From Candidatus Phaeomarinobacter ectocarpi (GTDB lineage: Bacteria; Pseudomonadota; Alphaproteobacteria; CGMCC-115125): DNA of 64,000 nucleotides. The stretch's first letter is position 1, and each line of letters opens with the position of its first letter. Made by a program: the position numbers and the translations under genes. The DNA is taken from the NCBI RefSeq assembly GCF_000689395.1, contig NZ_HG966617.1, positions 473,521-537,520 on the forward strand. The letters are read 5' to 3'. Under the pieces are notes generated by a model. That model made no database searches and was not told the DNA's origin. It was given only the letters and a program-made list of their open reading frames with translations. This document shows, piece by piece, positions 1-64,000 of the stretch.

Positions 1-767
1 AGCACCTGGTCAATCATTTTGAGGCAATGCTTGATGAAGTCATCACTCATATAGAAGATCCAAGGCTCTCCACCAGTGTTTGACTGCGTAAACCATCCCT
101 CGGGCCAGGCTTCATTCTCAATGCGCTTTCCGAATTTATGGCGCTCTTCCATCGGCCATTCGAAGCCGTTGTGAAACATCTTGTTGCGATAGGCGAACAG
201 CGCTGTAAGTGCCTTGTCACAGTTTGCAGGGAGGAATGGGGCCAGCCCGACCGACGCCGACAGTTGGCCTATCCCTGCCACAAGGTCTTTTCGCCGGACC
301 TTTTTGTCGAACACGAAATGCGGGTCCCAGAAGTCAGTTTCCGACCTGGCACGACGGACGCCTCTGGTGCGGTGATTGTCGTCGTCGTGCTGTTGGCGGG
401 TTCGCAGGCCCGAGAAGATCGAAACGAAAAGCGACTCGACAAATGGCGCCAGCATGCCCACGGCAGACATGCTGTGGGCGGCATCCTGGAACACCGTTCC
501 GTGTAACGTGTCGGCCCAGTGGTTCTCCATATGCATATGGTATTCATCATCGCCGCCCGTGCGATTGCGCATCTGCTCGTTGAGCGCCTCGATATCTTCG
601 ATCACCAGTTGTCTCGCCGCGCGGTTCTGGCTCAGCACACCTCTGATGGCGATGAGTTGCGCTTCTAGGTCATACTCTTGGATCAAGAACAACGCCTGAT
701 CCAGATTGCTGAGTTCGAAATCTCCAAAGCCTGCGCCTGCCAGGTCGCCATAATCATGATCCGTCAT
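1..767 (-). CDS. HEPN-like protein in the type I RM operon, 3' end beyond the window
   Basis: The reading frame is open from an ATG at 767 to the window edge (255 codons), so the gene is partial. Its start overlaps the hsdS stop as ATGA, indicating translational coupling. Near residue 194 there is Arg-Asn-Lys-Met-Phe-His (R194, H199), followed by NGFEWP. This fits the RX4-6H motif with a polar residue after Arg that marks the active site of HEPN RNases. The visible part is mostly helical and polar, has no P-loop and no membrane segment. HEPN RNases such as the anticodon nuclease PrrC are known companions of hsd cassettes, so a toxin or effector role is inferred. The HEPN call rests on one short motif plus context; it could instead be a HEPN-fold protein without nuclease activity. 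Confidence 0.55.
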   Translation of the reverse strand, partial: MTDHDYGDLAGAGFGDFELSNLDQALFLIQEYDLEAQLIAIRGVLSQNRAARQLVIEDIEALNEQMRNRTGGDDEYHMHMENHWADTLHGTVFQDAAHSMSAVGMLAPFVESLFVSIFSGLRTRQQHDDDNHRTRGVRRARSETDFWDPHFVFDKKVRRKDLVAGIGQLSASVGLAPFLPANCDKALTALFAYRNKMFHNGFEWPMEERHKFGKRIENEAWPEGWFTQSNTGGEPWIFYMSDDFIKHCLKMIDQV

Positions 768-1978
768 ACTGCGATCTCTCCGTTCATCAGGCGTGGGAGG
801 AGGAGATCGCGTGCCTGGGCGAGTTTCTGGTTCTGTTGATCGAGCTTCCTGATGAGTCTTAAGTTCGGCTCCGTCGCTTCGTGGAAGTGATCGAGCAGTG
901 CCTTCGGCGGCAGTAGCACCTCTGCTCGCTCGAAGTCGTCGGAACGCACCGCCGGATAACCCACGCCGGTTGCGTGGTTGATCAAATGACCGACGAAACT
1001 GTCTGTGGTGACAAACATATAGAGCCAACTGAACGGCACCAGTGATGCCGAAAGAACCGTGAAGCCAGTCGAGACCACGTCGAGATCATCGGGATCGAGG
1101 ATCAGCGCATAGGCCCGCAAGTTCGGCCTCACGTTTGACCAGATAACGTCGCCGTCCCTAACCTTTCGGCGCGCGCGGCCCGGTGCCTCAACCGCAGGCA
1201 TTCGGGTTTTCGAGACGACGCTGCCATGCGCTACCGACGAAATGTCGATGTAGTCGATCTCCTCGGGCAGTTCCTTAGCGCGGTAGCTCTCGCAGTTGTT
1301 CTCTGCAATCTTGTCAAGTGTGCGCCGCTCCCAGCCTTCGGGGAGGCCGTCGGTGATTTTGATGTGTTCGTGGCTAGGGAAGCGGAAGTAGACGAACCAC
1401 TCGCGGTAGAGCATCCTCGCCGCCTCCTCCAACAGCGCGATCCGCCGCCGGTTGGTCTCGATCAGGTCGTCGTAGGCAGAGAGGATTTCGACAATGGCAT
1501 CTTGAGTGCGAATGTCCGGAAGGGGCAATTCAACGCCCTTGAGCATGGTCAGATTGATGTTCGGCTGCGCGGCCTGACCGCCGAGGCCTTGGAACTTCTG
1601 GAAGGTTAAAGGGTTTTTGAAGTAGTAATAGACAAATGCTGGGTGCGCGCACTCGCGTTTGACGCGGACAATTCCGACAGCTTGGTTGGTATTTGCAGGG
1701 AGATGCGCAGCGCGCACAAAGCCACAACGGCCAACTTGTGCCCCAGCGATTGTCAAAAGGACGTCATGCTCGTTGAGGATTGAGCGTTTGAGTTTTTCGT
1801 GTGTGCTTTCGGAGACGAAGGTAAACCCGGATCGATCAAGCGATGTATCGCCGTTGAGTGCTTCCGCCTTTATGAAGTTCACGCCAGAGTCAGTGAACGG
1901 CATGCCGTAGGTAGTTGGTGTGGTCCCTTTTGTGACCACCTCGGCAATATCGCCGATCTTTGCGCTCGCCCAACTCAC
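764..1978 (-). CDS. hsdS: Type I restriction enzyme specificity subunit S
   Basis: The 404-residue product is the DNA-recognition subunit of a type I restriction-modification complex (S with M and R). It has the usual two target-recognition domains, roughly residues 1-165 and 215-375. Each is followed by a conserved helical spacer: the central one runs through IVEILSAYDDLIETNRRRI, and the C-terminal one through LDQQNQKLAQARDLLLPRLM. The start overlaps the hsdM stop by ATGA and the end overlaps the next gene in the same way, so the three genes form one coupled operon read leftward. The recognition sequence cannot be read from the protein. No hsdR is in view; it probably lies beyond base 1. Confidence 0.93.
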   Translation of the reverse strand: MSWASAKIGDIAEVVTKGTTPTTYGMPFTDSGVNFIKAEALNGDTSLDRSGFTFVSESTHEKLKRSILNEHDVLLTIAGAQVGRCGFVRAAHLPANTNQAVGIVRVKRECAHPAFVYYYFKNPLTFQKFQGLGGQAAQPNINLTMLKGVELPLPDIRTQDAIVEILSAYDDLIETNRRRIALLEEAARMLYREWFVYFRFPSHEHIKITDGLPEGWERRTLDKIAENNCESYRAKELPEEIDYIDISSVAHGSVVSKTRMPAVEAPGRARRKVRDGDVIWSNVRPNLRAYALILDPDDLDVVSTGFTVLSASLVPFSWLYMFVTTDSFVGHLINHATGVGYPAVRSDDFERAEVLLPPKALLDHFHEATEPNLRLIRKLDQQNQKLAQARDLLLPRLMNGEIAV

Positions 1979-4077
1979 GCCCCCAACTCCTCAAAGTTCC
2001 GGGCGACCCGCGCCGCCAGCGCTTCGGCCTCTTCGTTCAAGCCCTTCAGGTCGATGTGGATCGACCGTAGCGCCTCTTCAAAATCGAAATCTTCGTCCAC
2101 CTGTTCTGGCGCTACGCCGACATAGCGGCCGGGCGTCAGGCTCCAGTCATGGGCCGCGATCTCCGCTCGATCCACGAGTTTGACCAGCCCCTCCACGTCA
2201 CGCAGTTCGGCCTTGGGGAAGCGTTCCTGCAACCAGTCGGCCTGCTTCACGAAATATCGCGGGCTCCGCAGCGCTTCCACGGCTTTAGCTCGCGCGCCCT
2301 CCAGCGCCTTGCGTGCCTTGTTCACCTCCACATTGCCCCAAAGGTCGGAGTCGCGCGCCTCCAGCTCCTTGATTGCCGTATCGACAGCCCGTCCCGCCAG
2401 CTTTGCCGCCAGATCAATCTGCTTGGTCAGATCCCGGCAGCGGTCGGCCATGTCGTGCAGTCCTTCGCGCGCCGCGTTCAACCCGGCATTGTCCAGCGTC
2501 ACACCGGCCCATGCTTGCGCCCGCGCCACAACTTCCTCCCCGAACAGCTTGATGTCCTCATCCAGCGTCACCCGTGCGGCTGTCAGTTCCGCCCACGTCT
2601 CGGCCAGCGGATCCGGCTCGCGTTTTTCGGTCGCGAAAGGTTGCGCCAGATCAACCAGCGTGCCCAACGTCAGCTGATATGCGGCGAGCGGGTCCGCCGT
2701 CGCCTCGCCGTCGGCGATGGCTTGCAACAGGTAACGCTCCACCAGCTTCAGGAAACGATCCGTCTGCCCGCGATAGAGCCAGACGATGGCGGCGATGTTT
2801 TTTTGCTGCTCGGGGTTGAAGTCACAGATGGCCCGCGAGACCTTGCTGAAAATGTTGCGCGCATCGAGCATCAGCACATGGTCCCGCCGCATCTCGTCGC
2901 GCTCCTTCGCCCGGTCGAAGAACCACAGCTGGCAGGGCACGGTGCGGGTGTAGAAGAAGTTGCCGCGGACATCGATCATCACGTCCACGGCGCCGGTCTC
3001 GACCAGCTTTTGGCGTACGACTGCCTCGTCCCGCCCGGCGCTGGACGCCTGCGAGGACATGACCACACCGGCGCGTCCGTTGTCGTTCAGATAGCTGTAG
3101 AAATAGGACATCCACAGGTAGTTGGCGTTTGAGACCTTCTTGGCTTTGTTGACACCCGGCAGGCCGAAGGGGAGGCGGGCATCGCCCTTCACCTTCTCGG
3201 CGTCCACCTCGTCTACGTTGAAGGGCGGGTTGGCCATAACGAAGTCGCACTTGCCGACCAGTTCGTGCGGGTCCTTGTAATAGGTGATCGCTTCGTTCCC
3301 GGCCCGGATCGCGCCTTGCAGACCGTGGACGGCGAGGTTGATCTGGGCGAGCTTGGCTGTCGTCTCGTTCTTCTCGTGCCCGTAGAAGGTGACGCGCTTC
3401 ATCGTGTCCTGCCCTTCTTCCTCGATGAAGTGGCTGGATTGCACGAACATGCCGCCCGAACCGCAGGCGGGGTCAAAGACGATGCCATGGTCCGGCTCGA
3501 TAACGTTAACGATGGTCTGGACAATGGAAGGCGGCGTGAAGAACTCGCCATTGTCATGCGCGCCCTGCTTCGAGAATTCGGCGAGGAAGTATTCATAGAT
3601 ACGGCCGAAGACGTCGCCCGAAGCGTTGCGCAGCGCCTCGGTATCGAATTTGCGCATCATGCTTTCCAGCAGCGGCTCCTCGAAGCGCTCGTAGTCCTTG
3701 GGAAGCTGGCCCGCAAGGGGAGGGAAGTGCGCCTCGACGGCCTCCATCGCCGCGGTGAGCGCCTGGCCGAGTTTGCCATCTTTGGGTCTGTCGAGGATCG
3801 CATCGTAGAGCGCTGTCTCTGGCAACATCATCGCCCGGCGGCGTGTAAAGTCCGCTTCAACAAGCGGGCGGTCCGGCATCTTGCCCGCAGCTTTGTCGGC
3901 ATTGATTGCTGCCAGGACCTCGCGATATCTGTTAGTTGCCTGGCGTAAGAACAGAAGCCCCATGATCGGCATGAAGTATTCGTTGGATGCGAGACCCGAA
4001 TTAGCCCGCAATTCGTCAGCCACTTTCCAGAGGTCGGCGTCGAATTGTTGGATGTCTTTTAGGTGGTCTGCGGTCAC
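1975..4077 (-). CDS. hsdM: Type I restriction enzyme methyltransferase subunit M
   Basis: This N6-adenine methyltransferase subunit methylates the sites chosen by HsdS using S-adenosylmethionine. The N-terminal HsdM helical domain spans about residues 1-150. The methyltransferase domain contains motif I FDPACGSGGMF (about 201-211) and the catalytic NPPF (283-286). At 700 residues it is longer than the common 500-residue form; the extra C-terminal part (about 460-700) is helical and charged, as in the longer HsdM subfamily. It is the first gene of the leftward hsd operon, starting 45 bases after the end of the integrase gene. No frame damage is seen. Confidence 0.95.
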   Translation of the reverse strand: MTADHLKDIQQFDADLWKVADELRANSGLASNEYFMPIMGLLFLRQATNRYREVLAAINADKAAGKMPDRPLVEADFTRRRAMMLPETALYDAILDRPKDGKLGQALTAAMEAVEAHFPPLAGQLPKDYERFEEPLLESMMRKFDTEALRNASGDVFGRIYEYFLAEFSKQGAHDNGEFFTPPSIVQTIVNVIEPDHGIVFDPACGSGGMFVQSSHFIEEEGQDTMKRVTFYGHEKNETTAKLAQINLAVHGLQGAIRAGNEAITYYKDPHELVGKCDFVMANPPFNVDEVDAEKVKGDARLPFGLPGVNKAKKVSNANYLWMSYFYSYLNDNGRAGVVMSSQASSAGRDEAVVRQKLVETGAVDVMIDVRGNFFYTRTVPCQLWFFDRAKERDEMRRDHVLMLDARNIFSKVSRAICDFNPEQQKNIAAIVWLYRGQTDRFLKLVERYLLQAIADGEATADPLAAYQLTLGTLVDLAQPFATEKREPDPLAETWAELTAARVTLDEDIKLFGEEVVARAQAWAGVTLDNAGLNAAREGLHDMADRCRDLTKQIDLAAKLAGRAVDTAIKELEARDSDLWGNVEVNKARKALEGARAKAVEALRSPRYFVKQADWLQERFPKAELRDVEGLVKLVDRAEIAAHDWSLTPGRYVGVAPEQVDEDFDFEEALRSIHIDLKGLNEEAEALAARVARNFEELGA

Positions 4078-4122
4078 GGGTGGAAACGTCCTTTTGATAT
4101 TGGGCCGACTATAGGAAAACAG

Positions 4123-5310
4123 TCAGGCGCTGTTCTTTTTGAATCGCTCGTCCAGTTTGTCCATGGCGGCCGCTATGTGCGCGCCGGACTGGTGGGCGTA
4201 GCGTTCCACCATGATCATGGTCTTATGGCCACTGATCCGTTTCACTGTCGGCAGGTCCACCCCGGCCTGCACCAAGTGAGTGATGGCCGTATGCCGCAGC
4301 GTGTGGATGACGACTTGTTCGGGGTCAAGGCCTGCGCGTTCAACACATCGCCGGAAGGCCTTTCGGACGTCGGTGGTATGACCTCCTGCGGCGCCAGGTG
4401 ACGGGAATAGCCAAGGGGTGCCCGGAGGCAGTGTGCCTATGTGTCTGGCGAGGTATGCCGCAAGCGAGGTGGGCATGGGCTGCGTCCGCGCGCCAGCTTT
4501 CGCGTTGGGTAGGTAGATGCTGTTTTTTGTGAGATCCACGTTGTCGCGACGGATCGAGAGGATCTCGCTCTTCCGCATGCTGGTCCGGAGACCGATCAAG
4601 ATAAAGGGATATATCTGGATGTTTTGATCGGCCTTGGATGCTTCGAGCAAGGCATCAGCCTGCTCAGCGGTGAGATAAGTGATGCGCCCATTGTCTTCGG
4701 GCAGTCGGTTGATCTTGGCCTGTCGTTTGGAAATCCATCCCCACTCCTCGGCCTTGTGTATCAGGTGCGAGAGTGTGGCCAATTCACGGTTTACCGTCGC
4801 GGGTGTGTTGTTTGGCAGTGTCTCGCCGCCCTTCAGTTTCTTGCGGGAGACAATCGGTGTTGATAGCCGTTGCTTCTTGTAGCGTTCCACATCAAAAGTC
4901 GAAATCTGCTCGAGAGGCTTGTCGCCAAGAAAAGGCACCAAGGCCATGTCCAGACGTCGTGCCTTGCGGGCAATCTCCTTGCCACCCTCTTCCGTCAGGC
5001 GGTCAATATATCGCGGGGCGGCATCGCGCATGGTGAGGCTGATCTTTCGGCCCTTGGGTAGGTTAAGTCGGCCTGCACGGGCGTCCGCACGCAGATTGCT
5101 GATGAAGGTCTCGGCAGTAGAACGGGTGACGCCATCGGACTCGCGGCCAAGGCTGCGATGGATACGCTTGCGGTCAACCATAATGTTGACTGAATAGACT
5201 CCGTCGCCGTCCGGCAGGCGGCGGAATGTTATTCCGTGCTCGGACAAGCTCTTGCCGGCTTCAAGCGCGCGCATGCGCTGGCGCGTCAGTTTTTGAAATC
5301 GTCTGGACAT
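4123..5310 (-). CDS. Tyrosine recombinase (island integrase)
   Basis: This 395-residue site-specific integrase has an N-terminal arm-binding region, a core-binding helical domain (about 95-200) and a C-terminal catalytic domain. The catalytic set is complete: R246 (in SMRKSEI), H336-T-L-R339, H362 (in SGHKT) and Y371 (in VERYAH). It probably catalyses recombination between the element and the 3' end of tRNA-Phe, given the tRNA fragment at 12520-12564. Unusually for a tRNA-targeting element, it is not next to the visible end but sits between the hsd genes and the regulators, about 7 kb from that end. The region upstream of its start carries several short palindromes (5349-5384) that could be integrase arm sites or operators. 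Confidence 0.93.
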   Translation of the reverse strand: MSRRFQKLTRQRMRALEAGKSLSEHGITFRRLPDGDGVYSVNIMVDRKRIHRSLGRESDGVTRSTAETFISNLRADARAGRLNLPKGRKISLTMRDAAPRYIDRLTEEGGKEIARKARRLDMALVPFLGDKPLEQISTFDVERYKKQRLSTPIVSRKKLKGGETLPNNTPATVNRELATLSHLIHKAEEWGWISKRQAKINRLPEDNGRITYLTAEQADALLEASKADQNIQIYPFILIGLRTSMRKSEILSIRRDNVDLTKNSIYLPNAKAGARTQPMPTSLAAYLARHIGTLPPGTPWLFPSPGAAGGHTTDVRKAFRRCVERAGLDPEQVVIHTLRHTAITHLVQAGVDLPTVKRISGHKTMIMVERYAHQSGAHIAAAMDKLDERFKKNSA

Positions 5311-5348
5311 TTCAGAGCTTTCTGCTGTCTGGGGCGGGGCGTAGTGAG

Positions 5349-5384
5349 CGTAGTCTACGTCTGACGTATCGTTGCCCTACGTAG
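5349..5384. promoter_or_regulatory. Cluster of CTACG/CGTAG palindromes upstream of the integrase
   Basis: Three perfect short palindromes lie side by side: CGTAGTCTACG (5349-5359), TACGTCTGACGTA (5356-5368) and CTACGTAG (5377-5384). They sit between the integrase start (5310) and the end of the RHH-like gene (5419). The same core recurs on the other side of that gene (5974-5987). They may be operator sites for the RHH-like protein or arm-type sites for the integrase; both are inferences. Confidence 0.45.
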
Positions 5385-5418
5385 CGCAGTTGCCTCCCGA
5401 CAACGGCTTTGTGGCAGT

Positions 5419-5925
5419 TTATTTGGGAAGTTCGTCAGCGGAGCTTTCACCTGCTGCGATTGCCTGCAGTAGATCCCATTTGTCGCGTAAACGAGGGAGG
5501 ATGATGTTTTCAATCTCGATACGCCACCTCTTTTGTCCATTGGCTGCGTACTCAATCTCCCAGAACCAAGGGGTCTCGCAGACTGTTCTCCACACAAGCG
5601 CCTCCGACGGGGTAAGCAATGAGGGATATTGGAAGACTAGTTTTACTAGTCTGTCAGCTGCATCCGGAGCCCAGAGTCCAGTCTCAAGCTCAACGGCGCG
5701 CACAGAATTTGGCGGAACGGTCTCATGATTCAATTCGTCCCATCTCGGATCATCCAGATAGACGGAGTCGAGAGCCTCAGCGACTGCCCACTCAACAAAA
5801 CTGCTGAGGGTGCGTAGCTGCTTTCTAGATGCAATTTCTGCCAAGTACTTGAGACGTGGATCCAAGCGTATCGTGACAACTTCTGTTCGCTTATTTCCAG
5901 CTGACTTTCCCCTCCGGTGCGGCAT
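5419..5925 (-). CDS. Ribbon-helix-helix-like protein of the island
   Basis: The 168-residue product begins with a basic arm followed by TEVVTIRLDPRLKYLAEIASRK and a second helix ending FVEWAVAEAL. This beta-helix-helix pattern is typical of ribbon-helix-helix DNA-binding proteins (about residues 13-55). The remaining two thirds is acidic and Trp-rich, with no recognised domain. The gene lies between the integrase and the divergently read AlpA-like gene, and is flanked by the CTACGT-type palindromes, so a regulatory role in integration or excision is likely but inferred. The start at 5925 has a GGGA about eight bases upstream. Confidence 0.65.
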   Translation of the reverse strand: MPHRRGKSAGNKRTEVVTIRLDPRLKYLAEIASRKQLRTLSSFVEWAVAEALDSVYLDDPRWDELNHETVPPNSVRAVELETGLWAPDAADRLVKLVFQYPSLLTPSEALVWRTVCETPWFWEIEYAANGQKRWRIEIENIILPRLRDKWDLLQAIAAGESSADELPK

Positions 5926-5973
5926 CTATTAGTCCCAGTGTCAAAAGTTCCCAAACGTATCCAGAAGCATATG

Positions 5974-5987
5974 CACTACACGTAGTG
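5974..5987. promoter_or_regulatory. CACTAC-AC-GTAGTG palindrome between divergent regulators
   Basis: A perfect 6-bp inverted repeat with a 2-bp centre lies in the 132-bp space between the RHH-like gene (leftward) and the AlpA-like gene (rightward). It shares the ACTAC/GTAGT core with the palindromes at 5349-5384. Its position suits an operator acting on both divergent promoters. Confidence 0.4.
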
Positions 5988-6057
5988 ACTTGCAATACAT
6001 TTTTGTCGATCATATTCTCCAATCATTCGAAAGTGTTGTCGCGAGGAGCAGAATAAG

Positions 6058-6300
6058 ATGCAGATGGAAGTCGAGAGAATTAGTGTCACGGCATATCCAG
6101 ACGGTCGGTTGGATACAGAGAATGCATCTCGATACCTGGGCCTTAGCCCAAAAACTCTGGCGATAATGAGGTCGCAGGGAACCGGACCAGCTTTTATAAA
6201 GCGAGGCCGGATCTTCTACTTTTTGGACGATTTGCAGAAGTGGATCGAGCTGCAGCCGCGGGTTCGCAGTTGCGCTCAGGCTCGTGTTGTTGGGCTCTGA
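6058..6300 (+). CDS. AlpA/excisionase-like helix-turn-helix protein
   Basis: This 80-residue protein contains LDTENASRYLGLSPKTLAIMRSQGTGPAFIKRGRIFYFLDDLQKWI, the pattern of the MerR-like HTH_17 domain found in AlpA and excisionase proteins. A helix-turn-helix is followed by a basic wing and a final helix. A strong GAGGAG lies nine bases before the ATG. In integrated elements such proteins act as recombination directionality factors or activate the integrase gene; that role here is inferred from the neighbouring integrase. Confidence 0.75.
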   Translation: MQMEVERISVTAYPDGRLDTENASRYLGLSPKTLAIMRSQGTGPAFIKRGRIFYFLDDLQKWIELQPRVRSCAQARVVGL

Positions 6301-6407
6301 TTTGCCTTTGTTCAGCAAGACAGAGCCGCTCGAAATCTCCGAGCGCTGGATATCATCGGCACCGCGGCTTCAAGACCTATGTTTCGGACGGTCCAAGGGG
6401 ATAGAGC

Positions 6408-6908
6408 TTGACTTATAAGCCCCGAAACAAGACGCGCGGACCAAGCAATAGCGAGCATTTCGCAAAAATGTTGCGAAGTACGATGGAAGAACCGGCGTGG
6501 CAGGCGCTCAATCCGACCGCACAGGCCTTATATCCTTGGCTAAAGCTCGAGTGGCACGGCCCGCGATACAACAACAACGGCAAGATACGGCTGAGCGTGC
6601 GGCAGGCGGCGTCACGTCTAGGAGTGAGCACGAACACAGCAGCGCGGGCTTTCCACGAACTCCAGGCCAAGGGCTTTCTCGTGGTAACCGAAACGGCCTG
6701 TCTTGGCATTGCCGGTCACGCAACAAGCCCAGCGTTTGAGCTCACTGAGCTTGCGCTGCCCCATGTAGATAGGGCTGAGGGGCGAAAGCTCTACCGCCTT
6801 TGGCGTCCCGGCAATGACCTGCGGATCATTAAGGCTGCCGTTCACAACCCTGCAGGAGACCGCAAAAACAAAAATGCTGTCATCAGCCTTGCTACGTCAC
6901 GTTGCTAA
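6408..6908 (+). CDS. Winged-helix DNA-binding protein, replication/regulation type
   Basis: The 166-residue product has a central winged-helix segment: IRLSVRQAASRLGVSTNTAARAFHELQAKGFLVVTETACLG (about residues 60-105), where the recognition helix is NTAARAFHELQAKG. The N-terminal part (HFAKMLRSTMEEPAWQALNPTAQALYPWLKLEW) resembles helical regions of small proteins common in alphaproteobacterial mobile elements. The frame begins at a TTG with AGGGG upstream; an in-frame ATG at 6468 is an alternative. The function is not known. Its place after the AlpA-like gene suggests element replication or control. Confidence 0.6.
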   Translation: MTYKPRNKTRGPSNSEHFAKMLRSTMEEPAWQALNPTAQALYPWLKLEWHGPRYNNNGKIRLSVRQAASRLGVSTNTAARAFHELQAKGFLVVTETACLGIAGHATSPAFELTELALPHVDRAEGRKLYRLWRPGNDLRIIKAAVHNPAGDRKNKNAVISLATSRC

Positions 6909-7125
6909 ATTGGATACGTGCGCAAAAAGGTCGTCGCAGCAGTTACTATAGGGCGTGGCAAATATGGCGACGAAAATCAAACTTTTGGTTTGGTAAGCGT
7001 CGCAGAATTGCAGACATCCTTATCTAACCACACGAGAGAGCGGGGGAAAGTGCAGACCCTGAGCATTTGTTGGTCACTGGAAAGCTTGTTTGCGCAGGAG
7101 ATTTCGGAAAATCCCGGAGCATAAA

Positions 7126-7755
7126 ATGGGTGGCTACGGATCAGGAAGACGGTGTGGCCGAGACAAGGTAGAAAGCTGCCGATCGTTGGACGTAAACGAC
7201 TTGAATCGTGCAGGGTGCCTCAGTCAGGGTTGGCATGGCGGCTGGGAGTGGCGGCGCGATGGAGAACGCACCGCCTGGATCAGCCTGCGATCGGAAGCTG
7301 ATCGGCTGTGTCTTTCCTATCGAGTCCGGGCACTTGGTGAAGAATGGCAGGACGTGACCCAAATCATTCCGCTGGACTGGCCTTCGTGCCCCTTTGGCGG
7401 CTCGCGGCCTTTTTTCTTGTGTCCAGGTCAGAAGCTCGTCCAAGGGTGCAATCGACGCGTTCTGAAACTATACGGTGCCGACCGGCACTTCCTTTGCCGG
7501 CATTGCTACGGTCTCACCTACGCGAGCCGTAACGAGGACGAACTCGATCGTGCGATCCGTCGGTCCGACAAGCTGAAAATGAGGCTTGGCGGCGAGCCTG
7601 GGATGGTTTCTGGGATCCCAGGCAAGCCCAAGGGCATGCGATGGCACACCTACTGGCGGCTTTACGAGCAGGCTAGCGCGGCAGAGCGCATCGCGGAGCA
7701 ACATTTTCTTCGTGGCGCGGAAAAGATTCTTGGGCGATCCATTACTCCAGACTGA
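7126..7755 (+). CDS. Uncharacterised MGGYGSGR-type protein with Cys motif
   Basis: The best start is the ATG at 7126, preceded by CGGAGC, giving a 209-residue protein beginning MGGYGSGRR. This N-terminus and the later segment RHFLCRHCYGLTYASRNED mark a family seen often in mobile islands of proteobacteria, with no known function to my knowledge. Cysteines at FLCPGQ, GCNRR and CRHC could form a zinc ribbon in the middle of the protein. The C-terminal third is basic and helical, with HTYWRLYEQ. The gene stands alone between the winged-helix gene and mcrB. Confidence 0.6.
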   Translation: MGGYGSGRRCGRDKVESCRSLDVNDLNRAGCLSQGWHGGWEWRRDGERTAWISLRSEADRLCLSYRVRALGEEWQDVTQIIPLDWPSCPFGGSRPFFLCPGQKLVQGCNRRVLKLYGADRHFLCRHCYGLTYASRNEDELDRAIRRSDKLKMRLGGEPGMVSGIPGKPKGMRWHTYWRLYEQASAAERIAEQHFLRGAEKILGRSITPD

Positions 7756-7988
7756 GTGCGCGGGACCGGTGGTTGTCGTCTCTAGGTGCCATGTGGCACC
7801 GCGCCTGAAATTCCCGCACACGGCCTCTGTACCTAGGCTTTAGACTTGTAAGCTGTGACTGCGTTTAAAAGGGGCGGGTCAAAATATCAGCTATTCGGTG
7901 TAGCTTGGATGGTCTTCCACATGTCGACCCAACTATTCCTAACGTAGTATTCGTTTGCAGACGCCGGGAAGAGACGCAAGTATTCTGA

Positions 7989-10853
7989 ATGATAAAAGAG
8001 CTCGAATTTAAATCATGGCTCGAACAGGGTGGTGCTCAAGCGGAAAAAGGCCGCAGTTCACGCGCATATGCCATCCGAACCATAGAACGGAATCTTGCCG
8101 CGCTGGGAATGCCGTATCAGGACCTCGACGAAGCGTGGGAAGCTGATAGGTTCGAAATGCTCCGGGAGCGCCTGGGAGAAATACGGCTGGACGCTCGCGA
8201 CGGTGGGCAAGAATACCGGATCCTGATGCCGGACTCCGAAAACCCCCTTAACAGGCTCTCCGCCTGGGGGAGTTGGTTGGGTCAGTATGGGCGGTTTCTG
8301 GCGGGTGATCCTCCAGGGGCGGTCAAGGATGCTGATCGGATACGACAATATGTCCTCGAGCATTACATCGAGCCCGCACGGGACGAAGGTGGCGACCACG
8401 TCGAAGTGCTGGTCCGCGACGTAAACCAGGCTCTTGGCCTCAAGGAGGCATGGCCCAACATCTGCCAGGCGCTTGGCGGCCGCATATTTCAGGACATGGC
8501 GCAGGTACCGGAACCCGAACGGATCGGTGCCGACCAAAGCTCAGCCACTGTATTTCGCTTCGATTTGCGGGGGCAACTCATCAACCAATCGGCGCTTGAA
8601 AAACTACGCAAGAGGTTCATCGCCCTTTGCCCTGACTTTCAGAGTTTCGTTGAACCTGGAACCGGCTGGGCCAAGAGTGAGAAAGCCTACAAGGCCGCGG
8701 CAATCGAGCGGGTCCAATCGGCTCTTGCGGAAGATGTAACCGATGAGATTCTCGGCAAGAACGTCTTTGAGATACTGAAAACAGCTGCCAAGGATGGCCC
8801 CCTCGTCCGATGGCAGACCGAGGATGCGATCGCTAAGAGCGCCGCGGCCTTGCTGGCAGAATTCTACGCGATCATCGGTCAACTGGTTCGGTCAAAGCAA
8901 CCACCAGAGACTGCCCTGAAGACTTCGCATGACTCTCTTGATGCGTTGCGCGCACGTGGTGCTCCGTCGCTCACCTATGGTGAGCGGATCAATATTCTGT
9001 CTTCGGCCTTGGCCATGGCGCGACCGAGCGCAATGGCCCCACTCAAAATCACCCGCATAAACGAGGTGTGGGAAGCGTTGACCGGTGAAAAGTTATTTGT
9101 GGAAGCCAAGGCAAACATGGCGACGGAGTATCGCCGCCTCGCTGACGGGTTCGCAAGGTTGCTCGAAATCATGCGAGACGATTGGCATTGGGATCCGCAG
9201 GATTGGCTCGACATCCAAGGGTTCCTTTGGATCGCTAGTGACAAGACCGCCGCAGCACTGACCGATGAAGACGAGACCGATGACGAGAGTGAACTCCCGG
9301 AGAAGCCCATGTCGATTTCACCCGTTAATCTCATTCTTTATGGCCCGCCTGGGACAGGGAAGACATTCTCCACTGCAGCCGATGCGGTGCGCTTGTGCGG
9401 TGAATCGGTCCCGGAAAATCGGGCCGAGCTCATGACCACCTATCAACGACTTTTGTCGGCTGGGCGCATCGAGTTTGTCACCTTCCACCAGTCGATGAGC
9501 TATGAGGATTTTGTCGAGGGTCAGCAGCCGACTACCGGAACAGAGGGGGGCGAGGGGGCGGAGTCCGCCGGATTCCGGTTGGAGACGGTCCAAGGAATAT
9601 TCAGACGGATCGCACGGCGCGCCGAGACCAGTCGAGGATCATCTTCGGGAAGCGGCAGTGTCACCTTGGATGGTCGACACGTGTACAAAATGTCAATCGG
9701 TCGATGGAACGTTGAAGAAGATGCAAGATTCTTCGAGGAGGCAATTCAGGGTGGCCACACATTGCTGGGTTGGGAAAACATCGACTGGAGTGATGAAAGA
9801 TACTCTGAACCTTCACAGATACTGGAGACCTGCCGGAAAGAGGGGACGATCTCTGACACGGTCAATGCTCAGTCAGGGCAAGTGTCACAGGTGGACTATT
9901 TCCGCAACCGTATGAAAGTCGGAGACTTCATCATCGTCTCTAAGGGAAATTATCTGTTTCGGGCTATCGGACAGGTTACAGGTGAATACGAGTACAGCCC
10001 GAGACCTGACACAGAGATGTGCCATCGGCGATCCGTGAATTGGCTTTGGATTGATGAAGAGGGGGTTTCGGTTCGGGAGATATACCAAAACAACTTCATG
10101 CAGCAGGCGATCTACCAGCTCAATGTGGATAGCCTCAACACACCTTTGTTTGAGCGATACATGAATGCTAGGCAATCTGAGACACCATCGGCACCAGAGC
10201 CATTCGTCCTGATCATCGACGAGATCAACCGGGCAAACATCTCCCAGGTTTTCGGCGAACTCATTACGCTGCTCGAATCCGACAAGCGGCTGAACGAGCC
10301 CAACGAACTCAGGGTTCGACTACCATACTCCGGCGATGAGTTCGGGGTGCCGTCCAACCTGCATATCCTTGGCACAATGAACACGGCTGATAGGTCGATT
10401 GCGCTTCTCGACACCGCCCTCAGGCGTCGCTTTACATTCCGTGAGATGATGCCTGACCCATCCGTCCTCGAAGAACCTGCGCAGAAGTGCGGGATTGATC
10501 TGCCGTTACTTCTCTCCAAGATCAATGAGCGCATCGAGTATCTTTATGATCGCGAACACCAGATTGGTCATGCCTACTTTACCGCGTGTAGCTCCCTTGC
10601 CGATGTTGATCATGTTATGCGGCACAAGATCATCCCGCTGCTGGCTGAATATTTCTTTGAGGATTGGGCCAAGGTTGCGGCGGTGCTTGGCGATCTCACG
10701 TCTCAAGAGGGCCCAGTCGAAGGCGGCTTCCTCAATCGCTCAACCCTCCAAACACCTCCTGGGTTGGAAGATGGTGACGCGATTCCTCGGTTTCGATGGA
10801 AAGTACGGTCGGTGGACGAAGGATTCGATTACGGAAAGCTGGTCGGGGCATGA
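7989..10853 (+). CDS. mcrB: McrB-type AAA+ restriction NTPase with an inserted PUA/EVE-like domain
   Basis: The 954-residue product is the motor subunit of an McrBC modification-dependent restriction system. The N-terminal 430 residues are variable and presumably recognise DNA. The AAA core shows Walker A GPPGTGKT (452-459), the family segment YEDFVEG, Walker B with DEINR (744-748), and the MNTADRS and LRRRF motifs after it. Between YEDFVEG and DEINR there is an extra domain of about 175 residues (roughly 558-735), with YKMSIGRWN, HTLLGWENIDWS and MKVGDFIIVSKG. These segments look like EVE/PUA-like readers of modified bases. The 3' end overlaps mcrC by ATGA. The McrB call is firm; the EVE-like label of the insert is by pattern only. 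Confidence 0.88.
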   Translation: MIKELEFKSWLEQGGAQAEKGRSSRAYAIRTIERNLAALGMPYQDLDEAWEADRFEMLRERLGEIRLDARDGGQEYRILMPDSENPLNRLSAWGSWLGQYGRFLAGDPPGAVKDADRIRQYVLEHYIEPARDEGGDHVEVLVRDVNQALGLKEAWPNICQALGGRIFQDMAQVPEPERIGADQSSATVFRFDLRGQLINQSALEKLRKRFIALCPDFQSFVEPGTGWAKSEKAYKAAAIERVQSALAEDVTDEILGKNVFEILKTAAKDGPLVRWQTEDAIAKSAAALLAEFYAIIGQLVRSKQPPETALKTSHDSLDALRARGAPSLTYGERINILSSALAMARPSAMAPLKITRINEVWEALTGEKLFVEAKANMATEYRRLADGFARLLEIMRDDWHWDPQDWLDIQGFLWIASDKTAAALTDEDETDDESELPEKPMSISPVNLILYGPPGTGKTFSTAADAVRLCGESVPENRAELMTTYQRLLSAGRIEFVTFHQSMSYEDFVEGQQPTTGTEGGEGAESAGFRLETVQGIFRRIARRAETSRGSSSGSGSVTLDGRHVYKMSIGRWNVEEDARFFEEAIQGGHTLLGWENIDWSDERYSEPSQILETCRKEGTISDTVNAQSGQVSQVDYFRNRMKVGDFIIVSKGNYLFRAIGQVTGEYEYSPRPDTEMCHRRSVNWLWIDEEGVSVREIYQNNFMQQAIYQLNVDSLNTPLFERYMNARQSETPSAPEPFVLIIDEINRANISQVFGELITLLESDKRLNEPNELRVRLPYSGDEFGVPSNLHILGTMNTADRSIALLDTALRRRFTFREMMPDPSVLEEPAQKCGIDLPLLLSKINERIEYLYDREHQIGHAYFTACSSLADVDHVMRHKIIPLLAEYFFEDWAKVAAVLGDLTSQEGPVEGGFLNRSTLQTPPGLEDGDAIPRFRWKVRSVDEGFDYGKLVGA

Positions 10854-12196
10854 TCCGTCGTACGATCCGTGAGTGGGAGCAAATCAGCTACGGATCTGGC
10901 GATGCAGAGATCTCAGAAGCGCATGCAGACCGTCTCGCAGCAGTCGCGCACGCCTCGGTCTTTTCTGGTCGGGGCGGTGAGGGTGTGCTGGAACATGGCC
11001 GGAAGGGCTTGCGCGCACGCGGAGTCGTTGGCGTCATTTCGACTCCCGGCTGCCAGCTAGAGATTCTTCCAAAGATCGAGGGTGGAAGCGAGACCAATGT
11101 TTCCGACGCGACCCTCCGCGCTCGCCTCATTCACATGCTCGCGGTGACCTACGATCTGCCAATCGAGGTCTCCGCCATGACGCAGCTCGGCTGGCAGCGC
11201 GAGACGATACTGGAACTCCTGATACGTTTGTTTTGCGCAAAGCTCACGAATGCGGTCCGCCATGGGATGCCGCGGCAATACCTCGCACGCGAGGAAGACC
11301 TGTCGACGCTTCGAGGACGCCTGAACGTAACGCGGCAATTTTCTAGACTTGCAGTCTCACCACAAAAGCTAGCATGCCGTTTCGATGCCCTTTCTCCCGA
11401 CATCGCACTGAACCGGGTTATGCGGGCTGCGGTCAGCAAGCTTTTGCGCATATCCGGCGAACCGGATAACCAGCGCGCGTTGAGGGAACTGAGTTTCGTC
11501 TATGCCGACGTCGCGGATGTTTCTCCGAGTGAGCTTCGGTGGGACCAAATTGTGCTTGATCGTACGAACCGAAGTTGGCGCGATCTTCTTTCCCTGGCCC
11601 GTCTCTTCCTCTCGGATAGGCATCAACAAACGAGCGCGGGGGCTATAGAGGGCCATGCCCTGCTCTTCGAGATGAACGTTCTTTTCGAAAAATACATCGA
11701 ACGGGTCCTTTCGCGGGCGCTCGCTGGCACGAGCTTCCGCGTATCGTCGCAAGGAGGAAACCGGTCTTGTCTTTATGAAGGCGACTTAGGCCTGTTTCGG
11801 ACGCGCCCAGACATCATCATCCGGCAGGGCGAGGAGGTCGTGCTGATCATCGACACCAAATGGAAACGCATGACCCCGCGTATCGACGACCCGAAGCAAG
11901 GTGTCAGTCAAGCGGACGTGTACCAGCTGATGGCGTACGGTAGGCTTTACGACTGTCCTAATGTTGTCTTGCTCTATCCGCATCACGGGGAGTTACCTCC
12001 TGATCCGATCTGTCAACGGTATTCAATCGCGACAAACGAAGCGCACGAGAAGCTGATCGTAGCGACCCAGGATCTCACCGGCACGCAACGGAACCACAAG
12101 GATGCTCTTCGAAAATTAGTCCGGAATTGCTTGGATCATGAAACCAAACTGAAAGCACACAATAAGCACGGGGAGCAGCTTTTCGATGCGGTTTGA
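10850..12196 (+). CDS. mcrC: McrC-type nuclease subunit
   Basis: The start at 10850 overlaps the mcrB stop by ATGA and gives a 448-residue protein. It supplies the DNA cleavage activity of the McrBC complex. The PD-(D/E)xK nuclease core is visible near the C-terminus: D321 in RPDIIIRQ, then IIDTKWK with D335 and K337. The N-terminal half has the usual McrC segments, including TPGCQLEILPKIE. A longer frame begins at 10796 inside mcrB, but the coupled start is preferred. With mcrB it forms a complete two-gene restriction module next to the island end. Confidence 0.93.
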   Translation: MIRRTIREWEQISYGSGDAEISEAHADRLAAVAHASVFSGRGGEGVLEHGRKGLRARGVVGVISTPGCQLEILPKIEGGSETNVSDATLRARLIHMLAVTYDLPIEVSAMTQLGWQRETILELLIRLFCAKLTNAVRHGMPRQYLAREEDLSTLRGRLNVTRQFSRLAVSPQKLACRFDALSPDIALNRVMRAAVSKLLRISGEPDNQRALRELSFVYADVADVSPSELRWDQIVLDRTNRSWRDLLSLARLFLSDRHQQTSAGAIEGHALLFEMNVLFEKYIERVLSRALAGTSFRVSSQGGNRSCLYEGDLGLFRTRPDIIIRQGEEVVLIIDTKWKRMTPRIDDPKQGVSQADVYQLMAYGRLYDCPNVVLLYPHHGELPPDPICQRYSIATNEAHEKLIVATQDLTGTQRNHKDALRKLVRNCLDHETKLKAHNKHGEQLFDAV

Positions 12197-12519
12197 GGAA
12201 TGTCCGATCATCTCGCCTGGCCAAGTTTGCAGCATCCATTGAACAGCCTTCCGAAACAAATTGAGCGGTTCGTAAGCGACAGCTTTTTAGTTGCGAACTT
12301 TTCGCCCTGCAGCGACGCCTCAGCTTCTTGGGCTCCGTGCTTGCACCGCAAGTTGCGCCTTTCAGTGAGGTTGTGGAATTGCTGTGTAATCAAGCTTGGA
12401 AGTTCTTAGATTGTTCTGAACTGTCCGGGTGTGTTCGGCGTGTCTGCGAGGACAGAAAGCTGAACCCAATCAACTTGATAGGAACTATTCAGATACCTGG
12501 GCGCTAGGCTGCGCCGAGA
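12197..12519. other. Non-coding stretch between mcrC and the attachment site
   Basis: No convincing gene is seen in these 323 bases. A 69-codon frame opens four bases after the mcrC stop, but its residues look random and it lacks a clear ribosome-binding site. The stretch probably carries the element's terminal attachment-site flank. Confidence 0.5.
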
Positions 12520-12564
12520 CTGAAAATCGCAGTGTCGGTGGTTCGATCCCGCCCCCGGGCACCA
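12520..12564 (+). other. 3' fragment of tRNA-Phe: island attachment site
   Basis: The 45 bases match the 3' half of tRNA-Phe(GAA). They start with the anticodon loop CTGAAAA, then give the variable region GTGTC, a paired T-arm (GGTGG/CCGCC around TTCGATC), the acceptor strand CCCGGGC and ACCA. The 5' part is missing: upstream there is no GCCCGGG strand, and bases 27-31 do not pair fully with TCGCA. This is what integration at a tRNA 3' end leaves at the distal end of an element. The complete tRNA should lie left of the window. Confidence 0.85.
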
Positions 12565-12686
12565 TTCCTCATCTTTGTTCCGTATCTTTCCCTTTCGCCA
12601 CCTGAACGCATGGTCGGCATGTGCCACCCCGTGTCACGCAGCTCGTTTGTGGTAGACAGTGGCGGTCATAAATTTTGGAGACGCTC

Positions 12687-13562
12687 ATGTTCGTTGAGCT
12701 GAAAGGTCGCCGCATCTTCTTTGATGTTGATGGTGAAAAACTGGCGCCGGATGGACCGGTCCTGCGCGAAAAACCAACGCTTATCGCGATCCATGGCGCG
12801 CCGGGCATTTCCGATCATGCGGCCATGAAACCCTGGTTCAAGGACCTGCGTGACCACATGCAGGTCATCTATCTTGACCTGCCTGGCGCTGGACGCAGCG
12901 ACGGTTTGCCGGACCCCTCAGACTATTCACTGGAGCACTGGGCGGACGACGTTGCTGACTTCTCCAGGGCCCTGGGCATCGAAAAGCCCTTCGTGCTTGG
13001 CATATCCGGTGGCGGCTTCGTCGCCCAGGCCTATGCGATCAAGTATTCGGACGCCACAAGCGGTGTGGTGTTTGCCGGCACCCAGGCCAAAATGAACACC
13101 GAGCGTTCGATCGCCGTGTTCAAGCGTCTGGGCGGCGCACCGGCGGAAGAGGCAGCCCGTGCGCTGCTCACCACCGACCTGACACCCGACGCGGTTCAGG
13201 CCTTCAACCAACACTGCATGCCGCTTTACTCGCAAACCCCTCAGGACCCCAACGCGGCCGCAAGAATGATCTATCGCGAGGAACTGGCCCGGGCTTTCCA
13301 CCAGCCCGACACCGGCATCTGGTACACGATGGATCTGCTGACTGATCTCGCCCGTGTCACCTGTCCCGTCCTGGTCCTTGCGGGTGAGGAAGACCCCATC
13401 ACGCCCATCGAAGATTCTGAAGATATTGTCGCCGCTCTGACATCGGCAGACGTTCAGTTTGCGCGGATGGCAGGATGCGGGCACGCCACATGGCGCGACA
13501 AGCAACAGGAGTCCTTTGGCATCATCAAAGAGTTTGTGGCCAGAAACTGGACGAGTGCCTGA
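12687..13562 (+). CDS. Alpha/beta hydrolase, proline-iminopeptidase-like
   Basis: The start chosen is the ATG at 12687, six bases after GGAG, giving 291 residues. The fold signature is complete: an oxyanion strand at IAIHGAPG, the nucleophile elbow GISGG with S107, a late Asp in LVLAGEEDPIT and the His in GCGHATW. It resembles proline iminopeptidase and epoxide hydrolase-type enzymes; the substrate cannot be told. It is the first backbone gene to the right of the island and has no operon partner. Confidence 0.85.
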   Translation: MFVELKGRRIFFDVDGEKLAPDGPVLREKPTLIAIHGAPGISDHAAMKPWFKDLRDHMQVIYLDLPGAGRSDGLPDPSDYSLEHWADDVADFSRALGIEKPFVLGISGGGFVAQAYAIKYSDATSGVVFAGTQAKMNTERSIAVFKRLGGAPAEEAARALLTTDLTPDAVQAFNQHCMPLYSQTPQDPNAAARMIYREELARAFHQPDTGIWYTMDLLTDLARVTCPVLVLAGEEDPITPIEDSEDIVAALTSADVQFARMAGCGHATWRDKQQESFGIIKEFVARNWTSA

Positions 13563-13601
13563 AGACGTCAGGGTCGGCCCATCGATGCAAAGCCACGCGG
13601 C

Positions 13602-14720
13602 CTAGGCCAGGAAATAAATCCCGGCGATCACGAAAACAAAGATCCAGCCTGTTTCCACCGCGACCAGACCGATGGGTTTCCACCCGACCGCAAAAACCTG
13701 GCGCAGGGATGTTTTCATGCCCAGCGCGGCTATGGCCGTGACAAGAAACCAGCGCGACGCATCTGCCGTCAGGACGCGGATATCTTCGGGGATCGTGCCG
13801 GTGCTGTTGACGAGCACAAGAACCGCAAACCCGATCAGGAAATAGGGTATCTGGACGCGCGTCTCGCCCACCGGTCCTTGGGTAGCGCTGACAACGGCGG
13901 CGATAATGAAGACAACAGGCAGAAGCATGGCGACGCGCAGCAGTTTCACATAGGTCGCGATTTCTCCCGTCTCATCCGAGATCGTGTAGCCGGCACCCAC
14001 CACCTGCGCCACGTCGTGGATCGTCCCACCGAGAAAAATACCAGCGGTCGCGTAACTCATGCCAAACGACTCCGCGAAGATTGGATAGATGACCATGGCG
14101 ACCGTTGAAAACGCGGTCACCAGAACCACCGTGAGAATGGTGTCAGCTTCCAGCCGGGATGACTTGGGCAAGACGGAGGCAATCGCCAGTGCTGCGGATG
14201 CCCCGCATATGGCAACAGCACCCCCTGAGAGGACGCCGAAGGTGGGATGCAGCTTCAATGCCCTGGCAAACGCCCAGCCAAGAAAAATCGTGGTCGCAAC
14301 GCCCCCCAGCACAATGACAACAGGCGCAGTGCCAAGCCCGGCCAGTTGATCAAGGGTGATGCGCACGCCCAGAAGTGCCACACCAATGCGCAGCACGGTG
14401 CGTGAGGCGAACTCGATGCCCGCAAGACACCGGCCGTCTTCATGCAGAAAATGGAATGCCATGCCCAGCAGCAGAGCAAACAGCATAACGGGCGCATCAT
14501 AGCGCGTCGCCAGCCAGGTTGAGGCCAGCCCGATCGTGGCCGCAACAAGCAGACCCGGATAGACCGCATAGATAAGGTCGCCCTTGGGCAGTCTGGCAAA
14601 CCCGCGCGGCGTTGCCGTTTCCTCTACAAGGACAAGGCCTTCCATGCTGTCGAGAGACTGCAGTTGATCCACGGACAGTGAACGCCCGCCGGTCCTCGTC
14701 GTCTTTGTTTTTCGTGCCAT
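13602..14720 (-). CDS. YeiH family putative sulfate exporter
   Basis: The ATG at 14720 gives 372 residues, in line with the YeiH/UPF0324 family (PF03601). The protein has about ten hydrophobic segments and the family features LLGMAFHFL, LRIGVALLGVRITLDQL, GGAVAICGASAALAIASVLP and FLGGTIHDVAQVVGAGY. Members are inner-membrane proteins thought to export sulfate or related anions; that function is weakly established. A frame extending upstream to 14930 has no membrane character, so it is not used. The gene is divergent from the beta-keto acid cleavage gene, with 212 bases between them. Confidence 0.87.
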   Translation of the reverse strand: MARKTKTTRTGGRSLSVDQLQSLDSMEGLVLVEETATPRGFARLPKGDLIYAVYPGLLVAATIGLASTWLATRYDAPVMLFALLLGMAFHFLHEDGRCLAGIEFASRTVLRIGVALLGVRITLDQLAGLGTAPVVIVLGGVATTIFLGWAFARALKLHPTFGVLSGGAVAICGASAALAIASVLPKSSRLEADTILTVVLVTAFSTVAMVIYPIFAESFGMSYATAGIFLGGTIHDVAQVVGAGYTISDETGEIATYVKLLRVAMLLPVVFIIAAVVSATQGPVGETRVQIPYFLIGFAVLVLVNSTGTIPEDIRVLTADASRWFLVTAIAALGMKTSLRQVFAVGWKPIGLVAVETGWIFVFVIAGIYFLA

Positions 14721-14932
14721 GGGCAGCCGATGCACACTGTTCTGCCGCCACCCACTTTGCGGCAAAGCGACGGCATTGAAGATTTTGTATGCAAACGGTA
14801 TGCGGCAACCTGGCCAAATAGCAATCGGATCATTTGTCTGGCGCTTCATTTGTCTGGCGCTGGTGTGTGTGGTCTCATCTGTCACATCGGGAGTGGCCGT
14901 AGGCCCGACGCAGGACCAGCAGGAAGCCAAAA

Positions 14933-15853
14933 TTGACAGAAACCAATGTGGCGGGTTTGCCGCTGATCATCGAAGCCTCCTTGAACGGCTCAACGAGCAA
15001 GACAAAAAATCCATCCGTTCCCTATAGCGACGAGGAAATCGTGCGCGATGCGGTGGCGTGCATGGAAGCCGGTGCTGCTTTGATTCATAATCATACGCAG
15101 GAGCCGATCATTGGCGGCACCGGTGTTCTGGACCCGGAGCAATATGCACGGCCGTGGCGTGAGCTACTCAAAATTCGCGGTGACGCCATCCTCACACCCA
15201 CCATGCCGGTGGGGCAGGAGGGTGTCTCTGTTGAGACCCGCTACGCCCATGTGGAACACATGGCCAACGAAGGCCTGCTCGCTCAGGGGCTGTGTGACCC
15301 GGGCACATTCAATGCATCGGTGATGGGGGAGGATGGTCTGTTTGCGCCCAGCACCTATCTCTACCGCAACGACATGCGCGACTCGCGCTACTACGTGGAG
15401 ACCTGTCGCCGTCTCAATATCGGTCTCAGCATCTCGATATTCGAGCCCGGCTTCCTGAAGTTCATTCTGGCCTATGACCGGGCCGGAAAAATGCCGCCAG
15501 GCGGCATGCTGAAATTCTACTTCGGCGCAATGGACCTGCCATTCGGCCTGCCGCCCTCAGCTGTGAGCCTTGACGCCTATCTGGGCATGATGGGGGAGTG
15601 CACCCTGCCGTGGCTGGTCTCCAGCTTTGGCGATGATTGTGTCGGCTGCGGCCTTGCCGAAGAAGCCATCAAACGCGGCGGGCATGTGCAGGTTGGTCTT
15701 GAGCCCTATGACGGCGACCGTTGCCCGACCAATGTCGAGCTGGTGGAAGAAGTGGTCGCGGTGGCCAAACGCTATGACCGCCCCATCGCGACGCCTGAGC
15801 AGGCGGCGAAAATCCTGAACCTGCCAACCCACCCGGTCGCCTATGCCCCCTAG
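14933..15853 (+). CDS. Beta-keto acid cleavage enzyme (BKACE, DUF849)
   Basis: The 306-residue product belongs to the family of 3-keto-5-aminohexanoate cleavage enzymes. These condense a beta-keto acid with acetyl-CoA to give a CoA ester and acetoacetate, using zinc in a TIM barrel. Seen here are the N-terminal strand LIIEASLNGSTSK, the metal-binding His pair in LIHNHT, the mid segment PFGLPPSA, and the C-terminal GGHVQVGLEPY. The start is a TTG with AGGA upstream; no better ATG exists close by. The specific keto acid is not predictable. Confidence 0.88.
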   Translation: MTETNVAGLPLIIEASLNGSTSKTKNPSVPYSDEEIVRDAVACMEAGAALIHNHTQEPIIGGTGVLDPEQYARPWRELLKIRGDAILTPTMPVGQEGVSVETRYAHVEHMANEGLLAQGLCDPGTFNASVMGEDGLFAPSTYLYRNDMRDSRYYVETCRRLNIGLSISIFEPGFLKFILAYDRAGKMPPGGMLKFYFGAMDLPFGLPPSAVSLDAYLGMMGECTLPWLVSSFGDDCVGCGLAEEAIKRGGHVQVGLEPYDGDRCPTNVELVEEVVAVAKRYDRPIATPEQAAKILNLPTHPVAYAP

Positions 15854-15881
15854 TAGCTAACAGGCCAGCTAGACGTCCACC

Positions 15882-16538
15882 TCACGATGCGATCGACGCG
15901 CTATTGCTCTCGTACTTGTCAATCACCCGCATGACCTTTGCGCGGGTCATGCCGAGCATCCGCAGGATGTTGAGGCACAGGCGGCGCGTCAGATCAGCAT
16001 CGCGGCCGTTCTTCAACTGGCTTTCAATGCCCGTGCGTATCAAGGACACGACCTGTTCGAGGGTAAACGGATCGATCTTTTCATCGATCGCGCCTTGTTC
16101 GACGCATCGTTCAAGATCAGCTGCAAGGAACTGAAAGGCTTCTTTGGGCCGATCAGAGATAAGTGCTTTGCTGTCCAGAAGAACCGCAGCCCAATCGGGC
16201 GAGTCCAGCATCAGATTGACGAAACGCGAGGTCGCTGTGACCATGCGCAAAGGCCCGTCTTCAAGCTCCGCCATCTCCATATCCAGTCGGCGGCTGACCT
16301 CGAACGCGATCTTGAGGGCGACCTTCTTCAGAATGTCGTCTTTTGTCTGGAAGTGATTGTAGAACGTGCCGTTGGCAAGTCCGGCAGCCTCCGTCATGTC
16401 ACTGATCTTCGCGGCTTCCATTCCCTTGCGTGCGATGACCGCAATAGCCGCATCAAGCAGGGCTGCCTGCGTTCTGTCCCGTTTGCCGCCGGCCACGGCC
16501 GCTTGCGCAAAAAATCCTGCCTGCACTGAAACCTCCAT
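15882..16538 (-). CDS. TetR family transcriptional regulator
   Basis: The N-terminal HTH is clear: RTQAALLDAAIAVIARKGMEAAKISDMTEAAGLANGTFYNHFQTKDDIL. It is followed by a ligand-binding helical domain of about 130 residues. The start is uncertain: the ATG at 16538 has GGTGG upstream, while a GTG at 16580 would extend the protein by 14 residues to within five bases of the operator. It is divergent from the monooxygenase operon and very probably represses it through the duplicated operator at 16586-16620. The likely inducer is a substrate of that operon. Confidence 0.9.
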   Translation of the reverse strand: MEVSVQAGFFAQAAVAGGKRDRTQAALLDAAIAVIARKGMEAAKISDMTEAAGLANGTFYNHFQTKDDILKKVALKIAFEVSRRLDMEMAELEDGPLRMVTATSRFVNLMLDSPDWAAVLLDSKALISDRPKEAFQFLAADLERCVEQGAIDEKIDPFTLEQVVSLIRTGIESQLKNGRDADLTRRLCLNILRMLGMTRAKVMRVIDKYESNSASIAS

Positions 16539-16585
16539 ACGAATACTGCCACCATTATGCACGATTTCAGCTTGACTCACCAGAT

Positions 16586-16620
16586 AAATGAGAGTTATCT
16601 CAAAAATGAGAGTTATCTCA
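16586..16620. promoter_or_regulatory. Duplicated TetR-type operator
   Basis: Two identical 17-bp copies, AAATGAGAGTTATCTCA, lie at 16586-16602 and 16604-16620, an 18-bp period. Each has inverted arms TGAGA and TCTCA around GTTA. They occupy the space between the divergent TetR gene and the monooxygenase gene, 29 bases before the latter's start. The exact repetition and palindromic form point to cooperative repressor binding. Confidence 0.75.
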
Positions 16621-16649
16621 TTAATGGATGTGGTGAAGGCTAGGGGTCC

Positions 16650-25512: not shown

Positions 25513-25536
25513 GCTTCACACCCTGGCCTGTGAAGC
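25513..25536 (-). promoter_or_regulatory. Intercistronic hairpin
   Basis: An exact 8-bp inverted repeat, GCTTCACA and TGTGAAGC, encloses an 8-base loop between the imelysin stop and the dihaem gene start, 14 bases before the latter. No T-run follows, so it may be an RNA processing or translation-control element rather than a terminator. Confidence 0.5.
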
Positions 25537-25560
25537 TACTGTCCTGATGGGGTGTGAGAA

Positions 25561-26841
25561 TTATTCGAATACAGCGTCCGGGCTGTCGAGGCTGTCAGAC
25601 CCTTCAAAAGCAATCGGCTCGAGACCAAGCACGGTCACGGCAGCTTCAATGTCCTTTGTCTGGGATGTCAGGCCATCAATGGCAGCCTGCACAACGGCGT
25701 TGCCCTCATCATTCCCTTCACCGATCATCTGATCATAGGCGTCACCCCCCTCAGCGCGCGCTTTCATGGCAGCCATGGCACCCATTGTGGCGTCGAGGCT
25801 GGCCAGCAGCGCGGCATCAGCAGCCTTGTCCTTGGCTGCCACGAGAGCAGACACTGACGCGCCTTCAATCCGGGTACCGTCAATGCGCGTGTAGCTGCCT
25901 GTGTAGGCATTCAAGACACCTTGAGCATCGTAGTAGTGGCTGTTGTGCGTGTTGTCCGCAAAGCAGTCCTGCTCTTCTTCAGGATCATGAAGCAGCAGAC
26001 CAAGCTGCATCCGTTCACCGGCGAGCTCACCATAGGAGAGGCTGCCCATGCCTGTGAGAATGCGGGCTATGCCGCTGTCCACACCGTCGGACACAAGATC
26101 CGCGCGCGCCTCGCCCTCCGGGCTCCACTGGTCTGCCATCCATTCAAGGTCAGCAATCAGCAGGTTTGTGGATGTCGTGAGATATTCAGCACGACGGTCG
26201 CAATTGCCGTTGGTGCAGGCATCACCCGATGCATAGTCGGTCCAGGGACGCGCGCCGGCACCAGCCTGCGTGCCGTTCAGGTCCTGACCCCACAGCAGAA
26301 ACTCCACCGCATGGTACCCGGTGGCCACATTGGCTTCGATCCCGCCGACTTCATGCAGGGTGTCTGCAAGCAGGTCAGCATCAATGCTTGAGGCATCAAG
26401 CGTGGTGCCACCAATTGTCAGCTCTGGGTTGGCGATGACATTGGCCACATAGGCCGCATTGTCTTCAGAGCCGGTGCCATAGGACGCATCCACATAGTCG
26501 ATGAGACCTTCGTCCAGCGGCCAGGCATTCACCTTGCCTTCCCAATCATCAACGATCGGGTTGCCGAAGCGGTAAACCTCGGTCTGCATGTACGGCACAC
26601 GGGATGCCACCCATGCGTCGCGGGCGGCCGTCATCGTTTCTTCGGACGGATTGGTCACAAGGGCATCAACCGCCGTCTTGAGATCCTTTGCCAGAGTAAC
26701 GGAGTCCTCGTAGCCCGCCTGCGCAATGTCCGCGTAGGTCGCAAGGATGGCGTCTTTTGCCGGTGCTGCTGCCTGTGCCGTGAGGCTACTTGCGGCAAGT
26801 GCTGCAAAACCCGCAGCAAAATTCAGAAAAGTCGTTTTCAT
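25561..26841 (-). CDS. Imelysin family protein (M75-like, iron-associated)
   Basis: The 426-residue product has a signal peptide ending near AQAAAPA and the imelysin fold in two helical repeats. The GxHxxE signature is visible as GYHAVEFLLWGQD (about residues 167-179), with DWEGKVNAWPLDEG and a later GERMQLGLLLHDPEEEQDCF. Imelysins are periplasmic or outer-membrane-linked proteins tied to iron uptake; peptidase activity is doubtful. AGGAG lies nine bases before the ATG. It follows the outer membrane protein gene by 27 bases, so the three genes are one operon. Confidence 0.92.
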   Translation of the reverse strand: MKTTFLNFAAGFAALAASSLTAQAAAPAKDAILATYADIAQAGYEDSVTLAKDLKTAVDALVTNPSEETMTAARDAWVASRVPYMQTEVYRFGNPIVDDWEGKVNAWPLDEGLIDYVDASYGTGSEDNAAYVANVIANPELTIGGTTLDASSIDADLLADTLHEVGGIEANVATGYHAVEFLLWGQDLNGTQAGAGARPWTDYASGDACTNGNCDRRAEYLTTSTNLLIADLEWMADQWSPEGEARADLVSDGVDSGIARILTGMGSLSYGELAGERMQLGLLLHDPEEEQDCFADNTHNSHYYDAQGVLNAYTGSYTRIDGTRIEGASVSALVAAKDKAADAALLASLDATMGAMAAMKARAEGGDAYDQMIGEGNDEGNAVVQAAIDGLTSQTKDIEAAVTVLGLEPIAFEGSDSLDSPDAVFE

Positions 26842-26868
26842 GTGGAGTGCTCCTGAATGATCTGTGGT

Positions 26869-27978
26869 TTACGGGGCTGAGAACGGAATGGTGTAGGTCA
26901 GCAGAGCACCAAGCGTGTTGGCGTCGCTGCCGCCAGCTTCGAGGTGCTTGTAGCCCACGTCAAAGGTCAGACCGTTTTCAAATGCATAGCCACCGGACAC
27001 CTGAATCTGATTGTCATCAGAGTCGCCGCCGCCGGCTGGATCGATGGTGCGGATCGTGTCGCTGACCGCGAAGTTCCAGGGGCCGTGCGTTACACCAACA
27101 CCAAGGGTGAGGTAGTCACGGTCTTCCGCGATGGCGCCAGCGTCAGACTGATGCACATATTCGACAACAGGACCGACCGATGTGTTGTCACCGATGGCGA
27201 ACTCACCAAACAGGGCAACCGCAACACCAAATTCGTCTTCGGTATTGCCAACGCCACCTTCCTGGCTGACGGCGCCAATGTGGTAGCCGATACCCTCGCC
27301 GATGAAGGCCAGGTCACCATCAAGGGTGACAGAGAAGGACGACAGGTCTTCCGTGTTGCTCGGACCGCCAGAGGCTTTGGAGCTGCGCGGACGCTTGGTG
27401 ATGACGGATTCAGCAAGAAAGCTCGTATCAGCGAAAAACGTATTGGCGGTGAGCGTGTGTGACCCGGTCTGCTCGTTGCCAAGTGTCACGCTGCCGCCAA
27501 GGCCGACGCGTTCTGTCAGCTCATAGTCCTCGGCAAGGTCGGTGCCGTAGAGGCCCGGGGCAATGTCCCACGCGACGCCAAAGGTCGGGTTGAACTTGCC
27601 GGCAAAGATCGAAAAGTCGTCCGTTGCAAACTGCAGGAAAAGTGTCTCGACGAAGAGGCCTTCATCCTCAAAGAACCGGTCGTCGTTTGGATCAGGGTCC
27701 AGCACCGGCTCAAGCACGAGGCCTGCTTCGAGCGAGAACAGCTCCGTAAACCGGATGCTGATGGCAGGTTCGATGGTCGCGTAGGTGTCGTTCAGCTCTT
27801 CAGCATTGTTGTCCGCATCGAACGTGTAGTCGTTCTGAATTTCGATGGGGATCTCACCCTCGATACGCGGAAACAGCTCTTCTTCTGCCTGTGCAGGAGC
27901 AGAGACCATGCTGGCCGCGGCAAGAAGCGCGCCCAGAGCAGTCAGTCGATTAACGGCAATCCGATATTTGGCAATCAT
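26869..27978 (-). CDS. Outer membrane beta-barrel protein of the iron operon
   Basis: The ATG at 27978 gives 369 residues with a clear signal peptide (hydrophobic LTALGALLAAASMVSAPAQA). The mature part alternates polar and hydrophobic residues in strands with Asp/Gly/Asn turns and ends in a hydrophobic-aromatic residue pattern, as expected of a porin-like barrel. Segments such as FSIFAGKFNPTFGVAWDIAPG resemble putative porins. The upstream extension to 28116 is rejected because it runs through the regulatory boxes and lacks a leader. It is the first gene behind the Fur-like sites, so iron control is likely. Confidence 0.75.
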   Translation of the reverse strand: MIAKYRIAVNRLTALGALLAAASMVSAPAQAEEELFPRIEGEIPIEIQNDYTFDADNNAEELNDTYATIEPAISIRFTELFSLEAGLVLEPVLDPDPNDDRFFEDEGLFVETLFLQFATDDFSIFAGKFNPTFGVAWDIAPGLYGTDLAEDYELTERVGLGGSVTLGNEQTGSHTLTANTFFADTSFLAESVITKRPRSSKASGGPSNTEDLSSFSVTLDGDLAFIGEGIGYHIGAVSQEGGVGNTEDEFGVAVALFGEFAIGDNTSVGPVVEYVHQSDAGAIAEDRDYLTLGVGVTHGPWNFAVSDTIRTIDPAGGGDSDDNQIQVSGGYAFENGLTFDVGYKHLEAGGSDANTLGALLTYTIPFSAP

Positions 27979-28079
27979 TGTCTGATTGTCCCCCAAGTCA
28001 GCCAGCCCGGGGCGACGCCCCGGACACGTACATTCCGGCGGCCCAGCGCCCCCGGTACTGCGCCGGGTCTCACACAATT

Positions 28080-28114
28080 GAGAATGAATTGCAATAACAA
28101 TGCGAATGGTTATC
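28080..28114 (-). promoter_or_regulatory. Two overlapping Fur-like boxes
   Basis: Two 19-bp sites each match the Fur consensus GATAATGATAATCATTATC at 12 of 19 positions. One is read on the plus strand at 28080-28098; the other is read on the minus strand at 28096-28114 as GATAACCATTCGCATTGTT. They lie about 100 bases before the outer membrane protein start in an AT-rich island. Between them and that gene is a GC-only hairpin (28007-28023), CCGGGGC/GCCCCGG with a GAC loop. The rest of the 326-base gap (27979-28304) shows no gene. Confidence 0.6.
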
Positions 28115-28249
28115 AATTGCGACTAAATGAAGCATCCGGGGCAGGGGTGGCTAACTGCCCGAGAACAAAGGCCTATTGCGGGATCTTGTTTTGAGGGATA
28201 AAGTGCGTAGTTGATATCCGCATTTTTGGCCGGTGGCCAGCTGAACGAT

Positions 28250-28291
28250 CGGCAGTCCAAACTGTCGGCAAGTCCGGAAAAACGGACACTT
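28250..28291 (+). promoter_or_regulatory. Two tandem hairpins in the leader of the SOI-like gene
   Basis: The first hairpin pairs CGGCAGT (28250-28256) with ACTGTCG (28261-28267). The second pairs AAGTCCG (28270-28276) with CGGACACTT (28283-28291) around GAAAAA, with one bulged base. They lie directly before the GGGGGA ribosome-binding site of the gene starting at 28305. They may shape translation of that gene; this is inferred. Confidence 0.4.
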
Positions 28292-28304
28292 GGGGGAAAT
28301 GACT

Positions 28305-28787
28305 ATGACCAGCTATCAGCGCCTGTTGGTGCAACACGGATTGATCATCCTGTTCCTGGGCCTTGTGGGCGGCTTCATGCTTCTGTTTGCCGTGCTCGGT
28401 CAGATCTCCCTGTCACCGATACCGCTGGCCTTCGGCTACGTCATTCCCGGTGACCCGGCTCAGTGGCGCGCCGTCCATGTGGGCAACATCATGAATGGCC
28501 TGATGGCGATCATCTTCGCGTTGCTCATCCCACTGCTCACCCTGAGTGAAAAGGCCACACGCAACATCGCCATCGGTCTGGTGTGCACCATCTGGGGCAA
28601 TGCGCTGTTCTACATTTTTGGTATTCTGACGCCGAACAAGGGTCTGTCGCTTGGCGACAATCCCGTAGGCGAAGCCAACTGGGCGGCACCCATCGCTTTC
28701 ATGCCCGCCTTCATTGTAGCCTTTGTGCTGATGGTGATTGTGGTTGTCATGCTGCGGAACCTGCCTGCCGCTGATGACACCAAGTAG
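28305..28787 (+). CDS. Styrene-oxide isomerase (StyC)-like membrane protein
   Basis: The ATG at 28305 is eight bases after GGGGGA and gives 160 residues with four membrane helices. From memory of StyC, the haem-axial His and catalytic Asn and Tyr of styrene-oxide isomerase are at 58, 64 and 103. This protein has H58 and N64 in WRAVHVGNIMNG and Y103 in NALFYIF, at the same numbers, and shares SPN/TPNKGLSLG-type residues after them. The Asp at 95 is Thr here (TIWGN against DGWSN). The family converts aromatic epoxides to aldehydes. No styrene monooxygenase is nearby, so the natural substrate is uncertain. Confidence 0.8.
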   Translation: MTSYQRLLVQHGLIILFLGLVGGFMLLFAVLGQISLSPIPLAFGYVIPGDPAQWRAVHVGNIMNGLMAIIFALLIPLLTLSEKATRNIAIGLVCTIWGNALFYIFGILTPNKGLSLGDNPVGEANWAAPIAFMPAFIVAFVLMVIVVVMLRNLPAADDTK

Positions 28788-28835
28788 CCCAAACCCAGTA
28801 TTGCGTAAGGTTCAAATCCCCTCCGGAGAGACACA

Positions 28836-29783
28836 ATGTCTGCGCACGAAACGGAAACTCTGAGCGACGCCGAGCACGCTTCTTTTGAGCATCCCCCGTT
28901 TGAACATCCGATGGACAACATCATTGTCCGGCCGCTTGATTTCGAGGTGGAAAAGCTGGAGCCGTCACAGGTGGTCTGGAGCGAGACGTCCCCGGAATTC
29001 GCCATCTACCTGAACGCCTTCGGCGTCCATGTGCCGTATTTCGAGCGCTATCTGATCCGCTCCATGTCCACGGCCAAAAAGCATGTGACTGACGAGCGGT
29101 TGCGCGCGGACATGAGCGCCATCACCGGCCAGGAAGCCCATCACGCAAAGAACTTCCTCACCTTCAACAAGCTGCTGGCAGACCGGTATCCCCGGGTGTC
29201 CGAACTTGATGAGCGCGCGCGCAAATACTTCACGGAACACGCCAAGACAGATTCCCTGAAAAAGCTAGTCGGCTTCACCGCTGGCTACGAGACCTTCACG
29301 TTCCTGGCGGGCATGATCATCCTCGCCAACTACGAAAAGTGGATGCAGGACTCAGATCCCGCCATCAAGGCCCTGTGGGTCTGGCATCAGGTCGAAGAAG
29401 TAGAACACGGCGCGGTGGCCTTCGAGGTCTATAAGGAACTGTTTGGCGATCATGAGTGGTACCGCAAATACATGATTCTCACAGCCCTCACCCATATCGG
29501 CAAGGAGGCGCTGGCAGCCTACTTCCACATGGCCAGGGTCGAAGGCTATTTCAAAAACCCCGTGAGCGCTGTGAAGGCCACGTGGTTCGTGTTTGCCACT
29601 TTCGGGCAGATGGTCTGGCATTCCCTGCCAACCTTCTCCAGCCGCTATCATCCCCGCGTCCACCCGCTGGCCACAACCAAGCAGAACAAAATTGCAGTTG
29701 CATGGCGGCGCTATCTCAAGAAGGGTGGGGACGTCCTGACAATCGACCGGGCCAAGATGAAAGAGATCATCGGCTTTGGTTGA
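28836..29783 (+). CDS. Predicted metal-dependent hydrolase (PF10118)
   Basis: The 315-residue protein belongs to the PF10118 family, all-helical and ferritin-like in its motifs. Visible metal-binding candidates are GQEAHHAKNF, YETFTF and WHQVEEVEHGAVAFEVY, with pairs of Glu and His spaced as in di-iron proteins. The chemistry is unproven in the family. It follows the SOI-like gene by 48 bases on the same strand, and the PAP2 gene follows it by 63 bases, so the three may form one unit. Confidence 0.8.
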   Translation: MSAHETETLSDAEHASFEHPPFEHPMDNIIVRPLDFEVEKLEPSQVVWSETSPEFAIYLNAFGVHVPYFERYLIRSMSTAKKHVTDERLRADMSAITGQEAHHAKNFLTFNKLLADRYPRVSELDERARKYFTEHAKTDSLKKLVGFTAGYETFTFLAGMIILANYEKWMQDSDPAIKALWVWHQVEEVEHGAVAFEVYKELFGDHEWYRKYMILTALTHIGKEALAAYFHMARVEGYFKNPVSAVKATWFVFATFGQMVWHSLPTFSSRYHPRVHPLATTKQNKIAVAWRRYLKKGGDVLTIDRAKMKEIIGFG

Positions 29784-29846
29784 GGCGTGCACGCAAGCGC
29801 CGGGGCGGCAATAAAAGCAATAAGAGCGCCCGGGTCAACTGAATGA

Positions 29847-30794
29847 ATGTCCCCGCGCCAACCGGGGACCGACGTCTTGGAAAACATTCTCTATTCAATG
29901 GATTGGGTGCTGCCGCTGCGCAGCGACTGGGCAACGCCCATCGCGCAGGGGTTCACCTGGATGGGCTATGCGCCGTTCTTCTTGATGTTCCTGCCAATTG
30001 GATACTGGCTCTGGGACCGCGACATCTTCACTCGGCTGACGGCGCTTGTGGCCATCACGGCCGTGGTCAATGGCTGGTTCAAGGATTTCTGGCAGGACCC
30101 GCGCCCCGGCGCAGACATCCAGTTGGATGGACGCGTCACGGGGTCACCCGGGCGCCCGTCCGGCCACACACAGATTGCCGTGGCCATGTGGCTGTGGCTC
30201 GCCTACGAAATCCAGCGCCCCTGGGTTTGGGTCGTCTGCATCATCCTTGCCTTTGGTGTCAGCTTTTCCCGTCTCTATCTGGGCGTCCACGATATTGACG
30301 ACGTGCTCACCGGGGCCGCGCTTGGCATTGCCACCCTTGCGATCTTTTTCTGGCTGACCCGCCCGGACAATACGTTGACACAGGCGCTGAGGGACTCGGT
30401 CATCATCCAGCTCGTCCTGATCGCGATGCTTGTGCCGATCATTGCTGCCGTATGGCCTGCGGCCTCGCAGGCCGCTGGGGCAGCCGTGCATACAGGGTCA
30501 GCTGTGACACTGACGGTTGTTTTCCTGCTCGCCGGGTGGCTGGCCGGTGTTGCGCTGGACAAACGCCTCGCGCCTGATCGCGGCCCCCGGCCGGCCTGGT
30601 GGCAGATGATCGTCATGGCCGTGAGCGGCATTGTGGTGCTGTTTGCCCTGCGCGCCGGCATAGAAGCGACGGCCGGGGACCTTGGCATCGGTGACGCCAC
30701 AGCCGGAATTATCGGTGCGCTGATTCTTGGGTTCTACATGACCGCCCTTGCACCCATGGCGTTCAGGGCTGTCGGCCTGATGAAACAAGCCTAA
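29847..30794 (+). CDS. PAP2-family membrane phosphatase
   Basis: The 315-residue integral membrane protein carries the three-part phosphatidic acid phosphatase signature: KDFWQDPRP (Kx6RP), RPSGHTQ (PSGH) and SRLYLGVHDIDD (SRx5Hx3D). It likely removes phosphate from a lipid phosphate or undecaprenyl pyrophosphate at the outer face of the inner membrane. The C-terminal third adds four or five more hydrophobic helices beyond the catalytic core, a longer form than minimal PAP2 proteins. Confidence 0.9.
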   Translation: MSPRQPGTDVLENILYSMDWVLPLRSDWATPIAQGFTWMGYAPFFLMFLPIGYWLWDRDIFTRLTALVAITAVVNGWFKDFWQDPRPGADIQLDGRVTGSPGRPSGHTQIAVAMWLWLAYEIQRPWVWVVCIILAFGVSFSRLYLGVHDIDDVLTGAALGIATLAIFFWLTRPDNTLTQALRDSVIIQLVLIAMLVPIIAAVWPAASQAAGAAVHTGSAVTLTVVFLLAGWLAGVALDKRLAPDRGPRPAWWQMIVMAVSGIVVLFALRAGIEATAGDLGIGDATAGIIGALILGFYMTALAPMAFRAVGLMKQA

Positions 30795-30880
30795 CTGAAC
30801 TGTTTACCTAGTTACCGGTTGAAAATGCCCAAGTCATTGGCGTAGTTGGAGAATTCCCAAAAGATTGGTAAACTGAAAGT

Positions 30881-31591
30881 ATGTTTGCTGATTACTTGGA
30901 AAAGCTGGGCAATGCTGCGGATGAGAGCCAGGAGGTTCTCGTTTGGTCCAATGCCATGTCTGACCTCGGCTTTGACAAGCATATGTACGGAATCCGGGCT
31001 CAGGAAGCGGGCCGGGTCAATGAGCATCTGGTTGAAAGCACGTCTTTCTCCGATGACTGGCTCTCCGCCTACTACGGCGGGTTGCATAAGGTTGATCCCG
31101 TCGTAGCCCACTCCATTGTTCATCCCATGCCCTTCATCTGGTCGGACTGCCCGGTTGAGACGCCCGAACAGCGGGCCTTTATGGCCGATGCCGCCGATGC
31201 GGGTCTCAAACATGGCGTCAGCGCGCCATTGATTGTCGGCAGTGGCTACGAGGGTGCTGTGTCCGTCAGCGGAGACAGCAATGCGGATGTCCGTGACCAC
31301 ATGATGGCGATCTACTCCATGACCTGCGCGATGCATGTCTTGCGGGTCAAAAACTGGTCACGGGACACGCTCAAGGCCTTCAAGCTCACGGCACGTGAAC
31401 AGGAAGTCATGCGCTGGATTGCGGCCGGCAAGGATGACTGGACGATCGGCTCCATCCTCGGCATCAGCGAAAATGGTGTGCACTATCACAAGAAGAACAT
31501 TTTCCGGAAATTGCAGCTCAGCAGCCGCGTTGCTGTCGCTGCGGTGGCGCAGAAAACCGGGATTGCTGATGCCAACTACCGGTTCTGGTAG
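30881..31591 (+). CDS. luxR: LuxR-type quorum-sensing regulator
   Basis: The 236-residue protein has an N-terminal autoinducer-binding domain (about 20-160; WLSAYYGGLHKVDPVV and MPFIWSD carry the family's Trp/Tyr/Asp positions). A C-terminal GerE HTH follows (LTAREQEVMRWIAAGKDDWTIGSILGISENGVHYHKKNIFRKLQL, about 170-215). It should bind an acyl-homoserine lactone made by LuxI, the next gene 54 bases on. The leader has a 7-bp inverted repeat, GTTTACC (30802-30808) and GGTAAAC (30867-30873). Confidence 0.92.
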   Translation: MFADYLEKLGNAADESQEVLVWSNAMSDLGFDKHMYGIRAQEAGRVNEHLVESTSFSDDWLSAYYGGLHKVDPVVAHSIVHPMPFIWSDCPVETPEQRAFMADAADAGLKHGVSAPLIVGSGYEGAVSVSGDSNADVRDHMMAIYSMTCAMHVLRVKNWSRDTLKAFKLTAREQEVMRWIAAGKDDWTIGSILGISENGVHYHKKNIFRKLQLSSRVAVAAVAQKTGIADANYRFW

Positions 31592-31621
31592 GTCTCAAAT
31601 CTAAAGCTATTCGTCATGCTC

Positions 31622-31641
31622 ACGCTCCAATTTCGGAGTGT
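31622..31641 (+). promoter_or_regulatory. Lux-box-like palindrome overlapping the luxI ribosome-binding site
   Basis: A 20-bp imperfect palindrome (ACGCTCC, 6 bases, GGAGTGT; six of seven pairs) includes the GGAG (31635-31638) that serves luxI. It has the size of a lux box, though the CT-AG spacing is N10, not the usual N12. It could be a LuxR operator, or an RNA hairpin that hides the ribosome-binding site. Confidence 0.4.
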
Positions 31642-31645
31642 AATC

Positions 31646-32317
31646 ATGATTTACGAGTTCGCCTTAGCCCAACGCTGCGCCGCGCCCTTTCCCCACGAAG
31701 ACATTCACGCTTCCATGCATCGGCTGCGCCACGCGCTTTATCGCCAGGGCGCTGACTGGTCTGTGCCCGAGCATCTGGGCATGGAATATGACGAATTCGA
31801 TACCATGACCGCGCGCTATCTCGTCGGCATTGACGAGACCGGCACCGTTCGTGCGCAAAGCCGCATGATCACCTGCGATCAGCCCTACATGCTGGCCCAG
31901 CTCTGGCCGGAGCTGGCTCAGTCCGTGCCGCTGCCGCGCAGTGCCGCCGATGCTGAGGGCTCGCGCACCGGTGTGGACGTAACCCTGCCGGTTGAAGAGT
32001 ACCGCCGCTGGTTCTTCAAGCTTCTGATCGCAAATGTTGAATGGGCCGTGAGCAATGGCGTTGATCGCCTGAGCTTCGTCACCTACCAGCGCGTTGCCCA
32101 GAAATCGATGGAAGGCGCAGGCCTGTCGGTCACCTATTACGGCCCGACCATGTCCTTCCCCGATGGCCGGTTCATTGCCGGCTACTTCCCCGTAAGCACA
32201 CACCTTGCCCATGACCTTCGCCGCAGGAATGGCATTGAAGGTCAGGTCTTTGTGCCGTTGCCAAAAGCCACGCCGCTACCCGCTGTTGCGCAGGAGGATC
32301 GTCATGAGGTCGCATAA
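31646..32317 (+). CDS. luxI: LuxI-type acyl-homoserine lactone synthase
   Basis: The ATG at 31646 is seven bases after GGAG and gives 223 residues. LuxI-family features are RLRHALYRQGADW (Arg and Trp positions), the acidic EYDEFD, YLVGID...VRAQSRM with the conserved Arg, and GSRTGVDV in the position of the usual E-x-x-R segment, where Glu is replaced by Gly. It uses S-adenosylmethionine and an acyl carrier to make the signal sensed by LuxR. The acyl chain is not predictable. It overlaps the next small gene by 14 bases. Confidence 0.87.
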   Translation: MIYEFALAQRCAAPFPHEDIHASMHRLRHALYRQGADWSVPEHLGMEYDEFDTMTARYLVGIDETGTVRAQSRMITCDQPYMLAQLWPELAQSVPLPRSAADAEGSRTGVDVTLPVEEYRRWFFKLLIANVEWAVSNGVDRLSFVTYQRVAQKSMEGAGLSVTYYGPTMSFPDGRFIAGYFPVSTHLAHDLRRRNGIEGQVFVPLPKATPLPAVAQEDRHEVA

Positions 32318-32534
32318 TCCACAGTCCTTTGACTTTGAAGAGGACCCAGAAAACGTCTGGCCCAAAACAGCGGTAGAAGCCGCTGATCAGATGCGTGATG
32401 TGTTGGCGCTGTTTATCCGCATCTCCGAAGAGTTTGATATGTCGACCACCGCAGAGATGCTGCGGCATACGGTCGAGACAGCGCGCCAGGACGCAATGAG
32501 CAAATCAGGCGCGCCGCCGCATATTCACGGATGA
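32304..32534 (+). CDS. Small conserved-looking protein coupled to luxI
   Basis: The ATG at 32304 follows a strong AGGAGG within the end of luxI and gives a 76-residue acidic, helical protein (DFEEDPENVWPKTAVEAADQMRDVLALFIRISEEFDMSTTAEMLRHTVETARQ). No domain is recognised. The good ribosome-binding site and the 14-base overlap with luxI show that it is a real gene in the luxRI unit. A role in signal production or quenching is only a guess. Confidence 0.75.
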   Translation: MRSHNPQSFDFEEDPENVWPKTAVEAADQMRDVLALFIRISEEFDMSTTAEMLRHTVETARQDAMSKSGAPPHIHG

Positions 32535-32546
32535 GCGGCAGGGGCG

Positions 32547-32903
32547 TCAGGCTTTATGTGCCTGCGCCCTGTCGAGGGGAAATGGGATGATCTGAGCTTG
32601 GGAAAGCCCGGGTTCCCAGCGCTCGAAACTGGGAATGAGCTGGCGTCTGAGCGCTTCAGCGACGGCAAAGAGATTTGTCCTGGCCTCAAGTTTCAGGCGT
32701 GCGGACCGCATTTGTGCGGCAATCGTCCGGTCACTGACGCCTCTTATCCCCGCCAGATCCTTGTAGGACTCAAGGTTGCAGGTGCTTAGGAGTGCCATAT
32801 TCCAGACCTCGGCCGGGGTCAGCAGTGTCGGCGGGTGCGTATCAGTCCACATCTCAGCCTGTGCCAGAACCGATTTTGCCTCCAGTGTTTTGAAGCGAGT
32901 CAT
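32547..32903 (-). CDS. Solo LuxR-type HTH protein
   Basis: The C-terminal part of the frame has a GerE-like HTH: LLTPAEVWNMALLSTCNLESYKDLAGIRGVSDRTIAAQMRSARLKLEARTNL. No autoinducer-binding domain precedes it. The long upstream frame to 33188 translates the 17-bp repeats and is Cys-rich noise, so the true start is further in, at 32903 (118 residues) or 32966 (139 residues); neither has a strong ribosome-binding site. It is convergent with the luxRI unit (12 bases apart) and may be a second quorum or envelope regulator acting at the repeat array upstream. Confidence 0.7.
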   Translation of the reverse strand: MTRFKTLEAKSVLAQAEMWTDTHPPTLLTPAEVWNMALLSTCNLESYKDLAGIRGVSDRTIAAQMRSARLKLEARTNLFAVAEALRRQLIPSFERWEPGLSQAQIIPFPLDRAQAHKA

Positions 32904-33083
32904 TGCCGCGTGAATTTCCTGCCTTGGTGACACATGACGCCGCCAGGACCGGCGACAGATGCGCATGCACGTTGAACACACCGCACCATCTACTTTGAGA
33001 TAGTCCCAAAATTCGCAGAGGCTGAAAACTAGCAAGGTTAATAGGGGGGAGGCGGCACCCCCTATACTGGCTTTTCTCACATT

Positions 33084-33151
33084 TTGGCATGCGCCAGATA
33101 TTGGCATGCCCCATATATTGGCATGCCCCAGATATTGGCATGCGAAGTGAC
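33084..33151. repeat. Four-copy 17-bp direct repeat array with GGCATGCC palindromes
   Basis: The core TTGGCATGC begins at 33084, 33101, 33118 and 33135, an exact 17-bp period. The second and third units read TTGGCATGCCCCATATA and TTGGCATGCCCCAGATA; the first and fourth differ at the edges. Each unit holds GCATGC. The array sits between the solo LuxR-type gene (leftward) and the DsbA-like gene (rightward, 33210), and a perfect TGCCATGGCA palindrome lies nearby (33162-33171). Confidence 0.9.
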
Positions 33152-33209
33152 ATAATATGCCTGCCATGGCAAAGTGCGCTGGATTCACCTGCCCTGAGGG
33201 AGACGTCGC

Positions 33210-34559
33210 GTGCTTGAGCCTGAAAAAAATCCAAACCCATCCCTCATGGTCGATCCTCCCGCCTGGTTCAGATGGGGCATGCGGTGGCAGCTGGACGCCG
33301 TCACCAATGTGAAGCGGGTGTTGAAACGGCGGGGCAAGGTCGAAGCCCAGCGCCAGAAATCAGGGGCGCCCCACGTGGTGGAGTATTTTCATCAACTTGA
33401 TGATCCCTACTCGCACCTCACGGCGCAGGTCCTCGCGCGCTTCGCTGAGAAGTATGACGTCACCGTCGTCCCCCATCTCATTCGTGCCAGCGGTGGTCGC
33501 AACCAGCCGGAGTTTGAAAAACTCGCGGTCTGGGCCCGGCGCGATGCGCAGTTGATAGCCCCGCATCTGGGACTGGATTTTCCAGCCGAGGCAGCAACCC
33601 GGCCCGATGCATCCGCACAGCAAAAGACAGGCGAGATGCTTGCCGGTCTCTCAGCACCGGATTTCATTCAGCACCTGAAGGATGCAAGTGACGCCCTGTG
33701 GCGCAACGATGCATCCGGTCTGACGGCAGCCAAGTCCGGCAGCCTCAACAAGGCACTCGATGATGGGTCAAATCGATTGGCCAAACTGGGCCACTATTCA
33801 GGGGCAATGTTCTACTATGGAGGCGAGTGGTACTGGGGTGTGGACCGTCTGTTCCATCTGGAAGACCGGCTTGCGTCCCTTGGCCTGGCCAGGCAGGGCG
33901 CCACGCAGCATCTTGTCCCCCGTCCGGCGATTAATGTGTCCGGAGTGGACGCCAGCAAGCTGACGCTGGATTTCTATCCGTCGCTCAATTCTCCGTATAC
34001 GTCCATTATCTATGATCTGACGATTGACCTGAAAAACACCTGCGGCATCCGCTTCAACCACAAGCCGGTATTGCCCATGATCATGCGCGGCGTGCCGGCC
34101 ACCCGCGCGAAAGGCACCTACATCGTTTTCGATACCAAGCGTGAGGCAGACTTTCTGGGTGTACCCTTCGGCCCTATGGTCACCCCCATCGGCACGCCGA
34201 CGCGCAGGCTCTATTCGCTGCTGCCCTGGGCCATCGAGCAGGGCAAGGACGAAGCCCTGTTAAGCGCCGGCCTCAAGCAGGCGTTCTCTGAAGGGGTCGG
34301 TCTGCACACAGACAATAAGATGCGCCGGGCGGTCGAGAGGGCCGGGCTTGATTGGGCGCACGCCAGGACAATCATCGGCAATGATGACTGGAAGCCCTTG
34401 GTTGAGCGCAATCAGGATGAGATGGTGGAAGGCCTTGGCCTGTGGGGTGTCCCCAGCTATCGCCTGTCTGGTCCCGATGGCGAACCGGACATGGCCGTCT
34501 GGGGGCAGGACCGTCTGTGGCTGATCGCCGCTGAAATCAAACGGCGGGCGGCCCTTTAG
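33210..34559 (+). CDS. Double DsbA/kappa-GST-like protein
   Basis: The 449-residue protein appears to have two thioredoxin-fold DsbA/HCCA-isomerase domains. The first (about 50-235) has VVEYFHQLDDPYSHLTAQVLARFAEKYDVTVVPHLI. The second (about 250-445) has LTLDFYPSLNSPYTSIIYDLTIDL, ending GLGLWGVPSYRLSGPDGEPDMAVWGQDRLWLI, the GVP-SYxL...GQDRL pattern of 2-hydroxychromene-2-carboxylate isomerase and kappa GSTs. No CxxC is present, so a glutathione-dependent isomerase role is more likely than disulfide formation. The start is a GTG eight bases after GAGGGA. Confidence 0.75.
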   Translation: MLEPEKNPNPSLMVDPPAWFRWGMRWQLDAVTNVKRVLKRRGKVEAQRQKSGAPHVVEYFHQLDDPYSHLTAQVLARFAEKYDVTVVPHLIRASGGRNQPEFEKLAVWARRDAQLIAPHLGLDFPAEAATRPDASAQQKTGEMLAGLSAPDFIQHLKDASDALWRNDASGLTAAKSGSLNKALDDGSNRLAKLGHYSGAMFYYGGEWYWGVDRLFHLEDRLASLGLARQGATQHLVPRPAINVSGVDASKLTLDFYPSLNSPYTSIIYDLTIDLKNTCGIRFNHKPVLPMIMRGVPATRAKGTYIVFDTKREADFLGVPFGPMVTPIGTPTRRLYSLLPWAIEQGKDEALLSAGLKQAFSEGVGLHTDNKMRRAVERAGLDWAHARTIIGNDDWKPLVERNQDEMVEGLGLWGVPSYRLSGPDGEPDMAVWGQDRLWLIAAEIKRRAAL

Positions 34560-34568
34560 AGGCAGGGG

Positions 34569-35603
34569 CTAGGGCGCAAGCCGCCAATTGATGGTTTCAC
34601 CGGCGTGAAACGGCACGATGGCAATCTCGGCGTCTTCAATGAGGTCGGGCACCGCATGGCCGGTGCGTTCCAGGGTAATGGTCTCGTCGTTCAGCGGCAG
34701 GCCATAGAAGTGCGGGCCAAACTCGGACGCGAATGCTTCCAGCTTGTCGAGGGCGCCTTCTTCTTCAAAGGTCTGCGCATAGCTTTCAATAGCAACAGGC
34801 GCGCTGAAGATGCCGGCACACCCGCAGTCGCTTTCCTTGTCGTGCTTCTGGTGCGGTGCTGAGTCCGTCCCCAGGAAGAATTTCGCATTGCCCGAAACAG
34901 CGGCCTTGCGCAGCGCTTCACGGTGCTTGCGGCGCTTGGCAACCGGCAGACAATAGGCGTGAGGGCGCATGCCGCCATCAAACATGTCATTGCGGTCAAT
35001 GCGCAGGTGATGGGCCGTAATCGTTGCTGCCACCTTGTCACTTGCAGCGCTCACAAACTCAACCGAGTCCTCCGTGGTGATGTGCTCAAGCACGACCTTG
35101 AGATCTGGAAAGTCCGTCACCAGTGGCGCCAGCGTCGTATCGATGAACACATGCTCGCGATCGAAGATGTCGATGTCTGGCGACACCACCTCACCGTGGA
35201 TCAGCAGCGGCATACCGATGGCCTGCATGCGGTCAAACACACGGTCGAGCTTGCGGACGTCGGTGACACCTGCCGCTGAATTGGTCGTGGCGTTGGCCGG
35301 GTAGAGTTTGCAGGCCGCAAACACGCCTTCTTCAAAGCCTGTGGCAATCTCGTCCGCATCAATGTCGTCGGTCAGATAGGCCGTCATCAGCGGTGTGAAA
35401 CTGTGATGGGCACCGATCGCGCTGCGAATGCGATCACGGTAGTGCCGGGCAGCATCCACGGTTGTGACCGGCGGCACGAGATTGGGCATCACAATGGCAC
35501 GGGCAAACTGCTGCGCTGTATAGCGGGCAGCAAACTCAAGCATTGCGCCGTCGCGCAGATGCACATGCCAGTCGTCAGGGCGTCGGATCGTGAGAGTTTC
35601 CAT
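34569..35603 (-). CDS. pyrC: Dihydroorotase, class II
   Basis: The 344-residue enzyme closes carbamoyl-aspartate to dihydroorotate in pyrimidine synthesis. The metal-binding HVHLRDG is near the N-terminus, the carbamylated Lys is in ACKLYPANATTNSAAGVTD, HGE follows, and the catalytic Asp is in LGTDSAPHQKHDKE. Length and motifs match the class II PyrC of Proteobacteria. The ATG at 35603 is preferred over an extension to 35657 without family similarity. It is convergent with the DsbA-like gene and divergent from the Baeyer-Villiger gene. Confidence 0.96.
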   Translation of the reverse strand: METLTIRRPDDWHVHLRDGAMLEFAARYTAQQFARAIVMPNLVPPVTTVDAARHYRDRIRSAIGAHHSFTPLMTAYLTDDIDADEIATGFEEGVFAACKLYPANATTNSAAGVTDVRKLDRVFDRMQAIGMPLLIHGEVVSPDIDIFDREHVFIDTTLAPLVTDFPDLKVVLEHITTEDSVEFVSAASDKVAATITAHHLRIDRNDMFDGGMRPHAYCLPVAKRRKHREALRKAAVSGNAKFFLGTDSAPHQKHDKESDCGCAGIFSAPVAIESYAQTFEEEGALDKLEAFASEFGPHFYGLPLNDETITLERTGHAVPDLIEDAEIAIVPFHAGETINWRLAP

Positions 35604-35776
35604 GGGCCCACCGGTATCAGGCGTCCTTGTCCCGTTCAAGCCGACAATACGCCGCAAAATATCTGATGTCGGTCTTGACCTGCGTCAATTGACAGAATGT
35701 CAATATGGGCCAGACTGCATGTCAGACAAGAAACTCAACACAGGCCGAACAATGGCCGTTCAGAGGGACGAAGCAC

Positions 35777-37315
35777 ATGCCGGATACAGCAACACTCGAC
35801 AAATCAGCGGCTAAATCAGGTGCCAAGGCTCAACATTTTGATGTGCTGGTCGTCGGTGCCGGCATTTCAGGCGTCGGTGCCGCGTATCACCTGCAGGACC
35901 AGTGCCCGGGCATGAGCTATGTGGTGCTCGAAGCGCTGGAAGACTTCGGCGGCACCTGGCTGATGCACAAATATCCCGGCATCCGCTCTGACAGTGACCT
36001 GTACACCTTCGGCTATCGCTTCAAGCCGTGGACCGGCAACCCCATCGCCACGGCGGAAGAAATCCGCACCTACATGGATGAAGTGATCGAGGAAAACGAC
36101 CTCAAGCGCCACATCCGCTACCAGCACAAGATCCTGTCCGCTGACTGGTCCGACGCGGACAATCTGTGGACCATCCACGCGACGCGGACCGATACCAATG
36201 AAGACTTGGTCTTTACCTGCGGCTTCCTGTGGATGTGCCAGGGCTACTACCGCCACTCGGAAGGCTACACCCCGGACTGGCCCGACATGGACAAGTTCAA
36301 GGGCGACATCATTCACCCGCAGACCTGGCCGGAGAACTACGACTACAAAGGCAAGAAGGTGGTTGTGATCGGCTCGGGTGCCACCACGGCCACCATCGTG
36401 CCTGCCATGGCGCCGGACTGCGAGCACATCACCGTGCTGCAACGCTCGCCCACCTACTTCGTACCCGGGCGGAACGAAAATGAAGTTGCGGACATGCTGC
36501 GGCTGCTGGAAATCGATGAAGAGTGGATCCACGAAATCACTCGCAAGGCGGTGCTCTACAATCAGGCCGAGCTGACGCGGCGCTCCTTTGAAGAGCCGGA
36601 AGTTGTGAAGCAGGAACTGATCGACGGGGTGAAGGAACTGCTGCCCGAAGGCTATGACGTGGACAAGCACTTCACGCCCAAATACCGCCCCTGGCGCCAG
36701 CGCGTGGCCTTTGTGCCGGACGGTGATCTGTTCGCAGGCATCAAGGCCGGCAAAGCCAGCATGGTGACCGACGAGATTGAGCGCTTCACCGAAAAAGGCA
36801 TCCTGCTCAAATCGGGCGAGGAGTTGGAAGCGGACATCATTATCACCGCCACAGGCTTCAACCTCTGCGCGCTGGGCGACATCGCGTTCTCCCGCAATGG
36901 CGAAGCCATCAAGTTCAACGAGACCGTCACCTATCGCGGCATGATGTTTACCGGCATGCCCAACATGGTTTGGGTGTTCGGCTACTTTCGCGCCAGCTGG
37001 ACGCTGCGCGTAGACATGGTGGGAGATTTTGTCTGCCGCCTGCTGAAAAAGATGCAGCAAAAAGGCGCAAAGAAGGTCGAGGTCGCTTTGCGACCCGAAG
37101 ACAAGGACATGCCGATCCTTGACTGGATCGACACCGAGAATTTCAACCCCGGCTACATCATGCGCAACATGCATCTGTTGCCCAAACGCGGCGACAAGCC
37201 CGAATGGCAGCACAACCAGGACTACTGGACGGAACGCAAGGAGTTCCCCGACATTGATCTGGACGATGCAGCGTTCGTCTACACCAAGGCAGATCAGATA
37301 TCAGATGTCGCCTGA
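35777..37315 (+). CDS. Baeyer-Villiger-type flavin monooxygenase
   Basis: The ATG at 35777 follows AGGGACG and gives 512 residues. It has an FAD Rossmann site GAGISG, the Baeyer-Villiger fingerprint FKGDIIHPQTWP (FxGxxxHxxxWP), and a second, NADPH-binding Rossmann site GSGATT. The enzyme inserts oxygen next to a ketone to give an ester or lactone. The following alpha/beta hydrolase could open that product and the MFS gene could export or import compounds, so the three genes look like a small pathway. Confidence 0.93.
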   Translation: MPDTATLDKSAAKSGAKAQHFDVLVVGAGISGVGAAYHLQDQCPGMSYVVLEALEDFGGTWLMHKYPGIRSDSDLYTFGYRFKPWTGNPIATAEEIRTYMDEVIEENDLKRHIRYQHKILSADWSDADNLWTIHATRTDTNEDLVFTCGFLWMCQGYYRHSEGYTPDWPDMDKFKGDIIHPQTWPENYDYKGKKVVVIGSGATTATIVPAMAPDCEHITVLQRSPTYFVPGRNENEVADMLRLLEIDEEWIHEITRKAVLYNQAELTRRSFEEPEVVKQELIDGVKELLPEGYDVDKHFTPKYRPWRQRVAFVPDGDLFAGIKAGKASMVTDEIERFTEKGILLKSGEELEADIIITATGFNLCALGDIAFSRNGEAIKFNETVTYRGMMFTGMPNMVWVFGYFRASWTLRVDMVGDFVCRLLKKMQQKGAKKVEVALRPEDKDMPILDWIDTENFNPGYIMRNMHLLPKRGDKPEWQHNQDYWTERKEFPDIDLDDAAFVYTKADQISDVA

Positions 37316-37405
37316 CGCCCTATCGGGATCAATCCGGAACGTGGTACTCACTCGGCCAGCCTGCACGCACAGGCTGATGGTCCAACCGAGTGATTGCTGC
37401 TGCTT

Positions 37406-38317
37406 ATGTCTGAAGTTCCTAGCCACCAGTTTTTCGACGGCTCTGATGCCCGTATTTCCTATTGGGAATGGGGCGACCCCGCTGGTCAGCCGATCCTGCT
37501 GATTCATGCGACCGGGTTTCATGCCCGTGTGTGGGATGAAACAGTTTCGCACCTGCCCCAGAGCTACCGCATCATCTCGGTTGATATGCGCGGCCACGGT
37601 CAAAGCGAAAAGAAAGGCCTGCTGCTCGACTGGTCCCTGGTCGCAAAGGATGTGGGTGACCTGGTTGATCATCTTGGGCTGACAAATGTCATCGGCGCGG
37701 GTCATTCCATGGGCGGCCACTGCCTGACACAGATTGCAAAAACCCGCCCGCAGATATTTGAGCGGCTGCTGCTGATTGATCCGGTCATGATGCCGCCGGC
37801 AAACTATGAGAGCAGCCCCTACAACGACCTGACGGACCCGTCGGAACACATGGTTGCGCGCAGGCGTGATGCCTGGACCGGCTGGGAGGAGATGTATGAC
37901 CGCTTCAAAGATCGGCATCCCTATTCATTGTGGGAGCCGCAGGCGCTGGAAGACTATTGCCGCCATGGCATTCGCCCCAACGAGGACGGTGACGGCTATC
38001 GCCTGGCATGCCCGCCGGTCATGGAAGCATCCGTTTACATGGGCAGCATCAACGCCAATCTGACCGGCACCCTCAAGGAGATGACACTGCCTGTCACCAT
38101 TCTACGCGCCAAGGGCCGCGAACCCGGCGACGAGGCGGTGATGGATTTTGCCCTCTCGCCGACGTGGGACCAGTTGTACAAGGAGTTCGGCAATGGGCGT
38201 GATGTATCGCTGCCGCATCTCAGCCACTTCATCCCCATGCAGGATCCTGCTTTGACGGCGCATTTCATTTTGAATGCCCAGGCATCTGCAGAAGAGGCGG
38301 TCGCTGCTGCAAAATGA
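37406..38317 (+). CDS. Alpha/beta hydrolase, esterase-like
   Basis: The start at 37406 gives 303 residues. The fold features are IHATGFHARVWD, DMRGHGQS, the nucleophile elbow GHSMGG, and a late His in LPHLSHFIPMQ. It probably hydrolyses an ester or lactone made by the upstream Baeyer-Villiger enzyme; this link is inferred from order. The stop overlaps the MFS start by ATGA, so the two are translationally coupled. Confidence 0.9.
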   Translation: MSEVPSHQFFDGSDARISYWEWGDPAGQPILLIHATGFHARVWDETVSHLPQSYRIISVDMRGHGQSEKKGLLLDWSLVAKDVGDLVDHLGLTNVIGAGHSMGGHCLTQIAKTRPQIFERLLLIDPVMMPPANYESSPYNDLTDPSEHMVARRRDAWTGWEEMYDRFKDRHPYSLWEPQALEDYCRHGIRPNEDGDGYRLACPPVMEASVYMGSINANLTGTLKEMTLPVTILRAKGREPGDEAVMDFALSPTWDQLYKEFGNGRDVSLPHLSHFIPMQDPALTAHFILNAQASAEEAVAAAK

Positions 38318-39747
38318 GCGACGTCACGCACATATCAGCACCCTACGATCCCAAGAAGGCCCAGCAGGTTTTATGGGCCGGGATGATCGGCATGTTGGCG
38401 ACGGGGTTCCCCTTCACCATCGTGACGGTGGCGCTCAATCTCATTGCCGACGATTTCGGCGTCAGCGAGGCCCTCGCCGCGTGGACCGTGTCCGCGCCCA
38501 TGCTGGTATCGGCGGCCGCCCTGCCGGTCATCGGCAAGCTGGGCGACATGTTCGGTCATCGCCGCATTTTCATCGGCGGCATTCTCGGCTCAACCATCTT
38601 TGCCTTCATGTGCATGATTGCGTGGGACATCTGGTCGCTCATCGCGTTCCGCATCCTGTCCATGGTGCTGGCAGGCGCAACGGGGCCTGCCGCCATGGCG
38701 ATCCTGTTTCATGTCTATCCGCCTGCGCACCGCAACCAGGCCATCGGCTGGTGGTCCATGGGTGGACCGGGGGCAGCTGCACTCGGGCTTATTCTTGGCG
38801 GGCCGTTCGTGGAACTGGTGGGGTGGCGCTCGGTCTTCCTGCTTCAGGCCGGGACCGGCATCGCTGCCGTCGTGATTGCGTGGAAGGTGCTACCGGAAAC
38901 CGTGCGACAGATGGTCAAGTTCGACCATATCGGCAACCTGATCCTGCTGCTTGCCCTGTCCAGCCTGTTGTTTGTCATCGGCGCCTTCGCCGAACCGGGC
39001 GTATCCACAGGGATGCTTATCAGCGCGGGTGTCGTCGGTGTGGTCGGCCTCATTGTGTTTCTTTTTTATGAGGCATCGATCTCCAACCCCATCGTGCCGC
39101 CGTCGTTGCTGAAGCAGCGCAATTTTGACGCGCCCGCCATCGCAAACTTCTTCCTGCAGATGTCCTATCTGGGCGCGCTTATCGCGACACCTCTTGTTCT
39201 GACAGGGCGGTTTGGGTTTTCCATCTCCGTTGCCGCCATCCTGATGCTGACCCGCACCTTCAGCCTCACATTGGCGTCCCCGCTGGGCGGTGTCATCGCC
39301 ACCCAGTTTGGCGAGCGCCTGGGCACCCTGACTGGTGTGCTGTGCCAGACAGCAGGGCTGTTTACGGTGGCAGCGGGCATCTATGTCACCAACCTGCCCA
39401 TCGTGTTGTTGGGGCTGGTGCTGCAGGGCGTGGGCCATGGCGTCGCCATGCCGCCTCTCGCGTCCATCATCACAACCGCGGTCCCCCCCAGTCAGTTTGG
39501 CATGGCGACCGGCATGAGCAGGCTCATGGGGCAGATCGGATCAGCATTCGGGCTGAGCCTCTTTGGTGTGTTGCTGACCCTGCCGCGCGAGGACTTAGCG
39601 CTGCACATGATCTTTGTCATTGGCGGCGCCATCGCTTTTGCAGCTGCGTTTCCTGCGCTGCTCATCTCGATGAAGCATCGAAACATACCCATGCCGCCTG
39701 CAGCACCCCCGCCGCCCAATCCACCTATTCAGCCGGGCCAGGTTTAA
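38314..39747 (+). CDS. MFS transporter, 14-helix type
   Basis: The 477-residue membrane protein has about 14 hydrophobic segments, as in the DHA2 drug:proton antiporter family. The MFS motif A is visible as GKLGDMFGHRRIFIGG, and motif C-like glycines are in GGPGAAALGLILGGPFVEL. It is coupled to the hydrolase gene and probably moves substrate or product of that pathway. The C-terminal tail is proline-rich (PPAAPPPPNPPIQP). Confidence 0.93.
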   Translation: MSDVTHISAPYDPKKAQQVLWAGMIGMLATGFPFTIVTVALNLIADDFGVSEALAAWTVSAPMLVSAAALPVIGKLGDMFGHRRIFIGGILGSTIFAFMCMIAWDIWSLIAFRILSMVLAGATGPAAMAILFHVYPPAHRNQAIGWWSMGGPGAAALGLILGGPFVELVGWRSVFLLQAGTGIAAVVIAWKVLPETVRQMVKFDHIGNLILLLALSSLLFVIGAFAEPGVSTGMLISAGVVGVVGLIVFLFYEASISNPIVPPSLLKQRNFDAPAIANFFLQMSYLGALIATPLVLTGRFGFSISVAAILMLTRTFSLTLASPLGGVIATQFGERLGTLTGVLCQTAGLFTVAAGIYVTNLPIVLLGLVLQGVGHGVAMPPLASIITTAVPPSQFGMATGMSRLMGQIGSAFGLSLFGVLLTLPREDLALHMIFVIGGAIAFAAAFPALLISMKHRNIPMPPAAPPPPNPPIQPGQV

Positions 39748-39748
39748 G

Positions 39749-40780
39749 ATGCGGGCAGTCGCGCGACATCTTTATGCAACCGTTGCTGCCCTGCTGATCT
39801 TGGGACCACCCGCCATGGCTGATGATGCCCGCGGCCAGCTCATCATGCTGGCTGCCCCCAGTCTTGATGATCCGTATTACGCCAGCGAGGCGGATGCCAT
39901 CATCGAGTTTCATATCGCCTTTGCCAATCGCGTCGCAGCGCCCGATCGCGTGCGGGTGCTGGCAGGAGCGGACACGGCTGGCATCTATGCGAAAGCACTG
40001 GGTGCTGACCGCGTGGTCACCGCGGCGATGGGAGACATTTGGATCCGTGACTTCGGCATCATGGACGCGGGCAGCAGCGTCATGATGCGCTACACCGCCG
40101 CCGGGCAGGGCGGTGGTCGCAACGGCCAGCGCGACGCGGACGCCGTGCAGGAAACCCATGCCGCTTTCCTCGAAAGCGCAGGCATCCTGCCCGTGGCCAG
40201 CGATCTGCTGAATGATGGCGGAAACTGGGTCTTTGACGGCGCGGGCAACGCGGTCGTCAGCACCAAGTTCCTGGCCGACAACACGCTGACCGAAGACGAG
40301 GCGCGGGCTGCGCTCAGGAAAGCGACCAGCGCGACACACATCGCCTTTATCGAAGCAGACGAGCAGGGTGGTCTTGAACACGCCGACGGTGTCGTCTCGT
40401 TCATTGATGACGGCGTGCTGCTAGTCAATTCGTATGCGGATGATCCAGCCTATGAGACGCAGCTTCTCGCCGACCTGCGCCGCGGCCTGCCGGATGTGGA
40501 CATTCACACCATCGTCAATGCCTATGATGGCACCGATGTTTACGATAGCCGCTTTGGCTCCGCCTGCGGCCTGTATACCAACGCGCTGGTCACCCATCAC
40601 GCGGTCTACCTGCCGCAATTTGGCATTCCGCAGGACGCGCAGGCCCTAGAAACGGTCACCCGGCTTACTGGCAAAAAGGTGATCCCGGTTGCATCGCACC
40701 AGGTCTGTCATATGGGCGGCGGCGTTCGATGCATGTCATCGCAGATCGATCTGCAGCAGGCAGCAGGGCTCCGACCCTAG
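39749..40780 (+). CDS. Secreted agmatine/peptidylarginine deiminase-family protein
   Basis: The 343-residue protein starts with a signal peptide (cleavage near PPAMADD). The agmatine-deiminase/PAD fold signs follow: GDIWIRDFG, LNDGGNWVFDGAG, the catalytic His in LEHADG and the catalytic Cys in GGGVRCMSSQ. Known family members hydrolyse guanidino groups to citrulline or N-carbamoylputrescine. An exported form would act in the periplasm or outside on agmatine or arginine in peptides. It starts just after the MFS stop, so it may be cotranscribed with it, although its function differs. Confidence 0.85.
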   Translation: MRAVARHLYATVAALLILGPPAMADDARGQLIMLAAPSLDDPYYASEADAIIEFHIAFANRVAAPDRVRVLAGADTAGIYAKALGADRVVTAAMGDIWIRDFGIMDAGSSVMMRYTAAGQGGGRNGQRDADAVQETHAAFLESAGILPVASDLLNDGGNWVFDGAGNAVVSTKFLADNTLTEDEARAALRKATSATHIAFIEADEQGGLEHADGVVSFIDDGVLLVNSYADDPAYETQLLADLRRGLPDVDIHTIVNAYDGTDVYDSRFGSACGLYTNALVTHHAVYLPQFGIPQDAQALETVTRLTGKKVIPVASHQVCHMGGGVRCMSSQIDLQQAAGLRP

Positions 40781-40834
40781 CGGATATAGCTGCGGGCGTT
40801 TGACGCACATCATAGACCCTTCACGCGGCAGGGT

Positions 40835-40852
40835 GTGTCATGTGTCTGACAC
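40835..40852. promoter_or_regulatory. GTGTCA-N6-TGACAC inverted repeat upstream of ppsA
   Basis: A perfect 6-bp inverted repeat with a 6-bp centre lies 122 bases before the ppsA start. Its form suits a dimeric regulator such as a GntR/FadR-type protein. No regulator gene is next to it. Confidence 0.35.
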
Positions 40853-40973
40853 CATTGTCTGGTCGGCTTGCCAATGTCCGGTTGGCTTGGATGTGTCACC
40901 GCAACAGCGCGGTAATGCGTCTGGCGTCCTTCCGGACCGCGGTCCTCAGAAAATCAGGTCGGAGAGTGCCACC

Positions 40974-43444
<2,471 letters not shown>

Positions 43445-43448
<4 letters not shown>

Positions 43449-44446
43449 GAATCGTCGTCTTTGAAACCGAAGAGTGGGAACTGGAGCCGCTGAGGTCGCT
43501 GGCGCACGGCCATGACGTTGATTTTGTGCCCGGCCGCATAAAGCCGGAAAACGCAGCAGACTATGCGCATGCGGAAATCATCTCGCCCTTTGTCTATTCC
43601 AGCGTCACTGCAGACACCATCGCCGCGCTACCAAACCTGAAAATGATCGCGACCCGGTCCACGGGCTATGACCATATTGATGTGGAAGCCTGCAAGGCGC
43701 GCGGCATCGCGCTGGCCACCGTGCCCACCTATGGTGACACCACTGTTGCCGAGCATGTGTTCGCGCTGCTGTTGGCGGTGTCGCACAAAATGGTCGAGGC
43801 GACCGATCGCACGCGGCGCGGTGACTTTCATCAGGCAGGCCTCCAGGGATTTGACCTGCAGGGCAAGACCATCGGCATTGTCGGCACGGGCCATATCGGC
43901 CAGTGCACCATCCGCATTGCCAGAGGCTTTGACATGAACGCCATTGCGCATGACATCGCTCCGGATCAAGAGGCGGCCCGGCAGCTTGGCTTTGACTATG
44001 TTCCGTTCCCGGAGCTTCTGGCGCGGTCGGATGTGGTGAGCCTGCATATTCCCGGGGGCAGTGACACGGACCACCTGTTTGACGATGCGGTCTTCGACGC
44101 TATGAAGGACGGGGCGGTGCTCATCAATACGGCACGCGGCAATCTGATTGACGTCAACGCGCTCCTCAAGGCACTGGCCACCGGCAAGCTGGCAGGTGCG
44201 GGACTGGATGTGCTGCCGGAAGAGCCGACAATTCGCGAAGAGGCGGAACTCCTGCGTTCGGTCTATCTGCGACGCCATAACCTCGAAACCCTGCTGGCGG
44301 ACCATGTGCTGCTGCATATGCGCAACGTGGTGATCACCCCTCACTCGGCGTTCAACACCAAAGAGGCTGTGCAGCGCATTCTGCAGACCACCCGTCAGAA
44401 CATTGATGCATTCCTCGACGGAGCCCCTCTCAACCGCGTGGTCTAG
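43445..44446 (+). CDS. D-2-hydroxyacid dehydrogenase, lactate type
   Basis: The 333-residue protein has the NAD-binding GIVGTGHIGQ (about 144-153), the family signature NTARGNLIDV, catalytic Glu in PEEPT and the catalytic His in ITPHSAFNT. It oxidises or reduces a D-2-hydroxyacid, likely D-lactate. It is coupled to ppsA by an ATGA overlap, so together they could turn lactate into PEP. Substrate by context is an inference. Confidence 0.9.
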
Positions 44447-44620
44447 CCCACGATTCTGCCGGATTTTCGAGTGGCGATGCCGGTTTTGCTGGTAGGCGAT
44501 GGCCCGGCTCCCCATATGAAGTATGCTGATCAGCAAGCTCCCTTCGCGAATCTCCATGAGGCTCGCGGCACCCCAATTTTTCCCGCCGCACGACAAACGA
44601 TGGCAGGACTGGAGGATTTC

Positions 44621-45604
44621 ATGCTCAGCGCTTCCCTTCTTTTCGGACTTGTCCTGCTCGGCCTTGCCGCAGTGCTTGTCTACACCTCCATCAAGATCGT
44701 GCCTCAGGGCTTTGAGTACACAGTGGAGCGCTTCGGGCGTTACACCCGCACCCTCTCACCTGGTCTGTGGCTGCTGGTGCCGGTGATGGACCGCGTTGGC
44801 CTCAAGATGAACATGATGGAGCAGGTGATCGACATTCCATCGCAGGAAATCATCACGCGCGATAACGCCATGGTGACCGCAGACGCCGTGGCCTTTATTC
44901 AGGTGATGGACGCGGCCAGCGCCGCCTATGAGGTGGCCAATCTGGATCGCGCCATTTCCAACCTGTCCGTCACCAATGTGCGAACGGTGCTCGGCTCCAT
45001 GGACCTGGATGAAATCCTGTCCAATCGCGACGCCATCAACGAGCGCCTGTTGCGCGTGCTGGACCTCGCCACCAACCCGTGGGGCGTCAAGATCACCCGC
45101 GTGGAGATCAAGGATCTGAGCCCGCCTGCGGACATCACGGAATCCATGGCCAAGCAGATGAAGGCGGAACGTGAAAAGCGTGCGGAAATTCTGACAGCCG
45201 AAGGTGAAAAGTCAGCCGCCATCCTGCGCGCTGAAGGTGAAAAGCAGTCGGCCATTCTTGAAGCCGAAGGCCGCAAGGAAGCAGCTTTCCGCGACGCCGA
45301 AGCCCGTGAACGTGAGGCCGAAGCCGAAGCCAAGGCAACCGCCATGGTGAGTGAAGCCATCGCCAAGGGCGACGTGCAGGCGGTCAACTACTTCGTGGCG
45401 CAGTCCTATGTCACGGCATTCGGCAAGCTGGCGGAATCGCCCAACCAGAAGACCGTCATCATCCCGGCTGAAACCGCCGGCCTTGTGGGCATGCTGTCAG
45501 GCATCGCCGAGTTGAAGGACATCAACAAGATCACCGGTGGATCAGGCGCGCCCGGACCCGCCGGCGGCGGATCGTCCACAAGTGTCCCGTCAAGCAGTTC
45601 ATAG
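44621..45604 (+). CDS. SPFH/Band 7 (stomatin/QmcA-like) membrane protein
   Basis: The ATG at 44621 is five bases after GGAGG and gives 327 residues: one N-terminal membrane helix, then the SPFH domain ([23 protein letters not shown]..., about 22-180). A long Ala/Glu-rich coiled region follows, with the repeated [17 protein letters not shown] (about 190-250). It probably forms oligomers at membrane microdomains and acts with the following NfeD protein. The gene order SPFH-NfeD is conserved in bacteria. Confidence 0.94.
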
Positions 45605-45616
45605 GCGGGATGCATC

Positions 45617-46081
45617 ATGGAACCCTTCGTCACACTGATAGATTCCGTCCCCTTCTGGGGCTGGTGGGTGCTTGCCATCGCGCTGGTTGCCTTTGAGGTC
45701 GTGTTGCCCACGACCCATCTGCTCTGGCCGGCAATTGCGGCCTTTGTCACCGGCGTTCTGGTGCTGGTGCTCGGCGACCCGTTCCCCGCCTGGCAGGTGG
45801 CAGCCTTTGCGGTTCTCACCGTTGTCGCAGCCCTCATCGGCCCGCGCTATCTGCAACGCACCTATGAGGAGACGGACCACCCTGAGCTCAACCGCCGTGG
45901 CGCCCGCGTCACCGGCGAAATCGCGACGGTGGTTGAGGCCTTCGCCAGCGGCAAGGGCAAGGTCAAGCTGGGCGACACCCAGTGGCTGGCCACCATGAAG
46001 GACGGCAGCAATCCGCAGGCCGGCGCGCAGGTAAAGGTCGTGGAGGTGGAAGGCACAAAACTGGTGGTGGCGTCCGCCTGA
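45617..46081 (+). CDS. NfeD-family membrane protein
   Basis: The 154-residue protein has three or four membrane helices (about 12-80) and a C-terminal OB-fold domain (GARVTGEIATVVEAFASGKGKVKLGDTQWLATMKDG). This is the short NfeD type that pairs with stomatin-like proteins. It follows the SPFH gene by 12 bases. A hairpin with TGATGATG (46096-46103) and CATCATCA (46114-46121) lies after the gene. Confidence 0.93.
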   Translation: MEPFVTLIDSVPFWGWWVLAIALVAFEVVLPTTHLLWPAIAAFVTGVLVLVLGDPFPAWQVAAFAVLTVVAALIGPRYLQRTYEETDHPELNRRGARVTGEIATVVEAFASGKGKVKLGDTQWLATMKDGSNPQAGAQVKVVEVEGTKLVVASA

Positions 46082-46183
46082 TTGCCTCCCGCCGGTGATG
46101 ATGATTTAATGCACATCATCAAAAATACCGGACACGACTCCGGAAGGCGCACCCAAGCGCCGGAAGCCAGGGATAGAGAGACA

Positions 46184-47062
46184 ATGAGCACGGTAGATGT
46201 GCGCCCCCTTGAGGGCGTCGGCGCGGAAATTCACGGTGTGGACATCGCCGCGGGCCTGTCGAATACGCAGTTTGACGCGATCCACAAGGCGTTTTGTGAC
46301 CACGGCCTGATCTTCTTCCGCGACCAGACCATCACGGAAAATGACCACATCGAGCTGGCGCAAAAGTTCGGCAATATCGACATCAACCGCTTCTTTGCCG
46401 CCCACCCGGACTATCCCGAAATCGCCATGGTCTCAAAGGATGTGGACCAGAAGGACAATATCGGCGGCGGCTGGCATACCGACCATTCCTACGATCGCGA
46501 CCCGGCCATGGGCTCTATCCTGGTGGCCCGCGAACTGCCGGACTCAGGCGGCGACACCCTGTTTTCCTCCATGTATGCCGCCTATGACAATCTGAGCGAC
46601 GGCTTCAAGCAGATGCTCGAAGGCCTCAACGCCGTGCATTCCGCAACACACATCTTTGGCTCCGGCCCCGTGGGATACGCCGCACAGACAGATGCCGGTG
46701 GCTCTGCCGGCGCCGACGCCAAGGACGATGGCCGCATCGGCAATGCGTCGCTGGCGGACACCATGCCCGACGTCATTCACCCCGTCATCATCACGCACCC
46801 CTTGTCCGGCAAGAAGGCGCTCTACGTGAACCCCGCCTTCACCGTGCGCTTTGAAGGCTGGACCGAAGACGAAAGCCGCCCGCTGATGCAGCAGCTTTTT
46901 GCCGAGTGCGCGCGGCCTGAATACACCCACCGGTTCGCGTGGAAGCCCGGCTCCATCGCCTTTTGGGACAACCGCGCCACCTGGCACTGGGCCATGAACG
47001 ACTATCAGGGCCAGCGCCGCGTCATGCACCGCATCACCGTCGAAGGCTGCCCCCTGAGCTAG
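46184..47062 (+). CDS. TauD/TfdA-type Fe(II)/2-oxoglutarate dioxygenase
   Basis: The ATG at 46184 after GAGAGACA gives 292 residues. The iron-binding triad is visible: HTD in GGGWHTDHSYDRDP and the distal His in RVMHRITVEG. The 2-oxoglutarate-binding Arg is expected in the same C-terminal stretch. The enzyme hydroxylates and often cleaves a small anion such as taurine or an aryloxyalkanoate. The long insert GSAGADAKDDG is seen in the mid region of related proteins. The substrate is unknown and no transporter is beside it. Confidence 0.9.
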   Translation: MSTVDVRPLEGVGAEIHGVDIAAGLSNTQFDAIHKAFCDHGLIFFRDQTITENDHIELAQKFGNIDINRFFAAHPDYPEIAMVSKDVDQKDNIGGGWHTDHSYDRDPAMGSILVARELPDSGGDTLFSSMYAAYDNLSDGFKQMLEGLNAVHSATHIFGSGPVGYAAQTDAGGSAGADAKDDGRIGNASLADTMPDVIHPVIITHPLSGKKALYVNPAFTVRFEGWTEDESRPLMQQLFAECARPEYTHRFAWKPGSIAFWDNRATWHWAMNDYQGQRRVMHRITVEGCPLS

Positions 47063-47143
47063 GCTGGTTTCAGCTCCTGCTTGCGTGAAACACCAAGCAG
47101 CGTCACGCTCCCTGTCTCAGCCAAGGGACAGGAGCGCGACACA

Positions 47144-47515
47144 ATGAATCTCGGAAATTTCTCCGTCAGCCTCGCCGTCAAGGACCTCAAGGCCTCGCGG
47201 ACATTTTATGAGAAGCTGGGTTTTGCCGCCGTCGGCGGCGACGAAGCCCAGAACTTCCTCATCCTCGCCAGCCCCTCAGCCACCATCGGTCTGTTTCAGG
47301 GCATGTTCGAAAAGAACACCCTGACCTTCAATCCCGGCTGGGACGCCGCCGGCAACACGCTTGATGAGTTCACCGACGTCCGCGACATCCAGAAGGCCCT
47401 CAAGGCTTCAGGCATCGCCCTCATCGAGGAAGCCGACGAAACCACTACCGGCCCCGCCCACATCACACTCATTGATCCCGACGGCAACCCGGTGCTGATT
47501 GATCAGCATGTGTAG
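47144..47515 (+). CDS. VOC/glyoxalase-fold protein
   Basis: The start at 47144 gives 123 residues in one vicinal-oxygen-chelate fold: [20 protein letters not shown] at the N-terminus and [17 protein letters not shown]-type residues at the C-terminus. Such proteins are small metalloenzymes or antibiotic-binding proteins. Metal ligands are not fully clear. A hairpin of TGGTTTCA with TGAAACACCA lies between this gene and the dioxygenase, so it may be transcribed separately. Confidence 0.87.
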
Positions 47516-47523
47516 ATTTTTTT
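47493..47523 (+). terminator. Intrinsic terminator at the end of the VOC gene
   Basis: TGCTGA (47493-47498) pairs with TCAGCA (47503-47508) around a TTGA loop, and a run of seven T bases starts at 47517. The stem lies within the last codons of the gene, and the 8-base gap to the T-run weakens it. Confidence 0.5.
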
Positions 47524-47642
47524 ATTTGTCGTAGCGCGAAAGACAGACGAGCATTGCGTCCACTATGGAATGCATGACGTTTTCCTAGTCTCTGAATTGC
47601 AGAGACCTATGAACTCTCCTTGATGTTTGAGCTAAGTACCGG

Positions 47643-48719
47643 ATGGGGAACCAAAAAATGCCGCGCGCAAAAATGCTCATAGGCGGGCGCCGTCTGAGAC
47701 GAGTATTGGAGTTGCCACTGTTGGGTATCTGCGGTTTTTTTGCCATTGCATCACCCACCCTTGCAAGTGGTATCCAGGCGAACGACGTTGGAAAAACCGC
47801 TCTTGAGCAGATATTGAAAACAGGCGCCAGTATCGACGAATTGGCGGAAGAAATCTCGTCTCTTCTGCTGGGTCGGGATAATCGGGTTCTAAAATGGAGA
47901 CAAGATATAGAGCCTGTTCTTACTGTTGCCGTAACCCGAGGGCGGTCACATGTGGAAGCCGCCAAGCTAGAAAATCTTCTCGAGGAACTGTCTCGTTTGG
48001 TTGTAGAGGCCACGGGCACTCATTGGGAAATTGAGATTGTTGAATCAGTACCCACCCGCCTTCGTACTAGTGAAGCGGTAATAAGGGTCGGCGGTTGGAA
48101 CAAAAAACAACCTGACGTTGGTCTTCACTACCAGACCTATTGCGCGGAAGTCTCCTGTCTGGGCTTCCGCACGGCCACATACCCTCTTAGCGTTGCCAAG
48201 ACAGAGGCCAAAATGCTCGAACGGGGAATCCGCGATCCGCAATTCGAAACATCTGGTAAGGAAGTATCCTGGTTTGAAATTGCAAACGGTCGCGGGAATG
48301 AGCTGTTGCAACATACCCACTTCGAAACGGCTCATTCCCAAGCGCACATCTTTGCCAGTTCAGAAAGAGAAATTATTCACACGTATTGTTTTGTGGCGCG
48401 CACGGAAGCGCCGCGTTGGCTTAGGAGTCAGTTTCTGGAATGCTTTTTGCGCTCTCTTGGTTTTGTAGGCAGTTCGCGGTTGTATCCAAAATCCGTTCTG
48501 GGTGTTCGTTTGCCGGAACGGCCCGACCTGTTCCTCAACAATAAAGAACGAGTATCAGCCGAAGAGCATGCGGCGAACCTGCCTAATGATCTTCAGCCGT
48601 TTGACCTACTGGCTCTACGAGTACATGCAGATGGGCGATTAAAGCCAGGTGCCGACCAGGAGGAAACCAGGCAAGTCGTGGCACAAGTGCTTTCTGATTT
48701 GAAAAATGCGTCCCAATAG
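47643..48719 (+). CDS. DUF2927-like secreted protein
   Basis: The 358-residue protein has a hydrophobic N-terminal segment (LELPLLGICGFFAIASPTLAS) like a signal peptide, preceded by a basic arm. The mid part (VLTVAVTRGRSHVEAAKLENLLEELSRLV...GTHWEI) and the end (LRSQFLECFLRSLGFVGSSR, DLLALRVHADGRLKPGADQEETR) follow the DUF2927 pattern by memory. It is clearly lower in GC than its neighbours, which suggests recent transfer. A hairpin GTCTCT/AGAGAC (47588-47606) lies in the leader. The function is unknown. Confidence 0.65.
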   Translation: MGNQKMPRAKMLIGGRRLRRVLELPLLGICGFFAIASPTLASGIQANDVGKTALEQILKTGASIDELAEEISSLLLGRDNRVLKWRQDIEPVLTVAVTRGRSHVEAAKLENLLEELSRLVVEATGTHWEIEIVESVPTRLRTSEAVIRVGGWNKKQPDVGLHYQTYCAEVSCLGFRTATYPLSVAKTEAKMLERGIRDPQFETSGKEVSWFEIANGRGNELLQHTHFETAHSQAHIFASSEREIIHTYCFVARTEAPRWLRSQFLECFLRSLGFVGSSRLYPKSVLGVRLPERPDLFLNNKERVSAEEHAANLPNDLQPFDLLALRVHADGRLKPGADQEETRQVVAQVLSDLKNASQ

Positions 48720-48746
48720 CCAGTGGCTAATCAGACAGAGCCACAC

Positions 48747-50657
48747 CTAATGCTGACCAACCACTTCCAAAAACACCGCCCCGAACTTCTCGAGCTTGCG
48801 CGCGCCGACGCCGCTGATCTCGGCCATTTCGTCCAGCGAGCTTGGGCGGGCCATGGCCATTTCCACCAGCGTCTTGTCGGGGAAGATGACGTAGGCGGGG
48901 ACGTTCTGCGCCCTGGCCAGTTCCGTGCGCTTGGCCTTGAGGGCCATCAGCAATTCTCCATCGCGTTCTGAGAGATCGACCGGCGGTTTGGCCTTGCGCG
49001 GCGTTTTGCTCTTCGGGCTGCTGCGGCGACGGTCCTGCCTTCTCTCTTTTGGGCCAGGCGGATGCCGCAGGGCCACGGTCTCGCCCTGTTTCAGCACGGC
49101 CCAGCCGGGTTCCGTCACCAGCCACGAGCCATATTGCGGATCAACCGACGTCAGCCCCAGCGCATACATCTGGCGGCAGATGTCGCGCCATTGATGCTTG
49201 TCATAGTGCGCACCCAGCCCGAAGGTCGGCAGCTGATCGTGACGCAGCGTGCGCACGCGCTCGGTGTCTTCGCCGCGCAGCACGGCAATCACATGCTCAA
49301 GGCCAAACCGCTCGCCGGTACGGATCATGGCGGACAGCGCCTTTTGCGCGTCCTGCGTGCCATCGTAAGTCTCGACTGGCGACTTGCACAAATCGCAATG
49401 GCCGCAGGGGCCATGGTCGCGCTCGCCAAAGAACGACAACAGCACCTGTCGGCGACAGTTTGGCGCTTCCGCCAGCGCCAGCAACGCATTCAGCCGTTGA
49501 TGGTCAGCGCGCTTTCTGTCGTCCGGCGCGTCACTGTCGTCAATCTGCAAACGCCGCAGCTTGATGTCGTCAATTCCGTACAGCGTCAGCGTCGCGGCAG
49601 GCAGGCCATCGCGGCCCGCGCGGCCCACTTCCTGATAATAGCTTTCCATGCTCTTGGGCATATCCGCATGCACCACAAAGCGGACGTCCGGTTTGTCGAT
49701 GCCCATGCCGAAAGCGACAGTGGCGCAGATGACGATGCCATCTTCCCGGGTAAACCGGTCCTGTCTTATCTGACGCGTCTCGCCGTCCAGCCCGGCGTGA
49801 TAGGCCAGCGCCTCTACGCCTTTGGACTGCAGGTGCTCTGCAAAGCTTTCCGTCTTGGCGCGCGACGAGCAATAGACAATGCCTGCTTCGCCGGGATGCT
49901 GCGCGACGAAATCCGCCACCTGCGTCTTTGGCTGCGCCTTGGGCTCAAACGCCAGAAACAGGTTCGGCCGATCAAAGCCGCCCAGAAACACGTCCGGCTC
50001 CTGCGTGAAGAGCTTGGCAGCAATCTCCCCGCGCGTCTCTTCGTCAGCGGTGGCCGTAAAGGCCGTGATCTGGATGTGGCCAAGCTGGGCACTGAGTTGA
50101 TCACGCAGCGCGCCGATCTTGAGATAGTCCGGCCGGAAGTCATGACCCCATTGGCTCACACAGTGCGCTTCGTCGATGGCCAGCATCGACACGCCCGCCC
50201 GCTGCAGCAATCCGCTGGCAATCGACAGGCGTTCGGGCGCCATGAACAAGAGCTTGAGCACGCCATCATCAATCGCCTGATGAATGCGCTCGGCTTCATA
50301 CGGGTCCGTGTTGGAGGTCAGCGCGCCTGCTTCCACGCCATTGGCCTGAAGGGCGGCCACCTGATCGCGCATCAGCGCAATGAGCGGCGACACGACAACC
50401 GTCAGCCCGTCGCGCATCAAGGCGGGGAGTTGATAGCACAGCGACTTGCCAGCCCCCGTCGGCATGATGGCCAGCACGTCCTGACCGCCAAGAATGGACG
50501 CGACAATGTCCTCCTGTCCCGGACGAAAATCGTCAAAGCCGAATACGGTTTTGAGGAGCGCACGGGCATCAGCCATGTGGTCTGCGGTTCCTTCCGGGGC
50601 CAGGGCAGGGGCGAGGCCAGGAGCGAGGGCGGCGGCAGGACTTGCGGTGCTAGGCAT
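48747..50657 (-). CDS. recQ: ATP-dependent DNA helicase RecQ
   Basis: The 636-residue protein is a 3'-5' DNA helicase of recombination and repair. It shows Walker A PTGAGKSLCYQLPAL, the DEAH box in IDEAHCVSQWGHDFRPDY, GRAGRDG (motif VI), a Cys-rich zinc domain (CRRQ...CGHCDLC) and a C-terminal HRDC region (about 550-630). The frame begins at 50657, overlapping the pyc stop by 8 bases; the first 27 residues are Ala/Pro-rich, and an ATG at 50576 (MADARALL) may be the real start. Confidence 0.95.
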   Translation of the reverse strand: MPSTASPAAALAPGLAPALAPEGTADHMADARALLKTVFGFDDFRPGQEDIVASILGGQDVLAIMPTGAGKSLCYQLPALMRDGLTVVVSPLIALMRDQVAALQANGVEAGALTSNTDPYEAERIHQAIDDGVLKLLFMAPERLSIASGLLQRAGVSMLAIDEAHCVSQWGHDFRPDYLKIGALRDQLSAQLGHIQITAFTATADEETRGEIAAKLFTQEPDVFLGGFDRPNLFLAFEPKAQPKTQVADFVAQHPGEAGIVYCSSRAKTESFAEHLQSKGVEALAYHAGLDGETRQIRQDRFTREDGIVICATVAFGMGIDKPDVRFVVHADMPKSMESYYQEVGRAGRDGLPAATLTLYGIDDIKLRRLQIDDSDAPDDRKRADHQRLNALLALAEAPNCRRQVLLSFFGERDHGPCGHCDLCKSPVETYDGTQDAQKALSAMIRTGERFGLEHVIAVLRGEDTERVRTLRHDQLPTFGLGAHYDKHQWRDICRQMYALGLTSVDPQYGSWLVTEPGWAVLKQGETVALRHPPGPKERRQDRRRSSPKSKTPRKAKPPVDLSERDGELLMALKAKRTELARAQNVPAYVIFPDKTLVEMAMARPSSLDEMAEISGVGARKLEKFGAVFLEVVGQH

Positions 50658-53600
50658 CCGTAAACGTCATGATCAGGTCTTTCGCGTCAATGGTGATGCC
50701 CGGTTCCACCATGAGTTCTGCAATCACGCCATCGCGCTCGGCGGTGACACTGGTCTGCATCTTCATGGCCTCAAGGGCAACAAGCGTATCCCCTGCTTTA
50801 ACTGAGTCGCCCGGTTTTACCGAAATCTGCACAACCAGCCCCGGCATGGGGGCCCCCACATGGTTGGGGTTGGCTGCATCCGCCTTGGGCCGCTCGGCGG
50901 CAGGGGCGGCAAGGTGCGTATCCAGCACCTTGACCTGGCGCGGCTGCCCGTTCAGTTCGAAAAAGACCCGGCGATAGCCCTCCTGATCAGCTTCCGAGAC
51001 CCCAAGGCAGCGGATGACCAGCGTCTTGCCTTTATCGATATGGACAGAGATTTCCTCGCCCACATCCATGCCGGTGAAGAAGACCGGCGTCGGCAGCACC
51101 TCCACGTCGCCATTGTCCATCTGATGGGTGGCAAAATCCGTGAATACTTTCGGGTACATGAGATAGGCGGCCAAGTCCTCGTCACTCATGTCACGGCCCA
51201 CAGCTTCCGCAGCTTTGGCCCGTTCAGCTTCAAGGTCCGCCGGTGGCAGATGCGCGCCGGGACGTCCCGTCAGCGGCGTCTTGCCCTTGAGCACCCGGTT
51301 GGTGATGTCATCCGGGAACCCGCCGGGCGGTGTCCCCAGCTCGCCGTTCAGCAGCTGGATGACGCTTTCAGGAAAGGCAATGTCCTTGTCCGGGTCCAGC
51401 ACGTCTTCGACCGTCAGTCCGGACGACATCATGTAGAGCGCCAGATCACCCACGACCTTGGAGGAGGGCGTCACCTTCACGATGTTGCCCAAGAGCTTGT
51501 TGACGGCCGCATAAGCACCCGCCACTTCTGGCCAGCGATGGTCCAGCCCCATGGCTTTGGCCTGCTGGCGAAGGTTCGTGTACTGACCACCGGGAATTTC
51601 ATGGCGATAGACGTCGGACGTGCCCGCGCGAATATCGCTCTCATACGGTCCGTAATGCTTGCGGACCTGCTCCCAATAGGTGGTGACCGCAATGAGCGCA
51701 TCCGCATCCAGCCCCGTGTCGCGCTCCTGATGGCGCAGGGCCGCGGCGATGGAGCCAAGATTAGGCTGTGACGTGACGCCCGACATGCTATCGATGGCCG
51801 CATCCACCGCGTCCACGCCGGCGTCAGACGCCGCCAGCACACTGGCTGCTGCGGCCCCGGATGTATCATGGGTGTGGAAATGGATCGGCAGGTCGGTTTC
51901 CTGCCGCAACGCTGTCACCAGTTGCCGGATCGCTGCAGGCTTGCACAGCCCGGCCATATCCTTGATGCCGATGATGTGTGCGCCTGCTGCCTCAAACTGT
52001 TTGGCAAGACCCAGATAATAATCGAGCGTGAACTTGGTCTCAGTGGGGCTGGTAAGATCGCCCGAATAGCAGATGGCGGCTTCGCACAGCTTGCCGGTCT
52101 TGGCCACTTCTTCGATGGCAGGCACCATGTTGTCTGCCACGTTGAGGCAGTCAAACACGCGGAACAGGTCAATGCCCGCATCCGCTGCGCGATCAATGAA
52201 GTAGGTCACGACGTTGTCGGGATAATTCGTGTAGCCAACCGCATTGGCCGAGCGCAGCAGCATCTGCGTCAGCACATTCGGCATCGCCGCGCGCAACTGA
52301 TGCAGCCGCGACCACGGGTCTTCATGCAAAAACCGCATGGCCACATCGAAGGTCGCCCCGCCCCAGCACTCAACTGAAAAGAGCTCCGGCATGGCGCGCG
52401 ACATATAGGGCGCAATCGCCACAATGTCGTTGGTGCGCATACGCGTGGCAAGCAGCGACTGGTGCGCATCCCGCATGGTAGTGTCGGTCACCAACAGACG
52501 TTTTTCGTCCCGCATCCACTGTGCGAACTTTTCAGGACCCATCTGGTCAAGCAGCTGCTTGGTGCCATCGCGCGGCGTCTGCATATCCAGATGCGGCGGG
52601 TGAACAATGGCGCGCGATACGGTATCGGCTGCGTCCTTCGTTTCCGGGTTACCATTGACGGTTACCTCGCCGATGAATTTCAGCAGGCGCGTTGCGCGGT
52701 CCTTGCGTGGCTTGAAGTCAAACAGCTCCGGCGTTTCATCAATGAATCGCGTCGAGTAATTGAGTGCCAGAAATTCCTTGTGGTCGATCAGGTTTTCAAG
52801 AAACGCGATATTGGTCTGCACACCGCGAATACGAAACTCGCCCAGCGCCCGCCGCATCCGCTTGATGCATTCATCCTGCGTCGGCGCCCAGGCGGTGACC
52901 TTCTCCAGCATGGAATCGTAATAGCGAGTGATGAGCGCACCGGAATAGGCGGTGCCACCATCCAGCCGGATGCCAAAGCCGTTGGCCCCGCGATAAATCT
53001 GGATGCGGCCGTGGTCAGGAATGAAATTCTGCTCCGGGTCTTCCGTGGTGATGCGGCACTGCATGGCATGGCCATTGAGATGCACGTCTGCCTGCGCTGG
53101 GATACGCCCGTCGCCGATCTTCGCCCCTTCAGCGACAGCCAGCTGCGCCTTCACAACGTCAACGCCGGTCACTTCTTCGGTGACCGTGTGTTCCACCTGA
53201 ATGCGTGGATTGACCTCGATGAAGTAGAACGCGCCCGTTTCCATATCCATCAGGAATTCAGCTGTGCCCGCATTCTGGTACTGCGCGGCGTTGGCCAGCT
53301 TGAGGGCCGCGTCACAGACTTCCTGCCGCTGCGCCTCGTCGAGATAGGGCGCGGGCGCGCGCTCAACGACTTTCTGGTTGCGGCGTTGGACCGAGCAATC
53401 GCGTTCATAGAGGTGAATGACATTGCCGTGGGAATCTCCCAGGAGCTGCACTTCCACGTGGCGGGCGCGCTCCACCAGTTTTTCGAGATAGACCTCGTCA
53501 TTGCCAAAGGCCGCCTTGGCTTCGCTGCGCCCGGCCTGCACTTGGCCCTTCAGTTCGTCCGCCGTGTAGATGCGGCGCATACCCCGCCCGCCGCCGCCCC

Positions 53601-54096
53601 AGCTCGCCTTGAGCATCAGCGGGTAGCCGATCTTGTCGGCAATCACCGCGACTTCATCGAGGTCAGTGGGAAGGGCATCTGACGCGGGTACCACCGGCAC
53701 ACCCGCCTCAATGGCAAGGTTGCGGGCCGACACCTTGTTGCCAAGGCGCTTCATCACGTCGGCGGGCGGACCCACAAAAATAAGGCCCGCGTCTGCGCAG
53801 GCTTCCACAAAGTCGGGACGCTCCGACAGGAAGCCGTAACCGGGATGCACCGCGTCCGCGCCGGCCTCTTTTGCCACGCGGATCATTTCATCTATGGAGA
53901 GATAGGCTTCGACGGGCCCACGCCCTTCGCCGATCAGATAGCTCTCATCCGCCTTGAAACGGTGCAGCGCCAGGCGGTCCTGCTCGGAGTAGACCGCCAC
54001 CGTCTCGATGTCGCGCTCCGCCGCCGCCCGCATGACGCGAATGGCAATCTCGCTTCGGTTGGCGACGAGCAGCTTCTTGATCTGGCGGTCCGGCAT
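50650..54096 (-). CDS. pyc: Pyruvate carboxylase
   Basis: The 1148-residue enzyme makes oxaloacetate from pyruvate, bicarbonate and ATP. It has the full set of domains in one chain: N-terminal biotin carboxylase (about 5-450, with GGGGRGMR in the ATP grasp), central carboxyltransferase (about 530-850, with FRVFDCLNVADNM and the metal-binding HTHDTSGA) and C-terminal biotin carrier (EAMKMQT, the biotinylated Lys). It is the longer single-chain Pyc type, common in Alphaproteobacteria. The recQ start overlaps its stop. Confidence 0.97.
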   Translation of the reverse strand: MPDRQIKKLLVANRSEIAIRVMRAAAERDIETVAVYSEQDRLALHRFKADESYLIGEGRGPVEAYLSIDEMIRVAKEAGADAVHPGYGFLSERPDFVEACADAGLIFVGPPADVMKRLGNKVSARNLAIEAGVPVVPASDALPTDLDEVAVIADKIGYPLMLKASWGGGGRGMRRIYTADELKGQVQAGRSEAKAAFGNDEVYLEKLVERARHVEVQLLGDSHGNVIHLYERDCSVQRRNQKVVERAPAPYLDEAQRQEVCDAALKLANAAQYQNAGTAEFLMDMETGAFYFIEVNPRIQVEHTVTEEVTGVDVVKAQLAVAEGAKIGDGRIPAQADVHLNGHAMQCRITTEDPEQNFIPDHGRIQIYRGANGFGIRLDGGTAYSGALITRYYDSMLEKVTAWAPTQDECIKRMRRALGEFRIRGVQTNIAFLENLIDHKEFLALNYSTRFIDETPELFDFKPRKDRATRLLKFIGEVTVNGNPETKDAADTVSRAIVHPPHLDMQTPRDGTKQLLDQMGPEKFAQWMRDEKRLLVTDTTMRDAHQSLLATRMRTNDIVAIAPYMSRAMPELFSVECWGGATFDVAMRFLHEDPWSRLHQLRAAMPNVLTQMLLRSANAVGYTNYPDNVVTYFIDRAADAGIDLFRVFDCLNVADNMVPAIEEVAKTGKLCEAAICYSGDLTSPTETKFTLDYYLGLAKQFEAAGAHIIGIKDMAGLCKPAAIRQLVTALRQETDLPIHFHTHDTSGAAAASVLAASDAGVDAVDAAIDSMSGVTSQPNLGSIAAALRHQERDTGLDADALIAVTTYWEQVRKHYGPYESDIRAGTSDVYRHEIPGGQYTNLRQQAKAMGLDHRWPEVAGAYAAVNKLLGNIVKVTPSSKVVGDLALYMMSSGLTVEDVLDPDKDIAFPESVIQLLNGELGTPPGGFPDDITNRVLKGKTPLTGRPGAHLPPADLEAERAKAAEAVGRDMSDEDLAAYLMYPKVFTDFATHQMDNGDVEVLPTPVFFTGMDVGEEISVHIDKGKTLVIRCLGVSEADQEGYRRVFFELNGQPRQVKVLDTHLAAPAAERPKADAANPNHVGAPMPGLVVQISVKPGDSVKAGDTLVALEAMKMQTSVTAERDGVIAELMVEPGITIDAKDLIMTFTDA

Positions 54097-54204
54097 GGAT
54101 TTAGGCCCCGATTACACTTCGAATTGGCATAGGATGGCCGGGCAATCGGGGGTGGGCAAGGCCTGTGGCACCGGTTGGAGACATGTCGCAGGAATGGAAC
54201 ACAA

Positions 54205-54351
54205 ATGGGCTCAATCCTTATCAATCTGATCCTTTTGGTCGGCGCGGCGGTACTTTATGGACTCGGCGAGTTCTGGGTGCCGATCATCGTGGCAGCTGTT
54301 GCGGGCCCGATGCTGGGCATGTCCATCGTCAAACACTTTGGCGGTGAATGA
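54205..54351 (+). CDS. Small membrane protein, 48 residues
   Basis: The ATG at 54205 follows GGAACACAA and gives a short protein of two hydrophobic helices (SILINLILLVGAAVLYGLGEF and VPIIVAAVAGPMLGMSIV) ending KHFGGE. No domain is recognised. A good intrinsic terminator begins 44 bases after its stop, which supports that it is a transcribed gene. Its function is unknown. Confidence 0.6.
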   Translation: MGSILINLILLVGAAVLYGLGEFWVPIIVAAVAGPMLGMSIVKHFGGE

Positions 54352-54394
54352 CGGTTCCGCCTTTGGATTGATGGACATGAGAAAGCCCGAAACG

Positions 54395-54437
54395 AAAAAG
54401 GCGGAAGCGCATTTGCAGCACTTCCGCCCATTCTTTT
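54395..54437. terminator. Bidirectional intrinsic terminator
   Basis: GGCGGAAG (54400-54407) pairs with CTTCCGCC (54421-54428). An A-run lies to the left (54395-54399) and a T-rich ATTCTTTT to the right (54430-54437). It can serve the small plus-strand gene and the minus-strand gene at 54466. Confidence 0.8.
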
Positions 54438-54465
54438 GCCAAAAGGCAAATGGTGTCAGCTTGGC

Positions 54466-54825
54466 TTAGAAGCCTTTGCCTTCAGTCACTGCCCAGGTGC
54501 TGACGCCAGCTTCGCCTGGAATCTCGCCTGAGGCACCAACGGCAGGTGCCTCTTCAGTCACAGTCACACAGGCTTCGTCTTCGCCCGGGAAAGCTGTGCA
54601 GATGTCCTGTCCATTGACGGACCATGTGCCTGAGGCTGTGGAGCCATCAGGAGCCTGGCGCTCAACGGTGGATGCATCTGGGTAGTACAGAATGACGCTT
54701 GCGCCATCAGGGCCGGTCACGGTGACCGAGTTGCCCACAAGACCGGAACCAACATTGGCAAGGGCTGCAACAGCGCCCGCACCGGTCAGCAAGGCAGCAA
54801 GTGCCACGCTCTTTAGAATTCGCAT
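54466..54825 (-). CDS. Small secreted protein with two cysteines
   Basis: The ATG at 54825 (GGAGATTTT upstream) gives 119 residues with a signal peptide (VALAALLTGAGAVAALA) and a short beta-rich mature part (SVTVTGPDGASVILYYPDASTVERQAPDGSTASGTWSVNGQDICTAFPGEDEACVTV). The two cysteines, in DICTA and EACVT, probably form a disulfide. No family is recognised with confidence. It is likely periplasmic. Confidence 0.65.
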   Translation of the reverse strand: MRILKSVALAALLTGAGAVAALANVGSGLVGNSVTVTGPDGASVILYYPDASTVERQAPDGSTASGTWSVNGQDICTAFPGEDEACVTVTEEAPAVGASGEIPGEAGVSTWAVTEGKGF

Positions 54826-54940
54826 AGAAAATCTCCCTGGATTTCCGTGGATTAGGTGTCCCACGCGGGCAAAACGTTAACCACGATGGCGCGGCGATGC
54901 CACACATTTTTTCGCGGAAGAAAAGCCGCCCAGACCCGGC

Positions 54941-55186
54941 CTAATTGCGCGGCGGGCGCATCATGAAAATGATCAGCCAGAGGGGAATAATCACAACAAT
55001 ACCGAGCATGAGGTTGGGCAAAGCCAAGGCCCAGCCGCGGGCGATCAGCGCCCCGATATCAGCCGGAGTCGCGTTGATTTGCGACAGGACTTCCGTGGCG
55101 TCAGTTCCCAGAAAATGCAGGATGACGGCGATGGCGGCTGAGACAACCGCCAGCCGCCACAAAATCGATACGAGATCAAAAAGCAT
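54941..55186 (-). CDS. Small membrane protein, DUF6460-like
   Basis: The 81-residue protein has two hydrophobic helices (about 9-26 and 55-76), the middle segment LSQINATPADIGALIARGWALALPNLMLG, and a basic tail. It fits the DUF6460 family from memory, common in Alphaproteobacteria and of unknown role. It is read leftward, away from the polyamine operon. Confidence 0.7.
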   Translation of the reverse strand: MLFDLVSILWRLAVVSAAIAVILHFLGTDATEVLSQINATPADIGALIARGWALALPNLMLGIVVIIPLWLIIFMMRPPRN

Positions 55187-55275
55187 TCTGCCTCTCCCGC
55201 AGGCTCATTCCCCCAGCACCATCGGACCGCTGATTCTAAGCGCGCGGCGCTGCTGGCGATAACCTACTACCCTTT

Positions 55276-55307
55276 GCACCGGATTGACGAGGCACCGGAT
55301 TGACGAG
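55276..55307. repeat. Perfect 16-bp tandem duplication
   Basis: GCACCGGATTGACGAG occurs twice without a break (55276-55291 and 55292-55307). It lies in the 142-base gap after the distal ABC binding-protein gene. Nothing else is seen in that gap. Confidence 0.9.
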
Positions 55308-55328
55308 ATGGCGTGTCCGACGGCCTGT

Positions 55329-56378
55329 TCAATGGGGCAGGGCAGGCGACTGGCCCTGTTCATGAACGTCGAGCCATGTGGCGAACCGGGCTTCAATGTC
55401 GTCGCCATGGTCTGCCCAGAAGTCCGCATTGTCGGCCAGTCCGGTAACAGCGATGTTGTGCGACTGCGCTGTGGGCAGCAAGGGTGCAAGAGAGGCAGGA
55501 ATGTTGCGCCATGCTTGCGGATTGACCGGCCCTGCAAGCAATGCCTCCGCCAGCAAAGCCTGCCCCGTTTCTGAAAGCACCGCGTTGAGCAGGCGACGCA
55601 CAGTCTCCTGGTCAGATGTAGCGGCCGGGAAGACAACAAGCCTCTGCACCCGATATATCTGCCCTGCAAACGAAATCTGGAAGGCTGAGGACGCGTCCGG
55701 CTGCTGCTGAACAATGTGGGCTGCGTGGACCGATGGGAGGGCCGCGGCAGCAACAGCGTCTGCCCGCAAAAGCGCCACGGCATCGTCCGGTGTATCCCAG
55801 AACACGATCTGGGCCTGGGCAAACAGAGCGTCCAGCTTGTCCAGAGCGCGGGTGACGCCCTCTGGTGTTTCCAGCAAGGCGTACACATCACCCAGCGCGA
55901 TCCCGTCGGCCATCAAGGCGATTTCCAGTGTGCCCCGCGCCCCGCGCGGCAGTGCGCGCGCACCGGGAAAGCTCTCTGCATCAAAAAAGGCAGCCCAACT
56001 GTCCGGGCCGTCTGATCGAGTCGTCAGCACCAGCGACGTCACCAGATATCCAACGCCGCATTGATGCGTCACATCCAGTGTCAGTGAGGGGGGAAAGGCC
56101 TGGGCAAGCTCAGGATTAAGCGGCTGTGCCGGGCCATCGTCACACATAAGGTTGGCCGCATCCGTCTCCGCATCCACGAGTGAGGCCGTGCTGGCGGCAG
56201 CATTCAGCGACCCGTCATACCGTTCGACGATCACCGGCAGGTCCGGCGACGCCGAGGCCGCCGCTGCGAGGGCATCGCCCCAGGCGCCTTCATAGGTCAG
56301 CAGCTTGACTTGCGCATGCGCGGTGCTCACGAAACCTGCCATCAAGACGGCAACAGCATATGTGAGGCTAAGACGCAT
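55329..56378 (-). CDS. Second extracellular solute-binding protein of the polyamine-type operon
   Basis: The ATG at 56378 overlaps the permease end by 11 bases and gives 349 residues with a signal peptide (YAVAVLMAGFVSTAHA). The mature part follows the spermidine/putrescine-binding protein pattern: VKLLTYEGAWGDAL, LARGARGTLEIALMADGIALGDVYALLETPEGVTRALDKLDAL, which matches the same region of the operon's first binding protein. The C-terminal half is more divergent. It is the distal gene of the operon and may bind a related substrate. Confidence 0.85.
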   Translation of the reverse strand: MRLSLTYAVAVLMAGFVSTAHAQVKLLTYEGAWGDALAAAASASPDLPVIVERYDGSLNAAASTASLVDAETDAANLMCDDGPAQPLNPELAQAFPPSLTLDVTHQCGVGYLVTSLVLTTRSDGPDSWAAFFDAESFPGARALPRGARGTLEIALMADGIALGDVYALLETPEGVTRALDKLDALFAQAQIVFWDTPDDAVALLRADAVAAAALPSVHAAHIVQQQPDASSAFQISFAGQIYRVQRLVVFPAATSDQETVRRLLNAVLSETGQALLAEALLAGPVNPQAWRNIPASLAPLLPTAQSHNIAVTGLADNADFWADHGDDIEARFATWLDVHEQGQSPALPH

Positions 56379-57219
56379 CCAGACCCCGCATGCGCTCGGA
56401 CCGTCGCCGCAACAATTCAACTGCCGTCAGCAGTGCGATGGATACCAGGACGAGAGATGTCGCAACCGCCAGAATGGTTGGCGATATCTGCTCGCGAATG
56501 CCGGCCCACATCTGGCGCGGAATGGTCCGCTCTTCAAAGCCAGCCATGAAAAGCACCACCACCACCTCGTCAAACGATGTGACAAAGGCAAACAGGCCGC
56601 CGGAGACGACGCCGGGCAGAATGATCGGCATGGTGACTTTGAAGAACGCCACATGCGGCGGCGCCCCCAATGACAAGGCGGCCCGGGTCAGATTTTGATC
56701 ATAGCCCGACAGCGTGGCCGTCACAGTGATGATGACAAAGGGAATGCCAAGGGCTGTATGGGCCAGGATGATGCCCAGATGAGTCTGTGACAGCCCGATT
56801 GAGGAATAGAAGAAATACATGCCGGTGGCGGTGATAACGATCGGGACGATCATCGGCGAGATCAGCACCGCCATAATGGTTCGGCGATAGGGCATGGCGG
56901 GGCTGGCCAGCCCAAGTGCTGCCAGCGTGCCCAGACCCGTTGCCATGAAGGTGGCCGCGATGCCGATGACAAAGCTGTTGCGGATTGAATGCAGCCATTG
57001 ATCATTCTCGATGATGTCGCGATACCACCGGCCCGAAAACGCGTCGGGCTGGAGCGCCAGCATCTCCGGCGTGAACGTGAAATAGGGCTGAGCGTTGAAC
57101 GACAGTGGAATGATCACCAGCAGCGGCGCGATGAGAAACACGAAGATCGCGCCGCACAGAACCCGGAAGCTGTAGTACCAGACGCGCTCACCAGCGCTTG
57201 CATAGACGGGAGGAGGCAT
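56368..57219 (-). CDS. potC: ABC transporter permease, PotC-like
   Basis: The 283-residue membrane protein has six helices and the permease EAA loop region (RAALSLGAPPHVAFFKVTMPIILPGVVSGG). It is the second permease of the polyamine-type importer. It follows the first permease gene by two bases and overlaps the next binding-protein gene. The gene symbol reflects family likeness; the substrate is not proven. Confidence 0.92.
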   Translation of the reverse strand: MPPPVYASAGERVWYYSFRVLCGAIFVFLIAPLLVIIPLSFNAQPYFTFTPEMLALQPDAFSGRWYRDIIENDQWLHSIRNSFVIGIAATFMATGLGTLAALGLASPAMPYRRTIMAVLISPMIVPIVITATGMYFFYSSIGLSQTHLGIILAHTALGIPFVIITVTATLSGYDQNLTRAALSLGAPPHVAFFKVTMPIILPGVVSGGLFAFVTSFDEVVVVLFMAGFEERTIPRQMWAGIREQISPTILAVATSLVLVSIALLTAVELLRRRSERMRGLDAS

Positions 57220-57221
57220 GG

Positions 57222-58472
57222 TTATCCAAGCCTCATCTTGTCGATTCCAACGAGCCGGTCATAGAGCCAGTAAAGCGCCAGCACGCCCGCGAGCAACAGG
57301 GCACCAAGGGCCGCCGCGAGTCCCCAGTTGAGGCTCTCCTGCATGTGGAAAGCAATGAGGTTCGAGATCAGTTGACCCGTCCGCCCGCCCACCAGCGCCG
57401 GGGTGATGTAGTAGCCAACGGCGAGAATGAACACGAGCACCGCGCCTGCGCCGATGCCCGGTGCTGTCAGCGGCAGATAGACCCGCATGAAGGCAGTCGC
57501 CGGCGTTGCGCCCAGCGACAGCGCAGCGCGGGTCAGCGACGGCGGAATGCCGCGCATGACGGCATAAAGCGGCAGCACCGTGAAGGGCAGCAGAATATGC
57601 GTCATCGCCACAATGGTGCCGACCTGATTGTAGATCAGCTGAATGCGGCCATCATCCGACACCAGCCCCGCCCACACCATCAGGTCATTGAGCACACCCT
57701 GCGTTTGCAGCAGCGCGATCCACGCTGTTGTCCGTACAAGGAGCGATGTCCAGAAGGGCAGGAGCACCAGGATCATCAGTAGATTGGCCCGCGCGGACGA
57801 CATATGCGCCATCAAATAGGCAATGGGAAAGCCAAGGGCGAGACAAAGCGCCATGACCAGTGCCGACACCCACAGGGTGCGCCAGAACAACTGCACATAA
57901 AGTCGCTGTTCTTCCGCATTCAGCACAATCGAGCCATCGGCGGTCTGGGTGCGGTCGATGGCGGACAGGTAGAAAGTCGGCGTCACCGGCTCTGAAACCC
58001 GCTTGATGGCGGCCCAGATCTCGCGCTCTCCCCATCGTGGATCAAGCGCCGGCAGGCTTTCGCTGTAGGGGGCGTCCAGCCGGGCAACCCTGCGGGCGGA
58101 TCGCATGACCAGTGACCGGGTGCCCGGCACTTCATAGTTCAGCCGGGTCGCGGCCTGTCCAATGGTGCGCTCAGATCGCGCGGCCATCATGTCGGTCACA
58201 AGGGTCGCAAAGACTGCTTCGTCCGGGATGCCGTCGCCGTCCCAGTTTTGCACCGCCTCACTCAGCTGCGGCAGGACTTCGCCAAAGGCTGGCGAATACA
58301 CACTGCGGGTAAGCATCGAGAGGATCGGAACAATGAACGTGACGATCAGGAAGATCAGCAGCGGCGCGACAAGGCCCAGCGCTTTCCACCGCGCAAGCCG
58401 GTTGGCCCGTTGCAGCTGGCGCTTCAGTTCGGGGGGCGGTGCGTCATAGGGGGCTGCGTCTGCAGCAGTCAT
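57222..58472 (-). CDS. potB: ABC transporter permease, PotB-like, with long periplasmic loop
   Basis: The ATG at 58472 gives 416 residues. The EAA loop is RAALSLGATPATAFMRVYLPLTAPGIGAG. Between the first and second membrane helices there is a periplasmic segment of about 140 residues (roughly 70-200), longer than in E. coli PotB but known in a subfamily of polyamine permeases. It follows a strong hairpin terminator after the binding-protein gene, which would lower its expression relative to that gene. Confidence 0.92.
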   Translation of the reverse strand: MTAADAAPYDAPPPELKRQLQRANRLARWKALGLVAPLLIFLIVTFIVPILSMLTRSVYSPAFGEVLPQLSEAVQNWDGDGIPDEAVFATLVTDMMAARSERTIGQAATRLNYEVPGTRSLVMRSARRVARLDAPYSESLPALDPRWGEREIWAAIKRVSEPVTPTFYLSAIDRTQTADGSIVLNAEEQRLYVQLFWRTLWVSALVMALCLALGFPIAYLMAHMSSARANLLMILVLLPFWTSLLVRTTAWIALLQTQGVLNDLMVWAGLVSDDGRIQLIYNQVGTIVAMTHILLPFTVLPLYAVMRGIPPSLTRAALSLGATPATAFMRVYLPLTAPGIGAGAVLVFILAVGYYITPALVGGRTGQLISNLIAFHMQESLNWGLAAALGALLLAGVLALYWLYDRLVGIDKMRLG

Positions 58473-58497
58473 GGGGTGATCCGGGCATGGCAACAGC

Positions 58498-58540
58498 AAA
58501 AAGGACTGGTGCTGCACATGTGCAAATCACCAGCCCTTTT
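58498..58540 (-). terminator. Intercistronic terminator/attenuator
   Basis: On the minus strand, AAAAGGGCTGGTG pairs with CACCAGTCCTTTTT over about 13 bp, including one G-T pair, with an inner palindrome TGCACATGTGCA in the loop. It ends in a T-run. It lies between the binding-protein stop (58597) and the PotB-like start (58472), so part of the transcripts probably stop here. Confidence 0.8.
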
Positions 58541-58596
58541 CTCTTATCAGGTTGCGCGCCGCTCCGGAACGCGCGGCAGTGGCGACTTTCGAGAGT

Positions 58597-59793
58597 TTAC
58601 TGCGCCAGCCACGCATTGAAGCGCTGTTCAAGCTCATCATTGTAATCGGCCCAGAACTCGTAATCGTTCTGCAATCCGTTGGCGAGACGCTCCGGCGTCG
58701 TCGGCATGTGAGATTTCATGTCCACATCAGGATATTCCGCGTGCGCCCCAACCAACTCGAGGGATGATTTGCGCGACGGGCCATAGGCGATCCAGCTGGC
58801 CTGGCCTGCGAGCCCTTCTGTTGACGTGGCAAAGGACACAAAATCCATGGCCGCATCCAGGTTCTTGCCGCCCTTTGGCATGACCCACAGGTCAAGGTCC
58901 CAAATCTGCCGATCCCAGATGATTTCAAAAGGCTGCTGCTCGGCAATCTGCGCATTGAAGATCCGGCCGTTGAAGGCGTTGGTCATGACAACCTCGCCAT
59001 CCGCCAGAAGCTGCGGCGGCTGTGCGCCGGCTTCCCACCAGATGACCTCATCCTTGATCGTATCCAGCTTGGCAAAGGCCCGATCGACGCCTTCCGGCGT
59101 GGACAGCACCTCATAGACTTTGTCGATGGCAACGCCGTCAGCCATCAATGCGAACTCGAGATTGAACTTTGGAATTTTCCGAAGCCCACGCTTGCCGGGA
59201 TAGGTTTCAAGGTCAAAAAAGTCGTCCAGCGTTGACGGCGCATTCTCAGGATATTTCGAGGCATCAAACGCAAAGACGCTCGACCACACCGAAATGGGAA
59301 CCGCGCACTCAAACAAGGTGCCGGGCAGGAAGTCTTTAAGGGCCGGTGTGCCATCGGGCGCCGGTGGCAGGGCTGAATGATCGACAGGAACTGTCAGGCC
59401 TTCATCACACAGACGCACCGCTTCAGCCGTCTCTACGTCAACGGCATCCCAGACCACGTTCCCGCTTTCCACCTGCGCCTTGATGGGCGCGATGTTGCCG
59501 TCATAGTCGTCCGATTGAATGACAATGCCGGTGCGCTCACTGAAGGGTTTGTGAAACCCTTCAATCTGCGCCTTCGTATATGCGCCGCCCCAGGACACGA
59601 TGGTGAGCGTGGTCTCAGTGCTCTCTATCGCTTCCTCAATGGGCGTGTCCGGCGCCGCGTCGGCAACGGCCGCATCCGGTGTTACGGGTGCCTCGGCTGC
59701 GTCATTGTTGCCGCTGTCACAGGCCGCAAGTCCAAGGGCCATGATTGCGGTTGCTGCCAGTAATCCGGGTGCAAGCGGAGTTGTAAATGTCAT
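58597..59793 (-). CDS. potD: Polyamine-type ABC periplasmic binding protein
   Basis: The 398-residue protein begins with a lipoprotein-like signal (LLAATAIMALGLAACDSGNN, with LAAC as lipobox). The mature part has TLTIVSWGGAYTKAQIEGFHKPFSERTGI, FECAVPISVWSSVFAFD and LAFALMADGVAIDKVYEVLSTPEGVDRAF-type features of spermidine/putrescine-binding proteins. It is the second gene of the operon after the ATPase and, with a terminator behind it, is expected to be the most abundant component. Confidence 0.9.
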   Translation of the reverse strand: MTFTTPLAPGLLAATAIMALGLAACDSGNNDAAEAPVTPDAAVADAAPDTPIEEAIESTETTLTIVSWGGAYTKAQIEGFHKPFSERTGIVIQSDDYDGNIAPIKAQVESGNVVWDAVDVETAEAVRLCDEGLTVPVDHSALPPAPDGTPALKDFLPGTLFECAVPISVWSSVFAFDASKYPENAPSTLDDFFDLETYPGKRGLRKIPKFNLEFALMADGVAIDKVYEVLSTPEGVDRAFAKLDTIKDEVIWWEAGAQPPQLLADGEVVMTNAFNGRIFNAQIAEQQPFEIIWDRQIWDLDLWVMPKGGKNLDAAMDFVSFATSTEGLAGQASWIAYGPSRKSSLELVGAHAEYPDVDMKSHMPTTPERLANGLQNDYEFWADYNDELEQRFNAWLAQ

Positions 59794-59835
59794 TGCGTGT
59801 ATCTCCCCAATTGATACGCAAGTGATACCTAAGCT

Positions 59836-61020
59836 CTAGGCGGCGGCCCTTGGGCCATCGGTCTCAAATTCCATGTAGTCCAGCGCGTGCGCATCATCCG
59901 CAGACCAGCCGACACGCACTGTGTCGCCGCGCGCAAGAGGCGCTGAGCCTGCCATGTTTGGCACCTTGACCACAAAATCATCATTGCCGCCAAGTGTCAG
60001 GCGGGCACGCACATGGTCCCCCAGGTAAATCAGCTCCCGAACCGTGCCCTCAAACACATTGTCATAAGACGCTGTGTCACCGGGGCTTAGAACGTGCACC
60101 CGTTCTGGCCGAATGGACAGCAGGGTGCGCGCGCCGGTGTCACGGACCGCCACAGGGGCAGCCAGCACCAGCCCGTTGGACCCGTCCAAGGCAACCGTCA
60201 CCTTGCCGCTCACCGTGCCGCGTATCTCACCGGCCAGTCGGTTGCTCTCGCCAATGAACGACGCCACAAAACTGTTCTGTGGTTCTTCGTAAAGGCGGGC
60301 AGGCGGGTCAACCTGCTGGATGACCCCGTCATTGAAGACGGCGATGCGGTCAGACATGGTCAGCGCTTCGCCCTGATCATGGGTCACATAAACAATGGTG
60401 ATGCCGAGGCTCTCATGCAGGTGCTTGATCTCCAGCTGCATCTGTTCGCGCAGCATGCGGTCAAGGGCACCCAGCGGCTCATCCATCAACACAAGCTTGG
60501 GTTCAAACACCAGGGCGCGGGCAACGGCCACACGCTGTTGCTGACCACCGGACAGCTGCGCGGGCATACGACCACCGAAATCTTCCAGTTCCACCATGTC
60601 CAAGGCATCCGCAACCTTTGTTGCAATCACACCGGGCGCCATGCCGCGGACCTTCAAGGGGAAAGCAAGATTTTCTGCGACCGACATGTGGGGAAACAGG
60701 GCGTAGTTCTGAAACACCATGCCGATATCGCGCTTGTGCGGTGGCAGCGTGGTGATGGGATCGCCATCCAAAAGAATGTCGCCGCCCGTGGGCATTTCAA
60801 AGCCTGCAAGCATCATCAGGCAGGTTGTCTTGCCCGAGCCCGATGGCCCCAGCAGGGTGAGAAACTCACCGCGGGCAATATCAAGGTCCAGACCTTTGAC
60901 CACCAGCGTTTCGCCGTCATAGGTCTTTTGAACGCCGCGAAAGCGCACCAGTGGATCAGCAATGCTGCCGTCGGTGCTTGCGTCCGGTGTCGCGGTGTCA
61001 GGCAGCGTCTCGGTGTCCAT
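59836..61020 (-). CDS. potA: Polyamine-type ABC transporter ATP-binding protein
   Basis: The 394-residue ATPase powers the importer. It has Walker A GPSGSGKT, the signature LSGGQQQR, Walker B LVLMDEPLGALD and the switch His in VTHDQGEA. The C-terminal TOBE domain (about 280-385) fits PotA. It heads the leftward operon: ATPase, binding protein, two permeases, second binding protein. The gap to the AsmA-like gene (122 bases) is not obviously a terminator. Confidence 0.94.
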   Translation of the reverse strand: MDTETLPDTATPDASTDGSIADPLVRFRGVQKTYDGETLVVKGLDLDIARGEFLTLLGPSGSGKTTCLMMLAGFEMPTGGDILLDGDPITTLPPHKRDIGMVFQNYALFPHMSVAENLAFPLKVRGMAPGVIATKVADALDMVELEDFGGRMPAQLSGGQQQRVAVARALVFEPKLVLMDEPLGALDRMLREQMQLEIKHLHESLGITIVYVTHDQGEALTMSDRIAVFNDGVIQQVDPPARLYEEPQNSFVASFIGESNRLAGEIRGTVSGKVTVALDGSNGLVLAAPVAVRDTGARTLLSIRPERVHVLSPGDTASYDNVFEGTVRELIYLGDHVRARLTLGGNDDFVVKVPNMAGSAPLARGDTVRVGWSADDAHALDYMEFETDGPRAAA

Positions 61021-61142
61021 GGAGCCTCTGATCGTCAGGCAAATCAGCGAATTTCGGCGAGCCTAGACGATCGACCCATCGATGCAAACCGCGCGCCCAA
61101 ACCGCAATCCACCGCAAGCCCATCGGCGGTCAGCGATGCTGA

Positions 61143-63161
61143 CTACCGGCCAAACAATCCCTTGAGCAGATCTTCGGGATTGGGCTGCTTGGTTTCTTCC
61201 TTTGGTGCTTCTCCGGACGAGTCGCTCGAGGAGTCGTTTTGGCCCAGCAACCCGCGAATGATGTCCTTGGGCTGAATCTTCTCAAGACTTTCAACGCCCT
61301 TGAGAAGCTCGGCCGGATTGGAAATCACAGCCGCCAGATCCGGCGCGAATTTCGGATTGGACCACGTGCCCGTCACGATGACGGGAATGTCCAGCCCGGA
61401 TTTGTCCGCAGCACCGCCCTGACCTTCAAGCGAGGCGACCAGCTTGGGCTTCAGGCGGTAATTGATCGACTGCTGAACGATGCTGGTTGATCCAGCACCC
61501 GTGAGCCGCAGGAGCGGCCCCAGCATCTTGAGATCATTGTTGGACAAGACCCCATTGGTGATGTTGAAGGAGCCATTCAGCTCACTGAAATCCGTGTCGG
61601 AAGACGTGGCGTTGCTCCAGCCGGAGATCGGGTCAGTCAACGCGGTGCGAATGATCTGCGCCAGATTGATGCCCTTGATGGCGCCATTCCTGAAATCAAT
61701 GTTGCCGGTCCCGTTCAGCGTATTGACCATCTGTGCCTGTGAGGCGCCGCTCGCCGTAACAGCGACGTTGAAGAGACCGGTACCGTCCAGGCGTTTGAAG
61801 CCTGCAGCTGCATTCAAGAACGGCTCAATGGCGAGGCCCGACAGATTGAAATTGGCGGCCAGGGACGGCGTGGCGCGGCGCCCGTTGAGGGTCAGCTTGC
61901 CGGTGCCTGAGCCCTGGTAGAGCGCCATCTTGGTGAGGTTCGCGACCATGGTGCCGTTGGTAATGTCGAGGCCAAGCGCACTTTCCCCGATGACGATGTT
62001 GCCAAAGATGATTTCACCCGCGGAGAGATTGAGGTCTGTATCGACGGCTTTGAGACCGGAGAAATCGATCACGTCCGTGCTCCAGCCCGCATCGCCCTGG
62101 CCGCTATAGACGTTGGTATCAATCTGATCGACCGCCAGAGACCCGGACAGCTTGGGCCGTGCGCCGGCGGTTTCCACCACGAGGTTGCCGCTGGCATTCA
62201 TGCCGTCCAGGGACATGGTGGCATTGGAAAATGTGTAGCGCGTGCCGGCGCTGGCCAGCTGTCCGTTCAGCGCAAGCGGACCAAAGCCGCCACCGTCAGC
62301 CATCGGGCTGCCGGTCCAGGCCGACAGTTTGCGAACGGACGGCACGTCCATATCAACCGTGCCGCTTGTTGCAAGAGCGCTCCCAAAAGTGACGTCGCCT
62401 GCATAGTTGAAGGTCACCGGATTGGACGAGACGGCAAGCGTTGTTGCCGTGGTTGCTGCTTCCATCACCGCACGCGGGCGTTCAACGGTGGCATCAATGT
62501 TCACCCGCTCTGCGTTCCACGTAAGCGCGCCTGCTACATTCAGCTGCTCATCAAGGCTTGGCAGGTTCAGCGTCACATCCACGTCGCTGAAATTATAAGC
62601 CGCACCGGACTGGGCATCGCTGTAGCTGATCTGACCGTTTTCAATGGTCATGTTGGCCAGCGAGACTTCCGTCGGGGCGAGCCCGCCACCGCTGCTGCCG
62701 TCCGTTGATGTGGTGTCGCCGCCGCCAGACTGGGTGTCCTGCGGTGCGGGTGCGGGATCGGCCGGAGCCGCCGCGGGTTCAAACTGCCAGTTCGGTGTGC
62801 CGTTGCGCGCAATCTCCAGATTGATGACAGGCTCGCGCAGCACAAACTCATCGACCTGCACTTTGCCGCTCAGCAGCGGCATAATGGCCAGTTCCGCGCG
62901 CAGCTCCTTCATGGTCGCCATGTTTTCTGACTTGCCGCCCGGCGCATTGGCAAACGTCACGTCGCCGATATTTGCTGCCAGCGCAGGCCATGCACTGATG
63001 GAGACGTCGCCGGCAATGGTGAGTTTGCGTCCCGTCGCGCTTTCAACGGCCGCTTCCACTTCCTGCTTTACCAGATCCGCAGAAATGAACATGGGCGCAA
63101 GAAAAACCGCACCTGCCACAAGAACAACGACGGCGATAACGAAATAGAGCAAGGCGCGCAT
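61143..63161 (-). CDS. AsmA-family membrane protein
   Basis: The ATG at 63161 (GGAGAAACCCA upstream) gives 672 residues. It has one N-terminal membrane helix (LLYFVIAVVVLVAGAVFLAP) and a long periplasmic beta-rich part with the AsmA_2 pattern (KLTIAGDVSISAWPALAANIGDVTFANAPGG; LNGTGNIDFRNGAIKGINLAQIIRTA near the C-terminus). Such proteins may move lipids between membranes. A Ser/Gly-rich linker (about 180-200) and a charged tail (SSSDSSGEAPKEETKQ) are seen. An extension to 63299 lacks support. Confidence 0.92.
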   Translation of the reverse strand: MRALLYFVIAVVVLVAGAVFLAPMFISADLVKQEVEAAVESATGRKLTIAGDVSISAWPALAANIGDVTFANAPGGKSENMATMKELRAELAIMPLLSGKVQVDEFVLREPVINLEIARNGTPNWQFEPAAAPADPAPAPQDTQSGGGDTTSTDGSSGGGLAPTEVSLANMTIENGQISYSDAQSGAAYNFSDVDVTLNLPSLDEQLNVAGALTWNAERVNIDATVERPRAVMEAATTATTLAVSSNPVTFNYAGDVTFGSALATSGTVDMDVPSVRKLSAWTGSPMADGGGFGPLALNGQLASAGTRYTFSNATMSLDGMNASGNLVVETAGARPKLSGSLAVDQIDTNVYSGQGDAGWSTDVIDFSGLKAVDTDLNLSAGEIIFGNIVIGESALGLDITNGTMVANLTKMALYQGSGTGKLTLNGRRATPSLAANFNLSGLAIEPFLNAAAGFKRLDGTGLFNVAVTASGASQAQMVNTLNGTGNIDFRNGAIKGINLAQIIRTALTDPISGWSNATSSDTDFSELNGSFNITNGVLSNNDLKMLGPLLRLTGAGSTSIVQQSINYRLKPKLVASLEGQGGAADKSGLDIPVIVTGTWSNPKFAPDLAAVISNPAELLKGVESLEKIQPKDIIRGLLGQNDSSSDSSGEAPKEETKQPNPEDLLKGLFGR

Positions 63162-63701
63162 TGGGTTTCTCCGGTGCGGTCCCCTGAGTTTGAGTGGCCA
63201 GAGGGCCATGAGGGACGCGGGCAGGGGGGTGCGAGTTGTGGCAATCGTACCGCGCTTTTCGCAGTCCTGCCATGCATCACGATTTACTGACTTCCACAAT
63301 CGCGAATTCCTGTGGCATTGTCATGACCGTCTCATCCATTCGGGGTGAGGTTTTGCGATTCACGCGCTGGTGAACCTGCTCCAAGGACCCCAGCACCCAG
63401 GAAGAGTTGTCGATGCAAACCGATACTCCCCGCGTGATCGCGTTTTCCAAGCCTTGTCGGCATAGGCATCGCGTCTAGAGACAAGGCTTAGACAAACGCG
63501 GTTGGCGTCAGCGGTCTTTCCCAGCGATAGCCGGGCAGGCACGCGACCCTCCTCAAGCTCCCGATTTTGTTCGGGCGCTAACCGCACCGTTTGGCCGGGC
63601 GCCAGGCTCCAATACCAGCCTCCAATGCCCGCCCCCAAGTTTGTCCAATTCCGAAAACAAATTTCTTCCTGGGACAGCTCCGCGCGAAGACGTGGACTGT
63701 G
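63162..63701. other. 540-base gap with a perfect 10-bp inverted repeat
   Basis: No gene is supported here. AAGCCTTGTC (63449-63458) and GACAAGGCTT (63480-63489) form a perfect inverted repeat with a 21-base loop. No T-run follows on either strand, so it is not a simple terminator. The gap must hold the promoters of the divergent AsmA-like and ABC exporter genes. Confidence 0.5.
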
Positions 63702-64000
63702 ATGATAATGACCAATCTTACGACTTTTGAGACCGCCCGTTTTGTGTGGGACTACTGGATGCGCTACCCGCGTCTGTTCTACGCTTGTATCGGGCTTGTG
63801 CTCGCCATGGCGGCCCTCGATGTGGCCTGGCCACTTGTTGCCGGTCGCTTTATCGACACCATTGCAGGCGAACTGCCGGATCAGCAGGTCTGGCAACTCC
63901 TCTTCATCATCGTTGGTGTGACGGTTCTCTTTTTCACCGTACGCTACATCATGTATCGCGTGTGGATCGTCTTTGCGGCCAATGTCATGCGGCATCTGGT
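63702..64000 (+). CDS. ABC exporter, N-terminal part (runs off the window)
   Basis: The frame opens at ATG 63702 (or 63708) and continues to the last base. About 99 residues are visible: a membrane-domain start with FETARFVWDYWMRYPRLFYACIGLVLAMAALDVAWPLVAGRFIDTIAG and a second helix LLFIIVGVTVLFFTVRYIMYRVWI. This fits the transmembrane domain of a type IV ABC exporter (MsbA/ABCB-like half transporter). The ATPase domain is outside the window. Confidence 0.75.
   Translation, partial: MIMTNLTTFETARFVWDYWMRYPRLFYACIGLVLAMAALDVAWPLVAGRFIDTIAGELPDQQVWQLLFIIVGVTVLFFTVRYIMYRVWIVFAANVMRHL

Follow-up and report, generated by a model that had tools for sequence, protein, structure and literature searches.

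A 17-bp tandem array before a DSBA-domain gene as a probable lineage-specific amplification of a TetR-type operator half-site

The divergent region and its tandem array

The array occupies part of a 306-bp divergent region that separates a gene for an HTH-only protein from a gene for a DSBA-domain protein, downstream of an AHL receptor/synthase pair (Table 1; positions are those of the window, the whole 64-kb stretch of DNA that was analysed). Both neighbours are as the original prediction described them, a LuxR-type HTH gene and a kappa-GST-like gene. A long open reading frame covers the array (32547-33188), and its dismissal as spurious holds for the part upstream of about 32903: in G003, a genome of the same genus, this frame stays open over no more than 123 aa.

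Table 1. Features of the divergent region and the candidate regulator gene.
Feature	Position	Strand	Remarks
HTH-only protein, 118 aa	32547..32903	-	weak LuxR-type HTH similarity; divergently transcribed
Lux-box-like dyad, AACTAG-N8-ATAGGG	33027..33046	.	upstream of the HTH gene, apart from the array
Three extra left half-sites	33083..33125	+	TTTGGCATG at 33083, ATTGGCATG at 33100 and 33117
17-bp tandem array, four TTGGCATGC cores (3.5 units)	33084..33143	+	TRF and core positions
Full 21-bp operator-like palindrome, ATTGGCATGCGAAGTGACATA	33134..33154	+	joins unit 4 to the non-repeated right half; kept in G003 and G002; 14.8 bits
The region's sole good right half-site, AGTGACATA	33146..33154	+	
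DSBA-domain (kappa-GST/HCCA-isomerase-like) protein, 449 aa	33210..34559	+	GTG start; detoxification-type enzyme; presumed controlled gene
TetR-family protein, own genome, 210 aa	G000:C1:1359752-1360384 (L216:3253-3885)		

The TTGGCATGC cores start at 33084, 33101, 33118 and 33135, a spacing of exactly 17 bp, and TRF scored the array (period 17, 3.5 copies, 93% matches) at 106, the highest value in the window. Read in order, the units are TTGGCATGCGCCAGATA, TTGGCATGCCCCATATA, TTGGCATGCCCCAGATA and TTGGCATGCGAAGTGAC; the core is identical in all four, and the spacers differ. Core positions and TRF together confirm the four copies, the 17-bp period and the non-coding nature that had been proposed. 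The proposed extent, four full units over 33084-33151, stands as regards the four cores but not the final unit, which follows the repeat in its first 9 bp only and departs from it past the core; positions 33144-33151 (AAGTGACA) are not repeat spacer and fall outside the repeat.

To judge how unusual such an array is, we examined 60 simulated 64-kb sequences with the dinucleotide make-up of the window. None contained a 9-mer in three or more equally spaced copies (period 10-60), the maximum being two in all of them, and the array is therefore far beyond chance. In real genomes, arrays of at least three copies are not rare, being present in 4 of 50 loci from other genomes (414 kb). The window is part of a single 3.4-Mb contig, and a genome-wide search found this array once in the 3.4-Mb genome. 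RNA structure at the array was not stable in excess of expectation (z of -0.44 and -0.32), Rfam returned no family for the array region (a single miRNA match was far under the cut-off), and scans for the sigma-70 consensus gave no hit there. Further perfect short tandem duplications are present in the window at 14830-14861, 16586-16620, 23194-23231 and 55276-55307, with units of 16, 18, 12 and 16 bp, respectively.

An operator-like palindrome under the last unit

We compared the locus among four congeneric genomes, namely its own and those designated G001, G002 and G003. In G003 the whole block is present at 88% DNA identity in a syntenic chromosomal setting, with a single clear unit, CCCACATATTGGCATTCCAAGTGACATAA, which a degenerate second copy (TTGCATTCCCACATA) may precede. 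G002 likewise has a single copy, ATTGGCAGAGTAAGTGACATAA. G001 lacks the DSBA gene; there the HTH gene adjoins pyrC, the HTH, luxR and luxI genes are kept, but nothing matches the array-side element significantly. The stretch conserved in G003 and G002, ATTGGCA-N4-AAGTGACATAA, reached local scores of 19-24, against a null of 9.3 +/- 1.3. As G003 is essentially single-copy, G002 is single-copy and G001 gave no significant match, the conserved part is the last unit and the DNA after it, not the array. At the DSBA gene the element is thus present in three genomes only, all of one genus and two of them close. The GCATGC palindrome stressed in the original prediction is not part of what is conserved, as it reads GCATTC in G003 and GCAGAG in G002. 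Absence of the array before orthologous genes in close relatives had been named as a result that would count against it; the array is indeed absent there, but the operator under its last unit is not.

The conserved DNA includes a 21-bp operator-like palindrome, some 55 bp ahead of the DSBA-domain gene's start codon, with AAGTGACATA as its right half. Units 1-3 have no right half at operator spacing, and in the operator register they score -17.6, -7.0 and -13.7 bits on a position weight matrix (PWM) of the palindrome, and so do not qualify as operators. Unit 4 scores 14.8 bits, compared with 19.6 for the G003 site and 17.3 for the G002 site. Since the region has one good right half, it holds one full operator, accompanied by three left halves that all point the same way as direct repeats. 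The site at 33134-33154 was absent from the PWM training set. It is a weak, imperfect match that two other window positions surpass, and our claim for it therefore rests on conservation and location. The two higher-scoring matches, at 1493-1513 (17.7 bits) and 28087-28107 (16.7 bits), are themselves still weak.

In G003 the single copy is flanked by the sequence that forms the array's spacer, as expected from tandem duplication of a pre-existing segment. The repeat thus has the marks of one born by slippage, being single-copy in close relatives with a unit that equals pre-existing flank (in G003, CCCACATATTGGCATTC, with the possible degenerate second copy). Replication slippage, as the simplest origin of units 1-3, is the most likely one.

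A predicted TetR-family regulon

The palindrome is 21 bp long, ATTGGCATT-N3-AATGNCAAT, and we searched for it in the four congeneric genomes allowing up to three mismatches. This yielded 48 hit rows, corresponding to 42 distinct places, whereas the reversed pattern yielded none. The site is thus a palindrome of TetR-like length, of which the copy at the array is an imperfect example. A search of the same genomes with TTGGCA-N4-AAGTGACATAA revealed a second site, ATTGGCATTCTCAGTGACATTT, before a DUF1329 gene and conserved in three of them. Orthologous intergenic sites were found at the genes for DUF1329, a 216-aa protein, a sulfatase, an MBL-fold protein, TauD and a second sulfatase, and other sites precede GSTs, an alpha/beta hydrolase and a DJ-1 gene. 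Some matches are probably due to chance, as they fall within coding DNA; one of these is close to where a 347-aa ORF of L204 starts. G001 has kept tetR (59% identity), yet has almost no consensus sites. In G003 (L190:1979-2025), two full operators lie 25 bp apart between the alpha/beta hydrolase gene and the DJ-1/PfpI gene.

We also took advantage of more distant genomes. A PWM trained without any DSBA-gene site was run on 50 loci holding orthologues of the DSBA gene, mostly Halieaceae-like, and identified 20 sites of more than 20 bits, compared with 0 for each of 30 column-permuted matrices. G012, a member of a different alphaproteobacterial family, has a 29.7-bit site 28 bp upstream of the DSBA-gene orthologue itself.

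A tetR gene is found near the DSBA-gene orthologue in 22 loci and directly adjoins it in several, including the Halieaceae clusters, in which the palindrome is also present. A site of at least 12 bits precedes tetR in 9 of the 22 loci, compared with 4% of random windows. Luminiphilus-type loci have the order tetR, DSBA gene, site, sulfatase gene, MBL gene, site, with a further site 28-38 bp before tetR, which places the DSBA gene behind an operator in these loci too. In Sphingorhabdus the DSBA gene is followed by tetR and then by a sulfatase-maturase (FGE) gene. The genome under study has its own tetR in a cluster with an FGE gene and a sulfatase gene (L216:3253-6472; G000:C1:1359752 onwards), preceded by the operator-like site ATTGACGCGCAATATGCCAAT, and similar sites stand before tetR in all four congeneric genomes. 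Alignment of the TetR proteins extends along their length and is strongest in the HTH region. A putative cognate tetR gene that is linked to targets and has its own site is therefore present, and the tetR/FGE/sulfatase cluster is a candidate for the locus from which the predicted regulon is controlled. An alternative regulator, encoded by a Crp/Fnr gene next to one of the targets, was rejected, as the centre of the palindrome is odd and the neighbourhood evidence for TetR is far stronger.

In the regulon predicted from these sites and gene neighbourhoods, a dimer of the TetR-family protein would bind the 21-bp palindrome and would repress its own gene along with the DSBA-domain gene and scattered sulfatase, GST, MBL, TauD and DUF1329 genes; release by a ligand would end the repression. 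Palindromic operators near target starts and before tetR, and a protein with a TetR_N domain encoded near targets in several lineages, are features shared with known autoregulated TetR-family regulons; unlike those, the present system has targets that are scattered in the genus and half-sites amplified at one of them. In the open papers available, we found no description of the palindrome motif, its gene set or its regulon. The predicted regulon, one TetR-family protein and a 21-bp palindrome with sulfatases, the sulfatase maturase, GST-like, MBL-fold, TauD and DUF1329 genes as targets, thus appears to be undescribed; it spans alphaproteobacterial and Halieaceae-type (gammaproteobacterial) genomes and provides testable targets for many genes of unknown role.

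Origin and possible roles of the array

We consider it probable, on comparative grounds, that the array is a lineage-specific amplification of the left half of a TetR-type operator, and that the functional element is the single operator at 33134-33154, composed of unit 4 and the non-repeated right half. Units 1-3 would then be left half-sites born by replication slippage, and the extra copies are probably neutral or nearly so. As in bacterial minisatellites and other slippage repeats, short units with a perfect core are found in one lineage and are single-copy in its sister; unlike in those, the unit holds half of a conserved operator and abuts an intact one. The array would in this sense be a naturally occurring example, seen by comparing close relatives, of an operator half-site being amplified.

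An unlikely alternative is that the half-sites form a functional cluster, in which the repeats recruit extra regulator or a second protein and tune the promoter by cooperativity or local concentration. The core is identical in four units although the spacers vary, the three extra good left halves exceed what random stretches of the window contain, and the DJ-1 gene of G003, another target, has its two full operators. Against this, units 1-3 lack a right half at operator spacing, the repeats are not kept in relatives, and 17 bp is no whole number of helical turns, so that the half-sites face different sides. A cooperative role of the extra copies is possible, the identity of the core being the sole positive evidence for it. 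We are similarly doubtful that slippage tuned the operator through its copy number, with direct-repeat half-sites beside one full TetR-type operator altering repressor occupancy. Less likely again is a neutral minisatellite unrelated to any operator, its core resembling the palindrome by coincidence. Arrays of at least three copies do occur in 4 of the 50 unrelated loci described above, and an unrelated promoter of G215 carries TTGGCATGC with the same 17-bp period, but three genomes conserve the single-copy ancestor, which runs into the right half, and the same operator stands at the orthologous promoter in G012. A search for the array itself in 385 genomes of the class returned only this unrelated G215 array and a two-copy near match in G358, and so gave no sign of a conserved array system. 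In G215 (L111:1495-1590), another alphaproteobacterial genome, TTGGCATGCTATTATTT recurs at exactly 17 bp before an S49-peptidase-like gene; the 9-mer and the period are the same, the context is unrelated, and the likeness may be a coincidence.

The original prediction had offered replication origins and cooperative operators as known settings of such arrays, here beside quorum-sensing genes; the regulatory reading is the nearer. Iterons are direct repeats of about 17-22 bp, and the array resembles them in period and copy number, but we give an origin of replication hardly any credence: the sister genome G003 has the locus in a syntenic chromosomal setting, the array is absent from G003 and G002, no replication or initiator gene or plasmid context was found among the neighbours examined, exact matches in viral contigs numbered 0, and plasmids and phages gave short, chance-level matches only. 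It is also very improbable that the array is an operator for the adjoining HTH-only regulator or the AHL receptor LuxR. The two are adjacent to it in this genome, G003 and G002, and lux boxes too may adjoin an AHL receptor/synthase pair, but the array consists of 17-bp direct repeats and lacks the form of a lux box, all four genomes have a separate, conserved 20-bp lux-box-like dyad in front of the HTH gene, G001 retains the HTH, luxR and luxI genes with no significant match to the element, and other copies of the palindrome stand at genes a long way from the AHL locus. Since the conserved element matches a palindrome that sulfatase, GST and MBL genes also carry, and the leading candidate for the regulator is the TetR encoded elsewhere rather than the adjoining HTH gene, a quorum-sensing operator is unsupported.

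The dyad reads AACTAT-N8-ATAGG in the relatives (L138:12490, L139:6611 and L091:1898), and the HTH gene may be under quorum control through it. In three of the four genomes it is followed, in the direction of the HTH gene, by TTTCAG-N17-ACTATC. In G002 (L091) the luxRI pair is inverted, and HTH, luxR and luxI are all oriented outward from the divergent region, possibly forming a single operon.
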